The notes below the pieces were generated by a model. It was not told the DNA's origin. It was given only the letters and a program-made list of their open reading frames with translations, and did not search any database. A DNA stretch of 64,000 bases. It comes from Candidatus Saccharimonadota bacterium. GTDB taxonomy: Bacteria; Patescibacteriota; Saccharimonadia; Saccharimonadales; UBA4665. Location of the stretch: NCBI GenBank assembly GCA_027315225.1, contig DAHUYJ010000001.1:1-64000 (forward strand). Reading direction: 5' to 3'. A program made the position numbers and the translations under genes. Shown here piece after piece: positions 1 to 64,000 of this stretch; position 1 is the first letter of the stretch, and each line of letters begins with the position of its first letter.

Positions 1-300
1 GACTTCGGCCTCGGCATACCTACCAGCATTTTACCCAACCTGTTCACCAAGTTTTACAGGGACCATAGGAACCGGGCTCAGATCGGCGGGACAGGTTTAG
101 GGCTATACCTCAGCAAGGCTATCGTGACGGCACACGGCGGCAGCCTATGGGTCCGCAGCAAGGAGGGGGAGGGCAGCACGTTCGGCTTTACGCTGCTGCC
201 GTACGACCGCTTGACCGAAACGCTCAAGCAAACCGGCGATCAGGAAGTTACGCGTGGCGCCCACGGGTGGATCAAAAACCACTCGCTGTATAGGCGTTAA
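1..300 (+). CDS. Histidine kinase, C-terminal fragment (cut by window edge)
   Basis: The reading frame is open from the first base to a TAA at 298-300, so the gene begins upstream of the window. The visible 99 residues are the end of a HATPase_c domain: the G1-type DFGLGIP stretch, then GGTGLGLYLSKAIV (G2 box), then the closing GEGSTFGFTLLP strand. This domain binds ATP and phosphorylates the conserved His of the kinase. About 25 residues follow with no recognisable domain. A receiver-only regulator begins 26 bases downstream and is a natural partner. Domain assignment is clear; sensor input and full length cannot be seen. Confidence 0.93.
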   Translation, partial: DFGLGIPTSILPNLFTKFYRDHRNRAQIGGTGLGLYLSKAIVTAHGGSLWVRSKEGEGSTFGFTLLPYDRLTETLKQTGDQEVTRGAHGWIKNHSLYRR

Positions 301-326
301 AACATGGTAAAGTAGGGTATATACAT

Positions 327-743
327 ATGGAACCGCCAGTTAACACCCCTATAACACCTGACGCCTTGGCCGGACGGCGCAAAGTTCTCTGCATAGAGGA
401 CGAACGTTTCATAAGCGAACTGTACACACGCGCCTTGACCAAAGGCGGCTACGAGGTGGAAACTATCGCTGACGGCTCCCAGGCCTTGGCGGCCGCCCAG
501 ACCAACAAGTACGACATAATCCTGCTGGACCTGATGATCCCAAGCCTGTCCGGCATTGAGATTCTGCGGATCCTGCGCGGCCCCGCCCAAGTGCCGCCGA
601 TTAAGGCCAAGATTATCATTATCACAAACCTCGAACAGCGCGAAGATGTCCGGGCCGACATCGAAAGGCAAGCCGATGGCTATCTCGTCAAGGCCGAATT
701 AACACCACATGAGCTGGTTGACTTTTTAAACAAAATTAAATAG
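327..743 (+). CDS. Response regulator, receiver domain only
   Basis: A 138-residue protein consisting of a single CheY-like receiver domain with an N-terminal stretch of about 18 residues. It has the acidic pair (IEDE), the phospho-acceptor Asp in ILLDLMIP, the switch Thr in ITNL, and the Lys in YLVKA, so phosphorylation is expected to work. There is no DNA-binding or enzymatic output domain, so it probably acts by protein contact or in a phosphorelay. It sits directly after a histidine kinase fragment. A TATATA stretch lies just before the ATG, giving a very short or absent leader if used as a -10 box. Confidence 0.92.
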   Translation: MEPPVNTPITPDALAGRRKVLCIEDERFISELYTRALTKGGYEVETIADGSQALAAAQTNKYDIILLDLMIPSLSGIEILRILRGPAQVPPIKAKIIIITNLEQREDVRADIERQADGYLVKAELTPHELVDFLNKIK

Positions 744-1059
744 CGCCCGGCACCCAGTAATAGTAAGCCCGGCCCTTCTAAGAACTTCCTTCCATTGACG
801 CGGCAGCGTATAATTAGAGTCAGCCATGTGTGGGCTGGTCTCACCGCAGACCTTCCTCCGCACAGACTTATTGCCACTATTAAGAAAACACGCTCCGGCC
901 CCTGTTTTCTTCCACGGTCCAAACCTTTAGTTTTCAGCCTATAGCGGCTTGCTTAGAACGGTAGTCCAGGCCTCTGGCACGAAAGCTCCTATTCAAAACC
1001 CGTTTACCGGCCTCTGTCGGTTTAGTCTTTTATTACTTTTATGAACAGGAGCGAGAACT
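744..1059. other. Intergenic region with inverted repeat upstream of umu-type operon
   Basis: No convincing gene is seen in these 316 bases. A TATAAT hexamer lies at 809-814 (plus strand) with a weak -35. A perfect 9-base inverted repeat (AAGAAAACA at 882-890, TGTTTTCTT at 903-911) encloses a 12-base GC-rich loop; it could be an operator or an RNA hairpin controlling the downstream mutagenesis genes. I found no copy of the E. coli (CTGT-N8-ACAG) or Gram-positive LexA box. An open 34-codon frame at 826-930 has no supporting ribosome-binding site. Confidence 0.4.
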
Positions 1060-1203
1060 ATGGAAACTATTACTTTTGCAGCTGATAAGAACGTGGAAAT
1101 CACCAGCATCCGCTTTCGGCACGATGATAACCAGGTGCGTTTTGAGAGTTACCCGCGACGGCTGGTTTATAAAGGCCGCGAATATATCCTGGCGGAAGCA
1201 TGA
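1060..1203 (+). CDS. Small conserved-looking protein ahead of umuD/umuC (47 aa)
   Basis: An ATG-started 47-residue frame (begins METITFAADKNVEI, ends in YILAEA) with a GGAGCGAG purine stretch upstream of the start. It is followed 40 bases later by the UmuD-like gene, in the same direction. Composition is ordinary for a soluble small protein, with beta-strand-like hydrophobic alternation and no membrane segment. I do not recognise the family. Its position as first gene of a umuDC operon suggests a regulator or accessory factor of the polymerase, but that rests on context only. Confidence 0.6.
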   Translation: METITFAADKNVEITSIRFRHDDNQVRFESYPRRLVYKGREYILAEA

Positions 1204-1243
1204 ATATTAACATACTTAATATGACCCGGAAGGATACACAATT

Positions 1244-1600
1244 ATGGATCACGATTCACCAACTTTGGCCGACAGCGACGGCGTGTCAATCCACGCCGGT
1301 TTTCCCAACCCGGCCCTTGAGCGGCGAGAGCAGGGAGCGCGTTTAGCGCTGGACTTTAACCAATTGCTCATCAAGCATCCGAGCAGCACCTACTTATTCC
1401 AGGTGTCGGGGGACCAGTGGGCCGTGCAGGGCATATATGATGGCGATATTGCCGTGGTTGATCGGGCAGCAGAGCAGCGGCCGGCCGATCTGACAGTTGT
1501 CTGGCGGAGTGACGGCCTGGCACTTTGCCGGCGGCGACAGATGGACAGCGAAGACCGTATATGGGGCGTCGTAACGGCCATAGTGCATAGGTACCATTAG
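1244..1600 (+). CDS. umuD: UmuD-like protein of the LexA/S24 family lacking the catalytic Ser and Lys
   Basis: A 118-residue protein that aligns with UmuD along its length: GFPNPALE near residue 19, LLIKHPSSTYLFQVSGD, GIYDGDIAVVDR, and the terminal WGVVTAIVH. In UmuD the nucleophile is Ser60 in SGDSM; here the motif reads SGDQW, so the Ser is Gln58. The general base Lys97 aligns with Arg96 in LCRRRQ. Both dyad residues are thus missing. The region before the GFP motif is only 18 residues, so the protein is close in size to processed UmuD' (115 aa). It is followed 24 bases later by UmuC. I infer a pre-activated polymerase accessory subunit that needs no RecA-stimulated cleavage. Confidence 0.82.
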   Translation: MDHDSPTLADSDGVSIHAGFPNPALERREQGARLALDFNQLLIKHPSSTYLFQVSGDQWAVQGIYDGDIAVVDRAAEQRPADLTVVWRSDGLALCRRRQMDSEDRIWGVVTAIVHRYH

Positions 1601-1624
1601 CGCAGGGCAGAGTCAGCAAATAGC

Positions 1625-2908
1625 ATGAAACCATTCTTAGCTTTGCTGGATTGCAACAATTTCTTCGTCAGTTGCGAGCGGCTTTTCCGGCCCGACCTTA
1701 CATGCCGGCCAGTGGTCGTGTTGTCTAGCAACGACGGCTGCGTGGTGTCACGCTCTGACGAAGCCAAGGCTCTCGGTATTCCCATGGGGGCGCCACTCTT
1801 TCAGTACCGCCGGTTTTTCAGAGAGCACGAGGTTGTGCAGTTTAGCGGCAATTTCGAGCTGTACGGCGACATCAGCCAACGTATTACACGTTTGCTGAGC
1901 AGTATCACGCCGCAAATTGAGGTTTACTCGGTTGACGAATCATTCCTCGATCTCAGCCAGCTAAACATCTCCGATTATAACGCCTGGGGCAGGGCCGTGC
2001 GCGGCAGGCTGTTGCAAGAAGTCGGCATACCCGTTTCTATTGGCCTGGCTACGACTAAGACGTTAGCCAAGCTCGGCACTGAGGTCGCCAAACGTGATCC
2101 GCGCTCCGGCGGTGTGCTGGACCTGGCCAATTTAAGTCCGCCGGAGCGCGAAACGCACTTGGCACGGATGCCGGTCGGTGATGTGTGGGGCGTCGGCCGG
2201 CGTTTGAGTCCGCAACTTCGAGCCGAGGGAGTGTATACGGCATTGGATCTCAGCCGGATGCGGGCGCGGCTGGCACAGCAGCTGTTCGGCATCCATGGCC
2301 GGCAGATGGTCTGCGAATTGAACGGCATACGCTGCCACCAGCTGGAACCATTCGGCCGGGTTCGCCAAAGCGTCATGCACGGGCGTCAATTCGGCGAAGA
2401 TACAAGCCAATTCGCCGTCATAGAGGCGGCTGTCGCCAACCTGACCGCCCGCGCCGCCGCCCGCTTGCGGACCGAGCAGCTGCTGGCCCGGACCGCCGTA
2501 GTCTATCTGGACACCAACCGTCACAAGCCGGGCTACCGGCGGCTGCAGTGCACCGCAGGTTTTGACGTGCCGACAGCCGACACCGGAATCATAGCCAGCC
2601 GGCTGGTAGAAGCTTTGGAGGCTGCTTTTAATCCGCACTTGGGCTATCACAAAGCTAACGTCCTATTGTGTGACCTGGTGAGCGAGCAGGCCTTGCAGAC
2701 GAATCTTTTTGGTCGCGGCGCCAGCGCTAGCGCCGGCAGGGACGACAGCCTGTCCAGGCTTCGGGCTATAGATACCATAAACGGCCGCTACGGCCCGCGC
2801 ACCGTTCATTATGCCTCCGAGGATTTGTCCGCGGCCTGGCGCCCCAAGCGCCAAAGCCGCAGCCCCCACTATACCACCTGCTGGGAAGAGTTGCCGGTGA
2901 TAGGCTGA
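1625..2908 (+). CDS. umuC: Y-family DNA polymerase V catalytic subunit, UmuC-like
   Basis: A 427-residue protein of normal UmuC length. The N-terminal palm begins FLALLDCNNFFVSCERLF with the first metal-binding Asp. YSVDESFLDL near residue 100 gives the catalytic Asp-Glu pair. The SIGLATTKTLAKLGTEVAK stretch and the following helix-hairpin-helix region are typical. The C-terminal RYGPRTVHYA...WRPKR segment matches the DUF4113 tail of UmuC rather than DinB. It performs error-prone translesion synthesis with UmuD' dimers. It lies last in a three-gene operon behind the 47-aa protein and the protease-dead UmuD. Confidence 0.95.
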   Translation: MKPFLALLDCNNFFVSCERLFRPDLTCRPVVVLSSNDGCVVSRSDEAKALGIPMGAPLFQYRRFFREHEVVQFSGNFELYGDISQRITRLLSSITPQIEVYSVDESFLDLSQLNISDYNAWGRAVRGRLLQEVGIPVSIGLATTKTLAKLGTEVAKRDPRSGGVLDLANLSPPERETHLARMPVGDVWGVGRRLSPQLRAEGVYTALDLSRMRARLAQQLFGIHGRQMVCELNGIRCHQLEPFGRVRQSVMHGRQFGEDTSQFAVIEAAVANLTARAAARLRTEQLLARTAVVYLDTNRHKPGYRRLQCTAGFDVPTADTGIIASRLVEALEAAFNPHLGYHKANVLLCDLVSEQALQTNLFGRGASASAGRDDSLSRLRAIDTINGRYGPRTVHYASEDLSAAWRPKRQSRSPHYTTCWEELPVIG

Positions 2909-3031
2909 GCATGTAAGCAGGGGAATACCTCGCTGCCGCTCGATGCGCCCGCGTCGCATGCTCGATGCAAGCATCTGCGCGTGCTCCTTGTCTTCGAACC
3001 CGGCTCGATTCCATTTCACTTCGTGAAATGA

Positions 3032-3071
3032 CCATGTAAAAAGCCCTCCGGATGGAGAGCTTTTTACATGG
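3032..3071. terminator. 40-base palindromic bidirectional terminator between umuC and tRNA-Glu
   Basis: Two 18-base arms (3032-3049 and 3054-3071) with one mismatch flank the loop GGAT. Each arm contains an A5/T5 tract, so transcripts in either direction form a GC-rich hairpin followed by U5. The arms extend 6 bases beyond the T tracts (CCATGT/ACATGG). The right arm includes the encoded CCA end of the minus-strand tRNA. It serves umuC from the left and the tRNA from the right. Confidence 0.8.
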
Positions 3072-3143
3072 TGACCTCACGGGGAATCGAACCCCGGTTG
3101 CCGGGATGAGAACCCGGTGTCCTAGCCGCTAGACGATGAGGCC
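3069..3143 (-). tRNA. tRNA-Glu (anticodon CTC) with encoded CCA
   Basis: Read on the minus strand, a complete cloverleaf forms. The acceptor stem is GGCCTCA with TGAGGTC (one G-T pair). The anticodon arm is CCGGG-TTCTCAT-CCCGG, and the T arm is CGGGG-TTCGATT-CCCCG. The anticodon CTC in the loop reads GAG (Glu). Discriminator A is followed by a genome-encoded CCA at 3071-3069. It is the only tRNA I found in the window. Its 3' end runs directly into the palindromic terminator. Confidence 0.95.
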
Positions 3144-3309
3144 GCAAGTCCAGTATGAACCTTAGACGATTTATCCTACCACATCTGTTAAATAGCGTCC
3201 AGTGAGCGCTACTGGCACCGGCCACGCTCTGCGCACAGCCTGTCGCCACCAGTAAAAAACATAAACGGATTGCAAAAATTTTGTTACACTGTAGGCTGCG
3301 ATAGACCTC

Positions 3310-3384
3310 ATGAGCAGCAAGCAATTGATCATCGTCTGTGTGGGCCTGACGGCATCATTGCCGTCTGAGCACGATGCCTTATGA
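3310..3384 (+). CDS. Possible 24-codon upstream ORF coupled to histidine kinase
   Basis: An ATG frame of 24 codons ends in TGA at 3382-3384, overlapping the ATG of the next gene (3381) in an ATGA arrangement typical of translational coupling. Within it a 6-bp hairpin (GACGGC with GCCGTC, separated by ATCATT) lies about 20 bases before the kinase start. It could be a leader peptide controlling the kinase. No clear Shine-Dalgarno sequence supports its own start, so it may be chance. Confidence 0.3.
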   Translation: MSSKQLIIVCVGLTASLPSEHDAL

Positions 3385-4664
3385 AAATTTCAAATCTTTT
3401 TGGTAAATCTGGTGCCGGACAAAACGGGCCAAAACAGGCTAGCCGCTTGCCGGCCAACCTGCGCGACGACAGCTCCAAGTTTAAGATCATCATAGACAAT
3501 ATCGAAGACGGGGTCATCCTGATCGACGACCAGCAGGCTATACAGCTCATCAACCCCGGTGCGGCACATATCTGCGGCTGGCCAGTAGAAGAGGCGACCG
3601 GAATCAGCGTACAAGCTGTTATCCAACTGGTGAACGACAAGGGTGAAGCCTATAGTGAAGCCGATAATCCCTTTCACCAGATTTTTAGCAGTGGACGAAG
3701 CACCCGGGTGAACGACGCGTTCATGATGACCCGCGATAAAAAGCAAATCCCTATAATCCTCAGCCTGACACCGCTGACTGACGGAAACAAGCAGGTAACG
3801 GCCGCAGTGGCGGTGATTAGTGACGTAAGCAAAGAACGGGCCGAGGAGCAGCAGCGGGCCGACTTCATCAGCACGGCCAGCCACGAAATGCGTACACCTG
3901 TGGCGGCGATCGAGGGCTACTTGTCATTAGCACTGAACGAAAAAGTCGCGACCATTGACGACCGGGCAAGGGGCTACTTGGACAAGGCCCACAGCTCTAC
4001 GCAGCATCTAGGCACACTGTTCCAGGATTTGCTCACCAGCGCCAAGGCCGAAGACGGCCGCCTAACAAGTCACCCGGTCCCTATAGAAATCGGTGAATTT
4101 CTCGAGCAACTCTCGGGCGACCTGCGCATGGTCGCCGAAAAGAAAAGCCTGTCCATGGACTTCATCAGTGGCGGCAATACGATAAACGCCACCAAGGAAC
4201 ATGCCGGAGAGAAAGTTGTCAGGCCGCTCTACTATGCGTACGTCGACCCCGACCGGTTTCGCGAGGTTATTACCAACTTGTTCGACAACGCTGTCAAATA
4301 TACGCCTGAAGGCCGGGTTGCCATCGGCCTGACCGGTAACGAAAAGATCGTGCAATGCTATGTGCGCGATACCGGACCGGGGATTCCGACCGAAGACGTT
4401 CCGCACCTATTCCAAAAGTTTTACCGGGTCGATAATTCCGCTACCCGCACTATCGGAGGTACGGGTCTGGGTCTCTTTATTTGCCGTAAAATAATTGAAA
4501 TGTACAATGGCCGGATTTGGGTTGAAAGCAAGGTAGGCGAGGGAAGCACCTTTTACATTAACCTGCCACGGCTCAGTTCGGAGAGAGCTGGCAAGCTTCA
4601 AGCAGTAGAAAAAGTGCACGCCACATCACCACAACAACCGGTTAGCGCGGGTAAGGCGGCATGA
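3381..4664 (+). CDS. Soluble PAS-domain sensor histidine kinase
   Basis: A 427-residue protein without membrane segments. A PAS domain spans about residues 32-150 (DNIEDGVILIDD onward). HisKA follows with the phospho-acceptor His168 in STASHEMRTPV. HATPase_c covers roughly 235-405 with the N box (NLFDNAVKYTP), G1 (DTGPGIP) and G2 (GGTGLGLFICRKI). All catalytic features are intact. The sensor is cytoplasmic, so it likely reads an internal signal through PAS. A receiver protein with a long disordered tail begins 50 bases downstream and is the probable partner. Confidence 0.95.
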   Translation: MKISNLFGKSGAGQNGPKQASRLPANLRDDSSKFKIIIDNIEDGVILIDDQQAIQLINPGAAHICGWPVEEATGISVQAVIQLVNDKGEAYSEADNPFHQIFSSGRSTRVNDAFMMTRDKKQIPIILSLTPLTDGNKQVTAAVAVISDVSKERAEEQQRADFISTASHEMRTPVAAIEGYLSLALNEKVATIDDRARGYLDKAHSSTQHLGTLFQDLLTSAKAEDGRLTSHPVPIEIGEFLEQLSGDLRMVAEKKSLSMDFISGGNTINATKEHAGEKVVRPLYYAYVDPDRFREVITNLFDNAVKYTPEGRVAIGLTGNEKIVQCYVRDTGPGIPTEDVPHLFQKFYRVDNSATRTIGGTGLGLFICRKIIEMYNGRIWVESKVGEGSTFYINLPRLSSERAGKLQAVEKVHATSPQQPVSAGKAA

Positions 4665-4714
4665 TACAATGAGGGTGAGCTTAAACATAAGCAAAACTAC
4701 GAAGAGGGTATAGC

Positions 4715-5986
4715 ATGGCAAAACTGATGCTGGTCGAAGACGACAACAACCTACGCGAAATTTACGAGGCGCGGTTGCAGGCCGAAGGGTACGAAATTGT
4801 CTCGGCCAAGGATGGCGAGGAAGCTTTGGTCGTTGCCAAGAAAGAAAAGCCTGAGCTTATAATCTCCGACGTAATGATGCCAAAGATCAGCGGTTTTGAA
4901 ATGCTTGATATTTTGCGTAACACCGAAGGGCTCAAAGAAGTCAAGGTTATCATGCTGACAGCACTTGGCCAAACTGACGATCAGCAGCGTGCCAGCAAAT
5001 TAGGCGCAGACCGTTATCTGGTCAAGTCACAAGTCACTCTGGAAGATATCGTCAAAGCCGCACATGAACTATTAGGTGACGCCGAGAAGCCAGATACCGC
5101 TCCGGCTCCTGCACCGCCAAGTTCGCCAACACCGGCACCCGCCACGCCCGAAGTACAACCCCAACCACAGCCTTCGACAATCACTGCCATACCGGTTATC
5201 AGCGAACCGTCCGACGCCGCAGACGCAGCCCCCGCCCAAGCCGACGCAGGGCAATCGGCCGCCCAAACAGCACAAACTGCCCAATCAACCGATCAGGAGG
5301 AGGCTGCTGCAAAAGAGCAGATCGAGAACTTTGTAGCCGGCGCCAGCCAAGAACCGACTAAACCGGAACAGCCAGCTCCAGCAACACAAACCGCGCCCAG
5401 CTTACCGCCAACGCCCGAAGCCCAGCAAACCAACGACGCCGCGGCAGCAAATAAAGTTACGGCTGAGAACAGCGCCGATGACGACAGATTAGTAGAAGAA
5501 GCCGCCCAAGCACTAGTTGACAGTACGAGTAATGTAGCAGGCACGCTGACGGCACCGACACCTTCAGCACCACCGGCGGCCCCTTCGGTGTCGCCGGCAT
5601 CATCCGCAGTATCCCAACAACCAGCACCACCGGCAGCCGGTTCAGAAGTTGCCGCATCTCAGGCCCAGGATCCTGCTGCTCCTAAGTCTAGACTGGCATC
5701 CAGAGGTGAAAAAGTTATCGCCCCTTTGAATGATGATGAACCTAAGAAGGATTTGAATACATTGCTGGCCATCGAAGAGGGCCGTGAATCCGGAGCAACG
5801 TCAGGCGGTCCCTCAGGCCCCTCCCCATCAGCTGTAGCCATTGATGATAGCCCTGCGACACAACCAGTGCCTGCCGCACCCGCACCTAACCCGGCTCCAA
5901 CCCAGAATCCGGCCACAAATACCGCTCCCACTCCTCCAGCTCCTCCAGCTAACGGCCCGCCCGACCCCAACAGCATAGCGCTTTAA
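4715..5986 (+). CDS. Receiver-domain protein with ~300-residue Pro/Ala-rich tail
   Basis: Residues 1-122 form a canonical receiver domain: acidic pair in LVEDD, phospho-acceptor Asp in IISDVMMP, LTAL switch, and LVKS Lys. From about residue 125 to 423 the sequence is low-complexity, rich in Pro, Ala, Gln, Thr and Ser, with no fold visible apart from two short charged patches. No membrane segment or signal peptide is seen. A good Shine-Dalgarno (GAAGAGGG) precedes the ATG. The gene lies after the PAS kinase. The tail is probably disordered and may be a flexible scaffold; its role is unknown. Confidence 0.88.
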   Translation: MAKLMLVEDDNNLREIYEARLQAEGYEIVSAKDGEEALVVAKKEKPELIISDVMMPKISGFEMLDILRNTEGLKEVKVIMLTALGQTDDQQRASKLGADRYLVKSQVTLEDIVKAAHELLGDAEKPDTAPAPAPPSSPTPAPATPEVQPQPQPSTITAIPVISEPSDAADAAPAQADAGQSAAQTAQTAQSTDQEEAAAKEQIENFVAGASQEPTKPEQPAPATQTAPSLPPTPEAQQTNDAAAANKVTAENSADDDRLVEEAAQALVDSTSNVAGTLTAPTPSAPPAAPSVSPASSAVSQQPAPPAAGSEVAASQAQDPAAPKSRLASRGEKVIAPLNDDEPKKDLNTLLAIEEGRESGATSGGPSGPSPSAVAIDDSPATQPVPAAPAPNPAPTQNPATNTAPTPPAPPANGPPDPNSIAL

Positions 5987-5991
5987 GTAAT

Positions 5992-6660
5992 ATGCGTGTT
6001 AACGCGTTTGTAGCGCAAGCCACCGGATTGAGTCGGCGCGCTGCCGACCAAGCCATCCAGCAGGGTAGGGTAACTATAAACGGCGGCACTGCCCGGCTCG
6101 GGGATAAGGTTGGCACGGTGGATACAATAACACTAGACGGTTCACAGGTCGTTCCCAGCAAAAAAACAATCGTCATGCTGAATAAGCCGGCCGGCTACGT
6201 CTGTTCCAGGCGAGGACAGGGAAGTCGTACTATATACCGGTTACTGCCTGCCGAATACCATAACCTTAAACCTATCGGCCGTCTTGACAAGGCTTCATCC
6301 GGTTTACTGCTGCTAACCAATGACGGGCAACTGGCAAACGCGCTCATGCACCCCCGTAATGCCAAGACCAAGCTCTATGACGTGGTACTCGATAAAGCTC
6401 TCTCTGCGCCTCATCGGCAACGTATTGTCAGTAGGGGAGTACACCTCGAAGACGGCCCGAGCGGCTTTGGACTCGAGCCGATTGACGCTACAAACCATAA
6501 GTGGCGCGTCACGATGCAGGAGGGCCGTAACCGTCAAATCCGGCGTACATTCTCAGCCCTAGGTTACGATGTGCGGGCCTTGCACCGCACCAGGTTCGGG
6601 CCCTACAACTTACACGGTTTGAACACCGGGGAATATCGTGTAGTTGCACCACCAGCCTAA
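5992..6660 (+). CDS. RsuA/RluB-family rRNA pseudouridine synthase
   Basis: A 222-residue enzyme with an N-terminal S4 RNA-binding domain (residues 1-60, MRVNAFVAQATGLSRRAAD). The catalytic domain follows with the family signature GRLDKASSGLLLLTNDG near residue 99, where the Asp is the nucleophile. The EGRNRQIRRTFSALGYDV motif near residue 180 matches RluB/RsuA. It isomerises a uridine in rRNA; whether 16S or 23S cannot be decided from sequence alone. It starts only 5 bases after the preceding receiver gene, so the two are probably co-transcribed. Confidence 0.92.
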   Translation: MRVNAFVAQATGLSRRAADQAIQQGRVTINGGTARLGDKVGTVDTITLDGSQVVPSKKTIVMLNKPAGYVCSRRGQGSRTIYRLLPAEYHNLKPIGRLDKASSGLLLLTNDGQLANALMHPRNAKTKLYDVVLDKALSAPHRQRIVSRGVHLEDGPSGFGLEPIDATNHKWRVTMQEGRNRQIRRTFSALGYDVRALHRTRFGPYNLHGLNTGEYRVVAPPA

Positions 6661-6708
6661 CGCCCATGGTGCACCGAGGAGTTTCATCTGCTATGCTGAA
6701 CTAAGCAT

Positions 6709-7401
6709 ATGCAAGTACCGATCAATGCCATAACCTGGTCTCTCGGCGCTGTCGCGTTGTACAGCTTCGGGGTTAAAAGTTGGCGAATCCATCGCCAGAC
6801 CAGGAACCCCCTGGCGCAAATGTACTACGTACTTGGCGCTACTTTTGGAACAGCCCTGTTTTTCTTCGGAGTTCCAGGTTTGCTTACGCAAAATACGCAC
6901 ATTCTGCAATATACGTACTTTTCAGCCGATTTTTTCGTCCAGGTTTCCATGCAGGTACAGATCTGGATACTATGGTTTCTGGGGCTGCGTAACCGTGTCC
7001 GCTTGCGCCATATTTATGCCTTTACTATCCCGTATTCAATCGTATTAATCACGACGGAGGTGCTAACCTCGCACGTCGGTATTAGCCATTCACCCGCGCT
7101 CATAGTCTATGAGGACCATCCGCCAGTCTTAATATTGAAGTCGATTATTTATATGGCTGTAGCCATGCCCCTGGGATACTTCTATCTGCGGCAGGTCCCG
7201 CGCCAGACAACGCTACAGGCCAGGGCAAAGTCATTGGTTTCCGGGTTGACGTTCATCGTGGTAGGTTTGGCAGCGACGAGTAACAACGTCTTCGACAAGG
7301 GCAGCGACACGCCAACTTCGGCGCTTATCGTTATGGTATTCTTCGTCATATTCCTGCTGGTCCAACTGCCGCGTTACCGGCGGCGAACACACACTGCCTG
7401 A
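6709..7401 (+). CDS. Unknown integral membrane protein (about 7 TM)
   Basis: A 230-residue very hydrophobic protein with about seven predicted membrane helices evenly spaced from residue 7 to 220 and an Arg-rich C-terminal end (PRYRRRTHTA). The layout resembles the 7TM input modules of some membrane histidine kinases, but no kinase domain is attached. It lies between a pseudouridine synthase and, on the opposite strand, a membrane histidine kinase with which it converges. I do not recognise the family, and a sensory role is speculation. Confidence 0.75.
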   Translation: MQVPINAITWSLGAVALYSFGVKSWRIHRQTRNPLAQMYYVLGATFGTALFFFGVPGLLTQNTHILQYTYFSADFFVQVSMQVQIWILWFLGLRNRVRLRHIYAFTIPYSIVLITTEVLTSHVGISHSPALIVYEDHPPVLILKSIIYMAVAMPLGYFYLRQVPRQTTLQARAKSLVSGLTFIVVGLAATSNNVFDKGSDTPTSALIVMVFFVIFLLVQLPRYRRRTHTA

Positions 7402-7457
7402 GTTCTTAGCCACTACGCCTTTGGTAGGGTTCTGGGCAATACCAAACCCTATAAGCA

Positions 7458-9125
7458 TCAGGCCGTATCGAAGAAGTCTTTGGCCTCGGCCGCGGCCACT
7501 TTGCCGCTGTCCTGTTTATGCTTGCTGTACGGCGGCACCCAAAGATAAAACGTGCTGCCTTTGCCCAGTTCTGTTTCGAACCACAAGCGACCCGTAATCC
7601 GAGTGGTAAGCCGTTTGGCAATATACAATCCGAGACCGGTACCGCCATGGGTCCGGGTAGCGTAATGTTCGGACTGGAAAAATTTTTCAAAAATCTTCTT
7701 CTGGTCAGAGCGGGATATGCCAATGCCGGTATCGCTAACTGCAAAAGTCACCCCACTGGACTCGTCCTTAGGGTTCATAATCCGCATGACAACCGTGCCC
7801 TCGTCAGTGAACTTTATAGCGTTGGTAATGAAGATGGACAGGATTTCCCGAACTACGTAGCGACTGGTTAGGATAGTCGCAGAGTTGAGATCCTTATCAA
7901 TTATAACTTCCAGCTTCAGGCCCTTTAACTTGACTTGGTCGGCATAATCCTTCTCAAACTCATGGACCAAGGCAATGGGGTCAAGCGGGTCAAGCTCTAC
8001 GTCCAGCTCTTCGTTTTCAACACGAGACAGGTTGGTCAGGTCCTTGATAATATGCGAGAGTTGCTGCAAGCTGCGCAGGGCACCGCCAAGCATATCGACC
8101 GACTCAGGGTTCTTTGGCATATACGACGGAGTCAGAAGTAATGATACGTCACCCTGGGCGATAGTGAGAGGTGTGCGCAGCTCATGCGAAGCTACGGCAA
8201 TGAACTCCTCACGCTCCTTATCAATTGTCTTATCCTGGGTAATATCGCGAATGATCAGGACGTGCCCGCGGTTCTGCCGATCTACGATGTACGGAGCCGC
8301 GCTGATAGCGACGTTTACCAAGCTGTTGTCCGAATCCCTCAGGCACAGGTCCTTCCTCTCGAACGCGCCGCCGGTTTGCTTGAGTTTGAGCTCCACTGCT
8401 TGGTGATGCTCGTCTTCAAGCCTTATTACGGCACTGAAGAGGTGCCCCTTCAGCTCCTGGCGCCCGCCAGCCAGTGTGGCTGCTGCCTGGTTATAAATAA
8501 CAATTGTACCGCCGTTATCAACAACCAGCACGGCATCGCGCATGTTATTGATAAGCGCCAGTAATTGCTGGCGCTCCTTTTCTGTTTCAATACCGAGATT
8601 TAACAGTTCATGCCGCTCTGAGCGGTCAGGCCTGGTCAAAAGCGACACATAGACACCTAGTATAATCAAAACCAACATGCGCACCGTTAGGCCCGCCGGA
8701 AACGTCAGGGACTGTTGCTGCGCCTCCAACTGTACGGTCAGGAACAACATTTGCGTAAGCCCTATACCGACACTGGTCAATGCACCATACCAGTACGCGC
8801 CGGAAACGACCATAAAGCCCAGTATCAAAAAGTAGGGACTATGTTCGGCTCCGGTATACATAACAAGCACGAGAGCTATCACTCCGTCAATAAAGAGAAT
8901 CAACGCCCGGCTGTAACTGATTCGCAGGTTAAGTTGGTTGCCAAACAGCAACAATAGGTTATAGGCAGCCGCGGCCAACAGCAGGGCTATAATTATGTGA
9001 CGATGCGTAAGCGGCAAGAACCAGAGGCTGGCCGCCAGGACCGCGATAACTCCCCAGCGTGTGTACCAGGCACTCTTTAAGTAATCGACCACTCTAGGTT
9101 TAATGAGCTCCTGGGGTTTGGGCAT
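7458..9125 (-). CDS. Membrane-bound PAS sensor histidine kinase
   Basis: A 555-residue kinase. About five hydrophobic helices lie within residues 17-160. A PAS domain follows (about 190-290, INNMRDAVLVVDNGG onward). HisKA carries the acceptor His in AVASHELRTPLT near residue 315. HATPase_c has FITNAIKFT, DTGIGIS and GGTGLGLYIAKRL motifs. The kinase is complete. No receiver gene is adjacent, so it is an orphan here. The membrane helices suggest it senses an envelope or membrane signal. Confidence 0.94.
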   Translation of the reverse strand: MPKPQELIKPRVVDYLKSAWYTRWGVIAVLAASLWFLPLTHRHIIIALLLAAAAYNLLLLFGNQLNLRISYSRALILFIDGVIALVLVMYTGAEHSPYFLILGFMVVSGAYWYGALTSVGIGLTQMLFLTVQLEAQQQSLTFPAGLTVRMLVLIILGVYVSLLTRPDRSERHELLNLGIETEKERQQLLALINNMRDAVLVVDNGGTIVIYNQAAATLAGGRQELKGHLFSAVIRLEDEHHQAVELKLKQTGGAFERKDLCLRDSDNSLVNVAISAAPYIVDRQNRGHVLIIRDITQDKTIDKEREEFIAVASHELRTPLTIAQGDVSLLLTPSYMPKNPESVDMLGGALRSLQQLSHIIKDLTNLSRVENEELDVELDPLDPIALVHEFEKDYADQVKLKGLKLEVIIDKDLNSATILTSRYVVREILSIFITNAIKFTDEGTVVMRIMNPKDESSGVTFAVSDTGIGISRSDQKKIFEKFFQSEHYATRTHGGTGLGLYIAKRLTTRITGRLWFETELGKGSTFYLWVPPYSKHKQDSGKVAAAEAKDFFDTA

Positions 9126-9225
9126 ATTCTTTCTGCGTCATTCTTCTGTATTACCTATAAAGTATACCAAACGCTTATGGTTACCGTGCAGACCTTAACC
9201 CCCAGGGATTGCAAAATACTATACT

Positions 9226-9972
9226 ATGCAATATGATTGTTATATGTCTATAGAAACCCAAAGGCGGGAAGACCAGAGAGCTTGCAGCAGACTGGCAAAA
9301 GTCAATTTCTCTTTGGAGCCTGCGGAGCTGCAACCAAGAATAGCCCGAAGCGGAAGGACGCGGGCAGAAGCGTATTGGCACCTCGGACGATACACCTTCA
9401 GTGTGCTTAGTGGGCAATACGAGAAGCAGCACGGTGAAGTTTTTTCAGATAGAGTGCGGACAGCAGGGATGGCCGGTATGGATGTGTCGGCCAGGTTCTT
9501 ATCTTTATCGCCGGATACATACCGTGATTATTGCGAGGGGCGGGTCATGCGGCCCTCCCTGGAGCAGCTTCGCGCAACTCTCAAGCGGAGTACAAAAACG
9601 GTGCAACGGTTCCAGGCTATTCCGGACTACCAGCAAACTGTCGAAACTGAACTGGGCCTACTGGAGTACGATAGCGGACGATTCAGCCTGCCCGGCTTTC
9701 GTTTTGAGGAGACCGGGCAGGGCTTGTCATTCGCGGTTGACGATGAGCGTTTTTCGGAGCTTACCGAGACCCTGGAATACCGCGACGAACTTCCCAGGCA
9801 TTTGCAGAGATGTCCCGCAAAAAAAGTGATGGAACGCTGCTGGCCAGCTATGGTAGATTTGGCAACCGACACGCCGGAATTGTTCGCACATGATCTAGGG
9901 GTAGTTGAAGCGGAGTACCGACAGCCCCTGTCACAGGTTGGTTTGGCTTCAATATACTTGTGCGGCGAATAG
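9226..9972 (+). CDS. Unknown soluble protein (248 aa)
   Basis: A charged 248-residue protein with no membrane segment and no motif that I recognise. An internal ATG at 9244 (start MSIETQRRED) is an equally good start, because a TATACT hexamer at 9220-9225 would place transcription initiation after the first ATG. The middle part (SLEQLRATLKRSTKTVQRF) looks helical and could resemble an HTH, but the match is weak. It stands alone between a divergent kinase and der. Confidence 0.7.
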   Translation: MQYDCYMSIETQRREDQRACSRLAKVNFSLEPAELQPRIARSGRTRAEAYWHLGRYTFSVLSGQYEKQHGEVFSDRVRTAGMAGMDVSARFLSLSPDTYRDYCEGRVMRPSLEQLRATLKRSTKTVQRFQAIPDYQQTVETELGLLEYDSGRFSLPGFRFEETGQGLSFAVDDERFSELTETLEYRDELPRHLQRCPAKKVMERCWPAMVDLATDTPELFAHDLGVVEAEYRQPLSQVGLASIYLCGE

Positions 9973-10027
9973 CTATGTGCGCAAGGTGTAGTTCATCTAC
10001 CCCTTATCTGGTATACAATATACGTAC

Positions 10028-11386
10028 ATGAGTAAAAAAGTACCGATCATAGCTATTGTCGGACGGGCAAACGTGGGTAAGTCCAGCCTGTTCAACGCGC
10101 TACTGAACCGGCGCGAAGCTATCGTGGCCCGGGAAGCCGGCACTACGCGGGACCGTCTGACAGCCAAGGCCGAACACCGAGGCCAGCATTTCTGGCTGGT
10201 CGACACGGCTGGTATCAAGGATCCCGAGGACGAGTTCGAATTTACCATTCAGGAGCAGGTCGTGCAGGCTGCTGACAGCGCCGATGTCATCTGGGTGGTC
10301 GTGGAGGCTGACGTACCGGTTACCGAAGAAGACCGGCGCGTAGCCCGGATGGCCCTGCGCTCCAAAAAACCGGTCTTCCTGGTCATAAACAAGACCGATA
10401 AGGCAAAAGGCGCAGACCTGGGCGTCTTTGACCGGTTGGGTATCAAGACTACAGTCCATACAAGCGTCACCCAGCAACGGGGCCTGGAACAGCTTTTGGA
10501 CCAGTTGGTTGCGGTTATTCCCAAGGCAACGATCCGCGAAGCAGGGGACCGGCTGCGCCTGGCCATTCTCGGACGGCCGAACGTCGGCAAATCGCAGCTC
10601 TTCAACGCCCTGGCCAAAAAGCAACAGGCCATCGTAGCCGACCGGGCCGGCACCACCCGTGACGTTAACCGCACCACGGTGCGCTATCAGGGCAGGGAGA
10701 TTGAACTGCTGGACACGGCCGGAATCCGCCGCAGTGGCAAGATTCAGGTCGGCATCGAGCGCTTCAGCGTCATCCGCAGTCTCAGCGCCATCGAAGAAGC
10801 CGACGTCTGCCTGTTACTCATGGATGTCAACGAGTTGAATGTGCAGCTCGACCAGAAGATCGCGGGCATGGTCAAGGACGCCGGAAAGGGTCTCATCCTG
10901 GTTGTCAGCAAATGGGACGTTGCCGAAGGCAAAGACGCCTATACCCGCGACGCACTGGCACCGCAGATCGGCGCAAATTATGACTTCGTACCCTGGGCCC
11001 CTTTGATCTTTACCAGCGCCGTAAGCGGACAGAACGTCACCAAGCTGTTCGACTTGGCGCTTGAGATAGACGCCCGACGTCATAAACGCATTCCGACCAG
11101 CCAGCTCAACCAGTGGCTGCGACAGGCCGTCGACGCCCATCCGCCGGCCGGCCTGAAAGGCCGTAATCCCAAGCTCAACTACATGGTGCAGGAGACAGAC
11201 AACCCCACACCGGCCTTTAAGATCTTCGCCAGCCAGAGCCGCTATGTCCATTGGAGCTACCGACGCTACCTGGAGCGCCGCCTACGCGAAGCCTACGGCT
11301 TCGCGGGCACCCCTGTGCAGCTCTGGTTCATCGAAAAGCACCAGGCTCATAAGCACGGCAAAAGTCCCACTAAAACAAACAACTAA
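10028..11386 (+). CDS. der: Ribosome-assembly GTPase Der (EngA)
   Basis: A 452-residue protein with the two tandem GTPase domains that define Der. The first P loop is GRANVGKSSLFN near residue 12 with NKTD; the second is GRPNVGKSQLFN near residue 184, followed by DTAGI. A C-terminal KH-like domain covers about residues 350-440. Der binds the 50S subunit and is needed for its maturation. A TACAAT box at 10014-10019 lies 8 bases before the ATG, suggesting a leaderless transcript. Pth follows 51 bases later. Confidence 0.97.
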   Translation: MSKKVPIIAIVGRANVGKSSLFNALLNRREAIVAREAGTTRDRLTAKAEHRGQHFWLVDTAGIKDPEDEFEFTIQEQVVQAADSADVIWVVVEADVPVTEEDRRVARMALRSKKPVFLVINKTDKAKGADLGVFDRLGIKTTVHTSVTQQRGLEQLLDQLVAVIPKATIREAGDRLRLAILGRPNVGKSQLFNALAKKQQAIVADRAGTTRDVNRTTVRYQGREIELLDTAGIRRSGKIQVGIERFSVIRSLSAIEEADVCLLLMDVNELNVQLDQKIAGMVKDAGKGLILVVSKWDVAEGKDAYTRDALAPQIGANYDFVPWAPLIFTSAVSGQNVTKLFDLALEIDARRHKRIPTSQLNQWLRQAVDAHPPAGLKGRNPKLNYMVQETDNPTPAFKIFASQSRYVHWSYRRYLERRLREAYGFAGTPVQLWFIEKHQAHKHGKSPTKTNN

Positions 11387-11437
11387 TATGGGTTGCTTCC
11401 TTGATTCTTGCGACTTGATGTCTGATACTTAAGACGC

Positions 11438-12079
11438 ATGGCCTGGCTACAAAAACGACCGAACGTCAGCAATCCGACCAGCTTCTATACGGTCGGGCTG
11501 AATAAGACCATCCTGCTGGTAGGGTTGGGCAATCCCGGCAAGGAATACGACCTGACGCGCCACAACATCGGCTTTGCCTGCATTGATGACTTTGTCATTA
11601 AGACCGAAGGGATGGAAAGCTGGATAGAAAAGAAAGACCTGAAGTGCCTGCTCTCAGCCGGCCGCATTGGCGACATGCGGGTCATTGCCATGAAACCGAC
11701 GGCCTATATGAACCTAAGCGGTGATGCGGTGCAGGCCGTCACGCATTTTTATAAGATCAGCACTGGGTATGTCACCGTGATCCACGACGAGCTGGATATT
11801 GACTTCGGCCAGATACGTCTGCGCGTTGGGGGGTCGTCAGCGGGGCATAACGGCGTCAAGTCAGTTACGCAGCACATTGGCGAAGGGTACGGCCGAGTAC
11901 GCATCGGCGTGGGTCCCAAAAAACCGGCCGCCATCAAGAGCGAAGACTTCGTCCTGCAGAAATTTTCGGCCGAAGAACAGGCCCAGCTGCCCAATCTTAT
12001 GCGCGAAGTAAACGCCATCCTCAGCGAGTACCTCTACGGCGCGGAGCTACCCCACGATACCCGCAGCTTTCTTGTATAA
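11438..12079 (+). CDS. pth: Peptidyl-tRNA hydrolase
   Basis: A 213-residue enzyme that releases tRNA from prematurely dropped peptidyl-tRNA. The core begins at about residue 26 with LLVGLGNPGKEYDLTRHNIG, which holds the catalytic His of the RHN motif. The KPTAYMNLSG motif and the Asp of IHDELD follow, and GGSSAGHNGVKS is the usual substrate loop. About 24 residues precede the canonical start; the GLNKT just before the core could allow a later start, but there is no internal ATG there, so the extension is probably real. Confidence 0.95.
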   Translation: MAWLQKRPNVSNPTSFYTVGLNKTILLVGLGNPGKEYDLTRHNIGFACIDDFVIKTEGMESWIEKKDLKCLLSAGRIGDMRVIAMKPTAYMNLSGDAVQAVTHFYKISTGYVTVIHDELDIDFGQIRLRVGGSSAGHNGVKSVTQHIGEGYGRVRIGVGPKKPAAIKSEDFVLQKFSAEEQAQLPNLMREVNAILSEYLYGAELPHDTRSFLV

Positions 12080-12096
12080 ATGACTTCTAAATAAAA

Positions 12097-12179
12097 GAGC
12101 CTCCGGAGGGGGTGGGCACCGCCGGAGACTCATTAACGGGCACGAACGAGTCATGCCCTACCACCCTTCAACCCACCCC
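12097..12179. ncRNA. Candidate multi-pseudoknot RNA element downstream of pth
   Basis: Interleaved complementary segments are visible. GGGGTGGG at 12109-12116 pairs with CCCACCCC at 12172-12179. GACTC at 12127-12131 pairs with GAGTC at 12148-12152. GGGCA at 12138-12142 pairs with TGCCC at 12154-12158, crossing the previous helix as an H-type pseudoknot. GAGCCTCCGG at 12097-12106 can alternatively pair with CCGGAGACTC at 12122-12131, competing with the second helix. This looks like a regulatory RNA or part of a larger one. The strand is not decided, because every pairing works on both. Confidence 0.5.
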
Positions 12180-12500
12180 GGCAAAACATCAACGTCTCTT
12201 ATTAAATAATGACGAGTGTCAGCCGTTCCGAAGAACCGCTACCATTTAGGCTCGCTTTGAATCGGGGACCCCGGGACAACCCGTAAAGGGCACGTCGAGG
12301 AATCTAGTTAAAGGGGTTAGTATGTTTTAGAGCGGGCCGAGCCAAGCGGCTTTGGCGATCAAAGATAAAGTGGAGGGTAACAACTTTTCTTTTACACGCT
12401 CTAAAACAATCTAACGATTCTGTCCCGGCCGCCGAAGATTAAGTAGCGATTAACTCGCCTTATATACTGGTGCCGGAAACGTTAGAATGGGGGTAAAGGT
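12180..12500. ncRNA. Structured non-coding stretch, possibly part of one large RNA
   Basis: No gene is seen. A long helix forms between 12316-12334 and 12397-12415 (GTTAG plus GTTTTAGAGCG against their complements, with a 3x3 internal loop). It encloses a hairpin (GCCAA with TTGGC). A further stem (CCGGC with GCCGG near 12424-12474) encloses GCGA-TTAAC-TCGC, and a GTTC-CGAA-GAAC hairpin lies near 12220. Size and density of structure suit tmRNA or RNase P RNA, but I could not find the tRNA-like ends or tag of tmRNA, nor the conserved P4 sequences of RNase P. Identity therefore stays open. Confidence 0.4.
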
Positions 12501-12504
12501 ACGA

Positions 12505-12523
12505 ATTCCTATATACTAGGAAT
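12505..12523 (+). promoter_or_regulatory. Palindrome containing a -10 box, upstream of dprA
   Basis: A 7-bp inverted repeat (ATTCCTA and TAGGAAT around TATAC) contains a TATACT hexamer at 12512-12517 pointing towards dprA. A second perfect 8-bp inverted repeat follows at 12544-12551 / 12562-12569 (AAAGTATT and AATACTTT), 13 bases before the dprA ATG. A repressor binding the first would cover the -10. No good -35 is visible. Confidence 0.4.
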
Positions 12524-12582
12524 CATAAGTTGCCATTTTAGCAAAAGTATTTCATTATGTCAATACTTTAAAAGATTTTCCC

Positions 12583-13446
12583 ATGAATATCAACAAGCTT
12601 ACGTTTAGTTCGATAGGTTTTCCAGAGGTACTGCGGAATATACCCGATCCGCCCGAGCAGCTTTACCATACCGGCTCGCCCTTGTCAGAACTGCTCAATA
12701 AGCCGTGTGTAACGATTGTCGGCAGCCGCCGGGTTTCGGCATACGGAAGACAAGTCACCACGAAATTGGCAGGCCAGCTGGCAGAACAGGGCATAGTTAT
12801 CATTAGCGGTCTGGCTCTGGGCGTGGATGGCCTGGCGCATCGCGCAGCACTGGAAGCCGGAGGGCTGGCTATAGGGGTATTGCCCGGGCCGTTGGACAAC
12901 ATAGTGCCGGCTACCCACAGGCGGCTCGCAATGGCCGTTCTTGATAAGGGCGGGGCACTAGTCAGCGAGTACCCTCCGGGCATCCCGCCGCAAAAGCGTA
13001 ACTTCGTTGCCCGCAACCGGCTGATGGCCGGCTTATCGCCTGTTCTGGTAATAACCGAGGCAGGAGAGAAGAGCGGCAGCCTGCATACCGCCCGCTTTGC
13101 ACTGGAGCAGGGCAGGACGGTACTGGCGGTACCCGGTAACATTACCAGCTGGGGTTCTGCGGGCACCAACAACCTCATCAAAACCGGCGCTACCCCCATT
13201 ACGACAGCCAAGGATATTTTTTATGCCCTAGGCCTTAAAGCGACCCATGGCAAGCCCGCGGCCATTAAGGGCCGTACCGAACATGAGCAAACCGTACTCA
13301 ACCTGCTTACGCGAGGACTAAGTGACGGCGATCAGCTACTGGACCATAGCGGTCTTAACGTCAGCCAGTTCAATCAAGCCCTGACCATGCTGGAAATCAG
13401 CGGCAAGGTCCGTGCTCTCGGCGGCAACCAATGGGGCATAGCATGA
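12583..13446 (+). CDS. dprA: DNA-processing protein DprA
   Basis: A 287-residue protein with the Rossmann-like DprA core. The motifs are VGSRRVSAYGRQ near residue 46, SGLALGVDGLAHRAAL near residue 72, and SEYPPG, NRLMAGLS and SGSLHTARFALEQ further on. A C-terminal winged-helix-like domain (about 220-287) is typical of many DprA proteins. DprA loads RecA on incoming single-stranded DNA during natural transformation. Its presence fits DNA uptake as a nucleotide or gene source in a reduced genome, which is inference. It lies behind the structured non-coding stretch. Confidence 0.95.
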   Translation: MNINKLTFSSIGFPEVLRNIPDPPEQLYHTGSPLSELLNKPCVTIVGSRRVSAYGRQVTTKLAGQLAEQGIVIISGLALGVDGLAHRAALEAGGLAIGVLPGPLDNIVPATHRRLAMAVLDKGGALVSEYPPGIPPQKRNFVARNRLMAGLSPVLVITEAGEKSGSLHTARFALEQGRTVLAVPGNITSWGSAGTNNLIKTGATPITTAKDIFYALGLKATHGKPAAIKGRTEHEQTVLNLLTRGLSDGDQLLDHSGLNVSQFNQALTMLEISGKVRALGGNQWGIA

Positions 13447-13468
13447 ACATGAGTGCTAGACTAGAAAT

Positions 13469-13642
13469 ATGAAGCTTATGATTTTTATCGGAATCTTCAT
13501 CGGCGGCACCATTGGCGGCTGGCTGGGCGCAGCATTACTCGACCACGGTAATTGGCTTGGTGGATGGAGTATTTTACTGAGCAGCGCAGGCTCGCTGGGC
13601 GGCATCTGGGCCGGGTTTCGCGCAGGTCAGTATCTTTTTTAG
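13469..13642 (+). CDS. Small Gly-rich membrane protein (57 aa)
   Basis: A 57-residue frame starting MKLMIFIGIFIGGTIGG, followed by a second hydrophobic stretch (WSILLSSAGSLGGIWAGF). The two Gly-rich helices form a hairpin resembling glycine-zipper or small DUF-type membrane proteins. It follows dprA by 22 bases on the same strand. The last four bases overlap the end of the convergent minus-strand gene. Function is unknown. Confidence 0.65.
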   Translation: MKLMIFIGIFIGGTIGGWLGAALLDHGNWLGGWSILLSSAGSLGGIWAGFRAGQYLF

Positions 13643-13971
13643 ATGTCAGTTGGGAATTCAGGGGACTGAAATCGGGCCATAACCCGGTGGTATAATAATG
13701 CTCCCTCGCGCACAGCTGTAGCAAAACCGACGCCGGCCGACGTAATCATAGGTAGCAACAGACCGATTTCACCGGTAGCGACTTCCGCGACAGCAGAGCA
13801 TGCCAGGACTCCGGCAAGAAGACCGGCCGGCTCGATTACCCGATTGTGCTCCAAACGATTTGCCGCTTCTATGTGTCCGTCCCATCCCCGCGCTCCCAAA
13901 CCGAGATGACGGTAGGTAGCTTGTAACAGATTGCCGGCTTGATTCTCCGCTACCGGGTTTTGTTCAGCCAT
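13639..13971 (-). CDS. Unknown protein with hydrophobic centre (110 aa)
   Basis: The start at 13971 (MAEQNPVAENQ) is chosen because a full promoter lies immediately upstream, with its -10 ending 7 bases before this ATG. A longer frame would need a TTG inside the -35. The protein has one or two hydrophobic stretches (EPAGLLAGVLACSAVAEVA and GLLLPMITSAGVGFATAV), so it may be membrane-associated. I do not recognise the family. It converges with the small membrane protein by a 4-base overlap. Confidence 0.6.
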   Translation of the reverse strand: MAEQNPVAENQAGNLLQATYRHLGLGARGWDGHIEAANRLEHNRVIEPAGLLAGVLACSAVAEVATGEIGLLLPMITSAGVGFATAVREGALLYHRVMARFQSPEFPTDI

Positions 13972-13978
13972 TATCGTA

Positions 13979-14007
13979 ATATTACAATGCTTAGGTGCAA
14001 AAGTCAA
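13979..14007 (-). promoter_or_regulatory. Consensus promoter giving a leaderless transcript
   Basis: On the minus strand: TTGACT (14002-14007), a 17-base spacer, TAATAT (13979-13984), then 7 bases to the ATG at 13971. With usual initiation about 7 bases after the -10, the first transcribed base would be at or next to the start codon. It is one of the clearest -35/-10 pairs in the window. Confidence 0.75.
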
Positions 14008-14058
14008 AAATCTAGCTGTTGGGGCTCGTGTCGCGGAGTTATTTATTCTTATATATAG

Positions 14059-14064
14059 TATACT
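14059..14064 (+). promoter_or_regulatory. Possible -10 box of topA
   Basis: TATACT lies 38 bases before the topA ATG in an AT-rich run (TATATATAG precedes it). No good -35 is found at the expected distance, so the call rests on the -10 alone. Confidence 0.35.
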
Positions 14065-14102
14065 GTTGCATTCCGTATTGAAGTGCGCTTACATGTAGTC
14101 TT

Positions 14103-16427
14103 ATGGCAAAGAATTTAGTTATTGTAGAAAGTCCGGCAAAAGCCAAAACCATAGAACGGTTCCTGGGTAAGGATTATGTTGTCAGGAGCAGCTTCGGGCA
14201 TATACGTGACCTTCCCAAAAAAGGGCTGAACATCGACATCGAGCACTCTTTTGCCCCCCATTACGAGATAAGCGCAGATAAGAAGAAAGTCGTGGCGGAG
14301 CTCAAGAAAGCCGCCGCCGGTCATGAGGTATGGCTGGCCAGCGATGAAGACCGCGAAGGGGAGGCGATCGCCTGGCACCTGACGCACGCCCTCAAGCTGG
14401 ATCCGGCCACGACCAAGCGCATTGTCTTTCACGAGATCACTAAGCCGGCTATTGAGGCCGCCATTAAGAACCCGCGCACTGTCGACACCAAGCTGGTAGA
14501 CGCCCAACAGGCCCGGCGCGTCCTGGACCGGCTGGTCGGATATGAATTGTCACCGGTTCTCTGGAAGAAAGTCAAGACCGGCCTCAGCGCCGGCCGCGTA
14601 CAATCGGTCGCGGTACGTCTGACGGTAGAACGGGAGCGGGAAGTCAACGATTTTGTTGCCGATAGCTCCTTCAAGGTCACGGCCACGTTTCTTGCTGGCA
14701 CCGAGGAAGTTCCGGCAGAATTGGATACCAAGCTGCCTGACGCCGATAAGACCAGGCAATGGCTGCAAGCGCTGGCGGCCGGGGCTGACTACAAAGTCGT
14801 TTCCGTCGAACAAAAGCCGGCCAGCCGCAACCCGGGCGCGCCGTTCACGACCAGCACCCTGCAACAGGAAGCCGCCAGGCGTTTGGGTTATAGCGTCCGT
14901 CAGACCATGACTTTGGCCCAGCGCCTCTATGAGGCAGGGCATATAACCTATATGCGAACCGACAGTACGACAGTATCAACCCAGGCGCTGGGCGCAGCCG
15001 AGAAGTACATTAAGAGTTCATACGGTACCGAGTACCATACGCTGCGCCAGTTTAAGACTAAGAGCCAAGGAGCCCAAGAAGCCCACGAAGCTATACGGCC
15101 AACCGATTTTTCCAAACGATCAGCCGGTGGAGACCAACAACAGGGCAAACTATACGAATTGATCTGGCAGCGCGCCATCGCGTCACAGATGAGTGCTGCA
15201 CGTATAGAACGTACCAAAGTCACTATCACGATCAGCAGCCAACCGGAGAAATTCGTAGCCAAGGGTGAGGTCCTGCAGTTCGACGGCTTCATGAAGGTAT
15301 ACGGCGGCGGCCAGGATGATACGCTACTGCCACCTATCAAGCGGGGCCAAGCGCTGGAAGTTCAGGGCATTACCGCTATCGAGAGCTTCAGCCGCCCGCC
15401 GGCACGATACTCCGAGGCTTCTCTGGTGCGCAAGCTTGAGGAGCTAGGTATAGGCCGCCCAAGCACCTACGCGCCGACTATATCGACAATCCAGACCCGC
15501 GGCTACGTCGAAAAGAAGGATCTTGACGGAAACGAGCGCGAGGTAACCGAGCTTAAGATGGATCATGGCCAGGTCACCGATTCCAAAACCACAGTTACAA
15601 CCGGTGCCGACCGCGGCAAACTGATACCAACCCCTATAGCCGAAGTGGTAACTGACTTCCTGGTCAAATATTTCCCGAGTGTAGTCGATTATGATTTTAC
15701 TGCCCGGGTGGAAGCCGATTTCGACCGGATTGCTGCCGGCGAACAGGCCTGGCAAGCCATGATAGGTGGCTTCTACAAGGATTTTCACCCGCTGGTCGAG
15801 AAGTCCGCCGATATTTCCAGGCAAGAGGTTTCCCAGGCCAGGGAACTGGGTAACGACCCGCAGACCGGAGCGCCTATTTATGCCCGTTTTGGACGATACG
15901 GACCGATGTTACAACGCGGCGATACGACCGACGAAACCAAAAAACCGGACTTCGCCCCACTGCCGGAAGGTGCTGCACTCAATACCGTTACGCTCGAACA
16001 GGCTCTGGAAATGTTTAAACTGCCTAAACTAGTCGGTTCGACTGCGGACGGCCAGGAAATACGAGCCAACATCGGCCGGTTTGGACCATATGTCCAGGTA
16101 GGCAAGACCTTCGTGTCAATTAAGCCGCTTGATCCGCATACGATCACGGAAGCCGAGGCCCGCGAGCTATACCAGGCTAAGCTAGCCAAGGACGCCGCCA
16201 AGAACATCAAGGAATTCTCGAATGGCGTTAAGATATTGAACGGCCCGTATGGACCGTATGTAACCGACGGCAAAAAGAACGCCCGTATCGCCAAAGACAA
16301 AGACCCTGCCGCAATAACAGAAGAAGAAGCCCTGGGGATACTGGCAGCTGCGCCAGCCAAAAAGCGCGGCAGACGCTTCAGCGCCAAAAACAAGCAGACG
16401 GCCGCTAAGCGTGGGAGCAAGCGCTAA
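14103..16427 (+). CDS. topA: DNA topoisomerase I
   Basis: A 774-residue type IA topoisomerase that relaxes negative supercoils. The Toprim domain starts NLVIVESPAKAKTIERFLG and includes the metal site DEDREGEAIAWHL near residue 80. The catalytic Tyr283 lies in HITYMRTDSTTVS. The AHEAIRPTDF and GRPSTYAPTI motifs follow. The C terminus carries three Topo_C-type repeats (RYGPMLQRG, RFGPYVQVG, YGPYVTDGKKNA) and a Lys/Arg-rich tail. No zinc-ribbon cysteines are present, unlike E. coli TopA. Confidence 0.97.
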   Translation: MAKNLVIVESPAKAKTIERFLGKDYVVRSSFGHIRDLPKKGLNIDIEHSFAPHYEISADKKKVVAELKKAAAGHEVWLASDEDREGEAIAWHLTHALKLDPATTKRIVFHEITKPAIEAAIKNPRTVDTKLVDAQQARRVLDRLVGYELSPVLWKKVKTGLSAGRVQSVAVRLTVEREREVNDFVADSSFKVTATFLAGTEEVPAELDTKLPDADKTRQWLQALAAGADYKVVSVEQKPASRNPGAPFTTSTLQQEAARRLGYSVRQTMTLAQRLYEAGHITYMRTDSTTVSTQALGAAEKYIKSSYGTEYHTLRQFKTKSQGAQEAHEAIRPTDFSKRSAGGDQQQGKLYELIWQRAIASQMSAARIERTKVTITISSQPEKFVAKGEVLQFDGFMKVYGGGQDDTLLPPIKRGQALEVQGITAIESFSRPPARYSEASLVRKLEELGIGRPSTYAPTISTIQTRGYVEKKDLDGNEREVTELKMDHGQVTDSKTTVTTGADRGKLIPTPIAEVVTDFLVKYFPSVVDYDFTARVEADFDRIAAGEQAWQAMIGGFYKDFHPLVEKSADISRQEVSQARELGNDPQTGAPIYARFGRYGPMLQRGDTTDETKKPDFAPLPEGAALNTVTLEQALEMFKLPKLVGSTADGQEIRANIGRFGPYVQVGKTFVSIKPLDPHTITEAEARELYQAKLAKDAAKNIKEFSNGVKILNGPYGPYVTDGKKNARIAKDKDPAAITEEEALGILAAAPAKKRGRRFSAKNKQTAAKRGSKR

Positions 16428-16572
16428 ATAATAGCCGATGGCGGCCTGTGGAGAAAGTCATCCAGGTTTTCCACTTGCGACAAGATACAGCACGTGGCAT
16501 GATAATATTTCTACAACACCTAGTATGCACAGTTGTCATGAATATGCTACAATACATATACATACAGAGGTA

Positions 16573-16601
16573 TTGACTTTTAAAATTATAAGTTTTATAA
16601 T
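16573..16601 (+). promoter_or_regulatory. Near-consensus sigma70-type promoter
   Basis: TTGACT (16573-16578), a 17-base spacer and TATAAT (16596-16601) lie in a very AT-rich stretch 52 bases upstream of the sigma4-HARE gene. A second TATAAT occurs about 20 bases further on. It predicts a leader of about 45 bases, unlike the many leaderless genes here. Confidence 0.8.
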
Positions 16602-16653
16602 ACTACTAAGGTTATTGTATAATTTATAGTTAACAGGGAAGAATTGTAGACAT

Positions 16654-17703
16654 ATGGCACAAACCACCGACCAAGTAACCCCGATTGAGACCGAGCAGCT
16701 TGTGAAAGACATCCTGGCAACTATAGAGCGCGACCGGGAGCGAGAGATCGTAGCACGCCGGTTTGGCCTTTTTGACCGTAAGGAAACGCTGGAACAGATC
16801 GGGGAGATGCTGGGCATCACGCGGGAGCGAGTTCGTCAGCTGGAGAAGGCCGTTGTCACACGCTTACAGACTTCGGCAGAGCAGGGCGCCTTACCGCACA
16901 TTGCTACGTTTCAGGCTACGGTATCAAATCTTCTGCGCTCCTCAGGCGATATATCACGCGTCAGCGACATAACGGCTCGCCTAAGCGGCACGTCAGACCG
17001 AGAAGAACAGGCCAGAGTAGCATTTCTAAGCCAACTGTCACCTCAACTGGCCGTCATCCCTGAAGACGATAACTTTTATAACAGCGTGAGCATTGCGGCT
17101 GCCCGAGACGGAAAGGCCGTAAAGGCGCAGGTTACTAAGCTAATAGACGCGATCAAAAAGATCGGTGAGCCTAAAACCGTCGAAGAAATCGCTAAGGCGG
17201 CAGGTTTTGCCAAACCAAAAGAAGTAGCATCGCTAGCCAGCACTTCCAAACATCTGGCTACGCTCAACGGCCGCTGGGGCCTGATCAAATGGCCAATGGT
17301 TAACCCTAAGAACATCCGTGACAAAATCTACGTTATACTCAAGGAGCGCGGCAAGCACATGCACTTTAACGAAATTTCCGACGCCATCAAGGGCAGCGAG
17401 TTCAAGCGCAAGGATGTTACTACGCAGGCTATTCATAACGAATTGATCAAGGACAAGCGCTTCGTGTTAGTCGGGCGCGGTATTTACGCCCTAAAGGAAT
17501 GGGGCTACGAGAAGGGCACGGTCGCCGACATTATCAGCGAAGTTCTACGTGAAGCCGGCGAGCCTTTGCACCGCGACGAGATCGTCAAGCGTGTCCTCAA
17601 GAGCCGTTTTGTCAAAGAAACGACTATCCTACTCAACCTCCAGGGCAAGCCGCAGTTCAAGCGAGTGGCTAAAGCCACCTACGACCTGGCCGAAGCCGAG
17701 TAA
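16654..17703 (+). CDS. Sigma-70 region 4-like HTH fused to HARE-HTH domain
   Basis: A 349-residue protein. Residues 10-75 match sigma-70 region 4, the -35 binding helix-turn-helix: REIVARRFGLFDRKETLEQI then GITRERVRQLEKAVV. No sigma regions 1-3 are present, so it cannot be a complete sigma factor. The C-terminal half contains a HARE-HTH winged helix of the kind in Firmicute RNA polymerase delta subunit (IYVILKERGKHMHFNEISDAI near residue 227), with a second similar copy near residue 290 (ISEVLREAGEPLHRDEIVKRV). I infer a transcription factor that may contact RNA polymerase or promoter DNA. A strong promoter precedes it. Confidence 0.82.
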   Translation: MAQTTDQVTPIETEQLVKDILATIERDREREIVARRFGLFDRKETLEQIGEMLGITRERVRQLEKAVVTRLQTSAEQGALPHIATFQATVSNLLRSSGDISRVSDITARLSGTSDREEQARVAFLSQLSPQLAVIPEDDNFYNSVSIAAARDGKAVKAQVTKLIDAIKKIGEPKTVEEIAKAAGFAKPKEVASLASTSKHLATLNGRWGLIKWPMVNPKNIRDKIYVILKERGKHMHFNEISDAIKGSEFKRKDVTTQAIHNELIKDKRFVLVGRGIYALKEWGYEKGTVADIISEVLREAGEPLHRDEIVKRVLKSRFVKETTILLNLQGKPQFKRVAKATYDLAEAE

Positions 17704-17731
17704 TAATACGTCCGTATAAGATAAGGTTTGT

Positions 17732-18106
17732 ATGCTAAGTAGCCACGAGGTACCAACGCCAGCACCGATAGATCAGCACGTTATGGATCATAGCCTTGTG
17801 GCTAGTGTTACAACCTACAGCCTGCCCTCAAATGCCAACCTTGGCCGTTCCATTCCTCCCCAAGCAGTCATACGGCAAGCAATGGATAGATGCTACTATA
17901 TAGCTAAAGAACACGAAGGCGACATGCATCGTGTAATGTTCGAATGGGGCCGAGCTGAAGGTTTGCAGAGGGTCACACTAGGAGGCAGCCAATCTTCTGA
18001 ACAACCCACATCAGAGGGTGATAATCCACTCCACAAAATATTTAACATTGGTGTGTCTGTAGGCGTAAACGAAGCCGTTAGGCTTTTAGGTATAATAAAG
18101 TACTAA
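17732..18106 (+). CDS. Unknown protein (124 aa)
   Basis: A 124-residue soluble protein with an AAGG Shine-Dalgarno 8 bases before the ATG. No membrane helix or known motif is seen. The centre (AVIRQAMDRCYYIAKEHEGD) looks helical, and the C terminus (IFNIGVSVGVNEAVRLLGI) is amphipathic. It starts 28 bases after the sigma4-HARE gene and may share its transcript. The family is not recognised. Confidence 0.6.
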   Translation: MLSSHEVPTPAPIDQHVMDHSLVASVTTYSLPSNANLGRSIPPQAVIRQAMDRCYYIAKEHEGDMHRVMFEWGRAEGLQRVTLGGSQSSEQPTSEGDNPLHKIFNIGVSVGVNEAVRLLGIIKY

Positions 18107-18727
18107 AGGCATGATCCTTGTATAAACAAAATACGAACATGATAATATGATGGGCGAAGAAAGAGGTCTCGCAATACTTGTGGTATGTGCCGCTTAGTAA
18201 ATATGCGGGGCAGAGACCTAACGGTAACTTTAAATTATAAATTGGTAGCAGCAAGGTAAAAGTTTATGAAAATACAAAGCAAAAGAGCAGCAAATTCATA
18301 CATAGACATGATGTCGCACAATGTATATTTTGCGACTGTTACATATACGATACAATTGATAAGTATTACCCCTGCCGCAGGGGAGTATGGGACGGATTAC
18401 CGTTAGCTTCGCAAGTTTTAGTTAACCGCCGTAACTTCACGATCCACGATCGTGTTGATAGATAACCCACAGTACGTTATTCCTACTAAACACCTATGGT
18501 GTCCCGACGTGACGCACAACACTATTTGACTTTTCCACAGTATTACCGTGAAAGTATCGCTTTTTTGTACATTATATTACACATGATCAACTCCTCTGCT
18601 CCACCTGCTTCATTAATAAAAACTTGACTTTTGCTTTTTTATGTATGTTCATATAGTTTTTTTGCACGACGCGACGCGGCGGTACTAAGAACAAATTACG
18701 AACTAGCGGGGCAGCAGAACAGGGGGA
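18107..18727. other. AT-rich intergenic region with RNA-like structure
   Basis: About 620 bases without a confident gene. At 18164-18219 a possible three-way junction forms: AGGTCTC with GAGACCT closes two hairpins (18171-18190 and 18190-18208). Other palindromes are CCCCTGC-C-GCAGGGG at 18369-18383 and the perfect CACGATCGTG at 18445-18454, preceded by a direct repeat CACGATC. A DnaA-box-like TTTTCCACA occurs near 18532. No known RNA family or mobile element was recognised. A weak short ORF is listed separately. Confidence 0.4.
18266..18406 (+). CDS. Weak candidate small ORF (46 aa)
   Basis: An ATG frame of 46 codons (MKIQSKRAANSYIDMM...) with an AAGGT element 8 bases upstream. It lies inside the structured AT-rich gap, and its end coincides with a palindrome, so it could equally be non-coding. 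Nothing in the peptide points to a function. Confidence 0.22.
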   Translation: MKIQSKRAANSYIDMMSHNVYFATVTYTIQLISITPAAGEYGTDYR

Positions 18728-19717
18728 CTACTTGTAATACGCTCGCCCGGAAACACGCACATCGACATACTGGCTGGGCGTAATGTGTTGGTGCTGCAAT
18801 TGCATTATGGTAGCCAGGAACGTTCCGGCCTCCCCTTTCGGGTCTCCGCTTTCTAAATTAAATTTAACGAAATAGGGCTGCCCTGCCAAATGAACGTCAA
18901 GCTCGCTGGCCGCTGCCGGTAAGGTCATGCCAGAGACCGTGAACTGCTTGGCGGCCAGCTGGACAACTATAGTCTGGATAAAGCTGACATCACTGGTAGG
19001 AACCGCCTGTTGGTTAAGTTGTATATGAAGCCCGCTTTGATCGTTAACGACCGGCAGCTTCGGCTGGCTAAGGGCAGCGGGCGTAGTGCCGCCCAGCACC
19101 GCCTTGCCGTTGTCGGCAATGACAAACGAGCCACTATTGGCCACCAGGACAAACGCCGGGTTGGCCGGCTCGACATAGATAACCGGCCGGTGCCCCAGTA
19201 ACGGTACGGTAACGCTAACGCTGCTCAGTTCGGGAAACTTATTGAGCAAATAGTGGCTTAGTTGATCGGTGTTGATCGTAATCTTGTTGCGGTTCCATGT
19301 AGACCGGCTTAGCTTGTGGTCGGCCGCGATTTCATAGACAGACAAAGAGCGCAACAAGGAGACGCTCCCGCTGTTTTGCAGCGGCACTACCTTGGCGGAG
19401 GCAGACAGGCTGAGTACGTTAACCATTGAGACTACAATCGCTATAAGCAGGATGATGAAACCGAAGCGTTGCAGCCAAAAGTGCCGGAACCCGGCATGAG
19501 TGTTAGGGATTTGGGCAGCCTGTTCCTCCGACAACTGACGGCCGGCGCGACGAGGTGACGGCCCTGACAAGTCTGATTGGCGGCGGCGCGGTTGGGGCGG
19601 CCGGTCACTATAAGAAAGGTTCGACTGACGCATAGTCGCTTGAGTGTCGCTATCCACGCGAAGGCGTGGACGGCGGCGCGGTGACGGGCCCGATGCACGG
19701 TTACGGCGTAACTTCAT
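18728..19717 (-). CDS. ftsQ: Cell-division protein FtsQ/DivIB-like
   Basis: A 329-residue bitopic protein. A long Arg/Pro/Ser-rich cytoplasmic segment (residues 1-80) precedes a single membrane helix at about 88-110 (FGFIILLIAIVVSMVNVLSL). An extracytoplasmic region with POTRA-like character follows. Identification rests mainly on topology and position: it ends the dcw cluster, directly after murG, with its ATG overlapping the murG stop by four bases. FtsQ links FtsL and the septal peptidoglycan machinery. The basic N-terminal arm is longer than in most FtsQ proteins. Confidence 0.8.
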   Translation of the reverse strand: MKLRRNRASGPSPRRRPRLRVDSDTQATMRQSNLSYSDRPPQPRRRQSDLSGPSPRRAGRQLSEEQAAQIPNTHAGFRHFWLQRFGFIILLIAIVVSMVNVLSLSASAKVVPLQNSGSVSLLRSLSVYEIAADHKLSRSTWNRNKITINTDQLSHYLLNKFPELSSVSVTVPLLGHRPVIYVEPANPAFVLVANSGSFVIADNGKAVLGGTTPAALSQPKLPVVNDQSGLHIQLNQQAVPTSDVSFIQTIVVQLAAKQFTVSGMTLPAAASELDVHLAGQPYFVKFNLESGDPKGEAGTFLATIMQLQHQHITPSQYVDVRVSGRAYYK

Positions 19718-20877
19718 AGCTGATCCAGTATTAGGTGAGCCAGCTCAGTAGTAGCACTAGGCTTAGCGAAGACCTTAAACTTAGCGCTTAACTTGTCACG
19801 GCGCTTAACGTCACGTAGCAGACCGCTTGCTTGCCGGGCCAAACGATTGGAATCAACCATGAGATCGGTTTCCGCAATTACTAAAGCAGCCCCCTGCTTG
19901 GCCAGATACTGGGCGTTCTTGAGCTGGTGCCCTCCTGCCAGGAAGGAGCTGGGCACCACAATACAGGCCTTACCCTGGAGAGCAAATTCCGCCAGATTGG
20001 TAGCCCCTGCCCTAGTAATTATGACATCAGCCGCCCCGCTATACAGGTACACGTCCTTTATAAAGTCATAGACCTTTATCCTCCCCTGCTCTGAAGACGA
20101 TAATTCCCGTCCGTATGCTGCCATACTATCTTTTTCATTGCCGCGTCCGGCAGCATGCAGTACGTGCAAGTCAGGAAATTCACGTAAAAGATGCGGTACC
20201 GCAGCAATCACGGCCTGGTTCACGCGTTGCGACCCCAATCCCCCTCCTATTACAAACAGAACTTTGGCCTCGGTCGGAAGCTTCAACTTGGCCCGGTATT
20301 GCCGTTTGAGTTTAGCCGTTACGGGCTTGAATTCGGCCTGCAATGGTATTCCTGTAGTAACCGTCGTATCGCGCGGATAGCTGTAAACTTCGGCAGGTAA
20401 CGCTACAGCGTGCCGCACAGCCCAGCGGCCGATGATCCGGTTAGCCAGACCTGGTATGGCATCAGAATCGTGCGTTATATACGGAATATCCAGGCCTGCG
20501 GCGGCCAGGCCGACCGGCACCCCTACGAAACCGCCTTTTATGAATATCACCGCCGGGCGTACACGACGCAACAAACGCCAGCTCTGGTATATCCCAATCA
20601 CTACGTACAACGCATCCCGGGCATTGAGAAGCAAAGTCGGAATATCCAACAGCTGCCGCAAGCCTTCGCCATGATAGCGGCGGAATTTTCCGGCCCGAAC
20701 CGTAAAGACATCATCAAAGGCCGGATGCTCAGCCGGAATATCACCGAGCTTATCGCCGCGTTGGCCTATATAGACCAGGCGAACATCAGGCTGCAAGCGC
20801 TTAAGTTCAGAAGCAACGGCTAAAATCGGTGTGATATGGCCGCCGGAACCGGCGCCGGTAAGTACAATGTTCGTCAA
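19714..20877 (-). CDS. murG: UDP-GlcNAc transferase MurG
   Basis: A 387-residue GT-B glycosyltransferase that adds GlcNAc to lipid I to form lipid II at the inner membrane face. The N-terminal glycine loop is TGAGSGGHITPILAVASELK. The second domain has GGGLGSQRVNQAV and the donor-binding ITRAGATNLAEFA. The only sensible start is a TTG at 20875-20877, which overlaps the ftsW stop (TTGA), indicating translational coupling. The stop overlaps the ftsQ start by four bases. Confidence 0.95.
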   Translation of the reverse strand: MTNIVLTGAGSGGHITPILAVASELKRLQPDVRLVYIGQRGDKLGDIPAEHPAFDDVFTVRAGKFRRYHGEGLRQLLDIPTLLLNARDALYVVIGIYQSWRLLRRVRPAVIFIKGGFVGVPVGLAAAGLDIPYITHDSDAIPGLANRIIGRWAVRHAVALPAEVYSYPRDTTVTTGIPLQAEFKPVTAKLKRQYRAKLKLPTEAKVLFVIGGGLGSQRVNQAVIAAVPHLLREFPDLHVLHAAGRGNEKDSMAAYGRELSSSEQGRIKVYDFIKDVYLYSGAADVIITRAGATNLAEFALQGKACIVVPSSFLAGGHQLKNAQYLAKQGAALVIAETDLMVDSNRLARQASGLLRDVKRRDKLSAKFKVFAKPSATTELAHLILDQL

Positions 20878-22199
20878 TAGCCGGCCCTCCTGGCATTATC
20901 ACGCCAGTCAGGTCGACGGCTGCCATTATTGCCACGAATACCAGCCCGGCCAGCCCGGGCGGCGCCAGGCCGCCTCACAGCATCTCCTGCAGCAGCCTCT
21001 TCATCAACAAGGCGGTTGGCGGTAAACGCCGTGTACTGCGAGGCTTGAAAGGCCAGGCCAATGGCAGCAACGGAAAACACCACGCTGGTACCGCCATAGC
21101 TTATAAATGGCAGGGTAATACCCTTGAGTGGTAACAGGCCGATCATGGCCCCGATGTTAATAAAAGTCTGGATACTAAGCCAGGCCAGTATTCCGATTAC
21201 CAGGAACCGGCTGAAGTCATCGGGCAGCCGTTCAGCAATGTTCTTGAGCCTTGTAAAGAATGCCATGAAGATCGCCAACAGGATAATAGCCCCTACGAAA
21301 CCGAATTTTTCGGCGTAAATAGCAAAGATCGAATCGTTGGCAGCCTCCGGTAAATAACCATAGGCTTGGACGCCGCTGCCCAATCCCAAACCGACCATAC
21401 CGCCCGACCCAACCGCAATGAGCGCCTGGCAGGCCTGGTAGCCGCTGCCGTGACAATTCGATTGGGGGTGTAAATAGCTCTCCAGGCGGGCCCTGCGGTA
21501 CGGTGTGGCCGCAATCGCCAATACAAGCATTATAAGCACTGCCCCACCGATCAGCATGATTTTTTTTAATGGAAGCCCTGCCACGTAGGCCATAGTCGCC
21601 ATCATGGCGACTATTACACCAGCCGAGCCTAGGTCACTCTGTATGCCTACGATCACGACACCTATTATGAGTAACGCTATAACAAGCGGCTTCAGCGTTA
21701 ATTTCATGCTTTTTATAGTCCCCTGCCGCACCCGCCTGGCCAAAAAAGTTGCCAGCCAGACCATAACTGCAAACTGCACCAATTCAACGGACTCGAAAGA
21801 CAGGCCGCCAAATCGTACCCAACGGTGTGCTGGATATGCCGGGTTGACCGGTAGGGCTAGAGCCAGTAATGTTGCCAGGCCAGCCGCCACCAAAAGCGGT
21901 TTATACGCCCGTTGCCACCACTGGAGCGGAATCCGGGCAGTCACAAAGAAAGCTGCCACACTAAGCCCTATTGCCAATAATTGCTTAGTGACGTAATAAC
22001 TGCCTTGGGTGTGGTTAGTGATTCCTAGCGCAGGACTGATGGCATACACCACCATCAGGCCAATCGCCAATAAGACCGCGCACCAGATCATGAGCCAATA
22101 GTCAGGCCGGTGACGGCGGCCTAATTTCGATTCTGCCGCCTCCGGCCTTATCCTACGCGGCGGACGACGGCGTCCGGAGGCGGGGTGTGAAGACCACAT
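20874..22199 (-). CDS. ftsW: Septal peptidoglycan polymerase FtsW (SEDS family)
   Basis: A 441-residue polytopic protein with about ten membrane helices, beginning after a basic N-terminal arm at about residue 34. The SEDS signature PLKGITLPFISYGGTS lies near residue 365. It polymerises lipid II glycan strands together with the class B PBP encoded in the same cluster. The C-terminal tail is Arg/Gly/Ala-rich. RodA is the alternative in this family, but the murG-ftsQ context favours FtsW. Confidence 0.93.
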   Translation of the reverse strand: MWSSHPASGRRRPPRRIRPEAAESKLGRRHRPDYWLMIWCAVLLAIGLMVVYAISPALGITNHTQGSYYVTKQLLAIGLSVAAFFVTARIPLQWWQRAYKPLLVAAGLATLLALALPVNPAYPAHRWVRFGGLSFESVELVQFAVMVWLATFLARRVRQGTIKSMKLTLKPLVIALLIIGVVIVGIQSDLGSAGVIVAMMATMAYVAGLPLKKIMLIGGAVLIMLVLAIAATPYRRARLESYLHPQSNCHGSGYQACQALIAVGSGGMVGLGLGSGVQAYGYLPEAANDSIFAIYAEKFGFVGAIILLAIFMAFFTRLKNIAERLPDDFSRFLVIGILAWLSIQTFINIGAMIGLLPLKGITLPFISYGGTSVVFSVAAIGLAFQASQYTAFTANRLVDEEAAAGDAVRRPGAARAGRAGIRGNNGSRRPDWRDNARRAGY

Positions 22200-22208
22200 A
22201 AAGCAACC

Positions 22209-23252
22209 TTAGACCTGTCCGCTCATTAAGAAGATGATCAACCCCACGATGCTAGCTATTTGGCCGAGTATCCAAAATCGCATCGTAACTTTGGCTTCGG
22301 GCCAGCCAATAGCCTCGAAATGGTGATGGATCGGCGATGACAGAAAGACTTTTTTGCCATCCCGGAAACGCCGTGAAAGCCGATTAACGATTACTGAACC
22401 GGTCTCGACAACGTACACAGCCCCGATAATCGGTAAGACATAGACAGTGTCGGTCTGCAGCGCAATTATACCGAGAGCTGTCCCCAGGGCGAAAGACCCG
22501 ACATCGCCCATGAAAAACCTGGCCGGATAGATATTAAACCATGTATAACTCAATAAGCTGCCGACAACGGTAAGACAGAAACCGGTCAACGCGAACTTAT
22601 GTTCAATGAGTGTAATGATGGCGTAGGCCATAAATGAGGCTGTTAACAGCCCGCCGGCCAGGCCGTCGAGCCCGTCACTGATGTTGACTGATATAGCCGT
22701 TGAGATCACCACCAGCCAGAAGAGCGCTATGACGAATACCCCGATATGCAAATGGTGCACAATAGGCAAATAGATTGAATGGACATTGAGCTTGGCATAA
22801 AACCACCAACCGCCGATTAATACTACTAGGCTATACAGCCCGAACTTGGCCCGGGCGCTCATGCCCGCTACGCCGTCACCATTACCCCTTATGTTCATGA
22901 TGTCATCGATCAGTCCGATGGCGGCAGCGCCCAATAGGCCAGCTAGCGGCAACCACGTTTGCCCCCTGTTAAGGTTACCGGCAAAGGTCACAATGGCTGT
23001 AGCCAGTACGAAGATCAATCCGGCCATAGTCGGGATGTGCCGCTTGTGCTTGGCGGCGTGCAACTTCTGGTACACAGACGCCTTACCTCCCGACCAGGCA
23101 TCGGTTCGTAATCGTTTCCACCACTGGCCGCGATACGCCGCGCTGGTATAGAGAGGCGTTATCAACATACTTACTACGAAACTGAAAAAACCAAGTGACA
23201 GGATCCGGACGAGACTGTGTGCGGTAATGGCAATGTGCAAGGTGTTACTCAT
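22209..23252 (-). CDS. mraY: Phospho-MurNAc-pentapeptide translocase MraY
   Basis: A 347-residue membrane enzyme that forms lipid I from UDP-MurNAc-pentapeptide and undecaprenyl phosphate. It has about ten helices and the family motifs: LIDDIMNIRG (Asp-Asp metal site), NISDGLDGLAGG, MGDVGSFALG and the cytoplasmic HHHFEAIGWPEAKV loop. Its stop lies 9 bases before ftsW, in the same minus-strand dcw operon. Confidence 0.96.
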   Translation of the reverse strand: MSNTLHIAITAHSLVRILSLGFFSFVVSMLITPLYTSAAYRGQWWKRLRTDAWSGGKASVYQKLHAAKHKRHIPTMAGLIFVLATAIVTFAGNLNRGQTWLPLAGLLGAAAIGLIDDIMNIRGNGDGVAGMSARAKFGLYSLVVLIGGWWFYAKLNVHSIYLPIVHHLHIGVFVIALFWLVVISTAISVNISDGLDGLAGGLLTASFMAYAIITLIEHKFALTGFCLTVVGSLLSYTWFNIYPARFFMGDVGSFALGTALGIIALQTDTVYVLPIIGAVYVVETGSVIVNRLSRRFRDGKKVFLSSPIHHHFEAIGWPEAKVTMRFWILGQIASIVGLIIFLMSGQV

Positions 23253-23278
23253 AAGAATATGTTGTTTTATTATAGCAT

Positions 23279-25069
23279 TTATGGTGATGTTTTCGGTGTT
23301 ACGTAGGAATTATCAATCAGCATGTGTGCCAGATCAGAAAACACCGGCTGCCCCGCATAAGAACCTGCATAGCCCGGAATGCCTGGTTTTATATTGAAAA
23401 CAACGATCACGTATTGGGGCTTATCGCCGCCGACAAACCCGACATACGTGCCATTATATGTGTTCTTGTAGTAACCCCCGGTGGGTTTGGCTACCTGGGC
23501 CGTACCGGTTTTACCACCGACAATATAGTTCGAAGGAAAGGACATGTAGCTAAAGCCTTCGTTGTGGTACGTGGTAACGACATTCTGCATTAACGGTATG
23601 AGCTCCTTGCCGATGTTGGGACCCACTGTATGCTTTTCAACGACCTTCGGTTTGTTAACCTGGGTCTGGCCGCTCGCTTTTATGGTTTCGCTCACGAGCG
23701 TCGGCTGGTAGTACGTGCCGCCATTTAAAACGCTGGAAAGGGCCGCTCCCAGCTGCAAGGCCGTTAGCTGCACTCCTTGTCCGAACGAGGTATTAGCATA
23801 GCGTAAATCAATACTGGGGTCATTCATGTTGGCCGGCGGTACGTACCCAGCCGACTCGTAGCCCTGTTCAATACCAGTCGGCTGTCCCAGCCGAAAATGG
23901 TTTACCATATAATTATGCCAGGCATTTATCCCTTTTGCTGTAATTTGGGTATGTCCGGGGTCGCTCATCTGCATCAGCATCCACGTCGCGCCGGTATTCA
24001 ACGACAACGCCAGAATACTGGCGATATTCTGTTCCCGGGCGCCTCCATCCTGAGCAATATCGGTTATGTTGAAACCGTTAATAACCCAGTGGGCTGGATC
24101 ATAAAACGAACTGTTAGGTTGAATAACGCCTTGGTCAAGTGCCGCTGAGGTAGTCAACGTCTTCATGCTGGAGCCGGGCTCGATGGCGTCAGTGACTGCG
24201 CCGTTTTGGAATACCGCCGGATTGGTGACGTTCTGGTAGTTACTGGGATCGTAGGTCGGATAGTTGGCCATGGCTTTGATTTGCCCGGTATCGGGATCCA
24301 TGATAAGCGCGCTGATTCCTTGGGACTTGGTTTTTTTGTATTCCTGTTGGAGAATTTTTTCCATTTGGGCCTGCATTGGCAGATCGAGCGTGGTGACCAC
24401 GGTATCGCCATTCACTGGCGGCTGTTCAATATTACCTTTAGTAGCTGGCAACGGCACGCCATTTACATCAGTGACAGCCTTAACCTGGCCGGCCTTGCCG
24501 GACAGCTGCTTATTAAGCGCCTGCTCTATCCCATACTGCCCTTTTCCATTACCGTCAACAAAACCCAACACCTGTGAAGCCAGGCTGCCCTCCGGGTAGA
24601 CGCGGTAGTCTTGGCCTTGGGTACCTATACCGGGAATTCTTAAGGCCAGTACCCGTTGGTTTTGGCTTGGACTTAGTTTCTTAGCCAGTATTACGTAACG
24701 GGTATTTTTGGTATGCATAAGTCCGGCGTACTGGTTGGCATTCCCGCCTATAACAGGCACGATCTTAGCCGCGACCTGGTTGGGATGCTTAATGTATACC
24801 GGGTCGGCGTAGAGCGTATAAAGCTTTTGGTTGAGGACTATGGGCACGACATTACTGCCGTCCTGTGCTTCGATAATTCCACGGTCAGCCGGTATTTGGT
24901 ATTGCTTGAGCTGGTCGCTTAAAGCTGCGGCATGATAATGGCTGTAATCTACAACTTGTAGAAAGAAGAGCCTTATCCCGAACACAACCAGCACTATAGT
25001 CAATAGCCCGTACCAGAAACGGACACGTTTGATAGTTGCGCTGGCATTGTTTGTGTTTGGCAAAGCCAT
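23279..25069 (-). CDS. ftsI: Class B penicillin-binding protein (FtsI/PBP2-like transpeptidase)
   Basis: A 596-residue protein with a short cytoplasmic N terminus and one membrane helix at about 18-38. A PBP dimerisation domain follows, then the transpeptidase domain with all three motifs: SxxK in PGSSMKTL near residue 300, SLN in SLNTGATW near 356, and KTGTAQ near 520. It cross-links septal peptidoglycan together with FtsW. No PASTA domains are present. An excellent Shine-Dalgarno (AAGGAGGG) precedes the ATG. It lies between ftsL and mraY. Confidence 0.95.
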   Translation of the reverse strand: MALPNTNNASATIKRVRFWYGLLTIVLVVFGIRLFFLQVVDYSHYHAAALSDQLKQYQIPADRGIIEAQDGSNVVPIVLNQKLYTLYADPVYIKHPNQVAAKIVPVIGGNANQYAGLMHTKNTRYVILAKKLSPSQNQRVLALRIPGIGTQGQDYRVYPEGSLASQVLGFVDGNGKGQYGIEQALNKQLSGKAGQVKAVTDVNGVPLPATKGNIEQPPVNGDTVVTTLDLPMQAQMEKILQQEYKKTKSQGISALIMDPDTGQIKAMANYPTYDPSNYQNVTNPAVFQNGAVTDAIEPGSSMKTLTTSAALDQGVIQPNSSFYDPAHWVINGFNITDIAQDGGAREQNIASILALSLNTGATWMLMQMSDPGHTQITAKGINAWHNYMVNHFRLGQPTGIEQGYESAGYVPPANMNDPSIDLRYANTSFGQGVQLTALQLGAALSSVLNGGTYYQPTLVSETIKASGQTQVNKPKVVEKHTVGPNIGKELIPLMQNVVTTYHNEGFSYMSFPSNYIVGGKTGTAQVAKPTGGYYKNTYNGTYVGFVGGDKPQYVIVVFNIKPGIPGYAGSYAGQPVFSDLAHMLIDNSYVTPKTSP

Positions 25070-25138
25070 TCCCTCCTTATTATAAGAGTGTAGGGCACCA
25101 AAGTAAAACCAGTGCTGTCCTGCAGGTTCCAGATACTT

Positions 25139-25486
25139 TTAGGGCTGGGCCGTGCCGGACGGGGAAACTGGTACCAGGCCTTTGGCCGCCGTACTGTTTT
25201 GAGCCCGATCCAAGGACTGCAACCGCGCCGATGATACTTCCAGATTCTGATGTTGGCTCTGGAGATTAGCCTGTTGCTGTTGCAAAGCGCTGATTTGGTA
25301 GCCGAAGGTATTGGTCTTGGTAACCTGCGTCAGATACAGCAACCCCAGCAAGCACGCCAGGACGATCAGCGTAATGGTGTTGCTGATCGGACCGAGTTTG
25401 CGAACCGGAGCGCGAAAAACAACCGAATTTTGGTTTCGGCCGCTGAAGCGCGAGCGACCCATAGCCAGAGAACTTGAATATGTCAT
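25139..25486 (-). CDS. ftsL: FtsL-like cell-division protein
   Basis: A 115-residue bitopic protein. One membrane helix lies at about 37-57 (ITLIVLACLLGLLYLTQVTK), followed by a heptad-like coiled-coil segment (ALQQQQANLQSQHQNLEVSSARLQSL). This is the FtsL/DivIC architecture; sequence conservation in the family is low, so position between rsmH and ftsI carries much of the call. The ATG is preceded by an A-rich stretch and no obvious Shine-Dalgarno sequence. Confidence 0.82.
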   Translation of the reverse strand: MTYSSSLAMGRSRFSGRNQNSVVFRAPVRKLGPISNTITLIVLACLLGLLYLTQVTKTNTFGYQISALQQQQANLQSQHQNLEVSSARLQSLDRAQNSTAAKGLVPVSPSGTAQP

Positions 25487-25585
25487 GTGGTTTTATCTTC
25501 GTCTTTTGTATTAGGTTTTTATTTTTGTTTTTAGGTCCAGCCCCGCCAAGCGGGGCCGGAACCGCTACTCGCCTATCAGATCACT

Positions 25586-26530
25586 TTAACTTGGATCTTG
25601 TAGGCGCGGGAGCTGCTTTTGACCGGAATTGGCATCAGCTGTTCCCTTTCTTTTTATTTTCACGGCGGACCGCAGTTTAGCACTACGGGCTCGCGGATTA
25701 GAAACAATTTCGTCGGGGCCGGGCTGGATTGGGCGTTTATTCAGTAAACGCAACTCGGCATCATACCGTTCGCCCGCGGCATCCTGCAGGGCCTGCTTAA
25801 CCAGTCGGTCTTCCAGGCTGTGGAAGCTAATGACGGCCAAGCGGCCACCAGGCACCAAAAGCTGCATCCAGAGCGGCAGGCTCTGTTCCAGCTGGCGCAG
25901 TTCGTCGTTAACGGCGATCCTGAGGGCCTGGAACGTCCGTGTTGCCGGGTGAACCCGACTCTTTTTGGGCCAGGCCCTGGCTACCACGGCAGCCAACTCG
26001 TTCGTACCGGTGATTGGCCGGCTGGAGACGATCAGCTTGGCAATCCGCTTGGACCGCGGTTCTTCGCCGTAGCGGCGTAACAGGTCAGCCAGGTCTGCCT
26101 CACTATAGCTGTTCACTATCGTTTCGGCTGAGAGCCCCTGGGACTGGTCCATCCGCATATCCAGCGGACCGCTTAGGTTGATCGCGAAGCCGCGTGGGCC
26201 TACGTTAAGGTGCGGTGACGATACCCCCAAATCGGCCAAAATAAGTTCGAATTTCCGGCCTTCGCCGAGTAGCTCCCGGCTGGCGCTTAAGAAATCCTGT
26301 CTCCGCAAACTGACCGTACCTTCGGCGACTTGTCGCGCGAACTTCGCCTTGAGCACGTCGATTGCCTGTTGATCCCGGTCTACCAGCGTTGCTGGCGACC
26401 GTTCTCCGGTTTTTGCCAGTATTGCCGCCGCGTGTCCGCCGTATCCGGCCGTCAGGTCGAGGTACGAATCCCCTTCCTTCGGATCCAAATATTGCAGGAC
26501 TTCGTCGAGCAGTACCGGTATGTGAGGCAT
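25586..26530 (-). CDS. rsmH: 16S rRNA m4C1402 methyltransferase RsmH (MraW)
   Basis: A 314-residue SAM-dependent methyltransferase starting MPHIPVLLDEVLQYL. The SAM-binding motif is YLDLTAGYGGHAAAIL, and GPLDMRMDQ and FHSLEDRLVK are family motifs. It N4-methylates C1402 of 16S rRNA. An in-frame ATG 30 bases upstream would add a Lys/Asn/Gln stretch encoded by an A-rich leader, so the later ATG is preferred. Length matches E. coli RsmH (313 aa). Confidence 0.95.
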   Translation of the reverse strand: MPHIPVLLDEVLQYLDPKEGDSYLDLTAGYGGHAAAILAKTGERSPATLVDRDQQAIDVLKAKFARQVAEGTVSLRRQDFLSASRELLGEGRKFELILADLGVSSPHLNVGPRGFAINLSGPLDMRMDQSQGLSAETIVNSYSEADLADLLRRYGEEPRSKRIAKLIVSSRPITGTNELAAVVARAWPKKSRVHPATRTFQALRIAVNDELRQLEQSLPLWMQLLVPGGRLAVISFHSLEDRLVKQALQDAAGERYDAELRLLNKRPIQPGPDEIVSNPRARSAKLRSAVKIKRKGTADANSGQKQLPRLQDPS

Positions 26531-26822
26531 GTGTTTATTTTGGTTTTTGTTTTGGTGCATCTTGACTTACATTTTTGTTTTGCAAGGTCACCTACTTGGC
26601 AGCCAACTTTTTGTTTTTGCAAATGTTTTTGTTTTTGTGGGATTTCAGCAAAATGTATAAATACTTTTCGCCAAAATCAAGTTTGAGAGACTTATGTGTG
26701 AGGTGGAGTTTTGGGAGGTGTTTTTGAAAAGTGCAAAGCGCTTTTTTATAGTGGTTTACTATCGATTCCACTTGTTGGCTACCGAGTAGCTGACCTCGGC
26801 ATCTGTATTGTTAAAGTACTCT
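26531..26822 (-). promoter_or_regulatory. A-rich leader between mraZ and rsmH
   Basis: On the minus strand this spacer carries repeated CAAAAA units, especially in its last 120 bases before rsmH. No Shine-Dalgarno element is near either rsmH ATG. A similar A-rich run precedes ftsL. A palindrome AAAGCGCTTT lies near 26735. The stretch may act as an unstructured ribosome-entry leader. No gene is seen in it. Confidence 0.4.
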
Positions 26823-27191
26823 TTATGAGGCGGAGGGCGCCGTGAGGCGCCAGTAACGTCCAACCCCGACGGCTGCGACATCGCGCTTGATGCCTGCATA
26901 GTCCAGCAGGTGCTGTTCAAGCGTTATACGTCCCTGCTTGTCGTCGGGCCGCATCTCGACCTTGCCCATCCGAAATTGGACGTTGAGATCGGCGATACGC
27001 TCATCAAGGATGTCGCCGGCTAGGCGCGGTTCCACCAGGTTCTCCCAAACATCTTTCGGATAAAGATGCAGGTATTGGCCGAAGCCCCTGGTAACGACCG
27101 CCCCGCTCGCAAACGTGTCTCTAAGTTCCGGCGGGATTGTCAGCCGGCGCTTGTCGTCAAGCTTGCGTTCGAAGTAGTCTACCGTTCCCAT
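26823..27191 (-). CDS. mraZ: Transcriptional regulator MraZ
   Basis: A 122-residue protein with two SpoVT/AbrB-like halves: an N-terminal one (VDYFERKLDDKRRLTIPPELR) and a C-terminal one (RPDDKQGRITLEQHLLDYAG). MraZ forms a ring that binds tandem TGGG-type boxes and represses the dcw operon. It is the first gene of the cluster. A matching promoter with TGGG repeats lies upstream. RsmH, its usual antagonist, is the next gene, though separated here by about 290 bases. Confidence 0.94.
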   Translation of the reverse strand: MGTVDYFERKLDDKRRLTIPPELRDTFASGAVVTRGFGQYLHLYPKDVWENLVEPRLAGDILDERIADLNVQFRMGKVEMRPDDKQGRITLEQHLLDYAGIKRDVAAVGVGRYWRLTAPSAS

Positions 27192-27273
27192 TGATGCCCC
27201 TTTAAAGTTGCCAGTGGTTTTTATTTTTGAAGCGATAAGCTATTTGGCCTTACCATTTCTACCCACTGCCATG

Positions 27274-27302
27274 AGTGTACTACCCACCTTAACCCCCCGC
27301 AA
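27274..27302 (-). promoter_or_regulatory. mraZ promoter with candidate MraZ boxes
   Basis: Minus strand: TTGCGG (27297-27302), a 17-base spacer and TACACT (27274-27279), about 80 bases before the mraZ ATG. TGGGT sits in the spacer just before the -10, and another TGGGT lies 21 bases downstream with TGGTA ten bases after it. MraZ of E. coli binds TGGGN repeats spaced by 5 bases at its own promoter, so autoregulation is likely. Confidence 0.55.
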
Positions 27303-27313
27303 GTGAAAATTAC

Positions 27314-27342
27314 AAAAAAGTGGTGCTTCTCACACCACTTTT
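27314..27342 (-). terminator. Rho-independent terminator after the 27408-28151 gene
   Basis: Read on the minus strand, GTGGTG and CACCAC (27333-27338 and 27320-27325) form a 6-bp stem, extended by AAAA/TTTT and followed by a T6 tract. It lies about 65 bases after the stop of the minus-strand gene and separates it from the mraZ promoter. Confidence 0.75.
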
Positions 27343-27407
27343 CCACATCTTTTCCCCAGTTTGATATAAAAGCACAATATGTGGTGGCCAGAGCGCTGCA
27401 CTAAGCG

Positions 27408-28151
27408 CTACTGTGCGGGTACTTGTGATTCGTACGCACCGGCTGTTTCGAGGTACGATACAGCAAGGCGGTCCTGTGACATAGGCACAGGTGCCGGATC
27501 TCGGTAATAATAAATGCTACCGTCTTTGGTGGCTTCCTCATTGAATACGCTATTATTATAGGTAAGTTTAATAGCGCCGTCTTTTTGTACATGTGCAGCA
27601 ATAATGTTGTCGCTAACGTTAGTCTTAGGGGCTATTGGCCGAGGGAGATCTCCGGGGTAAACCTGCGCATAGCCCTCTTGTTCCAGCTTTGGTAAGTCAG
27701 CATATACAGTAACATCTGCCCGGTCCTTGAAGCTTCTTATATCGGTCGTAGAGGTGCCCGGGGGCGTGAAGGCAATCCAGCCGCTTTCATCAAGTGTGTA
27801 AGGAGTATTAGGCGCGGATGTAACTAGTGGATTGCTTATGACCATTTCCTGTCCCTTTGGAACTGAACCAGTACGCATACCTAAGCCGGAAGAGCTGATG
27901 GGTGCTAACCTGTAGCGTGCTCCGCTCTTCAGCACTATGACGCTATTCTTGATCCCTTCGGCGCTATGGAGAGCTACCGCCTGGTCGCGTTCTAATACAT
28001 GGCCGCTATCGTTAGCCAAATTTGCTAACTCTCCAACACCCGCTGCCAAAGCCGCAATTCCCAAGCCAACGCCAAGAGCCTTGGCACGTTGACCACGTGG
28101 TGTAAGACGTATTTGATCCGGAGATTTATTAGCTTTCGACACTTTTGACAT
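27408..28151 (-). CDS. Unknown membrane-anchored or secreted protein (247 aa)
   Basis: A 247-residue protein with a charged N terminus, one hydrophobic helix at about 25-45 (ALGVGLGIAALAAGVGELAN) and a soluble remainder, so probably exported with a membrane anchor. The first 60 residues resemble those of the next gene upstream (28210-28503), including a DSGHVLERDQ / HSGNRIVLPNQ stretch, suggesting related or duplicated genes. The domain is not recognised. A clear terminator follows. Confidence 0.7.
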   Translation of the reverse strand: MSKVSKANKSPDQIRLTPRGQRAKALGVGLGIAALAAGVGELANLANDSGHVLERDQAVALHSAEGIKNSVIVLKSGARYRLAPISSSGLGMRTGSVPKGQEMVISNPLVTSAPNTPYTLDESGWIAFTPPGTSTTDIRSFKDRADVTVYADLPKLEQEGYAQVYPGDLPRPIAPKTNVSDNIIAAHVQKDGAIKLTYNNSVFNEEATKDGSIYYYRDPAPVPMSQDRLAVSYLETAGAYESQVPAQ

Positions 28152-28209
28152 GTAATTATCTTAACATTTTTTGTTAAAACGGTCAAGCTTATTGTTCAAG
28201 TGTTCAGCC

Positions 28210-28503
28210 CTAGAAAAGCCTGCCTCTACTTGGCGTACGCTGGACGACACTATAACTTACATAGTGCTGATCGGATTCTTCGTTCTCGCGGCGCAGAGTG
28301 TTGAGCGTATTGAGCTCCCCGCCGTTTTCATTGGCCCAGGCAAACGCAGGTTGGTTGGGCAACACAATGCGATTACCGCTATGGTCAGGAAGCTCCATCA
28401 TGCCCATTGTCACGGCCGCGCTCATAAGTAATAGGCCAGCTTGACCAGCCAGTCCAGACAATCGCTCTGATGTTTTTGTAAGCTTTTTTTGTTTGATAGA
28501 CAT
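28210..28503 (-). CDS. Unknown small exported protein (97 aa)
   Basis: A 97-residue protein with a basic N terminus (MSIKQKKLTKTSERL) and one hydrophobic helix at about 18-38, then a short polar tail. Topology matches the larger downstream neighbour (27408-28151), to which its N-terminal half looks related; it may be a shortened paralogue. The spacing of 58 bases suggests one transcript. Function is unknown. Confidence 0.6.
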   Translation of the reverse strand: MSIKQKKLTKTSERLSGLAGQAGLLLMSAAVTMGMMELPDHSGNRIVLPNQPAFAWANENGGELNTLNTLRRENEESDQHYVSYSVVQRTPSRGRLF

Positions 28504-28582
28504 TCACATAATAGTAACAAATTTTATGCTTTTTGTCAATGTTCTGTCATTGTTAATGAGGGCTGCAAGGCTGGGCCACGGT

Positions 28583-29338
28583 TTAGCGGTACTCGGGATT
28601 GACGAAGTCGAAGCGGGCGCCGCCGTCCCACTTGGAGCGCTGGTTGCCATGGGCCGGGATGCCGCCCTGCCCGTTGAGTATTTTTGCCAGGTGCATGAGG
28701 TTCCAGGTCATGAACGTGGTGTTGCGGTTGGTGAAATCATTGTCAAAGCCCTCGCGGGAGCCATCGTCGCGTTCATCCCCATAGCTGAGACCGGGTCCGG
28801 CTTCGCCGATCCAGCCGGCATCAGCCTGCGGCGGGATGGTACACCCTAAATGTTGCAGACTGTAGAGAACATCCATGGCACAGTGTTTGATACCGTCCTC
28901 GTTACCGGTGATCAGGCAGCCCCCGACCTTGCCATAAAAGGCGTATTGGCCCTGGTCGTTGAGAATACTGCTGCAGGCGTAGAGCCGCTCAATTACTTTT
29001 TTGGTCTGAGAGCTGTTATCGCCCAGCCAGATTGGACCGGCCAGCACGAGGATGTCGGCATCCATAACGCGCTTGAAGATACCCGGCCACTCGTCTTTGG
29101 GCCAGCCGTGCTCGCGCATATCGGGCCAGACGCCGGTAGCTATGTCAGGGTGGTCAATTGTACGGATTACCTCGGTCTTAATACTGTGTTTTTGCATAAT
29201 TCCCTGGCTGATCTTGATCAGCCGCCCGGTGTGGCTAGACCCTGGTGATTTAGTGAGCGTGCCGTTAAAGAAGATAGCCTTGAGTCCCGAGAAGTCGTAG
29301 GCTCCAGGTTGTGCCGCCCTACTATTGTCTTGCATCAT
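28583..29338 (-). CDS. Flavodoxin-fold NAD(P)H-dependent oxidoreductase
   Basis: A 251-residue protein. FFNGTLTKSPGSSHTGRLI near residue 18 is the FMN phosphate-binding loop of NADPH-dependent FMN reductases, and ILVLAGPIWLGDNSSQTKKVIERL is the second flavin-contact region. It likely reduces quinones or other acceptors using FMN. The start at 29338 is chosen because ATGATG there overlaps the TGA of the upstream gene, a coupling signature. A longer frame would overlap that gene by 58 bases. Confidence 0.85.
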   Translation of the reverse strand: MMQDNSRAAQPGAYDFSGLKAIFFNGTLTKSPGSSHTGRLIKISQGIMQKHSIKTEVIRTIDHPDIATGVWPDMREHGWPKDEWPGIFKRVMDADILVLAGPIWLGDNSSQTKKVIERLYACSSILNDQGQYAFYGKVGGCLITGNEDGIKHCAMDVLYSLQHLGCTIPPQADAGWIGEAGPGLSYGDERDDGSREGFDNDFTNRNTTFMTWNLMHLAKILNGQGGIPAHGNQRSKWDGGARFDFVNPEYR

Positions 29339-29685
29339 CTGCCCTCCTGGCCATTCTCCCCCGGCTGTCTGGTGGAAGTAATGTCGGCACACTGGTCAGG
29401 AGAAGGTGTGAATCCGGGATGGTACCCGGATATGTGCGGCCCGGCATCGCAGGCGTAGCCAAGAATCTTCTTAGTGACTTCTATGAAGCGGTGAAATCGT
29501 TGTCCATGCTGACGAAGGATATGTTCGGCCCCGGCAACAACATCGAGGTCTTTGTAACCGCCATGCATAGGGGTTACCGGATCATGCTCCGCCAATGCAT
29601 GGTCTCTCCACCCGTAAGAAAATAAATCCGGAACTCCTTCGCTCATGTTGTCCTTGTCGCCATTGCCGGGTCTACCTCTCTCCAT
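29335..29685 (-). CDS. Unknown protein coupled to flavodoxin-fold gene (116 aa)
   Basis: A His/Gly/Asp-rich 116-residue protein with no membrane segment or known motif. Its TGA overlaps the ATG of the oxidoreductase. Two starts are possible. The first ATG lies 8 bases after a TATAAT box (29694-29699, minus strand), matching the leaderless pattern of this genome. An internal ATG at 29646 is preceded by AAGGA. The coupled arrangement argues for a shared pathway with the flavoprotein. Confidence 0.5.
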   Translation of the reverse strand: MERGRPGNGDKDNMSEGVPDLFSYGWRDHALAEHDPVTPMHGGYKDLDVVAGAEHILRQHGQRFHRFIEVTKKILGYACDAGPHISGYHPGFTPSPDQCADITSTRQPGENGQEGR

Positions 29686-29724
29686 GGGCGTAGATTATAC
29701 GCCGAAATGCAAAATAGTGCAGTC

Positions 29725-30324
29725 TTATTGGCGGCCCTGTGTTTTGCCGGGTCTTTTCCTCCGGTCATGGTAGGCCAGCTGGCGGCGCAGCTGGTCAAGC
29801 CGGATGATCTTGGACTCGAAGGGCTTAAGCAGGCTGGAATACTGCCAATTGGGGGCTAGGATCTGGGCCAGCTTGCCCTGTTGTTCAAGATATTCGGCCA
29901 AGGTGAAAAAGTCTCCGTCGCCGCTGACGATGATAGCTTTATCGTAATTAGGTAGCTCTTTCATGGCGTGGAGCACCAGCTCGGCATCGACATTGCCTTT
30001 GACGGCCGGCTTGTCGTCATCTTCTTTGTCTTTGACAGCCTTGGACTTGCCGCCGGCCTCCTGGTCGGTCTCAGGTACTTTGGTGACGTCCAGCGTGGGC
30101 TTCAGGACCACAAGGTAGCCGAGCTCGTGCATATACTCATAGAGTTGTTCATTTCCGCTCAGGTAGCCTATGAACGTATAGGCGTGCGTTACGTGGTGCT
30201 TGTCTCTCAAGTATTGGCGAAACTTGCGCCAATCGAGCTTCCAGCCCATGCGCTGGGTACCAAGGTTCAGGTTCTGGCTATCGATGAAGGCGTAGGTATT
30301 CGGTGCCTTATGTCTACGGGGCAT
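29725..30324 (-). CDS. NYN-domain (LabA-like/PIN-fold) protein
   Basis: A 199-residue protein. The first acidic site is in AFIDSQNLNLG near residue 13, and VDAELVLHAMKEL and IIVSGDGDFFTLAEYL supply the further Asp residues that bind metal in NYN/PIN-type ribonucleases. The middle carries a Lys/Asp-rich insertion (KSKAVKDKEDDDKPAVKG). The C-terminal tail is basic. An RNase or RNA-processing role is expected from the family; the substrate is not known. Confidence 0.85.
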   Translation of the reverse strand: MPRRHKAPNTYAFIDSQNLNLGTQRMGWKLDWRKFRQYLRDKHHVTHAYTFIGYLSGNEQLYEYMHELGYLVVLKPTLDVTKVPETDQEAGGKSKAVKDKEDDDKPAVKGNVDAELVLHAMKELPNYDKAIIVSGDGDFFTLAEYLEQQGKLAQILAPNWQYSSLLKPFESKIIRLDQLRRQLAYHDRRKRPGKTQGRQ

Positions 30325-30358
30325 GGTTCCAGTCTAACACCCGGGTATAGTTTTTAGG

Positions 30359-30955
30359 CTAGTTGGCTACGGAAACACCGGTGAATACCAGGTCCAGGTT
30401 GGACAATTTGGCGCTCGGCCCGTTTACGGCATCAGCCGCCATGCCCACCTGGATATCAAACTCTCCTTTGGACCCTGGAGCTAACTTGGCCGAATGGTCA
30501 ATCGTGGCACCGCCAGTAGCATCAGCATCAATAAGTGATTGGAGTGAAAAACTTTGTGGCGTTCCAGCCACGGAAGTGGTTGCGTCGTATGGCGTCAGGA
30601 TGATGTAGACTTTGCTTAGGTCCACGCCTTCAGGATTGCTGGGCGCGGCCGGTGCAGCTATTTTGAGCGCAAGTGATGTGTTGCCCGAATTCTCAAGGAA
30701 GATATGTTGGGCTTTTGAGTCCTGCGAGCCAGCCACAATGCCGGCAAAGTCATAGCCCGAATAGCTTGGCATATAACCGGTACCATTGGTGCTTATAAGC
30801 AGTCCGGCAGTGCCGGTCTCGATAGTGTTCCCTGCCAGTTTGGCCTGGCTTTGTAATAGGGCGAAAACTACGCCGCCCGTTGCGATCAGCAGTGCGGCCG
30901 CCACGGCGGCAAAAAACTTTCGGGACGTTAGCTTTATGAGTTTTTGACGAACCAT
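30359..30955 (-). CDS. Secreted TasA/camelysin-like protein (tentative)
   Basis: A 198-residue protein with a basic start, one hydrophobic helix (residues 13-33, FFAAVAAALLIATGGVVFALL) and a beta-rich Ser/Gly/Ala remainder with no Cys. The N-terminal layout (KFFAAVAAALLIATGG) and following NSGNTSLALKI repeat-like strand resemble TasA/CalY-type SipW-dependent surface proteins, but similarity is weak. A strong Shine-Dalgarno (GAGGAGG) precedes the ATG. It may be a surface fibre or wall protein. Confidence 0.5.
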   Translation of the reverse strand: MVRQKLIKLTSRKFFAAVAAALLIATGGVVFALLQSQAKLAGNTIETGTAGLLISTNGTGYMPSYSGYDFAGIVAGSQDSKAQHIFLENSGNTSLALKIAAPAAPSNPEGVDLSKVYIILTPYDATTSVAGTPQSFSLQSLIDADATGGATIDHSAKLAPGSKGEFDIQVGMAADAVNGPSAKLSNLDLVFTGVSVAN

Positions 30956-31103
30956 TACGCACCTCCTCGTTTAAACTTGGTGAGAGCATGATGGCAGGCC
31001 TGCGCTAGCGGCGTCAATTTTTGGGCCGGCTTTCTATCAACTTTTAATATTTAATTAATAAAGTCGGGCGCAGGCGTGGATTTGTAACCTGTTAGCGATG
31101 AGC

Positions 31104-31132
31104 TTGACACGCTAAGTTTTGAGGCGTACTGT
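31104..31132 (+). promoter_or_regulatory. Promoter with perfect -35 and downstream inverted repeat
   Basis: TTGACA (31104-31109), a 17-base spacer and TACTGT (31127-31132). Downstream at 31150-31167 a 6-bp inverted repeat (GTGTAA-GATTTT-TTACAC) lies in the leader and could be an operator or hairpin. The next gene starts at 31188 with a GAGGT Shine-Dalgarno. Confidence 0.6.
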
Positions 31133-31187
31133 AATTGTTATCAATTTAAGTGTAAGATTTTTTACACAATACTATGAGGTTATACAA

Positions 31188-31481
31188 ATGTCCCGTTTGC
31201 CCTTTTATGAAGGTGATTTACATCAATATAACGATGGCCACGCCGTCCAGAGCCCTATGGGAAGAACGTACGACAGCGCTCCCCCGGCTCCTGCGGACGT
31301 AGTTATAGAAGATGGTATGACTAACGAGCTAGGTAAACCACACGTTCCCAATGGCTTTTCCTTTGAGGGTTGCGGACTTGGGGCAGCCGCCGAATTGGGA
31401 ATTAGCTTCAACGGCGCTGGGCCCGTTCCGGTTAAGAACGAGCGCCCCCATTCAGAAGATATACACTTCCAGTATATTTAG
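31188..31481 (+). CDS. Unknown small protein (97 aa)
   Basis: A 97-residue acidic protein with no membrane helix (starts MSRLPFYEGDLHQY). The ATG at 31188 is chosen for the GAGGT 7 bases upstream; a longer in-frame start at 31119 would begin inside the -10 region. Pro- and Gly-rich patches suggest partial disorder. It converges with glyS, whose stop lies 14 bases away. No family was recognised. Confidence 0.6.
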   Translation: MSRLPFYEGDLHQYNDGHAVQSPMGRTYDSAPPAPADVVIEDGMTNELGKPHVPNGFSFEGCGLGAAAELGISFNGAGPVPVKNERPHSEDIHFQYI

Positions 31482-31494
31482 CCTGAGGGTCAGC

Positions 31495-32805
31495 TTACCG
31501 TGCTTTAAGCTTATCGGCTATTGAGCTTGCCAGGACCCGTTCCTGCTTGGTTGTGTCGCGGTCGCGGATGGTGACAGTGTCGTCCTCTAGCGTGTCGAAG
31601 TCGATGGTGACACAGTACGGGGTGCCGATTTCGTCCTGGCGGCGGTAGCGTTTGCCGATGTTGCCGTTGTCGTCGTACATGACGTTCTTAAATTCTTTCT
31701 GGAGCGATTTGTAGACCTCCTGGGCCTTGGCGACCAGTTCGGGCTTGTTCTTGAGGAGCGGCGAGACGGCCACGCGGACCGGCGCCAGATGGGCCGGCAG
31801 CTTGAGGACGGAGCGCTTTTCGCCGCCGACTTCGTCTTCGGCGTAGGCGCTCACCAGCACGGCCATCACCAGGCGCTCGACGCCAAAGCTGGGCTCGATA
31901 ACATGTGGCACGAAGGCCTCGCCGCCGCCCTTGGGCCGGTATTCCATGCCCTTGCCGGTGGCTTTAGCGATGTTGGTCAGATCAAAATCAGTGCGGTACG
32001 CGAGCCCCAACAATTCGTCGCGGCCGTGCGGATAATCGAATTCAAAATCAATGGTGCGCTTGGAGTAGTGCGCGCGGTCGTCCTCGGGAACCTCCAGCTC
32101 ATGCACCCTGGCCTGGTCGATACCAAGCTTGTCCAAAAAGGCGTGGACGTCCTTTCGCCAGTGCTCAAACGACTCTTCCCACTTGGCCGGATCGACGAAG
32201 TACTCAATCTCCATCTGTTCGAACTCTCGTGAGCGAAAGACGAAGTCGCGCGGGCTGATCTCGTTACGGAAGGCCTTGCCGACCTGGGCGATACCGAACG
32301 GCAGGTCCGGATAAAAACTATCAAGCACGTTCTTGTAATTGGTAAAAATACCTTGCGCCGTCTCCGGCCGGAGGTAGCTTGTAGAGTCCTCGTCATCCAC
32401 CGGACCAACATTAGTCTTGAACATCATGTTGAACTGGCGCGGTTTGCTGAATGTATCCTCTTGGCCGCACGTAGGACACTTGTCCTTATCTTTCAAATGG
32501 TCGGCACGAAAGCGACCGTGACAATTTGAACATTCAACTAATGGATCAGTGAATGTACTTACGTGGCCGCTGGCCTCCCAGACTTTGGGGTTCATCAGGA
32601 TGGCGGCGTCGACCTGGTACATGTCGCTCCAGCCGTCGACGAAGAACTTAAGCCATTGGTCTATGATATTACGTTTGAGGCGGACACCCAGCGGGCCGTA
32701 GTCCCAGGTACCGGCCAGGCCGCCGTAGATTTCACTGCCCTGATAGATAAACCCGCGCCGTTTGCACAGGCTGACAATGGTTTCCAGATTAACCTCTTGG
32801 TTCAT
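31495..32805 (-). CDS. glyS: Glycyl-tRNA synthetase (single-chain alpha2 type)
   Basis: A 436-residue class II synthetase of the homodimeric type used by archaea, eukaryotes and some bacteria, not the bacterial alpha2beta2 type. SEIYGGLAGTWDYGPLGV near residue 22 is diagnostic. A zinc-ribbon insertion (CSNCHGRF and CPTCGQ, near 95-118) is present. Motif 2 (FRNEISPRDFVFRSREFEQ) and motif 3 (PSFGVERLVMAVL) are intact, with a C-terminal anticodon-binding domain. The ATG at 32805 replaces a TTG nine bases earlier. Confidence 0.95.
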   Translation of the reverse strand: MNQEVNLETIVSLCKRRGFIYQGSEIYGGLAGTWDYGPLGVRLKRNIIDQWLKFFVDGWSDMYQVDAAILMNPKVWEASGHVSTFTDPLVECSNCHGRFRADHLKDKDKCPTCGQEDTFSKPRQFNMMFKTNVGPVDDEDSTSYLRPETAQGIFTNYKNVLDSFYPDLPFGIAQVGKAFRNEISPRDFVFRSREFEQMEIEYFVDPAKWEESFEHWRKDVHAFLDKLGIDQARVHELEVPEDDRAHYSKRTIDFEFDYPHGRDELLGLAYRTDFDLTNIAKATGKGMEYRPKGGGEAFVPHVIEPSFGVERLVMAVLVSAYAEDEVGGEKRSVLKLPAHLAPVRVAVSPLLKNKPELVAKAQEVYKSLQKEFKNVMYDDNGNIGKRYRRQDEIGTPYCVTIDFDTLEDDTVTIRDRDTTKQERVLASSIADKLKAR

Positions 32806-32839
32806 TGGGAACAATTATATGTCAGATCACCGTATGTTG

Positions 32840-33538
32840 TCACGCAGCCTTGATTGTCGGCTGCAAACCATACGCCTGATTAAGCGCCTCAATATTCTCA
32901 GCTACGGTACCCTCCCCAGAATAGACCGGTTGAAATAGATCATCAGGAGGATCAACTTCGGGGACTTCCCTGCCAGCTGCCGCAAGGACATTGCTAAGAT
33001 TAGTGACCGCAAAGGTACCGAGCGCCACGGTATATTTATGCGGCAATTCTTCAGCTTTGATTTCGCCCGCTTTACCAATTTTCGAGGGCAAATTTCCACA
33101 CATACGCTGCTCAATCTGGCCCTGCTTAAGGTAACTCGCTGCTTTTGCCGCCGCCTGCCAGTCAAAGTAGCGTCCGCCGTCTGCCCACAAGCAGCCGAGG
33201 CTGCCGTGGCCAATAAGGGCGACATCGGTAACCTCGGGGTCGCCAAAGACAAGTTTCATGTCATCGACGACCGCTATACGCTTTATGTCTATTTGCTGGT
33301 GGTCTTCTCTTCTGGCTTGCAGGAGCGTGTCAGCTTCTTCCAGAAACGCCCGGTGCTGCTCCCTGGGCGTAAGTTTAGAACTATGGTCTGGAACCCGAGA
33401 AACGATTATCGCTAGCTTTCCTGCTCCGCTCGGGAGACTTATTTTGCCCGCATCAAGCAGTTTGTCCCTCTTGCGGGAAGCTTTTTGAATATCCTTAAGC
33501 GTCCTTTGATAACTCCGGCCTTCGTAGCTTATTGCCAT
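32840..33538 (-). CDS. Unknown protein with VALIGHG motif (232 aa)
   Basis: A 232-residue soluble protein. Near residue 107 it has four hydrophobic residues then His-Gly (VTDVALIGHGSLGCLW), and about 40 residues later Cys-Gly (IEQRMCGNLP). That His-Gly/Cys layout is reminiscent of clan CD cysteine peptidases (caspase/CHAT/gingipain), but spacing and surroundings are not decisive. The start at 33538 is chosen because a TATAAT box at 33545-33550 overlaps the two codons upstream. No other clues come from neighbours. Confidence 0.65.
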   Translation of the reverse strand: MAISYEGRSYQRTLKDIQKASRKRDKLLDAGKISLPSGAGKLAIIVSRVPDHSSKLTPREQHRAFLEEADTLLQARREDHQQIDIKRIAVVDDMKLVFGDPEVTDVALIGHGSLGCLWADGGRYFDWQAAAKAASYLKQGQIEQRMCGNLPSKIGKAGEIKAEELPHKYTVALGTFAVTNLSNVLAAAGREVPEVDPPDDLFQPVYSGEGTVAENIEALNQAYGLQPTIKAA

Positions 33539-33576
33539 ATGCATATTATACCACAGTTTATCACTTTTACCATAAT

Positions 33577-34275
33577 CTACCCTGACGTATGGACATAGGT
33601 CTGCAGCATTGTTTGGATGAGTTGCCGGCAGGCCGGGAGGAGTATTTCAACATCTTTGATCTGGGCAAGGGTACCAGGATAGTGCCCGTCTAATGCCAAG
33701 CGTAAAAACTTTATATGGTTTGCAGCAAACGTGTTGTTCGAGCCTTGGGTGAAGCCTGCGGCCTGGAAATCGAACGTGTAGCTCTCGCCAGGTTGAAGTG
33801 GCTTGCCGGTAACATCGTTCGCCAAATCAGGGGTGTGTCCGCCTAGTTGCAGTATACGGGCCTCGAACCAAAGCTGGATTAGCTCCGTGCCGATAGATGG
33901 CTCGTCCAGGGCTGAAAATACTTGCTCAAGCAGTTCAAAATAAGCCTTTTCGGGGTGGTCCTCGGTGACCTGGTCCAGCATTTTTATCAAGTCGTAACCC
34001 AGCTGTACGCGGTCGATGGTACCAACTATACGGCCGTAATGCCGCACCAGACGGCTGGATATCAGCGTGCCGATTTCGCCCCTGCCCCGGATAAACGTAA
34101 TGTCGCTGACACTGAACAGCTCAATGCCGCCGGCTAGCTTGCTCTTGGCTTTGCGTACGCCGCGGGCCATCAGCCGCACCTTGCCATGGTCAGGAGTCAA
34201 AAGCGTGATGATACGGTCCGCCTCACCATAGTTGGTGCGGCTCAGTACAATGCCGCGGGTAACTACATGGTTCAC
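33577..34275 (-). CDS. recO: DNA repair protein RecO
   Basis: A 232-residue RecO with the N-terminal OB fold (TRGIVLSRTNYGEADRIITLL then MARGVRKAKSKLAGG) and the helical C-terminal domain. The zinc-binding cysteines of some RecO proteins are missing. RecO with RecR loads RecA on SSB-coated gaps. The start is GTG, overlapping the stop of the upstream receiver gene as GTGA. The linkage to a degenerate kinase/receiver pair is unusual. Confidence 0.93.
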   Translation of the reverse strand: MNHVVTRGIVLSRTNYGEADRIITLLTPDHGKVRLMARGVRKAKSKLAGGIELFSVSDITFIRGRGEIGTLISSRLVRHYGRIVGTIDRVQLGYDLIKMLDQVTEDHPEKAYFELLEQVFSALDEPSIGTELIQLWFEARILQLGGHTPDLANDVTGKPLQPGESYTFDFQAAGFTQGSNNTFAANHIKFLRLALDGHYPGTLAQIKDVEILLPACRQLIQTMLQTYVHTSG

Positions 34276-34658
34276 GTTTTTATGGGATTTAGTTCTTCTA
34301 CGGCGGCCAGGAGCTGGCGTAAGGAGGTGCGCGGCTTGTACAAGTATGCCTGGACGCCCAGTTCACCTTGCAGTAACTGCCAGCTGCCCTTGAATTCACC
34401 CGATGGTACTTGCGACTGCACAATCACCGGGACCGCTTGCCAATCCTGATAAGACCGGAATTCATAGAGGAACTCTATACCGGAGTGTTCAACCAGTTGG
34501 AGTTCGAGGATTACGATGTCCGGCCGGGCCGAATCAGCCGCCATAATAGCTGCCTGGGCGCCGTGCGCTACCGCCACGTCGTGCCTGGCCCGCTCCAGGG
34601 CTTGCCGGTAAGTGGCGGCCAGCTGGCGGTCAGGTTCGACGAGGAGAATATGTGCCAT
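34272..34658 (-). CDS. Degenerate receiver domain (phospho-acceptor Asp replaced by Glu)
   Basis: A 128-residue receiver-only protein starting AHILLVEPDRQLAATYRQAL. The stretch normally reading LLDLMLP...SGIE is VILELQLVEHSGIE, so the phospho-acceptor Asp is Glu, coded GAA. The Lys of the YKP motif remains. Glu at this site often mimics the phosphorylated state, so a constantly active or purely structural role is likely. A TACACT box lies 7 bases before the ATG. It overlaps recO by four bases and follows the degenerate kinase by 18 bases. Confidence 0.85.
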   Translation of the reverse strand: MAHILLVEPDRQLAATYRQALERARHDVAVAHGAQAAIMAADSARPDIVILELQLVEHSGIEFLYEFRSYQDWQAVPVIVQSQVPSGEFKGSWQLLQGELGVQAYLYKPRTSLRQLLAAVEELNPIKT

Positions 34659-34676
34659 CGTTCTTAGTGTACAGGA

Positions 34677-35399
34677 TCAGACCAGCTGAATCTGGCGGCT
34701 CGGCTGCAGAACGGTGCCCAAACCATACAACCGATGATGGCGTGACGTCCTGAGACGCAGCGCCATGGCCTGCAGGATAGTGTCGGCAACAAAAATCCCC
34801 GCCCCGCTGGTATGCGTTAGGTTCAGTAGCGGTTGCCGGCTATGGCGCTGCAAGCGGCGGCCGCGGCGTAGCGCCTCGTTGCTGAGCTGCCTGGTGTCAG
34901 CGTACAAACCGGCCACGATACCGTAGCGGCTGCGGTGGGTGGCAAGCTGAAGTTTGAGCTGGGCACTCTCCTGTGCCGGCAAAGCTTCGATCAGTGCCGC
35001 GCCCAGGCTGACCAGCGCAGCCTGAAGACCCTGGCGGTGCGCCAACACCGGTCCGAACCGGCCGGCTACGTTTAGCTCCAGGGCAACGCCATAATTCCTG
35101 GCCAGGGCGTCAAGCTGCTGTCCGGCATCATACAGGACCGATGATACTGATACTGACTCGATGTCCAGTTGCGCCCGTTCCAGGCTCAAACGCACCCCTA
35201 GAACGTAACTGTCCAAAAGTTGCAAAGCAGAGTCGGCCGTCGTCCTGATAGCCATAAGGTCAGCCGGACCGTCGAGGCTTGCCTGCTCAGCCTGTCGGGC
35301 GATCTGTAACAGAGGCAGCTTGAGCTCTTCTGCTATGCTCAGCAAAAGTTGTTGAGATAGAGCCGGCGATGTACCGGTCCTTTCTTTTTCACGCCACAT
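34677..35399 (-). CDS. Degenerate histidine-kinase-like protein
   Basis: A 240-residue protein with the dimerisation-helix pattern of HisKA, but the H box reads IAEELKLPLLQIA, so the acceptor His (SHELRTPL) is Glu. The following domain has the general helix/strand order of HATPase_c, but the N-box Asn and the glycine boxes are gone apart from a trace (HTSGAGIFVADTIL). Neither ATP binding nor autophosphorylation is expected. The start at 35399 has AGGA upstream; a GTG 21 bases earlier is possible. It heads the gene pair leading into recO. Confidence 0.75.
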   Translation of the reverse strand: MWREKERTGTSPALSQQLLLSIAEELKLPLLQIARQAEQASLDGPADLMAIRTTADSALQLLDSYVLGVRLSLERAQLDIESVSVSSVLYDAGQQLDALARNYGVALELNVAGRFGPVLAHRQGLQAALVSLGAALIEALPAQESAQLKLQLATHRSRYGIVAGLYADTRQLSNEALRRGRRLQRHSRQPLLNLTHTSGAGIFVADTILQAMALRLRTSRHHRLYGLGTVLQPSRQIQLV

Positions 35400-35492
35400 A
35401 TTATTCCTGCTACCCTTCACTTTCCTATTTACTCAGTATATCGCAAATGGGCAAGGGCGTGTGTTCTTTTGGGCTTTTGCGGCATCGCCAGC

Positions 35493-36173
35493 TTACGGGG
35501 AGAAGCTGAAGTTCGGCAAGATGTAATTATTGAAGTCGCTCAGGTACTGGCTCCCTTCGGTCCATATCTCCAAAGTATTGGAACGTAGCGGCAGCACGAC
35601 CATGGTAACGTTAGGCGCATTAGCCAAGTCATTCTGATTTATCTGGCCGACAACCTCAACACCGACAATCTTAGGCAATTTAGGCAAAGCGTAGGCGCTA
35701 ACCGTGATTTTGCCGTTTTGCTGTTGGCCGGTAAATGTTTGCAGCGTCTGGGCGTAGGTTTGGCTGAGAACCTGTACGCGTAGCGCAAAAACCGAATTCT
35801 GGTCACTGATTGACGGCACGACGCCAGGCGCGAAGTAACCGTCTACCAACGTGCCGCCCGTGCCGGTGTCATCAACATACGCGCTCCAGGTTTTGGGAAA
35901 CATGACCGCCATGCTCCCGTACGCCTCAGGCCCGTTATAGGTTTTGAGCGGCTGCTTGGCAGCCTCGGCAAATTGTGCGCTGTCGACCTTGCCCTGTTGC
36001 TGCTTGGCTATCTTTACAGCAGCACTGATCTTGGCGTCAACGTTGTCCTTATAATCCTGCCTTCCCTGGAAAGCCCATACGCCAAAGGCTGCTGACCCTA
36101 TCAGAAGCAGGATGGCCAACACCAGTGAAATTGCCACGCCGCTGACAGCTCCATTTTGGTTATGCTTGGTCAT
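35493..36173 (-). CDS. Unknown membrane-anchored protein (226 aa)
   Basis: A 226-residue protein with a single N-terminal membrane helix at about 12-32 (VAISLVLAILLLIGSAAFGVW), then a soluble extracytoplasmic region beginning with a charged helical segment (DNVDAKISAAVKIAKQQQGK). No Cys and no lipobox are present, so it is not a lipoprotein. The rest appears to be an alpha/beta domain without a recognisable motif. It stands between the pseudokinase and a methyltransferase operon. Confidence 0.7.
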   Translation of the reverse strand: MTKHNQNGAVSGVAISLVLAILLLIGSAAFGVWAFQGRQDYKDNVDAKISAAVKIAKQQQGKVDSAQFAEAAKQPLKTYNGPEAYGSMAVMFPKTWSAYVDDTGTGGTLVDGYFAPGVVPSISDQNSVFALRVQVLSQTYAQTLQTFTGQQQNGKITVSAYALPKLPKIVGVEVVGQINQNDLANAPNVTMVVLPLRSNTLEIWTEGSQYLSDFNNYILPNFSFSP

Positions 36174-36240
36174 AATACGGTAATGGTAGCGCAGTTAGCG
36201 GCAACTGGCAATATTCGCGCCGCCACGCCCACCTTTAAAT

Positions 36241-36726
36241 TCAACGATAGGTATACAGGTAAACGCCGGAAACCTCAGCATCCGGCTTGCGGTTCGGAAT
36301 AGTAAACGCGCAGCTTACTAGTTTGACCGGCTTAGGTGAATAGTGCATAAGTTTTTTATCCAGTTTTGGCATATACCTGGCAAGCAAGAAGGTAAATACC
36401 GCTTCGGCCGGTGGCCAATCCTGCCGCCAGAAGTTCCCCCACACGACTTTTATCTGGCCACGGTAGCGCCTGGTACGCGACCAGGCTACGAGAAACAACA
36501 GCGGATTAAGTTCATAGCCCACGGCATTGATACCCTGACCGGCTGCTGCTATCAGCACCCGGCCGTCACCGCAGCCAAGTTCCAGAAGCGTATCTCCGGG
36601 CTTCAGTCCGGCAAGACGTAGCGCAGCCTTGACTTGCGGCGCCAGCGTCGGTACGTATGGCGCCCCGAAGAGCAACACGCCGGCAAAACAGACAGCTAAT
36701 ATCGAAAGAAGGATAAACCATGCCAT
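36241..36726 (-). CDS. Membrane-anchored SAM methyltransferase (FAM173/ANTKMT-like)
   Basis: A 161-residue protein with an N-terminal membrane helix (FILLSILAVCFAGVLLFGA) and a short class I methyltransferase core: motif I LLELGCGDGRVLIAAA near residue 47 and the acidic strand end in AVGYELNPLLF. The arrangement resembles the FAM173/ANTKMT protein-lysine methyltransferases. The substrate is unknown. It is the last gene of the operon behind xseA-xseB, starting 2 bases after the xseB stop. Confidence 0.75.
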   Translation of the reverse strand: MAWFILLSILAVCFAGVLLFGAPYVPTLAPQVKAALRLAGLKPGDTLLELGCGDGRVLIAAAGQGINAVGYELNPLLFLVAWSRTRRYRGQIKVVWGNFWRQDWPPAEAVFTFLLARYMPKLDKKLMHYSPKPVKLVSCAFTIPNRKPDAEVSGVYLYTYR

Positions 36727-36728
36727 AG

Positions 36729-36965
36729 CTATTGGCGGCCGGATTGCGACTGCAGTTCGGTAATTTTGTTCTCCGCTTCGGATAAGTAATGTTCCAATTG
36801 GCGGACAAGCTCCAGCCCTCTCCGGTAATGCGCAAGGGCGCTGTCGACGTCGAGGTCTTCGCGCTGTAACTCTGCTACAACGTTATTGAGTTCAGCCTGT
36901 AACGATTCGTATGCCGCCGCGGGTTTGGGCTTATCGGGTTGTTTGTTGGCAGCTTTCTTAGGCAT
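36729..36965 (-). CDS. xseB: Exodeoxyribonuclease VII small subunit
   Basis: A 78-residue helical protein with the XseB core SYESLQAELNNVVAELQREDLDVDSALAHYRRGLELV (residues 19-54; positions given because the run is long). It binds several copies per XseA to form ExoVII, which degrades single-stranded DNA to oligonucleotides. It starts 3 bases after the xseA stop. The N terminus is Lys/Pro-rich. Confidence 0.9.
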   Translation of the reverse strand: MPKKAANKQPDKPKPAAAYESLQAELNNVVAELQREDLDVDSALAHYRRGLELVRQLEHYLSEAENKITELQSQSGRQ

Positions 36966-36968
36966 ATA

Positions 36969-38132
36969 CTACTCCTGGTCCTTGGCGGAATTGTGTACTT
37001 CGTTAACGGTAGCCGTGAATCCGCCTTCGCCCAGTTGCACCTCTACTATAGCATCACGGCGTAGCTTGCGGACGCTGCCGAGAGAATGACCGTCCTGCCT
37101 AATAATGGCATAGCCCCGGCGCAGGATGGCCTGGGGGTCGAGGGCCGCCAATAGCTGTGCCTGGGCGGCCAAAGCCGTTTCGGCCTTACGGAAAACGCGT
37201 AGCACGCCGGATTCGGCGGCCGCGGCCTGGTTCTGCAAATATTCACGGGCAGCCTGGAATTGGTAACGCGCACCCTGCTGCAACTGGGTGGTAGCCGCCC
37301 GTAAGGCGGCCCGGGCCTGAACACGGTCCGGCACCAACAGTTCGGCGGCGTTGCTCGGCGTACTGGCCCGGCGGTCAGCCGCCAGTTCGGCGAGCGATAT
37401 ATCAACTTCGTGGCCGATTGCAACCAAGGTCGGCACGCGGCTGGCGGCCACGGCACGAGACACTTGTTCGGTGTTGAATGCCGCCAGATCCTCGGCACTG
37501 CCGCCGCCGCGAATAACAACCAGCACGTCCGGGGGCGCCGCCCGGGCGTTGAACTGCTCGATCGCAGCTGTGATTTGCCCCGGGGCAGCTTCGCCCTGCA
37601 CCTGAACGTCGATGAGTTGGATGGCGAGTCCCTGCCAGCGGGCTCCCAGAATTTTGACGAAGTCCGCATACGCCGCCGCCTGCCTGGATGTTATAAGGCC
37701 GACGCTGGCCGGCGGGTATGGCAACCGGCGTTTGCGGGATTCGTCGAAGAGCCCCTCGGCCGCCAGCTTGGCCTGCAACAGCGCAGCCGCCCGGCGAATC
37801 GTCCCTTCCCCGGCCGGCCGTATGCTCATAACATTCACACTGAAGCCGTACAAACGGTGCAGACGCGGCTGGCCGCGGACTTTCAGGAGCATGCCGTCTT
37901 CCAACGGCCCGGGTAGGTTGTACACGCTGCCGAAGAACTTTACGCTGGATGATTCGTCTTTCAGGTCAAAATACACCCACTTGTTCTTGCTGACCCTAAA
38001 ATTGGCCAATTCGCCGCTAATCACGACATTCGGGTAGGCAAATTCCAGCGTCTGGTTGACCAGCGCTACAAAGTCGCTGACGCCCAGTTCGATCGCCTGG
38101 GCAGCCTGGGATGAACCAGGCTCAGGCCGCAT
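36969..38132 (-). CDS. xseA: Exodeoxyribonuclease VII large subunit
   Basis: A 387-residue protein. An N-terminal OB fold (FAYPNVVISGELANFRVSK then WVYFDLKDE) is followed by the nuclease core with GLITSRQAAAYADF, VLVVIRGGGSAEDL and AIGHEVDISLAELAADRRA, then a coiled coil. The start at 38132 has an ATG overlapping the end of the upstream gene by 11 bases; a longer frame would begin with TTG deep inside that gene. It forms ExoVII with the adjacent XseB. Confidence 0.95.
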   Translation of the reverse strand: MRPEPGSSQAAQAIELGVSDFVALVNQTLEFAYPNVVISGELANFRVSKNKWVYFDLKDESSSVKFFGSVYNLPGPLEDGMLLKVRGQPRLHRLYGFSVNVMSIRPAGEGTIRRAAALLQAKLAAEGLFDESRKRRLPYPPASVGLITSRQAAAYADFVKILGARWQGLAIQLIDVQVQGEAAPGQITAAIEQFNARAAPPDVLVVIRGGGSAEDLAAFNTEQVSRAVAASRVPTLVAIGHEVDISLAELAADRRASTPSNAAELLVPDRVQARAALRAATTQLQQGARYQFQAAREYLQNQAAAAESGVLRVFRKAETALAAQAQLLAALDPQAILRRGYAIIRQDGHSLGSVRKLRRDAIVEVQLGEGGFTATVNEVHNSAKDQE

Positions 38133-39204
38133 GGGACGTCCCTGGCGGAGCGGGAGGCCGTTCGCCCCGCTGAAGGGCCCGCTGGTAGAGATAATAGCCC
38201 GGCGGAATCTGGACAAGCGTGTTCAAGACACGATACATAATCGTAACCGGCAGGCTGACACCGGCCGGTACGCCTGTACTGGCCAGAACCGCGGTCATCA
38301 GCGCTTCATACACACCGACGCCACCCGGCATTACCGATATCAGGCCGGCGACATTGGCAATACCATAGGCCAGGATAACAGCGCCGATATTAACCAGCTT
38401 GCCGAAAGCTATATACACCACGTACAGCGCCAGGACCTCGCACACGTCAGCCAGCAAGGCGTACCAGAACGGCGCCTTTAGCTTATGGTAGTTACCTTTG
38501 ATGGTTTGATACGTTTCGTGAAAGTCATTGAATAAGCCCCGTGCCCTCTCAATGTTAATCGTCTCCGGGTAATGGGGCCGTACGACCTGAATCAGACGGT
38601 TCAGACCCCTTGTCACGGTAAGGAAGAAACCGTTAATGCGCTGTTTGCTGCCGATCATGTACGCGAACCCGGCAGTGCCTATCAATAGCAGCGTCGAGAG
38701 CGAGCTGGCCACCAGTATGACCAGGTTGCTGGCGCGGCCCATGATCGCCAGGCTTAAGACGCCGAACACCAGCAGCACCTCAAACGTGATGACGTACAGG
38801 CCGATCTTCATGATGTGGATCAGCGTCGCCTTGCCGCTGGTGATTTCTTTGCCTTTTCTAAGCCGGAGCGTGAAGTACGATATCCCGGTCAGGCCTCCGC
38901 TCGGGAAGACATGGTTCACGAAATTCAGCTCTAAAGACGTCCTGTACAGGTATTTGTATGATAAACGGTTCCCGACAATGGCAAATAACCGCTGGTAGAG
39001 CCGGGCCTGGGCGTGGTAGTTCAGGAGCTCGACCGGGATGATCAGGAGCAATGCCCAACCGCTAACGTTTTCCAGGTTCCGTATCGTCTCGCCGATTTGA
39101 TGCCGTGCAGCTACCACCACAATAATCAATGCGACTAAGGTTACAAGGTTCAGGATCAGTTTCCAGCGGCGTATCCAGAAACTTTTTTCGCCGTCTTCAG
39201 CCAT
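38122..39204 (-). CDS. YbhN/AglD-type membrane protein (LPG synthase-like TM domain)
   Basis: A 360-residue integral membrane protein with about eight helices. It has the UPF0104/AglD family pattern: RLYQRLFAIVGNRLSYKYLY, then SLELNFVNHVFPSGGLTGISY and VMPGGVGVYEALMTAVL near the end. This family includes the flippase half of MprF and putative polyprenyl-lipid transporters. Only the membrane domain is present. A TATAAT box at 39213-39218 lies 8 bases before the ATG. It heads the operon leading into xseA-xseB. Confidence 0.85.
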   Translation of the reverse strand: MAEDGEKSFWIRRWKLILNLVTLVALIIVVVAARHQIGETIRNLENVSGWALLLIIPVELLNYHAQARLYQRLFAIVGNRLSYKYLYRTSLELNFVNHVFPSGGLTGISYFTLRLRKGKEITSGKATLIHIMKIGLYVITFEVLLVFGVLSLAIMGRASNLVILVASSLSTLLLIGTAGFAYMIGSKQRINGFFLTVTRGLNRLIQVVRPHYPETINIERARGLFNDFHETYQTIKGNYHKLKAPFWYALLADVCEVLALYVVYIAFGKLVNIGAVILAYGIANVAGLISVMPGGVGVYEALMTAVLASTGVPAGVSLPVTIMYRVLNTLVQIPPGYYLYQRALQRGERPPAPPGTSHAA

Positions 39205-39263
39205 ATCCGCTTATTATAACAATTTGTGAGCAGGCGCCGGCATAACACGGTACACTTAATGAT
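39205..39263. promoter_or_regulatory. Compact divergent promoter with two leaderless starts
   Basis: This 59-base gap between divergent genes holds a minus-strand TATAAT (39213-39218, extended by TGT) 8 bases before one ATG and a plus-strand TACACT (39251-39256) 7 bases before the other. The two -10 boxes lie 33 bases apart, so the transcription machineries would compete. Confidence 0.6.
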
Positions 39264-40508
39264 ATGCAGAGTTTACTAGTCTTGGGACGCCAGCCGGCGC
39301 TGGGTCTGGCGGAGCTGGAGAGTCTTTATGGTGCCGGTAAAGTCCGGCCAGTCGGAGATAAGGTTGCCGTTGTCGATATCGACCCCTGCCGGCTGGCGTT
39401 TGACAGGCTTGGCGGCAGTGTCAAGTTCTGCAAAGTTCTGAGCACGCTCCAAACGACTGATTGGCGCCAGATCGAACAGTTCCTTACAGATACTTCACCT
39501 GAGCACAGCCGCCGCATGCCCGAAGGCAAGATGCAACTCGGCCTTAGCGCCATCGGGCTTGACGTCCGGCCGGAACGGCTTCAGGCAACCGGCCTGAGCC
39601 TCAAGAAAGCCATTCGTAAAACCGGCCGTTCCGTACGCTTAATCCCAAATAAAGCCGTCGAGCTGAACACCGCCCAGGTTATGCACAACCGCCTAACCGG
39701 GCCGAACGGCTGGGAGCTGGTTTTTATTCGTGACGACGAACAAACCATCATATCTCAGACGGTGGAGGTCCAGGATATTGAGTCTTACACGCGGCGCGAC
39801 CGAGGTAGGCCTAAGCGCGATACGCGGGTCGGTATGCTGCCGCCAAAACTGGCCCAAATCATCATCAACCTGGCCGCCGGCCAGCTGCCGCAGGACAAAT
39901 TGGAGTCGATTTGCGACATACCGGCCGGCGAACCGGTCCCAAAGCCTTTGCTTAACAAAAACATACTGGACCCCTTTTGCGGCACAGGGGTTATTATTCA
40001 GGAAGCACTGCTTATGGGATACAGCGCCTACGGCAGCGACCTTGACCAGCGCATGGTCGATTACAGCACCCATAACATCACATCATGGCTGCGTGACTGG
40101 TACGACTTCAAAACTGTCACCGGCATAGAAAAAGCCGATGCCACCGCAGCTAGCTGGAATGCATTTCCGCCTATCGATTTTGTGGCTAGCGAGACCTACC
40201 TCGGCAGGCCCTTCACTGTCCTGCCAAAGCCGGAGATCCTGGCGCAAACAGTTGCCGATTGCAACCTGATCATTAAAAAGTTTCTGCAAAATATCCACGG
40301 GCAACTAAAGCCCGGTACCCGCCTCTGCCTGGCTGTCCCAGCTTGGCAAATCGGTCCAGACCGATTTAAGCATCTGCCCCTTGTTGACCGGATAAGCGAT
40401 TTGGGCTATAATCGGGTGAACTTCGAGCATGCTTCAGGCAACGATTTGCTCTACTATCGAGCTAACCAGGTCGTTGCCCGCGAGCTGCTCGTAATCACAA
40501 GGAAGTAA
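39264..40508 (+). CDS. Trm11-family (TRM11-like) SAM-dependent methyltransferase
   Basis: A 414-residue protein of the archaeal/eukaryotic Trm11/Trm14 tRNA guanine-N2 methyltransferase type. The C-terminal Rossmann domain has motif I ILDPFCGTGVIIQEALLMGY near residue 232 and the acidic AYGSDLDQRMV. Where most members have the catalytic (D/N)PPYG motif, this protein reads DFVASETYLGRP, so the target-flipping residues differ. The N-terminal region resembles the substrate-binding part of the family. The target is probably tRNA, as inference. L27 follows 7 bases later. Confidence 0.85.
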   Translation: MQSLLVLGRQPALGLAELESLYGAGKVRPVGDKVAVVDIDPCRLAFDRLGGSVKFCKVLSTLQTTDWRQIEQFLTDTSPEHSRRMPEGKMQLGLSAIGLDVRPERLQATGLSLKKAIRKTGRSVRLIPNKAVELNTAQVMHNRLTGPNGWELVFIRDDEQTIISQTVEVQDIESYTRRDRGRPKRDTRVGMLPPKLAQIIINLAAGQLPQDKLESICDIPAGEPVPKPLLNKNILDPFCGTGVIIQEALLMGYSAYGSDLDQRMVDYSTHNITSWLRDWYDFKTVTGIEKADATAASWNAFPPIDFVASETYLGRPFTVLPKPEILAQTVADCNLIIKKFLQNIHGQLKPGTRLCLAVPAWQIGPDRFKHLPLVDRISDLGYNRVNFEHASGNDLLYYRANQVVARELLVITRK

Positions 40509-40515
40509 TCACAAT

Positions 40516-40788
40516 ATGTCACACGTAAAAGCCGGCGGTACCGCCAAGAACGTCCACGACAGCCCAGGCCAACGCCTGGGGGTTAAGCTATTCGGCGGCC
40601 AAAAAGTTAAGATCGGCCAGGTTATTGTGCGCCAGGTTGGTATGACCAAGCGCCCTGGCGTCGGCACCAAGATGAGCCGCAACTTCACTATTCACGCCGC
40701 CCGAGACGGCATTGTCGCCTACAAGCAGCGCAAAGTCCGCTTGTTCAGCGGCCGCTCCGTCAGCCGCACCGAAGTCACCGTCGAATAA
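40516..40788 (+). CDS. rpmA: 50S ribosomal protein L27
   Basis: A 90-residue protein matching L27 from the start: SHVKAGGTAKN then DSPGQRLGVKLFGGQKV, then VIVRQVGMTKRPGVG. The N-terminal arm reaches the peptidyl-transferase centre. The central loop is altered (TKMSRNFTIHAARDG rather than GKDHTLFALVDG). L21 (rplU), the usual neighbour, is not here; instead the gene follows a tRNA methyltransferase. Confidence 0.93.
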   Translation: MSHVKAGGTAKNVHDSPGQRLGVKLFGGQKVKIGQVIVRQVGMTKRPGVGTKMSRNFTIHAARDGIVAYKQRKVRLFSGRSVSRTEVTVE

Positions 40789-40807
40789 AAAGCCGGGAGC
40801 AACTTTG

Positions 40808-41455
40808 TTACTGCTGCCCAACAGCAATTCGGCCGATATCGCCTGGGGCTGGAGCTGAATTTGCGTCTTCTGCCCGCTCGTAGAAAGCCAGCATATTTTG
40901 TAGGTTTCCTGCCAGGTAGTCGTCAATTGTTAGCCCGCCATCCGGGGCTGATGCGGCCAGTTCACTAAATGCCGTGACAGCCGTTTGGGCAAAGTCCTCG
41001 ACATTGGGACGCAGGTACGGCCTGCTAATCACGCCGATGCTTTCTGTACCGCCAATGACGTTGGCCAGGGCTTGCTTCAGTTGGGCGCTTGTATCTGTAT
41101 CGGTGGATCCCTCTTGATTATGCTCCGCTGCGTTGGACCGGTTCCCCGTCTCGTTGGCGATGCCGACAAGTATATTGGCCCGTGATGTCAGTGCTTTAGC
41201 GGTCTCAGGAGAAAGTTGCGCTGCATTACTATCGTACAAGTAGACAATGTTGCGCGCACTCAAATCGGCAGTCCGTTCCAGAAACCTGGCTTCATCACGA
41301 GATAATTCAGGTTTGCGGCTCAACCCTATGACTTTGTGCTCTAACGTGTCACCAATCGCCTTGGCTTGCTCAGAAGTTAACGTGCTCCCGCTACGTATCT
41401 CGCTGGACTTAAGAGGTTGGTTTGCAAATTGACTGCTGAAGCCATCAAGTTTCAT
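40808..41455 (-). CDS. Unknown protein (215 aa)
   Basis: A 215-residue soluble, mostly helical protein rich in Ala, Ser, Asn and Glu (starts MKLDGFSSQFANQP). No membrane helix, signal peptide or motif was recognised. A TAATAT stretch directly precedes the ATG. It converges with rpmA by 20 bases and has no obvious partner. Confidence 0.65.
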   Translation of the reverse strand: MKLDGFSSQFANQPLKSSEIRSGSTLTSEQAKAIGDTLEHKVIGLSRKPELSRDEARFLERTADLSARNIVYLYDSNAAQLSPETAKALTSRANILVGIANETGNRSNAAEHNQEGSTDTDTSAQLKQALANVIGGTESIGVISRPYLRPNVEDFAQTAVTAFSELAASAPDGGLTIDDYLAGNLQNMLAFYERAEDANSAPAPGDIGRIAVGQQ

Positions 41456-41504
41456 ATATATTACACTAACATAACGTTTATGCTAAGTCAATTTTGTGTA
41501 CTAC

Positions 41505-41957
41505 TTACTTGTCGTCGAGATGGTGGCGAATCCGATCAATAACGTCGGCGATGACGACTTGGGATTTTACCAGATAATCGTCCGCACCAAGAGCCTTGGC
41601 CCGTTCCTGGTCGCTTGGCTGGCTCAGAGCGGTGAGCATAATGATCTTGAGATTGGCCGTCTCCGGCGTATTGCGCAGGATATCCAGCACGTCAAAGCCG
41701 CTGACTTTGGGCATCATAACGTCCAGCACCACCAGGTCGGGATGGTAGCTTAGGGCCGTAGCCAGGGCGTCTTCCCCGTTGTTGACCCGCCGCACATCAA
41801 AACCTTCGCCCTGTAGGCGGGTTACATAGACATTGGCTAGCGCGTCATCGTCTTCAACAAGTAGGATGCGCTGGGGATGCTTGGGTGGCTCGGCAGCCGC
41901 GGCGGGTTGCTGCGTGCCGGGCATGTCAGGTTTGTCAGATGATTCCATACTGCTCAT
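41505..41957 (-). CDS. Response regulator, receiver domain only
   Basis: A 150-residue protein: a Pro/Ala-rich N-terminal arm of about 28 residues, then a full receiver domain with LLVEDDD, the acceptor Asp in VVLDVMMP, LTAL and LVKS. The core closely resembles the receiver at 4715-5986 (SGFDVLDILRNTPE versus SGFEMLDILRNTEG). No output domain and no adjacent kinase. It starts 27 bases after pyrG, on the same strand, with its own upstream region inside that gap reversed (pyrG follows it). Confidence 0.92.
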   Translation of the reverse strand: MSSMESSDKPDMPGTQQPAAAAEPPKHPQRILLVEDDDALANVYVTRLQGEGFDVRRVNNGEDALATALSYHPDLVVLDVMMPKVSGFDVLDILRNTPETANLKIIMLTALSQPSDQERAKALGADDYLVKSQVVIADVIDRIRHHLDDK

Positions 41958-41984
41958 GGTAGCGTAGCACCTTCAAAATGGCAA

Positions 41985-43589
41985 CTATTTACCAAGTATG
42001 GCCTGGATAAAGCCGTTGAACATGGGATGCGGCCGGTTCGGCCGACTTTTGAACTCAGGGTGGAACTGGCTGGCCAGCAGAAACGGGTGGTCGATACCTT
42101 CTATGATCTCGACCAGGTTATTCTTGGGATTGATACCGCTGGCCCGGATTCCCCACGATTCATAGAGATCACGGTAAGCATTATTGCATTCGCCGCGGTG
42201 GCGGTGGCGTTCAACGATCTTGGTCGTACCGTAAACCCGTGCCGCCAGGCTGTCTTTCTCAAGAGTGCAGTCATAATCGCCAAGGCGCATGGTGCCGCCG
42301 GTCATGTGCTTTCCGCGCTGGTCATCCATTGTGTCAATAATGAGATCCGGGCTGTCGGGATTAAGTTCGAAGGAAGTCGCCTGGCTGAGGCCGGCATTCC
42401 TGGCAGCAGCAATCACCGCCATTTGAAGTCCCAGGCAAAGCCCCAGATACGGAAGCTTCTGCTTAAGCGCGTACTGGGCCGCCTTGATCTTGCCTTCCAA
42501 GCTGCGCCGCCCGAAGCCACCCGGCACCACGATGCCGTCATAGCCTGCTAGTTCCTGGTCGACAGATGCATCGCCGTCAAACTTCTCGGCGTCGATCCAC
42601 GTTATGTCTACGTTGCACCGGTTATGCCAGGCCGCGGCCCTCAGCGCCTCGAAGACAGACATGTAAGTATCGGTATTGTCCATGTACTTAGCCACCAGCC
42701 CTACGCGCGCCGTACGATCGTACGGCGTGGTAGCCAGTTTGACGACTGCCCGCCAATCTTTGAGCTGGGGCCGTTTGGCCTTAAGCTTCAAACGACGGGT
42801 TATAGTGTCAGCAATGCCGGCATCTTCCAGTGTCAGCGGTACCTCATAGATGCTGCGGGCGTTCGGCAAGAGCGCTATGGCATCTTCCGCTACGCCGCTG
42901 AATAGGCTCAGCTTGCGTTTGACGCCGTCGTTCGCAGGTTTTTCGCTGCGACCTATAAGTACGTCGGGCAATATGCCGAGGCCCCGCAATTCACGGACCG
43001 AATTCTGGGCCGGTTTGGTCTTGGTCTCATTGCTGGCTCCAAGATGCGGCAGGTAGACCACATGTACATATACGCAATTATCCAGGCCGACGCGCACGCC
43101 AAGCTCGCGGATAGCTTCGATAAAAGCCAGGGATTCGTAATCGCCTACGGTGCCGCCGATTTCGACGATGTGCACATCGAAACCTTCCCCCGCCTTGATA
43201 ACCCAATCCTGGATAGCGCCGGTAAGGTGCGGGATTATCTGCACGTCGTCACCGTCAAACTTGCCGGCCCGCTCGTCCTGAATAAGTTTTAGGAGCACTC
43301 GTCCAGCCATCAGGCTGCTCTTGGAGGTCATTTCGATATCGACAAAGCGTTCGTAATGTCCGAGGTCAAGGTCAGTTTCCGCGCCATCGCGGGTTACGAA
43401 GACTTCGCCATGCTCGCGAGGATTCAGAAGGCCAGCGTCAACATTGAGATAGGGGTCGCATTTTTGGAGATTGACACGTAGGCCGCGGGCTTTGAGAAGG
43501 TTGCCAATCGAGGCGGCGGTGATACCCTTTCCGAGTCCGGAAAGCACCCCGCCTGTCACAAACACATACTTAGTCGCTTTTGCAGCCAC
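41985..43589 (-). CDS. pyrG: CTP synthase
   Basis: A 534-residue enzyme converting UTP to CTP with glutamine. The N-terminal amidoligase domain begins VFVTGGVLSGLGKGITAASIG, and the C-terminal glutamine amidotransferase has Cys in LGLCLGLQMA near residue 383 and the His-Glu of SQFHPEFKSRP. No ATG is available; a GTG at 43589 has GAGG 8 bases upstream and gives a normal N terminus, while another GTG at 43598 is possible. It is one of the few nucleotide-metabolism genes here. Confidence 0.95.
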   Translation of the reverse strand: MAAKATKYVFVTGGVLSGLGKGITAASIGNLLKARGLRVNLQKCDPYLNVDAGLLNPREHGEVFVTRDGAETDLDLGHYERFVDIEMTSKSSLMAGRVLLKLIQDERAGKFDGDDVQIIPHLTGAIQDWVIKAGEGFDVHIVEIGGTVGDYESLAFIEAIRELGVRVGLDNCVYVHVVYLPHLGASNETKTKPAQNSVRELRGLGILPDVLIGRSEKPANDGVKRKLSLFSGVAEDAIALLPNARSIYEVPLTLEDAGIADTITRRLKLKAKRPQLKDWRAVVKLATTPYDRTARVGLVAKYMDNTDTYMSVFEALRAAAWHNRCNVDITWIDAEKFDGDASVDQELAGYDGIVVPGGFGRRSLEGKIKAAQYALKQKLPYLGLCLGLQMAVIAAARNAGLSQATSFELNPDSPDLIIDTMDDQRGKHMTGGTMRLGDYDCTLEKDSLAARVYGTTKIVERHRHRGECNNAYRDLYESWGIRASGINPKNNLVEIIEGIDHPFLLASQFHPEFKSRPNRPHPMFNGFIQAILGK

Positions 43590-43652
43590 CGTGTACACCT
43601 CACTTAACTGCTCTATGCTACGCTATTTCTATCTGTTTGGCAAGGCGCAGTG

Positions 43653-43964
43653 TCAGGCAACCTTGCGGAAGCGTTGGCCGATCAGGCCTTCCCTTATTAT
43701 GCGTTGCGTTAAGGCTTTAGTAGACATGGGTATCTCAACCGGTGGTTTTTGCTCCGGCGGAGTGTCGGTTTCCGGCAGGTCCCCGGCAGGCTGGGCATAC
43801 TGCAGCTCCACGTCGCCATGAACTACGGCCTGTCCGCCCATGTCCTCCACCTCCGAAGCAGACAAGGCAAACTCCCGAATGCCTGAAGAGGGCAACCGTC
43901 CGGCGTCTCCGCCAAAAAGCTCTTCCGCGCCTACTCCCACCTGTGAACCAAAAAACCTTTTCAT
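43653..43964 (-). CDS. Unknown protein (103 aa)
   Basis: A 103-residue soluble protein with an acidic and Pro-rich centre (PETDTPPEQKPPVEIP). No known domain is seen. The ATG lies 8 bases downstream of a TATAAT box (43973-43978, minus strand), which supports it as a real, leaderless gene. It lies between pyrG and the S41 protease, with no sign of coupling to either. Confidence 0.65.
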   Translation of the reverse strand: MKRFFGSQVGVGAEELFGGDAGRLPSSGIREFALSASEVEDMGGQAVVHGDVELQYAQPAGDLPETDTPPEQKPPVEIPMSTKALTQRIIREGLIGQRFRKVA

Positions 43965-44026
43965 CGCTAGATATTATACTTAACAGACAGCGTTTGGTAC
44001 TGTTATAAATCTTACACAGGGGTGCA

Positions 44027-45259
44027 TCACTTGCCTTCCAGGTAGGTTTCGGCGGCTTTGAGCTGCGTGTCGTCGCCGGCTTTGGCCTGGGCGTTTGAGA
44101 ACGTAACCGTCTTGTCAGGTTTGATACCCAGGTGGTTTATATCCTTGCCGTCGGGACGGTACCAACTGGCCACCGTGACCTTGAGTTGGCTGCCGTCGCC
44201 GAAGTTAATAAGCTGCTGCACAACGCCTTTGCCATAGCTCTTCTGGCCTATAACATAGGCGTCGCCGTTATCGTGCAGTGCACCGGTCGTGATCTCGGAA
44301 GCGCTGGCGCTGCCGCCATCAATCAGGACGACAGTCGGGATGCCGTGTAATTCATCCCCGCCCAATGCCCTATAGGTTTGTACCACAGTCTGGCCGCGCT
44401 TTTCCTGCAAAACCATTTGCCCTTGTGGAAGCCATAGGCTGGAAACATGTACTGCAGCGTCGAGCAAACCGCCTGGGTCGTTCCGCAAGTCCAGGATGAT
44501 GCCCTTTACGTGGTCGCTTTTGAACTTGTCTGCAGCCTTCTGGGCGAGGTTTGTAGTGTCGTCGGCGAAGGTGCTGATTTGCATGTAGCCTATATTACCG
44601 GGGAGGATCTTGGTCGTAACACTGGGAACAGTGATGTCCTGGCGCGTGATGGTGATTTTGAGCGTCTGGCTGCCGCGAAGAATGCCCAAAGTCACCTTGC
44701 TGCCAGCCGAGCCGCGTATCTTATTGACCGCAGCGTCAACGCTCATGCCCGACGTTGATGCGCCATCAATGCTGGTAATAAGGTCTTTGGCTTTTAATCC
44801 GGCTTTGGCAGCCGGCATGCCGTTGATCGGCGCAATAATCTGCAGGTTGCCGTTAGCGTCCTGGCTCAGTTCCGCCCCTATACCGCTGAAGGAATTGTTG
44901 AGCTCGTTATTAAAGGCTTTGGCCTCGGACGGCGTAAAGTATTCGGTATAAGGGTCATTAGTAGCCTGTGCCAGGCCGTGCTTGAGGCCGTTTAGAAGCT
45001 GAGTCTGCGTCAGCTTACCGTCATAATTTTCCTTGAGCGACTGGTATACCTGGTTAACCGTAGAATAATCCAGTTGCCCCGGCAAGCCGGTAGCAACCGG
45101 TTTGACGCTTCCAGGCAGGTGCTGGCCGATCCAGCCGTTGCCAAGCCCCATGCCGGCCAGGAATATGACGGCCAGCACTGCTAACTTAAGCGGCCGCCGA
45201 AGCCAGGCCCGTCTGTGAATGCCACGGCGCAGCCCACCAAATTTTTGCTTTAAAGCCAT
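44027..45259 (-). CDS. Carboxy-terminal processing protease (S41, CtpA/CtpB-like)
   Basis: A 410-residue exported protease with an N-terminal membrane helix at about 22-45 (LKLAVLAVIFLAGMGLGNGW). A PDZ domain follows at about 115-200 (FSGIGAELSQDANGN onward), then the S41 catalytic domain with the nucleophile Ser in GGSASASEITTGAL and the Lys in GQKSYGKGVV. It cleaves exported substrates from their C termini. It closes the ftsE-ftsX-CHAP gene run. A TATAAT box (45268-45273) lies 8 bases before the ATG. Confidence 0.93.
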   Translation of the reverse strand: MALKQKFGGLRRGIHRRAWLRRPLKLAVLAVIFLAGMGLGNGWIGQHLPGSVKPVATGLPGQLDYSTVNQVYQSLKENYDGKLTQTQLLNGLKHGLAQATNDPYTEYFTPSEAKAFNNELNNSFSGIGAELSQDANGNLQIIAPINGMPAAKAGLKAKDLITSIDGASTSGMSVDAAVNKIRGSAGSKVTLGILRGSQTLKITITRQDITVPSVTTKILPGNIGYMQISTFADDTTNLAQKAADKFKSDHVKGIILDLRNDPGGLLDAAVHVSSLWLPQGQMVLQEKRGQTVVQTYRALGGDELHGIPTVVLIDGGSASASEITTGALHDNGDAYVIGQKSYGKGVVQQLINFGDGSQLKVTVASWYRPDGKDINHLGIKPDKTVTFSNAQAKAGDDTQLKAAETYLEGK

Positions 45260-45311
45260 TGGCTTCCATTATAGCAGCCTTGCCGCAATCACGGGAGTTG
45301 AAAAAGGCGCC

Positions 45312-46475
45312 TTAGCCGCCGAAGTAAATATAGACAAGGCCGGAGGCAGGCACGGTTGTCTCGTAGTAGTTGCCGTCGTAATACAAGTTGTACTGCTGCA
45401 CAGTAATCATACCGCCGCTCACGCCGACCACCCACATGGCATGTCCCCAAGGATCACCGGAACCGCCCATATAAATAGCCACTGAGCCCACCTTCGGCGT
45501 TGAGCCGGTAGATATACCGGCCGCTCGGGCATCGGCTGGCCACTGATTGGCATCACCGGAACCGCCCCAATATGGCATGTATCCATACGCCTGGTACACT
45601 TTCCAAGCCGCAAAGCTAACGCACTCCCGGTTATACATGCCCCAGTTATCGAGCGTATTGTCCAATGGATAGTTACACCCCCAGTGTCCGCCGTAACTGT
45701 TAATGGCATCTGCCGGGTAGCCGCCACCGCAAGAACCGCTGGCTATGACGTGGCCGCCCCCGCTATTGACCAGCCTCTGGTTTGCCAGGATTTGCTCCTG
45801 CCTGAGCACCGCTATCTGTTTTTGGTTGGCTTGGATCTGCTGGTTGTAAGCTGCCTGCTGGCCCTGGTTGTAAGCTAATAGTTGTTGTTGTTGGGATTCG
45901 TCGGCAGCCAGTTGGCCATTTTGTTGCTGCTCAGACTTCACAACAATAGCAAGCTGGGTTTGTTGCTGCTGGAGTTGCGCCTCAAGGCTGGCAATCGACT
46001 TGATCGTAGCGTCCAGCTGGTTCTGGACGCTGGTGCGATATTCTTCTTTGTCGACGTAGTCGCTGAGGTTCTTGCTGGTAGCCAGCTCCTCAATGGTGGT
46101 CATCTGACCGTCCACATACATCGTCTTGATGTCGTCGGACAGGCTGCTCTTCTTCTGTGCAACTTCCTGCTTGTCAGCAGCGATTTGTTGCTGCAGCTGC
46201 GCCTGTTTGCCCTGGTTAGCCTGAATAGCGGCCTGTAAGGCCGCGACCTGGTTTTGCAGGTTGCTGATAGCTCCTTGATAACTGCTGGCTTGGGTGGCCA
46301 GGCCGTTTACCGTGTTTTGGGCGGTATTGTTCTGGGCTTGCAGAGCGTTGATCTGGTTATCGTACTGGTCTGCACTAGCCAAGTTGGCTCCGCCGACCAG
46401 ACCGGCCACCGCCAGTACTACTACCAAAATACGCAGTCTATGATACAAAACAGTGGCGGATTTTAGTTTGGACAT
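45312..46475 (-). CDS. Coiled-coil CHAP-domain peptidoglycan hydrolase (PcsB-like)
   Basis: A 387-residue exported enzyme. Signal peptide (residues 12-34, then an SADQYD junction), a long Gln-rich coiled coil (about 35-240), then a C-terminal CHAP domain. The catalytic Cys lies in NRECVSFAAW and His in PWGHAMWVVG. PcsB and CwlO-type hydrolases with this layout are activated through their coiled coil by FtsEX, whose genes are next to it. The ATG at 46475 replaces a TTG 51 bases upstream. It probably splits peptidoglycan at division. Confidence 0.93.
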   Translation of the reverse strand: MSKLKSATVLYHRLRILVVVLAVAGLVGGANLASADQYDNQINALQAQNNTAQNTVNGLATQASSYQGAISNLQNQVAALQAAIQANQGKQAQLQQQIAADKQEVAQKKSSLSDDIKTMYVDGQMTTIEELATSKNLSDYVDKEEYRTSVQNQLDATIKSIASLEAQLQQQQTQLAIVVKSEQQQNGQLAADESQQQQLLAYNQGQQAAYNQQIQANQKQIAVLRQEQILANQRLVNSGGGHVIASGSCGGGYPADAINSYGGHWGCNYPLDNTLDNWGMYNRECVSFAAWKVYQAYGYMPYWGGSGDANQWPADARAAGISTGSTPKVGSVAIYMGGSGDPWGHAMWVVGVSGGMITVQQYNLYYDGNYYETTVPASGLVYIYFGG

Positions 46476-46645
46476 GGCTTTTGTGTTTACGGTTATGTTC
46501 GCATATATTTTAGCACGTCTAATCAAGGCTTGCTACCCTCTCTCACGATTCAATTATTAAATTTTTTTAATTAATGTTTTATGTATTTCGGGCCTAAAAA
46601 TTCGACAAGCATGTTGCCTGCGATTATCTTAGGCCGGTTTGTTGT

Positions 46646-47587
46646 TTACTTTGTCTTGAATTTGAGGTAGCGGCGGGTCGCGATGGTAGCAGAAACCGCT
46701 CCCAATACTATACCAAGCATAAGCTGCAAGGCCAAGAACTGCCAGAAATGCATATCAAAGTACTGGTTGGCATAATTGATGTCCAGCAGCCCCAGGCTGG
46801 TGGCCTGCAGGGTTCCGGAAGAGGCCAAAAACGCTGAGTTGACTATCAGGATTGAGAAGACGGCCGACAGGATGCCGTAAATAACGCTTTCTACTATGAA
46901 TGGTCCGCGTATATAACTGGTTGATGCCCCGAGCAGACGCATAATACCGATCTCGTCCCTGCGGTTGAAGATAGCCATCTGGATAGTGTTGAAGATAATG
47001 AGCGCGCAGACGACCGCGAAGACTACCACCGTTACGATACCGATTTTGCGTAGCACGTCGGTTGCATGTGTAATCCTGTTGATGGCGATCTCCCGGTCGC
47101 CGCTATAGCTCGGCTGGTCTGCTTGTAGCGCCGCGACAGACGGCTTGGTCAAAAAGTTCTTAATATCCTGGATCTTGTTGAGGTCGTAGGGCTTGATAAG
47201 AATCGTGGCCGGCAGCGGGTTGGAAGTCTCGTTGATGGCCTGCTGTAAGTTCTGGTTGCCGGCATTTTGTTGCTCGTATTGCCTAAGGGCCTGCTCTTTG
47301 GTCAAGTATTGAATGCTTTTAACGTTCGGCAACTTTTTGAGCTGGGTGATCAACTGCTTGGTCTGGTCCGGTGTGTCGCTATCCTTCAGAAAAACAGATA
47401 TATCGATCTTGCTGGTAATTTGGGTAATGGTGTTGGCGAACGTCGCGTTGGTAATGAGCGAGAACAAGACGATGGTTAGCGTCACTACCATCACGGCAAT
47501 GGCGGCCACGGCCAGCGTCACATTGCGCATGAAATTCAGGATTCCGGTATGGACAACGCGCCAAAAAGTAATGAGTTTTCGCTTCAT
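46646..47587 (-). CDS. ftsX: Cell-division ABC transporter permease FtsX
   Basis: A 313-residue membrane protein with one N-terminal helix (about 18-40), an extracytoplasmic domain (about 45-170), and three further helices with the conserved RRDEIGIMRLLGAS motif. FtsX transmits FtsE ATP hydrolysis across the membrane to a hydrolase. The ATG at 47587 has GAGG 7 bases upstream; a TTG 12 bases earlier would overlap the ftsE stop. The neighbouring CHAP hydrolase is the natural effector. Confidence 0.94.
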   Translation of the reverse strand: MKRKLITFWRVVHTGILNFMRNVTLAVAAIAVMVVTLTIVLFSLITNATFANTITQITSKIDISVFLKDSDTPDQTKQLITQLKKLPNVKSIQYLTKEQALRQYEQQNAGNQNLQQAINETSNPLPATILIKPYDLNKIQDIKNFLTKPSVAALQADQPSYSGDREIAINRITHATDVLRKIGIVTVVVFAVVCALIIFNTIQMAIFNRRDEIGIMRLLGASTSYIRGPFIVESVIYGILSAVFSILIVNSAFLASSGTLQATSLGLLDINYANQYFDMHFWQFLALQLMLGIVLGAVSATIATRRYLKFKTK

Positions 47588-47595
47588 GATTCGCC

Positions 47596-48279
47596 TCAAG
47601 CCTTGTATCCGGCATTGGCCCGGTCGCTGACAACTTCCCCGTTCTTAATAGTCACTACCCGCCGTTTTAGCTTATTAACGATCTCCTGGTTGTGGGTGGT
47701 AAGCAGCACGGTCGTGCCGTAACGGTTAACCTTTTCCAGCACTTTAATAACATCCCAGGCGTGCTTAGGGTCCAAGTTGCCGGTCGGCTCGTCGGCGATC
47801 AGGATGCGCGGCTGGCGGACGATGGCCCGGGCAATGGCTACGCGTTGCTGCTCGCCGCCTGACAGTTGCAGCGGCATGAGCTTCTCTTTGCCTTTGAGGT
47901 TAACGATGTTCAGGACTTTCGGCACAGTGTGCCGGATTTCGCGGTTGGATATGCCGACTATTTCGAGCGCATAAGCGACATTTTCGAAGACATTCTTGTT
48001 AGGCAGCAGCTTGAAGTCCTGGAAGACCACGCCGATTTTGCGCCGCAGCATAGGTATCTGCCGGTCTTTGAGCTTGTCGTAATCAATGCCGCCGACAATA
48101 ATTTTGCCGCTGGTCGGCCTCTCCTCACGGGTAAGCAGCCTCAGCAGAGTGGTCTTTCCCGCCCCGCTCTGGCCTATAACGATAACGAACTCTTTCGGGT
48201 CGACATGCAAGGTCACGCGGCTAAGCGCGGCGTCCACGTCACGGCCATAGGTTTTGGTTACCCTGTCCAACAGAATCAT
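47596..48279 (-). CDS. ftsE: Cell-division ATP-binding protein FtsE
   Basis: A 227-residue ABC ATPase. Walker A is [14 protein letters not shown] near residue 37, the signature is [14 protein letters not shown] near 139, and Walker B is [12 protein letters not shown]. The [13 protein letters not shown] loop is typical of FtsE. It forms a cytoplasmic ATPase with FtsX, which starts 8 bases after its stop. A TATACT box lies 17 bases before the ATG. Confidence 0.96.
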
Positions 48280-48316
48280 TAGCTTTATTTTAGCATAGTA
48301 TACCGGTGCGCCAGCC

Positions 48317-49396
48317 CTATAAAGTGTGCTCTAGATAGGCATCGACGAAGGGGTCAAGGCCACCATCGAGTACGGCATCGGGGTCACTGGTCTCGTAGCG
48401 GGTACGCAGGTCTTTGACCTGCTTATAGGGGTGAAGTACGTAGCTGCGTATCTGGTTTCCCCACTCCGCCGACTGGCTGGGGCCTTTGAGCTGTTCGAGC
48501 TTCTCGGCGTGTTGCTCAAGCTGCAGTTGCGCCAGCCGGGAACGCAGGACAGTCATCGCCGTCTCTTTGTTCTGGAGTTGGGAACGTTCGTTCTGGATGG
48601 CTACCGTGATGCCGGTCGGCAGATGCGTGATGCGCACCGCAGAGTCGGTTGTATTCACGGACTGTCCGCCATGGCCGCCGCTGCGGTAGACGTCGACCTT
48701 CAAGTCTTTCTCATCTATGGCCAAGTCGTCCGGTCGCTCGATTTTGGGCATAATCTCTACCTTGGCGAAACTCGTCTGGCGAAGATGGTCAGCATTGAAC
48801 GGGCTCAGGCGTACCAGGCGGTGGACCCCGTGTTCTCCTCTCAACTTGCCGTATGCGAACGGCCCGTCAATCTCGATGGTGGCGCTCTTAAGTCCGGCTT
48901 CTTCGCCCGGCGATTCATCAACGGTCGTAACTTTGTATCCGTTATTCTCGGCCCAGCGAACATACATTCTGAACAACATTTGTGTCCAATCCTGCGCGTC
49001 GGTGCCTCCGGCGCCAGCCGACAGTGTCAGGATGGCGTCGTGGTCGTCATATTGCCCGCTGAACTTCAGGTCTTCTTTGAGGGCTTCGAACTTCTTTTCC
49101 AGACTATCAAGTTGCGCCGATAACTCGCGGTGCAGGCTGGGGTCATCCAGTTTGAGCAGTTCCTCGGTCTCGTAGGCGCCCTTGCGCAGCTCCAGCCAGG
49201 GATGTACGCGGTCCTCCAACTTGGAGACCTGCTTCATCGTCTCCTGGGCGCGGGTTGAATCGTCCCAGAACCCGGGTTTCTGGCTGTCAGCCTGCAATGC
49301 TTCGAGCTGCTTGTTCAGCACATCGATCTGCAGACGCTCAGTTGCCGTCTTGATGCCGTCGCTTAGGGCTGCTGCTTGTTTGCGCTGTTCGTCCAT
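48317..49396 (-). CDS. prfB: Peptide chain release factor 2
   Basis: A 359-residue RF2 recognising UAA and UGA. The codon-recognition motif is SPF in LVRLSPFNADHLRQTSFA, and the catalytic GGQ lies in RSGGHGGQSVNTTDSAVR. The gene is read continuously with no in-frame stop needing the +1 frameshift that regulates RF2 in many bacteria. A TATACT box (49403-49408) lies only 6 bases before the ATG. The presence of RF2 agrees with UGA being a stop codon in this genome. Confidence 0.96.
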   Translation of the reverse strand: MDEQRKQAAALSDGIKTATERLQIDVLNKQLEALQADSQKPGFWDDSTRAQETMKQVSKLEDRVHPWLELRKGAYETEELLKLDDPSLHRELSAQLDSLEKKFEALKEDLKFSGQYDDHDAILTLSAGAGGTDAQDWTQMLFRMYVRWAENNGYKVTTVDESPGEEAGLKSATIEIDGPFAYGKLRGEHGVHRLVRLSPFNADHLRQTSFAKVEIMPKIERPDDLAIDEKDLKVDVYRSGGHGGQSVNTTDSAVRITHLPTGITVAIQNERSQLQNKETAMTVLRSRLAQLQLEQHAEKLEQLKGPSQSAEWGNQIRSYVLHPYKQVKDLRTRYETSDPDAVLDGGLDPFVDAYLEHTL

Positions 49397-49421
49397 ACCA
49401 AAAGTATATCAGGGGATCCGG

Positions 49422-50708
49422 CTACTGCCAGAGCGACTCCAGCTGGTGGCGCAGCTGTTCAGCGAACTTTGGGCCGCAGTCGCCAAGCACGCCGAAGCCC
49501 CAGACGTCTTGCGCGAACATCGATTCGGCGACTTTAACCATGCGCCGTTTAGTGACTGCCTGGATGCGTGCCGGCCAGCGGTAGTAGTCATCAATGATGT
49601 CGTCGAAGAAGTAGCGGCCGGCGTAGCCGGCCGCGGTGCCGCCCACTGTCTGGGCACTGCGCTGGAAACGGCCAAGTGCGTATTGTTTGGTAGCGTTGAT
49701 CTCGCTCCGGGTTAACTCGCCGCGGCGGAGCTTATCGAGTTCGTCCACGATAATGCCCAGCAGTGGCGGAGCATTCTTATCAGAGACCTGCGCGCCAAAC
49801 CACCAGTTGCTGGACAGACGTGTCTGGCTAATGCCGGAGCTCATCCCGTACACCAACCCGCGTTCCCGGGCAGTTCCAAGGATACGGGAATGCAATGTTT
49901 CGGTCAGCAGGATATTGACCAGGCTGAGGGCGTCCGCCTCCGGATCGCTGAGACGCGTTCTGGTAAACGTATCGAAGTAAAAGTAAAGGTTTTCGATGGT
50001 TTCATTCGATATATAAACCGGTTTGGGCAGGCGCCTGGGTTGCTCCTTGGGTAACAGGAAGCGCTGCTCCCCTTCCGGCAGGTCAAGATTCTCCAAGAGC
50101 GATGCAATGGTATCGCGGCGCCCTGCTGATAGGTTGCCGGCAATGACGAAACGCAAGTTAGAAGTGTAGTGGGTGCGCTGGTAATGGGCCCGCACGTCAT
50201 CCAGCGTCACGCCTCGCATGAGCTCCAGGCGTTTGGCGTCGGTCTTGGCGATCAGCCCGAAAGCCTCGCGCATCTCCAAGCTCAAACGCCGGAAATGGTT
50301 GTTGCTACGGGCGGCCATCTCCTCCTGCACGTTACCGAATTCAGCCTTGAACTCCTCTTCCAGAAAAAGCGGTTTAGTGATAGCCACCAGCAGCAGGCCC
50401 AGGATCCGGTCCCACTCGAAGTCGGCGCACTCAGCTTCATAAGTAATGTCATATACCCCTGTGGAAGCGTTGGAATAGGCGCCGTTTTTTTCCAGTTCCG
50501 CCTGGAAGTCCCGGGCCCTGGGAATGAACTCGTTGGCACCGAGCAGAATGTGCTCCATCAGGTGGGGCACTTCCCACTTATCAGGTTTGACTAAAAATTC
50601 ACCGGCCCGGAAGTTAAAGTCAAATGTCATGACCGAAGCGTCGGGAACATGGATCAGCAAACCGCGGGCTCCGTTCTTGAGGGGCAGTTCCTCGATAGTG
50701 TGTCGCAT
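49422..50708 (-). CDS. M16-family zinc metallopeptidase
   Basis: A 428-residue M16B-type protease. The inverted zinc motif HxxEH is present as HLMEHILLGA near residue 48, with the distal Glu expected about 75 residues later (EFGNVQEEMAA). The C-terminal half has the non-catalytic M16 fold with an RERGLVYGMSS signature. It degrades or processes peptides. No signal peptide is seen. It is inserted between secA (21 bases upstream) and prfB, where Firmicutes have no such gene. Confidence 0.9.
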   Translation of the reverse strand: MRHTIEELPLKNGARGLLIHVPDASVMTFDFNFRAGEFLVKPDKWEVPHLMEHILLGANEFIPRARDFQAELEKNGAYSNASTGVYDITYEAECADFEWDRILGLLLVAITKPLFLEEEFKAEFGNVQEEMAARSNNHFRRLSLEMREAFGLIAKTDAKRLELMRGVTLDDVRAHYQRTHYTSNLRFVIAGNLSAGRRDTIASLLENLDLPEGEQRFLLPKEQPRRLPKPVYISNETIENLYFYFDTFTRTRLSDPEADALSLVNILLTETLHSRILGTARERGLVYGMSSGISQTRLSSNWWFGAQVSDKNAPPLLGIIVDELDKLRRGELTRSEINATKQYALGRFQRSAQTVGGTAAGYAGRYFFDDIIDDYYRWPARIQAVTKRRMVKVAESMFAQDVWGFGVLGDCGPKFAEQLRHQLESLWQ

Positions 50709-50728
50709 ACTTATGGACCCTGCTCCTA

Positions 50729-53335
50729 TTAACGCCTGCGGCGGGCTTTTGCTTTGCGCCGGCGCTCGTTCTTGCGGGCCTTCTTACGGGTGCTGACTTG
50801 TTTTTTATTGGCTTCCTGGGCAACTTGTTTATCGGCAAAATCGGCTTCTTCGAACTCGGTCTCTGTCGCAGTTATGCTGCTGGCGTTATCAACTGAACCA
50901 CGGGCCGCCAGCGTAAGGTCGGTCTCCGGAGTCTGCTCCAGTTCTTCAATACTGACCGGCTCGGCGTGGAACAGCGTACGCAGAACGTCATGGCGAAGCG
51001 TAAACTGCATATCTTCAAACAACAGCTGCCCGCGGCGGCGGTATTCAACTAGAGGGTCCTGCTGCCCAACGCTCATCCAGTGGATGCCTTCGCGCAAATG
51101 GTCCATGTTCTCTAGGTGCTGCATCCATAGGTTATCCAACACCTGCAGGTAAATATCCCGCTCGACTTTGCGCATAACTTCTGAGGTAAAAGCCGTCTCG
51201 CGGGCCGCGTAGAGCTCCGAGGCTTCGGTCTTTAAGACCTTCTCGAACTTGTCGGCTTCGGTGTCAAAGAGCCGGTCCAGCATTGCTTCGTCAAACGGGA
51301 ATACTTCCCGCAGCATATCCTCGAACTGGTCGGTTGTGGCGAGCGGCGATGTCGCCAGGGCGTGCGCTTCATCCTCAACCATAATCTTGATCCGTTTGCT
51401 GATATCGGTGGAGTGCAGGATCTCCCGGCGCATACTGTAAATCGCCTTACGGTGACGGTTCATAACATCGTCGTACTGCACGACGGTCTTACGGTTGTCG
51501 AAGTGGTAGCCTTCAACTTTCTCCTGGGCCTTTTCGAGCGAACGGCTGATCATCCGGTTCTCGATAGGGGTACTGTCGTCGACATTCAGTCGGGACATGA
51601 CGCTGGAAATCCGGTCGCCGCCGAATATACGCATCAGATCGTCCTCTGTACTGACAAAGAACTGGGTCACGCCGGGATCGCCCTGGCGTCCAGCACGGCC
51701 GCGCAGCTGGTTGTCAATGCGGCGCGCCTCGTGGCGTTCGCTGCCAAGCACGAACAAACCGCCAAGCTCTTTAACACCGTCGCCAAGCACAATGTCGGTA
51801 CCGCGGCCGGCAATGTTGGTCGCCAGCGTGACGGCGCCTTGCTCGCCAGCCCCAGACACAATCTTAGCTTCTCGCTCGTTGTTCTTGGCGTTCAGCACCT
51901 GGTGCGGTACACCGGCCTTGATCAGCAGTTGCCCCAGCAACTCGTTCTTCTCTATGGATACGGTGCCGATCAGCACCGGCTGTCCCTTTGTATGCAGTGT
52001 CTTTACTTCCCTGACGATCGCCTTGAACTTAGCCTGTTCGGTCCTGTAAATACGGTCGGAGCGGTCCTTACGGGTGATCGGTTTGTTGGGCGGGACTTCG
52101 ATTACGCCAAGTTTGTACACTTGGTGGAACTCCTCCGCCTCGGTGAGCGCCGTACCGGTCATACCGGCCAGCTTTTCGTACAGACGGAAATAATTCTGGA
52201 ACGAAATGGTGGCTAGCGTCATGCTCTCCTGCTGGACCTCAACGCCCTCCTTAGCTTCGATAGCCTGGTGCAGGCCCTCATTATAGCGCCGGCCGGCCAG
52301 CAACCTTCCGGTGAATTCATCGACGATGACTACTTCGCCGTCCTTGGTCACCACATAATCCTTGTCTCGGTGGAACAACGCGTGGGCGCGCAGCGCCTGC
52401 TGCAAGTGATAGATGGTGCGAATGTTCTCAGAGCCATAGAGGTTGTCCAAGCCAAGGATCTTCTCTACCTTTTCTACACCGGCATCGGTCAGGATGACCG
52501 TCTTGCGCTTCTCGTCAGTCTCGAAGTGCTTGTCTTTGGCCAGTTGGCGCACCACGCGGGCGAACTGGGCATAGGCCGTGCCCGAGGTAACACTCGGCGC
52601 ACTTATAATCAACGGCGTGCGCGCCTCGTCGATCAGGATAGAGTCAACTTCGTCAACGATGGCGTAATGCAGGTCACGTTGGCGCAGCTGGTCTTCTTCC
52701 CTGACCATGTTGTCGCGCAGATAGTCAAAGCCGAACTCGTTATTCGTACCATATGTTACATCTGCATTATAGGCATCCCGCCTGCTGCAGGGTTTAAGGT
52801 GGCGGAACCTTTCGTCATCGTGCCCGGTGTTGGTATAGTCCTTATCATAAATAAACGAATGGTCGGCCAGGATAACGCCAACCTTCAGGCCGAGAAAGTC
52901 ATAAATCTGCCCCATCCAGCCGGCGTCGCGCTGTGCCAGGTAGTCGTTCACTGTCACCACGTGGACACCCTTGCCAGTCAAGGCGTTTAGGTATACCGGC
53001 AGCGTGGCGACAAGGGTCTTTCCCTCGCCGGTCTTCATCTCGGCCACGCTGCCCTCGTGCAGCGCGACGCCGCCGATCAACTGAACGTCAAAATGCCGGT
53101 AACCTAGCGTCCGGCCGGCGGCCTCGCGGACCGTGGCAAAGGCTTCCGGCAGAATGTCATCAAGCGACTCCTTCTTAAGTCGCTTCTTAAGGTCTGCGGT
53201 CTGCTCCTGAAGCTTGCTATCCGACATTTTGGAGTACCTGTCGGATAGCGCGTTAACCGATCTGATCCGCTTACGCAACCGTTTGACACTCTTGGCCTGC
53301 GGGTCTCCCAAAATTTTTTTAAATACAGTATGCAT
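50729..53335 (-). CDS. secA: Preprotein translocase ATPase SecA
   Basis: An 868-residue motor protein. Walker A is MKTGEGKTLVATLP near residue 96, DEVDSILIDEARTPL is the DEAD-like motif region, and TNIAGRGTDIVLGDG lies in nucleotide-binding fold 2, with RGRAGRQGDPG following. It pushes unfolded proteins through SecYEG. The C terminus ends in a Lys/Arg-rich tail (NERRRKAKARRRR) instead of the cysteine zinc-binding element for SecB. It is the only Sec gene in the window. Confidence 0.97.
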   Translation of the reverse strand: MHTVFKKILGDPQAKSVKRLRKRIRSVNALSDRYSKMSDSKLQEQTADLKKRLKKESLDDILPEAFATVREAAGRTLGYRHFDVQLIGGVALHEGSVAEMKTGEGKTLVATLPVYLNALTGKGVHVVTVNDYLAQRDAGWMGQIYDFLGLKVGVILADHSFIYDKDYTNTGHDDERFRHLKPCSRRDAYNADVTYGTNNEFGFDYLRDNMVREEDQLRQRDLHYAIVDEVDSILIDEARTPLIISAPSVTSGTAYAQFARVVRQLAKDKHFETDEKRKTVILTDAGVEKVEKILGLDNLYGSENIRTIYHLQQALRAHALFHRDKDYVVTKDGEVVIVDEFTGRLLAGRRYNEGLHQAIEAKEGVEVQQESMTLATISFQNYFRLYEKLAGMTGTALTEAEEFHQVYKLGVIEVPPNKPITRKDRSDRIYRTEQAKFKAIVREVKTLHTKGQPVLIGTVSIEKNELLGQLLIKAGVPHQVLNAKNNEREAKIVSGAGEQGAVTLATNIAGRGTDIVLGDGVKELGGLFVLGSERHEARRIDNQLRGRAGRQGDPGVTQFFVSTEDDLMRIFGGDRISSVMSRLNVDDSTPIENRMISRSLEKAQEKVEGYHFDNRKTVVQYDDVMNRHRKAIYSMRREILHSTDISKRIKIMVEDEAHALATSPLATTDQFEDMLREVFPFDEAMLDRLFDTEADKFEKVLKTEASELYAARETAFTSEVMRKVERDIYLQVLDNLWMQHLENMDHLREGIHWMSVGQQDPLVEYRRRGQLLFEDMQFTLRHDVLRTLFHAEPVSIEELEQTPETDLTLAARGSVDNASSITATETEFEEADFADKQVAQEANKKQVSTRKKARKNERRRKAKARRRR

Positions 53336-53419
53336 TGGAACTCTTCTTTAAGCCCTCCGGTTTATGAAAATCTAGCAAGTATTACTAATAAGTATAGCTG
53401 TTTTCGTACCCGAATGCGA

Positions 53420-53788
53420 CTACAACTTTGAGGTTTGACGACGAAAACGGCCAAAGAGATGGCGGCGGGTTTTACCGTTGGTGTGAAGATTTTTGTACTT
53501 TTGAAGCTGTTGCTTGAGCTTGGTTTCTACAATATCAATCGCCGCGTACATGTTGGAAGCGCTCTCTTTGATAACAATCGTTTGCTGCGGCAGACGCAGT
53601 GTCGTCTCGCAGGTGTAACGTTCTTCGCCCTTGTTGGAGTGCTCCTTGAGATGCACTTCGGCATGGGCGCTGGCACGGTTGTGGCGGGAAATATAGCGGT
53701 CCAGCCGGCCTACCTTCTTAGTCACGTAAGCCTTGAGCTTGTCGTCAAGCAACGTATGGACGCCTTGGATCTCGAATTTTTGGATCAT
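53420..53788 (-). CDS. hpf: Ribosome hibernation-promoting factor (HPF/RaiA)
   Basis: A 122-residue short-form HPF with the beta-alpha-beta core: FEIQGVHTLLDDKLKAYVTK, RLDRYISRHNRASAHAEVHL and a helix DIVETKLKQQLQKYKN. The C-terminal tail is basic. It binds the 30S decoding centre and inactivates ribosomes under stress. The ATG at 53788 is chosen over one 60 bases upstream because a TATAAT box (53798-53803) lies between them, 9 bases before 53788. Confidence 0.9.
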   Translation of the reverse strand: MIQKFEIQGVHTLLDDKLKAYVTKKVGRLDRYISRHNRASAHAEVHLKEHSNKGEERYTCETTLRLPQQTIVIKESASNMYAAIDIVETKLKQQLQKYKNLHTNGKTRRHLFGRFRRQTSKL

Positions 53789-53864
53789 AACATGCCCATT
53801 ATACGAGACAATTATGACTCGCGCTATTTGATATATCACACAAAGCATGCTATTATTTACCTAA

Positions 53865-54323
53865 ATGTCAGAGGCCTCTCCGAAACTAAAAATCCCTGAG
53901 ATCGGTTACCTCGTTGACAGCCGTCCCGATGGCGCGCCGGACTACGGCCGTCTTATAGAGTGGGCGAAAGAACAGCCATTGGCGTTTTATACTGACGAAC
54001 AGATGATTGCCGGAATAAAAGTCTCCATAGACGGCGATGAGTGCGAAGTCGGGTATGTCAACCCAGGCGTAAACAAGTGCAGGATTACGAATCCTCTCAT
54101 AGTCAAAACTCCCGGTGGCGAACGCCTGACGGTTGTTGAAGGGAGGACCGCAGTATCCGTTATGAGACCTGGTGCCCAACCTAATATTATTGATGCGCAA
54201 GATGACAGGCCCTTTACCGAACTTGGGGTTGACGATCGTTTTACGCTGAAGGATTTTAGCGGACCAGAAGGCCAGTGTTGGTTTGTACGTTCACCCCTGA
54301 GTACCGCCGAAGAGGCGGCGTAG
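53865..54323 (+). CDS. Unknown protein (152 aa)
   Basis: A 152-residue soluble acidic protein (starts MSEASPKLKIPEIG) with a beta-rich, domain-like pattern and no Cys-rich or membrane parts. A TATTAT box (53851-53856) is 8 bases before the ATG, fitting the leaderless pattern. Its last 33 bases overlap the end of the convergent serS. I do not recognise the family. Confidence 0.65.
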   Translation: MSEASPKLKIPEIGYLVDSRPDGAPDYGRLIEWAKEQPLAFYTDEQMIAGIKVSIDGDECEVGYVNPGVNKCRITNPLIVKTPGGERLTVVEGRTAVSVMRPGAQPNIIDAQDDRPFTELGVDDRFTLKDFSGPEGQCWFVRSPLSTAEEAA

Positions 54324-55586
54324 CGGTTCGGGGATGTTGATCCCCCCCTCCGCAGTTTGGTAATTCTCTATGATGGCAATCGGCGTGCGGCTGAGGGCGA
54401 ACGCCGTGGCGTCATTGGTATGCACTAACTCAGTGCGTCCGTCAGCACGTTTGACGCGGGTCTTGAGGCGGCGGGCCTGGTAATCGGTCATGTAGTCAGC
54501 GGTGTGCGTCTCCCGGTACTTGCCTTGTCCCGGCAACCAGGCCTCGATGTCCACGCCGCGGGCGTTGGGTTTGCCGATATCAGCTGTACATTTGGTAAGC
54601 ACCTGGTACGGCAGGCCAAGTAATTGCATGAGTTTTTCCTGAATGCCGATCAGCAGCAAGTGTTCCTGCAGGCCCTGCTCAGCCGTGGTCAGCGATTCCA
54701 TCTCCAGCTTATCGAACTGGTGCATGCGAAACATGCCCTCCATGTCTTTACCATAGGTTCCGGCCTCGCGACGAAAACTGGTCGCATAACCAAGGTAGCG
54801 CACCGGCAGCTCGTCCTCGCTGAATATCTCATCCGCGTGCATCGAACCGAGGACGTGCTCGGCGCTGCCCTGAAGCCAGAGGTCTTCATCCTCGATCTTG
54901 TATCGGTCGTCGCGCGGGTCCAGCCGGTCCATGGCGTCATAGAGCTCGGTCCTTAGCAGGAATGGCGGCAACACCGGCACGAACGGTTTGTTGGAGGCCT
55001 GCAGATTATTCTCTTTGATGACCTCGTCCAAAAACGTGCTGTCGGTCAGCTTGCCCATCACGAATTGTATGATGGCGAATTGGAGTTTAACCAGGTCGCC
55101 CTTTATATATGCGAATCGCGAGCCGGTCACCTTGGCAGCCCGTTCCTTGTCCAACCAGCCCTTGGCTTCGGCAATCTCGGCATGGTTTTTGGGCTGAAAA
55201 TCAAAGTGCGGCGGCTCGCCGACTTTCTTACTGACCTGGTTGTCGTCCTCGGAGGCGCCAACCGGCACGTCATCCAGCGGCATGTTAGGAACTTCCTTGA
55301 GCAGTTCCAGGAATTCTTTGTCGATTGCCGCCAGCCTATGCTCCAGATTAGCCAGTTCGTCCTTGAGCCCGCGGCCGGTTTTGACCTGGTCTTCACTAGG
55401 TTTCTGGCCCTTGGTCTGCGCGGCCAGCTCGTTGCGCCGGCGCCGCAGCTCCTCGGCCTGTTGCATGAGTTCGCGCCGTTCCCGGTCAAAGCCGAGGAGC
55501 TGCGTAACATCGACCTCATACCCTTTTTGCCGCGATTTTTCGGCTACCAGCTCGGCATTGTCCCGGATGAACTGAATATCAAGCAT
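54291..55586 (-). CDS. serS: Seryl-tRNA synthetase
   Basis: A 431-residue class II synthetase. The N-terminal antiparallel coiled coil (about residues 30-105, rich in Glu/Arg/Leu) binds the long variable arm of tRNA-Ser. Motif 2 is in RYLGYATSFRREAGTYGKD with FRMHQFDKLE, and the C-terminal motif 3 lies in NDATAFALSRTPIAIIENYQ (the last 40 residues). A TATAAT box (55593-55598) lies 6 bases before the ATG. The stop overlaps a convergent gene. Confidence 0.96.
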   Translation of the reverse strand: MLDIQFIRDNAELVAEKSRQKGYEVDVTQLLGFDRERRELMQQAEELRRRRNELAAQTKGQKPSEDQVKTGRGLKDELANLEHRLAAIDKEFLELLKEVPNMPLDDVPVGASEDDNQVSKKVGEPPHFDFQPKNHAEIAEAKGWLDKERAAKVTGSRFAYIKGDLVKLQFAIIQFVMGKLTDSTFLDEVIKENNLQASNKPFVPVLPPFLLRTELYDAMDRLDPRDDRYKIEDEDLWLQGSAEHVLGSMHADEIFSEDELPVRYLGYATSFRREAGTYGKDMEGMFRMHQFDKLEMESLTTAEQGLQEHLLLIGIQEKLMQLLGLPYQVLTKCTADIGKPNARGVDIEAWLPGQGKYRETHTADYMTDYQARRLKTRVKRADGRTELVHTNDATAFALSRTPIAIIENYQTAEGGINIPEPLRRLFGGTQG

Positions 55587-55612
55587 GCAGTTATTATACC
55601 GTAGACTGCGCC

Positions 55613-56428
55613 TTATTTAGCCTTGGCTGATTTGGTCCTGCGAGATTTACTGTTTTTCTGCAATTCCCGGACGGTCAGTTCCGTGCGGGCCCGAGCGTAC
55701 GTGCAGAATTCGCACGGACCGCCCATGGCCGCGGTCCCAACTGGCGGCATATCTTCAGCCTCAAGGCATTGCTTCATCTTGAGCAGCGTCGGCTCCACCC
55801 ATGAGTCGTCTCCGGTGTACGGAATCAATTTGGTACGGAATTCGACCCGGTCATTGAAGCCGTCGAGATCAAAGCGCGCGTTGGTGTAGACAAAATATCC
55901 CGTATCGCTGACCGTAAAGCCGTTCTGCCTGAGCAACCACTGGTAAACTTCCATCTGGCGTTTGTAGCTGATCTGCCAGTCCGAGTCGATGGTGACATCA
56001 GACTGCTTGGCGGTAGCCTTGTAATCGACGACGATTAGCTCTTCATCGGGCGTAACCCAGACATCGTCGATCGCGCCGTAGACATGCAGGTTGGTCGGTT
56101 TGTGCACGGTAGCCACGCCGGTAAAGTTGTACCGCCACTTATCCAAGTCATCATGGCGATACGGGATCGCCTTGATCTGGTTATCGGTCATAATGGGGTG
56201 TGGTGTGCCGGCGGCGCGGTGACGGTCAAACTCTTTTTTGAACAATTCGTCGATAGCCTTGTTGATGTTGAACGGCGGCCCGGACGGCCGTTTGATTTTG
56301 AGCCGCGCGTCCAGCCAAAAGCAGCGCGGACACTGCATGAACAGCTCGATCTTACTGCGGCTGACTTTGAAAGCCTCCGCCTGCCCCGACCGGTAGGGCT
56401 GGTTGCGGATCCTGAAGTTATTCGGCAT
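55613..56428 (-). CDS. PD-(D/E)XK nuclease family protein with four cysteines
   Basis: A 271-residue RecB/Cas4-like nuclease. The acidic site is in VYGAIDDVWVTPDEELIVVDYKATAK (residues about 116-141), giving Asp and the D-x-K triad, followed by a QMEVYQWLL motif. Two cysteines at 33 and 36 (MQCPRCFWLD) and two near the C terminus (GGPCEFCTYA) could bind an iron-sulfur cluster or zinc, as in AddB and Cas4. No cas genes or CRISPR array are near. A repair or uptake-associated nuclease is likely. It leads into serS with a 26-base gap. Confidence 0.82.
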   Translation of the reverse strand: MPNNFRIRNQPYRSGQAEAFKVSRSKIELFMQCPRCFWLDARLKIKRPSGPPFNINKAIDELFKKEFDRHRAAGTPHPIMTDNQIKAIPYRHDDLDKWRYNFTGVATVHKPTNLHVYGAIDDVWVTPDEELIVVDYKATAKQSDVTIDSDWQISYKRQMEVYQWLLRQNGFTVSDTGYFVYTNARFDLDGFNDRVEFRTKLIPYTGDDSWVEPTLLKMKQCLEAEDMPPVGTAAMGGPCEFCTYARARTELTVRELQKNSKSRRTKSAKAK

Positions 56429-56470
56429 GTTGACTATATTGTATCAGTCTATTATGAGGTTTAGTTACTC

Positions 56471-57091
56471 TTAAATATTCTCCAAGACGGCTAGCAGGTC
56501 GGCTGGCTTTTGCGCAAGCGCCAGCGGACCCAGGTCTTCGAGGTCGTCGGGACGGGCGAAGCCCCAGGCCACCGCCACTACCGGCAATTTGATCGATTTG
56601 GCGGCCTCGACGTCACGCAGCTCGTCACCTATATACACCGACCCGGCTGGCTTTACGTTTTGTTCTTTTAAGAGACGCCTGAGTGCGGGGGCTTTACCGA
56701 ATAACCCTATGCCCCCATAAACTTCTAAAAAATAAGTGTGGAGCTTGTGATGGTGCAGAAAAGCATGAATATTCTGTACGCTGTTGCTGCTGACAACGAA
56801 CAATTCATGGCCTTCGGCGTGCAGTTTTTCTATCACGTCCGGTATGCCGTCAAATGGTTGCACGCTAGTGATTACCTGACCCATGCGGCGGCGGCCCTTT
56901 ATTAGTAACCATGGCAGACGCCACCAGCCGTAACCCATGCGGCGCGCCATCGCGGCCATAGACAGACCTTTCAATTCGCGTTTTTGTTTATCATTGAGCG
57001 GCTCGCGACCCAGTGTGCCGGCCAGAAACCCGGTTACATAGTCAAAGCTATCGGCAATAGTCCCGTCAAAATCGAAAATAATCGCGGCCAT
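56471..57091 (-). CDS. HAD-superfamily phosphatase (phosphoglycolate phosphatase-like)
   Basis: A 206-residue HAD hydrolase with motif I IIFDFDGTIADSF at the start, motif II Ser in VVSSNSVQN near residue 101, a Lys (FGKAPALRR) and motif III YIGDELRDVEAA. A helical cap domain lies between motifs I and II. The nucleophile is Asp8 and the general acid Asp10. The substrate is uncertain. A TACACT box (57100-57105) is 8 bases before the ATG. Confidence 0.9.
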   Translation of the reverse strand: MAAIIFDFDGTIADSFDYVTGFLAGTLGREPLNDKQKRELKGLSMAAMARRMGYGWWRLPWLLIKGRRRMGQVITSVQPFDGIPDVIEKLHAEGHELFVVSSNSVQNIHAFLHHHKLHTYFLEVYGGIGLFGKAPALRRLLKEQNVKPAGSVYIGDELRDVEAAKSIKLPVVAVAWGFARPDDLEDLGPLALAQKPADLLAVLENI

Positions 57092-57110
57092 CGCCTACCA
57101 GTGTACATCA

Positions 57111-57593
57111 TTATGAAACAGGTTCGTACGGAATGTGGCATTGTCCGTGGCCGGTGCGTTCAGCGTACTTTTGGTGATACGGTTCGGCCTCGTAGAACGG
57201 GCCGGCCGGTGCGAATTGCGTGACAATAGGCTTGTTGAACTTCGGCTCATATTCACGCCTGACCTGCTCGGCTGTTTCCAATTGGTCCTGGTTGAAGTAA
57301 AAAATCGCCGAGCGGTAGTTTTCGCCGATATCCCAACCCTGCCTGTTAAGCTGCGTCGGATCATGCATGCGAAAGAAGTGCCGGCACAGTGTCTCGTAGC
57401 TAACTTTGGCCGGATCAAACCCGATCAATACCGCTTCGGCGTGGCCTGTCTTGTGCGAGCAAACCTGCTCGTACGTCGGGTTTTCGGTGTTCCCACCGGT
57501 ATAGCCGGCGACTGTCCTAAGGATCCCCGGCACCTGGTCGAAGTAGTACTGCACGCCCCAGAAACACCCTGCCGCAAATAATGCCTCCTGCAT
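57111..57593 (-). CDS. msrA: Peptide methionine sulfoxide reductase MsrA
   Basis: A 160-residue MsrA with the catalytic motif ALFAAGCFWGVQYYF at the N terminus; the Cys of GCFW attacks methionine-S-sulfoxide. EPYHQKYAERTG near the C terminus and VAGYTGG are family motifs. The ATG at 57593 directly follows the stop of the DUF427 gene by one base, so the two are co-translated. It repairs oxidised methionine. Confidence 0.95.
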   Translation of the reverse strand: MQEALFAAGCFWGVQYYFDQVPGILRTVAGYTGGNTENPTYEQVCSHKTGHAEAVLIGFDPAKVSYETLCRHFFRMHDPTQLNRQGWDIGENYRSAIFYFNQDQLETAEQVRREYEPKFNKPIVTQFAPAGPFYEAEPYHQKYAERTGHGQCHIPYEPVS

Positions 57594-57594
57594 A

Positions 57595-57900
57595 TTATTC
57601 GACAACTTGGACATCACGCCAGAAGGCTACATAATTCGAGAAGTCTTTCTTGACGATGTCAATAGCGCCGGGTTTGGGCTCCGGGTAGCTCCAGGCGTTG
57701 TCCTTGCTCCAGGTTTCGGCCTGGCCGACATCAAAGTACTGGCAATCACCCTTCCACGGACAGGTATACGGCGTGTCACTCTTGCGCAAAAATTCCTGAC
57801 GCACGCTGTCCGGTGGAAAATACCAGTTCCGCTCAATATAAATAAGATCGCCCTTATCAGCCTCGGCTATGGTCTGGCCATTCCAAATCGCTTTCACCAC
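57595..57900 (-). CDS. DUF427 domain protein
   Basis: A 101-residue protein matching the DUF427 family: VKAIWNGQTIAEADKG, YIERNWYFPPDSV, then DTPYTCPWKGDCQYFDV and NAWSYPEPKPGA, with the characteristic Trp/Tyr-rich core. The start is GTG (57900, or the next codon, also GTG), with a GGGGGAA stretch upstream. It is coupled to msrA. The function of the family is not established. Confidence 0.88.
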   Translation of the reverse strand: MVKAIWNGQTIAEADKGDLIYIERNWYFPPDSVRQEFLRKSDTPYTCPWKGDCQYFDVGQAETWSKDNAWSYPEPKPGAIDIVKKDFSNYVAFWRDVQVVE

Positions 57901-57916
57901 TTCCCCCTTTTTTGCG

Positions 57917-58216
57917 TTAAAGGCTTTTAACCAGAATAAGAATGGCGAAAACCAAGACTACAAGTCCCAGCACCCGGCGAAAATAGTTAACGCCTTTGAA
58001 TATCTCCAGAAAGCACCAAATGATTAAGGCGGCCGAGCCGAGCCATGAGAAGACGTCGGCCACTCGCCCAAGAAAAGCAATAGACAAAACGGTAAATACC
58101 GCCCAGGCTATCAACGGTATATTAGGCATCTGCCAGATGATGACGTTGCCGCGCCTGTCTTCCCAGAATTTTGACCACCACCCTCGTGGTGACCTATAGC
58201 TACGTTCTTGTGGCAT
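57917..58216 (-). CDS. Unknown small membrane protein (99 aa)
   Basis: A 99-residue protein with a basic, Trp-rich N terminus (SYRSPRGWWSKFWED) and two or three hydrophobic helices at about 30-45, 50-70 and 78-98. The ATG at 58216 is used because the longer frame would start with TTG and place a TATACT box inside the coding region. The layout resembles small DUF-type membrane proteins; no function is proposed. Confidence 0.65.
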   Translation of the reverse strand: MPQERSYRSPRGWWSKFWEDRRGNVIIWQMPNIPLIAWAVFTVLSIAFLGRVADVFSWLGSAALIIWCFLEIFKGVNYFRRVLGLVVLVFAILILVKSL

Positions 58217-58343
58217 GTATTGTTGGTGCTTCAATCTTTCCAGTATACGATATGCACCCCGCTTATTTGAAGTCAAAACTATGTATTTCTAATAAATGTG
58301 TTGCAAACTTTACATGAATGGTCTTACATTAAACATAGTTCCC

Positions 58344-58880
58344 ATGAATTCACTTTCACTGCACACGTTGGAAGAATCATTCGACAACCTGTTCGTCAGG
58401 CGGGCTCCTGCTTTGCCCGTGAGCAGTAAAAAAACCTTAGTGCAGTATTTACCCTGGATCAACCTGCTTCTGGGAATCATCACGCTGGGGACTGTTTATG
58501 ATCTGTGGCACTGGATCCGTATTACTGACAGCCTAATTGGTATCACCCGTTCTTTGCATGTAACATATAGCGGCTCCGAAGTTCCCGCCGCACACCAAGG
58601 CTTTGGTATATGGCTGGGGTTGGCGGTACTAGCGGTCGAAGCGCTGTTATATCTGGCAGCCTTCCCGGGCACCCGCGACCGCAAAAAGTCAGGATGGAGA
58701 CTGATGTTTTACGCCCTGCTGGCCAACGTTCTTTACGGTGTAATCATCCTCTTTACCTACTATGGCACGGTGTGGACGCTGGCCGGCACGCTAGTCGGTT
58801 CAGGCGTAGGTCTCTACCTGCTGTTCCAAATCCGCAGCAGCTATTCCGCCAAAGGCACCGCCTTCCGCAAAAAATCCTAG
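58344..58880 (+). CDS. Unknown membrane protein (178 aa)
   Basis: A 178-residue protein with a 35-residue polar N terminus (MNSLSLHTLEESFDNLF) and four hydrophobic helices between about 36 and 165, ending in a basic tail (RKKS). An upstream promoter (TTGCAA 58301-58306, TACATT 58325-58330) supports the ATG at 58344 over one at 58296. The stop lies inside the left arm of the long inverted repeat that follows. The family is not recognised. Confidence 0.65.
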   Translation: MNSLSLHTLEESFDNLFVRRAPALPVSSKKTLVQYLPWINLLLGIITLGTVYDLWHWIRITDSLIGITRSLHVTYSGSEVPAAHQGFGIWLGLAVLAVEALLYLAAFPGTRDRKKSGWRLMFYALLANVLYGVIILFTYYGTVWTLAGTLVGSGVGLYLLFQIRSSYSAKGTAFRKKS

Positions 58881-58988
58881 AGGCCAGACAAAAACTCCCC
58901 GGACATTCGCTCGCTCACCAGGAAGATATGTTCGCTCGCTATTGACGGAAACAATAATGTCCGGAAGAGTTTTTGTCTGGCCTCTAGG
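58876..58988. terminator. Long inverted repeat between convergent genes
   Basis: Left arm 58876-58907 and right arm 58956-58988 pair over 22 bp, then a C/TT mismatch, then 9 bp, giving 31 pairs around a 48-base loop. The arms contain AAAAACTC and GAGTTTTT, so an inner hairpin with a U5 tract is available in both directions, but the stem continues 17 bp beyond. The loop region has a 10-base direct repeat (TTCGCTCGCT at 58906 and 58931). It overlaps the upstream stop codon. Likely a bidirectional terminator, possibly of repeat origin. Confidence 0.7.
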
Positions 58989-58990
58989 CA

Positions 58991-59359
58991 CTATTCCAGT
59001 TCGTGGATGCGTTTGTGGTCTAGGCCGTAGTAATGCGCGATTTCATGCCACAGGGTGTGCTTGATGTCCTCCTCAAGTCCGGCCAGCGTAGTCGCGCGTC
59101 TGCTTAGGGGGCCCTTGAACAGCGTGATCTTGTCTGGAAACAGCCGGGTCCCTCCCTGCCTCTGGGATAAGGGCACGCCTTCATAGAGTCCAAGCAGCGT
59201 CTGGTCAGGCCGTAGTTTAGAAGTCAGGCGCTGCTGTGGCGTCGGATCTTCTTCGTAGAGAATCGCTACGTTACTTATGCCCTTGGCGTGTTCGCCAGGC
59301 AGTTTATCGAGAGCCTTGTTGATCAACTGCTGAAACTCTTCATCGCTGACTTCTATCAT
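58991..59359 (-). CDS. Minimal zincin metallopeptidase-family protein
   Basis: A 122-residue protein with the zinc motif HTLWHEIAHYYGLDHKRIHE at its C terminus (HExxHxxGxxH). The first part (ALDKLPGEHAKGISNVAILYEEDPT) matches the metallopeptidase family once called DUF1025. No signal or membrane segment is present. Proteolytic activity is not proven for the family. AAGGTG lies upstream of the ATG. It sits 12 bases after lysS. Confidence 0.85.
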   Translation of the reverse strand: MIEVSDEEFQQLINKALDKLPGEHAKGISNVAILYEEDPTPQQRLTSKLRPDQTLLGLYEGVPLSQRQGGTRLFPDKITLFKGPLSRRATTLAGLEEDIKHTLWHEIAHYYGLDHKRIHELE

Positions 59360-59371
59360 ACTCGCACCTTA

Positions 59372-60880
59372 CTAAAGTTTAATGTCAGGATAAATCGTTT
59401 TGGTGACTTCGTCGATTTCGTGGCGGAGTTGCGGGAACGGCACGCCTTCACGGGCGGTGACGCCTTCGAACAGCCAAAAGACGCGTTCGCTGAAACCCAG
59501 GCCGCAAGCCGGCGGCATGCCGTACTCCAGCATTTCGACGTAGTCAATATCGAGCATCATGGCCTCTTTATCTCCAGAGTCGCGCATCGCCTGCTGCTCC
59601 TTGAAGCGCTTGAGCTGCTCAAGCGGGTCATTCAACTCGCTGAAGCCGTTGCTAATCTCGCTTCCGGCGACGATGGCCTGGAACCGCTCAGTTGTTTCCG
59701 GCCGGCCTGGATTAACCTTAGCCAGAGGACTAATAAACGTCGGCGTATTAATAAGCCAGACCGGACCAGCGATGCCTTTACGTAGGTTCTTCCATAGTTT
59801 ATCGATGCCGTGGGCTTTGTTGCCGGCCTGTTCGATCTCCAGTTTGTGGTCGGCCAGCGCTTTTTTAACTTCGTCGACCGAGCAGTTAAGCGGATCGAGG
59901 CCATAGTGCTTCATGATAGTCTCGCAGTAGTCCAGTTCCTCCCAATCTTTGCTCAAATCAATCTCAAATTGGCCAAGTTTGAACTGAAGCGTGCCAAAAG
60001 TTTGCTCTATAACATGCCGGAACAGCCCGGTCTGGAACTTCATGCCGTCCCGCCAATCGGCGTACGCCCAATACCACTCCATGGCCACGTGCTCCGGCAA
60101 ATGTTCGTCGCTGTAGTTTTCGTTACGAAAGCGCGGACCGATGTCATAGACTTTCTCATATCCGGCTCCAACCAACCGCTTAAGCGGCAACTCGTGGCTA
60201 ATCCTTAGGTAAAAGTCCTGGCCCAGGGCGTCCATATGCGTCGCAAACGGGGTAGCATCCGCCCCGCCAGTAGTGTGTTCGAGCACCGGTACATTTATCT
60301 CTATAAAGCCGTGGTCGTTGAGAAAGTCCCGTGTCGCCTGCCAGAACTTGCTGCGACGTATAAACCGCTGCCTGACATCCTCGTTAACGTTGATGTCCAC
60401 GTAACGGCGGCGCAGGCGCTCTTCTTTGTTGGTGAAACCGTCCTGCTTGGCCGGCAGTTGCCGCAGGCTCTTCGTCAAGAGCCGCAGCCTCTGGATTTCT
60501 ATCGACTCTTCGCCAGTCTGGGTTTTGATCAGCTTGCCGGTAGCTTCTACGAAGTCCCCAGCGTCCAAGAGGCCGATATCGCCCAGCAGCAGCTCGCTGT
60601 TGCCGCGGTCAGCTTCGGCAGCATCGTCCTGCCGCCAGAACAGCTGTATTTCCCCACTGTCATCACGAATAACTATGAAGGCAATTTTGCCGAATTTACG
60701 GATCGAGATGATCCGTCCGACCGCTTTGGCCTCGTTGCCTTCCAGTTCGCCGAACCCATCCCGCAATTGTTGGGCAGTGTGGGTGCGCTCGGCGTGCGCC
60801 GGGTACGGGTTGACGCCAAGCTTTTTAAGCTCTTCCAGTTTGCGCAAGCGCTCGTCGCGTAATTCCTTGAGGGTCGCCAT
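59372..60880 (-). CDS. lysS: Lysyl-tRNA synthetase (class II)
   Basis: A 502-residue class II LysRS. The N-terminal OB-fold anticodon domain (AVGRIISIRKFGKIAFIVIRD) is followed by the catalytic domain with motif 1 around FLNDHGFIEINVPVLEHTTG, motif 2 FRNENYSDEHLPEHVAMEW and motif 3 PACGLGFSERVFWLFEGV. The sequence is somewhat divergent from E. coli LysS in the motif 2-3 region. A TATACT box lies 11 bases before the ATG. Confidence 0.94.
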   Translation of the reverse strand: MATLKELRDERLRKLEELKKLGVNPYPAHAERTHTAQQLRDGFGELEGNEAKAVGRIISIRKFGKIAFIVIRDDSGEIQLFWRQDDAAEADRGNSELLLGDIGLLDAGDFVEATGKLIKTQTGEESIEIQRLRLLTKSLRQLPAKQDGFTNKEERLRRRYVDINVNEDVRQRFIRRSKFWQATRDFLNDHGFIEINVPVLEHTTGGADATPFATHMDALGQDFYLRISHELPLKRLVGAGYEKVYDIGPRFRNENYSDEHLPEHVAMEWYWAYADWRDGMKFQTGLFRHVIEQTFGTLQFKLGQFEIDLSKDWEELDYCETIMKHYGLDPLNCSVDEVKKALADHKLEIEQAGNKAHGIDKLWKNLRKGIAGPVWLINTPTFISPLAKVNPGRPETTERFQAIVAGSEISNGFSELNDPLEQLKRFKEQQAMRDSGDKEAMMLDIDYVEMLEYGMPPACGLGFSERVFWLFEGVTAREGVPFPQLRHEIDEVTKTIYPDIKL

Positions 60881-60941
60881 AATCGCTTAACAGTATAGCG
60901 TATACCGAGGCTGCTGATAAATCCTACTTGCTAGCAGTCTT

Positions 60942-61403
60942 CTAGCTGATGTCGACGATTTTGTATGCGGTGGTGTCGGTGGGAGTAACGATCTCTACTG
61001 TCTCGCCTTCTTTTTTACCGATCAGTGCTTTGCCGATTGGCGATTCGTCGCTGATTTTGCCGCTCAGAGGGTCTGCTTCTACTGTGCCGACAACCTGGAA
61101 TTCCTTAGTCTTGCCGCCCTGGGCTTTGAGCTTCACGCCTGAGCCTAACTGTACTTTGCTATCACCGCGAGGCTTTTTAATTATCTCAACGTTCTGCAAA
61201 ATGTTCTCAATCTCGCTGGACCGGGCCTCGTTGCGGTCTTTCTCGACTAGTGCCGACTGGTACTCAGCATTCTCGGCCAGGTCGCCCAATTCTCGGGCAG
61301 ACTTAATCGTATCAGTAATATCAGCCCTTTTGGCTAGCAGGCTGTCCAGTTCGGCTTGTAGTTCGTCGACGCCGCTACGGGTCAACCGAAACATTTTTTT
61401 CAT
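60942..61403 (-). CDS. greA: Transcript cleavage factor GreA
   Basis: A 153-residue protein with the N-terminal coiled coil (LTRSGVDELQAELDSLLAKRA) whose acidic tip inserts into the RNA polymerase secondary channel (GDLAENAEYQSALVEKDRNE), and the C-terminal FKBP-like domain ending ISDESPIGKALIGKKEGETV. It rescues backtracked polymerase. A good Shine-Dalgarno (AAGGAGAA) precedes the ATG. Confidence 0.96.
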   Translation of the reverse strand: MKKMFRLTRSGVDELQAELDSLLAKRADITDTIKSARELGDLAENAEYQSALVEKDRNEARSSEIENILQNVEIIKKPRGDSKVQLGSGVKLKAQGGKTKEFQVVGTVEADPLSGKISDESPIGKALIGKKEGETVEIVTPTDTTAYKIVDIS

Positions 61404-61485
61404 GGAAATCTTCTCCTTACTACCAACATCCCTTAGGGGGATAGCGGTATCGAATTCTGCCGTGTCAGCGACATTATAACAAGTC

Positions 61486-62742
61486 CTAGCCGGGGATGCC
61501 TAGTGCTTTCACAAGCTCGTCCGAACCAAGTTGACGAGGCTCACTCTGGCGGCGTTCTTTCAACTCGTACACGCCGGCGGCTACTGTTTTGTCACTGATG
61601 ACAACGCGGTACGGTATGCCGATGAGATCTGCATCGGCAAATTTTTCGCCGGCTCGCATGTCACGGTCGTCATATAGTACCAAGACGCCCGCGTCTGTCA
61701 AGCGATTATATAACTCATCGGCTTGTTTTACGGTGTCAGGACCGTTCCCAAGACGCGCCAGATATACTTTGGCGGGAGCCACGGCCTCCGGCCAGACCAA
61801 GCCGCGTTCGTCAGCAAAATGCTCTGCCAAAAGTCCCATAAGCCGACTGATGCCAAGGCCATAACACCCCATAACAATAGACTGTTTTCTACCCTCCTCG
61901 TCCGTGAAATATACGTCAAGGGCATCAGCATATTTGGTGCCGAGAGAAAAGATATTACCGACCTCAACAGCCCGCTTTTCTACCAATTCGTCGCGATTAA
62001 GGTTCAGCTCAGCCAGGACCCCGTCTGTGAAGACTTCCCTGTTCACGCCCAAGCGGCGGCCTTCGTGTATGTAGACAGTATCTTCGCCAACGTGACTGAG
62101 CGTCTGAAACTCGTCACTGAATTTGCTGAATATACCGCCACTGGCATAAGTGCGATACGTAATATCACCGATACCGAGCTGTGCGTATATCTTCATATAA
62201 GCATCGGCCGCCCGCTCGTAGAACGTATCATGCTCAGCCTGTGTCCGGCAAAAAGAATAGAGGTCTTTCATCAGGAATTCGCGGCCCCTCATCAAGCCAC
62301 TCTTAGCTCGAAGTTCGTTACGGAACTTATTCTGTATCTGGTAAATATAAGTTGGTAAGTCTTTGTAAGAGTTAACGAAATCACTCAACGTATTAGCCAG
62401 CGGTTCCTCGTTGGTCAGGCTCATGCCCACTTCGGTACCGTTTTTGAGCTGGGTTTTGAACCAGTTATCGACAACTTCGTCATTCCAGCGGCCGGTCTTC
62501 TCCCAGATTTCTTTGGGCTGTAGTACGCTAAGCTGGACCTCTACGGCACCAATACCGCCTATCTCCTTACGTACGATGTCAGCGATATTATCCAGAACCC
62601 TCTTGCCTAACGGCAAGTAGCTGTATACCCCGGCCATCTCCTTGTGAATAAAACCGGCTTGGATCAAGAGTTGCGCGTTGCGTGCTGTCTCGCCGGCCGG
62701 TATGGTTTTGCTGGTTTTGGTGAATAGCTGGGACAGTCTCAT
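61486..62742 (-). CDS. proS: Prolyl-tRNA synthetase (short form without editing domain)
   Basis: A 418-residue class II enzyme. Motif 1 lies around AGVYSYLPLGKRVLDNI, motif 2 around KFRNELRAKSGLMRGREFLM, and motif 3 around GCYGLGISRLMGLL, with a C-terminal anticodon domain. At 418 residues it lacks the roughly 180-residue INS editing domain of E. coli ProS, so misacylated Ala-tRNA would need trans-editing. The ATG at 62742 is used; a TTG lies one codon earlier. Confidence 0.94.
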   Translation of the reverse strand: MRLSQLFTKTSKTIPAGETARNAQLLIQAGFIHKEMAGVYSYLPLGKRVLDNIADIVRKEIGGIGAVEVQLSVLQPKEIWEKTGRWNDEVVDNWFKTQLKNGTEVGMSLTNEEPLANTLSDFVNSYKDLPTYIYQIQNKFRNELRAKSGLMRGREFLMKDLYSFCRTQAEHDTFYERAADAYMKIYAQLGIGDITYRTYASGGIFSKFSDEFQTLSHVGEDTVYIHEGRRLGVNREVFTDGVLAELNLNRDELVEKRAVEVGNIFSLGTKYADALDVYFTDEEGRKQSIVMGCYGLGISRLMGLLAEHFADERGLVWPEAVAPAKVYLARLGNGPDTVKQADELYNRLTDAGVLVLYDDRDMRAGEKFADADLIGIPYRVVISDKTVAAGVYELKERRQSEPRQLGSDELVKALGIPG

Positions 62743-62791
62743 CAATATGGCTCGTTACTTAGCCCCTATTTTACTATGTTTCTCGTAAATC

Positions 62792-63580
62792 TCAGCGTAT
62801 CGGGAAGTATGTGCCTTGCTGGCCGGCGATAACTTCCTCCAAACTGGACTCCATAGCATGCGCTATGTGCGCTGAAGTAGCTGAGGAGCCGTGTGCAGCT
62901 TCAAAAGCGGCTTCAACCTTGGACTTCATGCCGCCACGGGTACCGTTGCCGTTCTCTCCGGCTATGCTCAGCGCCCAGCCTATATTTTCGGCGGCCACAG
63001 TCGGAACAACGTCGCCGCTAACCGGATCTATGAGGCCCCTAACTTCGGTCATTAGGCATAGATGACTCGCTCCTAATAGCTGGCTGACATGAAGTGCCAG
63101 CTGGTCATTGTCCCGCGCTACTTCGTAATCCTCGGATCCCTCCTCGCTCATAGCATCATTACCGTTAATTATAGGGACTATGCCGAGTCTAATATTATTT
63201 CGCAGTACCCGCTCGAGCACCCGGCCTTCGCTGGCGTCTTCAATCTCATGATTCGTTACCTGTACTGTCCCAGTAACTATATCGCGCCGGGCAAATGCAT
63301 TTTGCCACCCCTTGAACACCTTGGTACTGCCTACTGTTGCCAAGCTTTGCACGTCCAAGTGATTTTCCATATCCATATGTCGCTTGATCTTCTTGGGTAT
63401 TATCGCTTCACCGGCAGCAATAGCGCCCGAGCTGACAACAACGATGTCATGGCAACCTTTAATGCCCGCAAGTTCACTTACGTGATGCCGGATGCGCATC
63501 CGGTTCAAACCTTCAGCGTCTGTCACTGCTTTTGACCCGTACTTAACGACTATGATTTCTTTCTCAGACTGTTCAGCCAT
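62792..63580 (-). CDS. Glutamate 5-kinase-like amino-acid kinase
   Basis: A 262-residue amino-acid kinase fold protein resembling ProB. It has IIVVKYGSKAVTD at the start, VVVSSGAIAAGEAI, IVPIINGNDAMSEE, DNDQLALHVSQLLGA and GTRGGMKSKVEAA. No C-terminal PUA domain is present. ProA is not nearby and the window shows no proline pathway, so the role is uncertain: phosphorylating glutamate or another acid. It precedes proS by about 46 bases. Confidence 0.85.
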   Translation of the reverse strand: MAEQSEKEIIVVKYGSKAVTDAEGLNRMRIRHHVSELAGIKGCHDIVVVSSGAIAAGEAIIPKKIKRHMDMENHLDVQSLATVGSTKVFKGWQNAFARRDIVTGTVQVTNHEIEDASEGRVLERVLRNNIRLGIVPIINGNDAMSEEGSEDYEVARDNDQLALHVSQLLGASHLCLMTEVRGLIDPVSGDVVPTVAAENIGWALSIAGENGNGTRGGMKSKVEAAFEAAHGSSATSAHIAHAMESSLEEVIAGQQGTYFPIR

Positions 63581-63660
63581 GGCTTTCCATGCCCCTTATG
63601 AGCCCACCCTGTTAACAAAAAATGAATAATATTAAGGTTTGGTTTAAATATATAATATCA

Positions 63661-64000
63661 TTATTTTAGATGTAGTGCAAACAGCGCCGCGAAGGCTACG
63701 CCGTTTTTAATAGCGTGTAGCGTAATAGAGCCCCAGAGGCTGCCGGTCTTTTCGCGCAGGTAGATGAGTACCAGGCTGAGGATGAAAGTGTCCAGTCCTG
63801 CGATGTAGAGCGGCCCGGCTGAACCGCCTTCCGGCAAGTGTGCCGAGGCGAAAAGCAAGCTGGTAATAATGACCGCCCAGACGGTCGGCAACGCTTTTTT
63901 AAGGCTACTGTAAAGAAACCCGCGGACCATGATTTCTTCGGCCAGCGGCGGCAACACTACCAGGCTGATAAACGTCATGATAAGTTCGGCGGCTCCGTGC
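63661..64000 (-). CDS. CPBP-family intramembrane protease (5' end beyond window)
   Basis: The frame stays open past the ATG at 63978 to the window end, so the N terminus is missing. The visible 113 residues carry the CPBP (CAAX/bacteriocin-processing) motifs: LAEEIMVRGFLYSSL with the Glu-Glu-x3-Arg pattern, then a helix with LLFASAH, and HAIKNGVAFA. Several membrane helices are evident. These proteases act within membranes, often in peptide processing or immunity. The target is unknown. Confidence 0.88.
   Translation of the reverse strand, partial: HGAAELIMTFISLVVLPPLAEEIMVRGFLYSSLKKALPTVWAVIITSLLFASAHLPEGGSAGPLYIAGLDTFILSLVLIYLREKTGSLWGSITLHAIKNGVAFAALFALHLK

Follow-up and report, generated by a model that had tools for sequence, protein, structure and literature searches.

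A histidine kinase-like protein and the stand-alone receiver encoded next to it, just upstream of recO in a Saccharibacteria genome, have both lost the residues of phosphotransfer while keeping their folds, and each carries a glutamate at the position of the lost acceptor, as a sequence-only reading of this DNA had proposed; the reading frames stay open, and both glutamates are conserved. As a rough estimate, we hold it very likely that the two are a phosphorylation-free binding pair; we also favour, with less assurance and from sequences and models, the fuller reading that a former two-component pair was turned into a pair of proteins that bind each other independently of phosphorylation, with an output left unspecified. 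The feature is real and found throughout the class, and a specific link to replication and repair is possible. Pseudo-kinases have been described, and so have pseudo-receivers, but each singly; here both partners of one pair are dead.

The window analysed is a stretch of 64,000 nucleotides (contig DAHUYJ010000001.1, positions 1 to 64,000). Its minus strand carries, in order, xseA, xseB, a methyltransferase-like gene, the gene of a membrane protein, the kinase-like gene, the receiver gene, recO, a small gene and a glycyl-tRNA synthetase-like gene, the names xseA, xseB, methyltransferase and glyS being read from the translations. Rechecking the open reading frames and the letters placed both genes of the pair where they had been described and established the GTGA overlap between the receiver gene and recO; the expression "fused by position" to recO does not hold, since the two genes overlap by 4 nt and are not fused. 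An AGGA precedes the ATG start of the kinase gene at 35399, as read from the sequence. Between recO and the glyS-like gene lies a 234-aa open reading frame (32840-33544), which only three of the sampled loci share and for which a Pfam and NCBIfam scan returned no significant match.

Table 1. Positions in the window of the kinase-receiver-recO locus and its parts.
Feature	Positions	Strand	Evidence
Pseudo-histidine kinase, 240 aa, DHp and CA fold, without sensor or transmembrane domain	34677..35399	-	
Glu codon GAA at the acceptor His position (E24), context SIAEELKLPL	35328..35330	-	
Pseudo-receiver, stand-alone, 128 aa	34272..34658	-	Pfam Response_reg E 5.4e-11 and alignment
Glu codon GAA at the acceptor Asp position (E52), context VILELQL	34503..34505	-	
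GTGA overlap, 4 nt, receiver stop TGA and recO start GTG	34272..34275	-	
recO, RecO N and C domains	33577..34275	-	PF11967 E 1.2e-22, TIGR00613 95.8 bits
QIQLV tail, C-terminal end of the pseudo-histidine kinase	34680..34694	-	
Membrane-anchored protein, PsbP/Mog1-like domain, upstream of the pair	35493..36173	-	

The kinase-like protein matched none of the Pfam and NCBIfam histidine kinase models, Pfam HATPase_c included; hence its identity rests on AlphaFold and Foldseek and on homology to the canonical histidine kinases found at the same locus. Its AlphaFold model (pLDDT 89.7, pTM 0.88) contains a complete DHp two-helix hairpin and a CA domain. The best PDB matches of this model in Foldseek are, over the full length, the HK853 chains complexed with RR468 (E 8.5e-10), followed by other kinases, the pseudokinase DivL among them (E 1.1e-7, TM about 0.66), which together support the original call of a histidine kinase fold. 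Thermotoga maritima HK853-RR468, the closest solved structure, in which the DHp-CA core is bound to a receiver, is catalytically active, whereas the Saccharibacteria pair is without the acceptor His, the N and G1 boxes and the acceptor Asp. In the window kinase, the N-box Asn is replaced by Ala and the Asp and Gly of the G1 box by Ala and Thr. The claim that the N and glycine boxes had been lost along with the His, replaced by Glu, is thus correct for the N and G1 boxes; the G2 region is eroded in part only (SGAGIF). Two of the three marks of a DivL-like pseudo-histidine kinase, the histidine kinase fold and the loss of the acceptor His, are observed; the third, integration with a receiver, would lie in a putative binding of the adjacent receiver.

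The receiver scores above the gathering score of Pfam PF00072 and has the receiver fold, while the acceptor Asp is replaced (Glu52), the DD metal pair is broken (its second member, DD2, is Pro), and Lys108, Ser80 and Tyr105 are retained. It fits the definition of a pseudo-receiver (PsR), a PF00072 receiver domain without the residues required for phosphotransfer (PMC12632262). In the clade of loci with the degenerate pair (hereafter the pseudo clade), the Lys is kept in 93 of 97 receivers, the Ser or Thr in 94 of 97, and a Tyr or Phe at K-3 in 77, levels exceeding those of pseudo-receivers generally, in which T and K persist in about 65% of cases and the Y-T coupling in 47% (PMC12632262). The receiver resembles the bacterial PsRs lacking D/DD/T/K in a receiver fold that has neither the acceptor Asp nor the metal-binding DD2 acid, and differs from them in keeping the K, the S/T and the coupling aromatic far more often, in the near-uniform change of Asp to Glu and in being paired with its own pseudo-kinase. 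New near-invariant residues have also appeared in its beta3-alpha3 loop and alpha3 (H58, G60, E62, F63, R68, Y70 and W73), the region flagged as newly functional in pseudo-receivers (PMC12632262), and a Tyr was gained at K-1.

Since the Lys, the Ser/Thr and the aromatic residue at K-3 are retained, it is plausible that the Glu imitates phospho-Asp, and the conservation of these switch positions fits a receiver that would be locked in an active-like state. An Asp-to-Glu change does not mimic phosphorylation in some receivers. Plant PRRs and Chlamydia ChxR, whose acceptor Asp is replaced (by Glu in the PRRs) and which work without phosphorylation, resemble the Saccharibacteria receiver; they are equipped with output domains and lack a linked pseudo-kinase, whereas the latter stands alone. 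A 2025 review (PMC12632262) describes the switching of bacterial pseudo-receivers as a mystery.

Comparison of orthologues bore out the conservation of both glutamates: the 30 homologous loci closest to that of the window, retrieved through the similarity of their receivers rather than with a Glu-containing pattern, have an invariant Glu at both sites (30/30), so that the pair of substitutions is not due to chance. Another 48 named loci were excluded as support for Glu because the search pattern contained AE. The pseudo clade comprises 24 families, including that of the window; its His site is Glu in 75 sequences and His in one, its Asp site Glu in 88 of 97 and Asp in six (all from family f29), its N box mostly Ala or Ser, and its DD2 position Pro in 86 of 98. 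The sister families (f23, f26 and f32) are canonical, with His in 47/50, the N-box Asn in 48/50, the acceptor Asp in 49/50 and the DD2 Asp in 47/50, and the outgroups have Asp in 17/17 and His in 12/15. In a quick IQ-TREE phylogeny of RecO and the membrane protein, supported by SH-aLRT values only, all rows lacking His or carrying Glu fall into a single clade (96 tree rows, SH-aLRT 90), whose neighbours are the canonical sister families and the outgroups. A canonical pair was therefore, as the sequences have it, probably converted once, anciently, and then retained. Orthologues with normal His and Asp, which the sequence-only reading had named as evidence against itself, do exist, as the ancestral and sister state at the same locus and not mixed inside the clade. 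A phylogenetic test for correlated loss of His and Asp gave no significance, with typically two concordant, no discordant and three unchanged pairs; such a test has too few independent events to be powerful, the main conversion apparently being a single one. The locus offers a natural experiment, since the same operon has kept its chemistry in one clade and lost it in the sister clade and the conversion can be placed on the tree, and it makes directly testable what a two-component pair does after removal of the phosphate.

Several families depart from this pattern. In f29 (L153, L154, L213-L216 and L218), the kinase His is replaced by Asp, Glu, Asn or Gly and the receiver mostly keeps its Asp, which would be either an intermediate or a reverted state; since the Asp is kept there without the His, Glu is not universally required. 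Locus L230 (genome G127, f26) represents an independent double loss inside a canonical family: Gly has taken the place of the kinase His and Ser that of the receiver Asp, and the N and G1 boxes are still intact. Families f36 and f46, separate cases, combine a degenerate kinase with a canonical receiver. In f18 (L137, L138 and L254), the kinase His site is occupied by Tyr (LLYDLQ), just as it is in DivL.

The pattern of constraint after the conversion speaks for a binding pair under selection and not for decay. The pseudo-kinases acquired new near-invariant residues, E38 and D63 on the DHp helices and G226 in the CA domain, in addition to Gln236 near the C-terminus, which is common to the pseudo and canonical groups; and in most pairs of relatives the kinases share about as much identity as the RecO proteins do, or more. 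That the genes are pseudogenes being lost from a reduced genome would agree with the missing catalytic residues and with the genome reduction typical of the phylum. Premature stops in relatives had been named beforehand as a sign of such decay, and one was found, a single in-frame stop in the kinase gene of one relative (G231), the frames being otherwise open. We reject decay, which we rate as extremely improbable, on account of frames kept open and conserved across 24 families, to which add the RecO-like level of kinase identity, the newly arisen near-invariant residues and the high confidence of the AF2 model.

We then consider how far the gene order extends. A total of 168 genomes was sampled, many of them anchored on RecO to avoid missing divergent kinases, and those locus matches that bear names are Candidatus Saccharibacteria or Saccharimonadia. 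Among class loci with at least 2.3 kb ahead of recO, the kinase and receiver genes lie upstream of recO in 104 of 105; the absence of a recO linkage in other genomes, which would have spoken against the proposal, was thus not encountered, and the order proved class-wide, often with 4-nt overlaps. The receiver gene and recO lie within 20 nt of each other in 82 of 85 pseudo loci, and the 4-nt overlap occurs in 58 of 85 pseudo loci and 29 of 59 canonical loci. In its pseudo form, the pair is conserved across at least 24 Saccharibacteria families. In an outgroup at class level (f39, L253), a domain scan showed that a GAF-PAS-HisKA-HATPase kinase occupies the recO locus. The class outgroups L253, L265-L269 and L273 have a longer kinase there, with mostly canonical residues and a tail of the QLPLL type (QLSLF in L267). 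One genome outside the class (L202) also has kinase, receiver and recO together; the arrangement was not seen in the remaining 28 phylum loci sampled from genomes other than that of the window, a sample that favoured high RecO scores. In family f20, recO was not found in either genome searched. At L158 (G313, f20), the pair adjoins a glyS-like gene with no recO there, and its receiver carries Asn in place of the acceptor Asp and no longer has the Lys; from this one case (n = 1), loss of recO may be accompanied by erosion of the pair.

The wider block of genes is syntenic too (methyltransferase gene in 42/49 loci, xseA in 39/49, glyS in 69/94). Since these neighbours are syntenic as well, the linkage to recO is weakened as evidence that the pair acts in recombination repair; taken as proof of function, it did not survive this control, and it may be mere inertia. 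Direct contact of the pair with RecO is a candidate that we regard as rather unlikely. The idea that RecF is absent and that the pair replaces it was ruled out, RecF being found in 53 of 59 relatives. Our literature search found no paper on a two-component pair at the recO locus of Saccharibacteria, and two-component genes are unmentioned in the text of a Tn-seq paper (PMC10633639).

The other constant neighbour is the upstream membrane protein, a single-span protein whose PsbP/Mog1-like domain is predicted to be extracytoplasmic. Its AF2 model reaches a pLDDT of 91 and matches PsbP in Foldseek (E 3.6e-4), and no Pfam family scored above the cut-off. The protein is found in 29 of the 30 nearest loci, in most class loci and, adjoining the pair, in nearly all order genomes sampled. 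It could, as a speculation, be a sensor that replaced a lost GAF-PAS part. This constant association and the synteny of the wider block leave room for an alternative to which we give about one chance in four, that the pair and the membrane protein serve envelope or host-contact sensing and that recO is a mere co-transcribed neighbour in a superoperon. Against it, several class outgroups possess the kinase, the receiver and recO with no membrane protein detected adjacent (within short flanks), and one such outgroup kinase has its own GAF and PAS domains; the kinase-receiver-recO trio thus looks like the oldest part of the locus.

A further feature is the C-terminal tail of the kinase, which the sequence-only reading had overlooked, as it had the upstream membrane protein and the canonical relatives. 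The kinases of the class end in Q-L-x-L-(L/V/I/F) in 143 of 163 cases, against 0 of 1301 other open reading frames from the same loci, a background that includes non-coding frames. A looser form of the pattern was found in 0 of 8 other kinase frames of the window's own genome, 1 of 166 receivers, 2 of 165 RecO proteins and 0 of 149 membrane proteins. Among canonical tails, QLSLL is the commonest (Ser at position 3 in 38 of 59; Leu at position 5 in 44 and Phe in 6), whereas those of the pseudo clade read QLQLV/I, with the Q and the Leu at positions 2 and 4 conserved and position 5 mostly Val or Ile. The bacterial consensus for binding to the sliding clamp is QL[S/D]LF or QxxLF and is often C-terminal (PMC12309361, PMC4549789). 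The canonical QLSLL is close to QL[S/D]LF (PMC12309361), the window tail QIQLV is a weak match, and DnaE of the same genome carries QVDIF. By its letters, then, the tail resembles a clamp-binding motif, and the pseudo-clade form is the weaker match; that it tethers the kinase to the clamp is a tentative idea, to which we give roughly one chance in three. We give even odds to the alternative that the tail closes the kinase structurally or belongs to its interface with the receiver: conserved hydrophobic residues close a folded domain, AF2 models the tail as a short helix with moderate confidence (pLDDT about 73), and the pseudo consensus departs from QxxLF. It accounts less readily for a Gln kept in virtually all members, canonical kinases included (QLSLF in f37), and for a motif that neither the remaining kinases of this genome nor the histidine kinase of the phylum outgroup shows. 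A literature search for clamp motifs in kinases found no paper, and a tail that binds the clamp would be, as far as the searched literature shows, the first link between a kinase and the clamp and would tie signalling in an understudied phylum to the repair of gaps that depends on RecO.

Taken together, the data suggest that the pair acts through contacts with its partners and not through phosphate transfer. In the mechanism we propose, the Glu of the receiver, with Lys108, Ser/Thr80 and Tyr105, would hold an active-like conformation, and the pseudo-kinase would keep its receiver-docking DHp surface and bind the receiver constitutively as a scaffold. Since the receiver is without an output domain, output would have to go via partner binding, for which the best candidates would be RecO, encoded by the overlapping gene, and the sliding clamp, through the Q-L-x-L tail; the pair would then station RecO near replication gaps. 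Such stationing is biologically reasonable, since targeting of RecFOR to DnaN via RecF has been proposed in E. coli as a route bringing RecA-loading proteins to the clamp (PMC10287930). The two systems differ in that the candidate clamp link would here be a pseudo-kinase encoded with RecO, RecF also being present in most genomes. The full version, a phosphorylation-free scaffold tethered to the replisome whose kinase tail holds the clamp and whose Glu-locked receiver holds RecO, is improbable in our view, at perhaps one chance in five; if true, such a scaffold would, in many families of Saccharibacteria, bring the loading of RecA to replication gaps.

Equally improbable is that the pair is wired into another pathway in the manner of DivL and that its recO neighbourhood is incidental; the pseudo-kinase would read the phosphorylation of another receiver, the pseudo-receiver would compete for a live kinase, or both. 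The genome offers partners for such wiring (11 HATPase_c matches elsewhere, seven receiver matches in all), and DivL, which is among the solved Foldseek matches, does work in this way (PMC4211667). This Caulobacter pseudo-histidine kinase likewise has a full histidine kinase fold, a replaced acceptor His and a link to a receiver (PMC4211667). In DivL, however, the His site holds Tyr and the receiver that it reads, DivK, is live, whereas the Saccharibacteria kinase adjoins a receiver that is itself dead and has lost its own ATP boxes. The two partners degenerated jointly and still lie side by side, which mutual binding fits better, and the clade-specific near-invariant residues of the receiver suggest a dedicated partner.

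Elsewhere in the window, a canonical-looking receiver (VLDVMMP, DDD) is encoded at 41505-41957 on the minus strand, directly downstream of a pyrG-like gene, and its length shows no apparent output domain.
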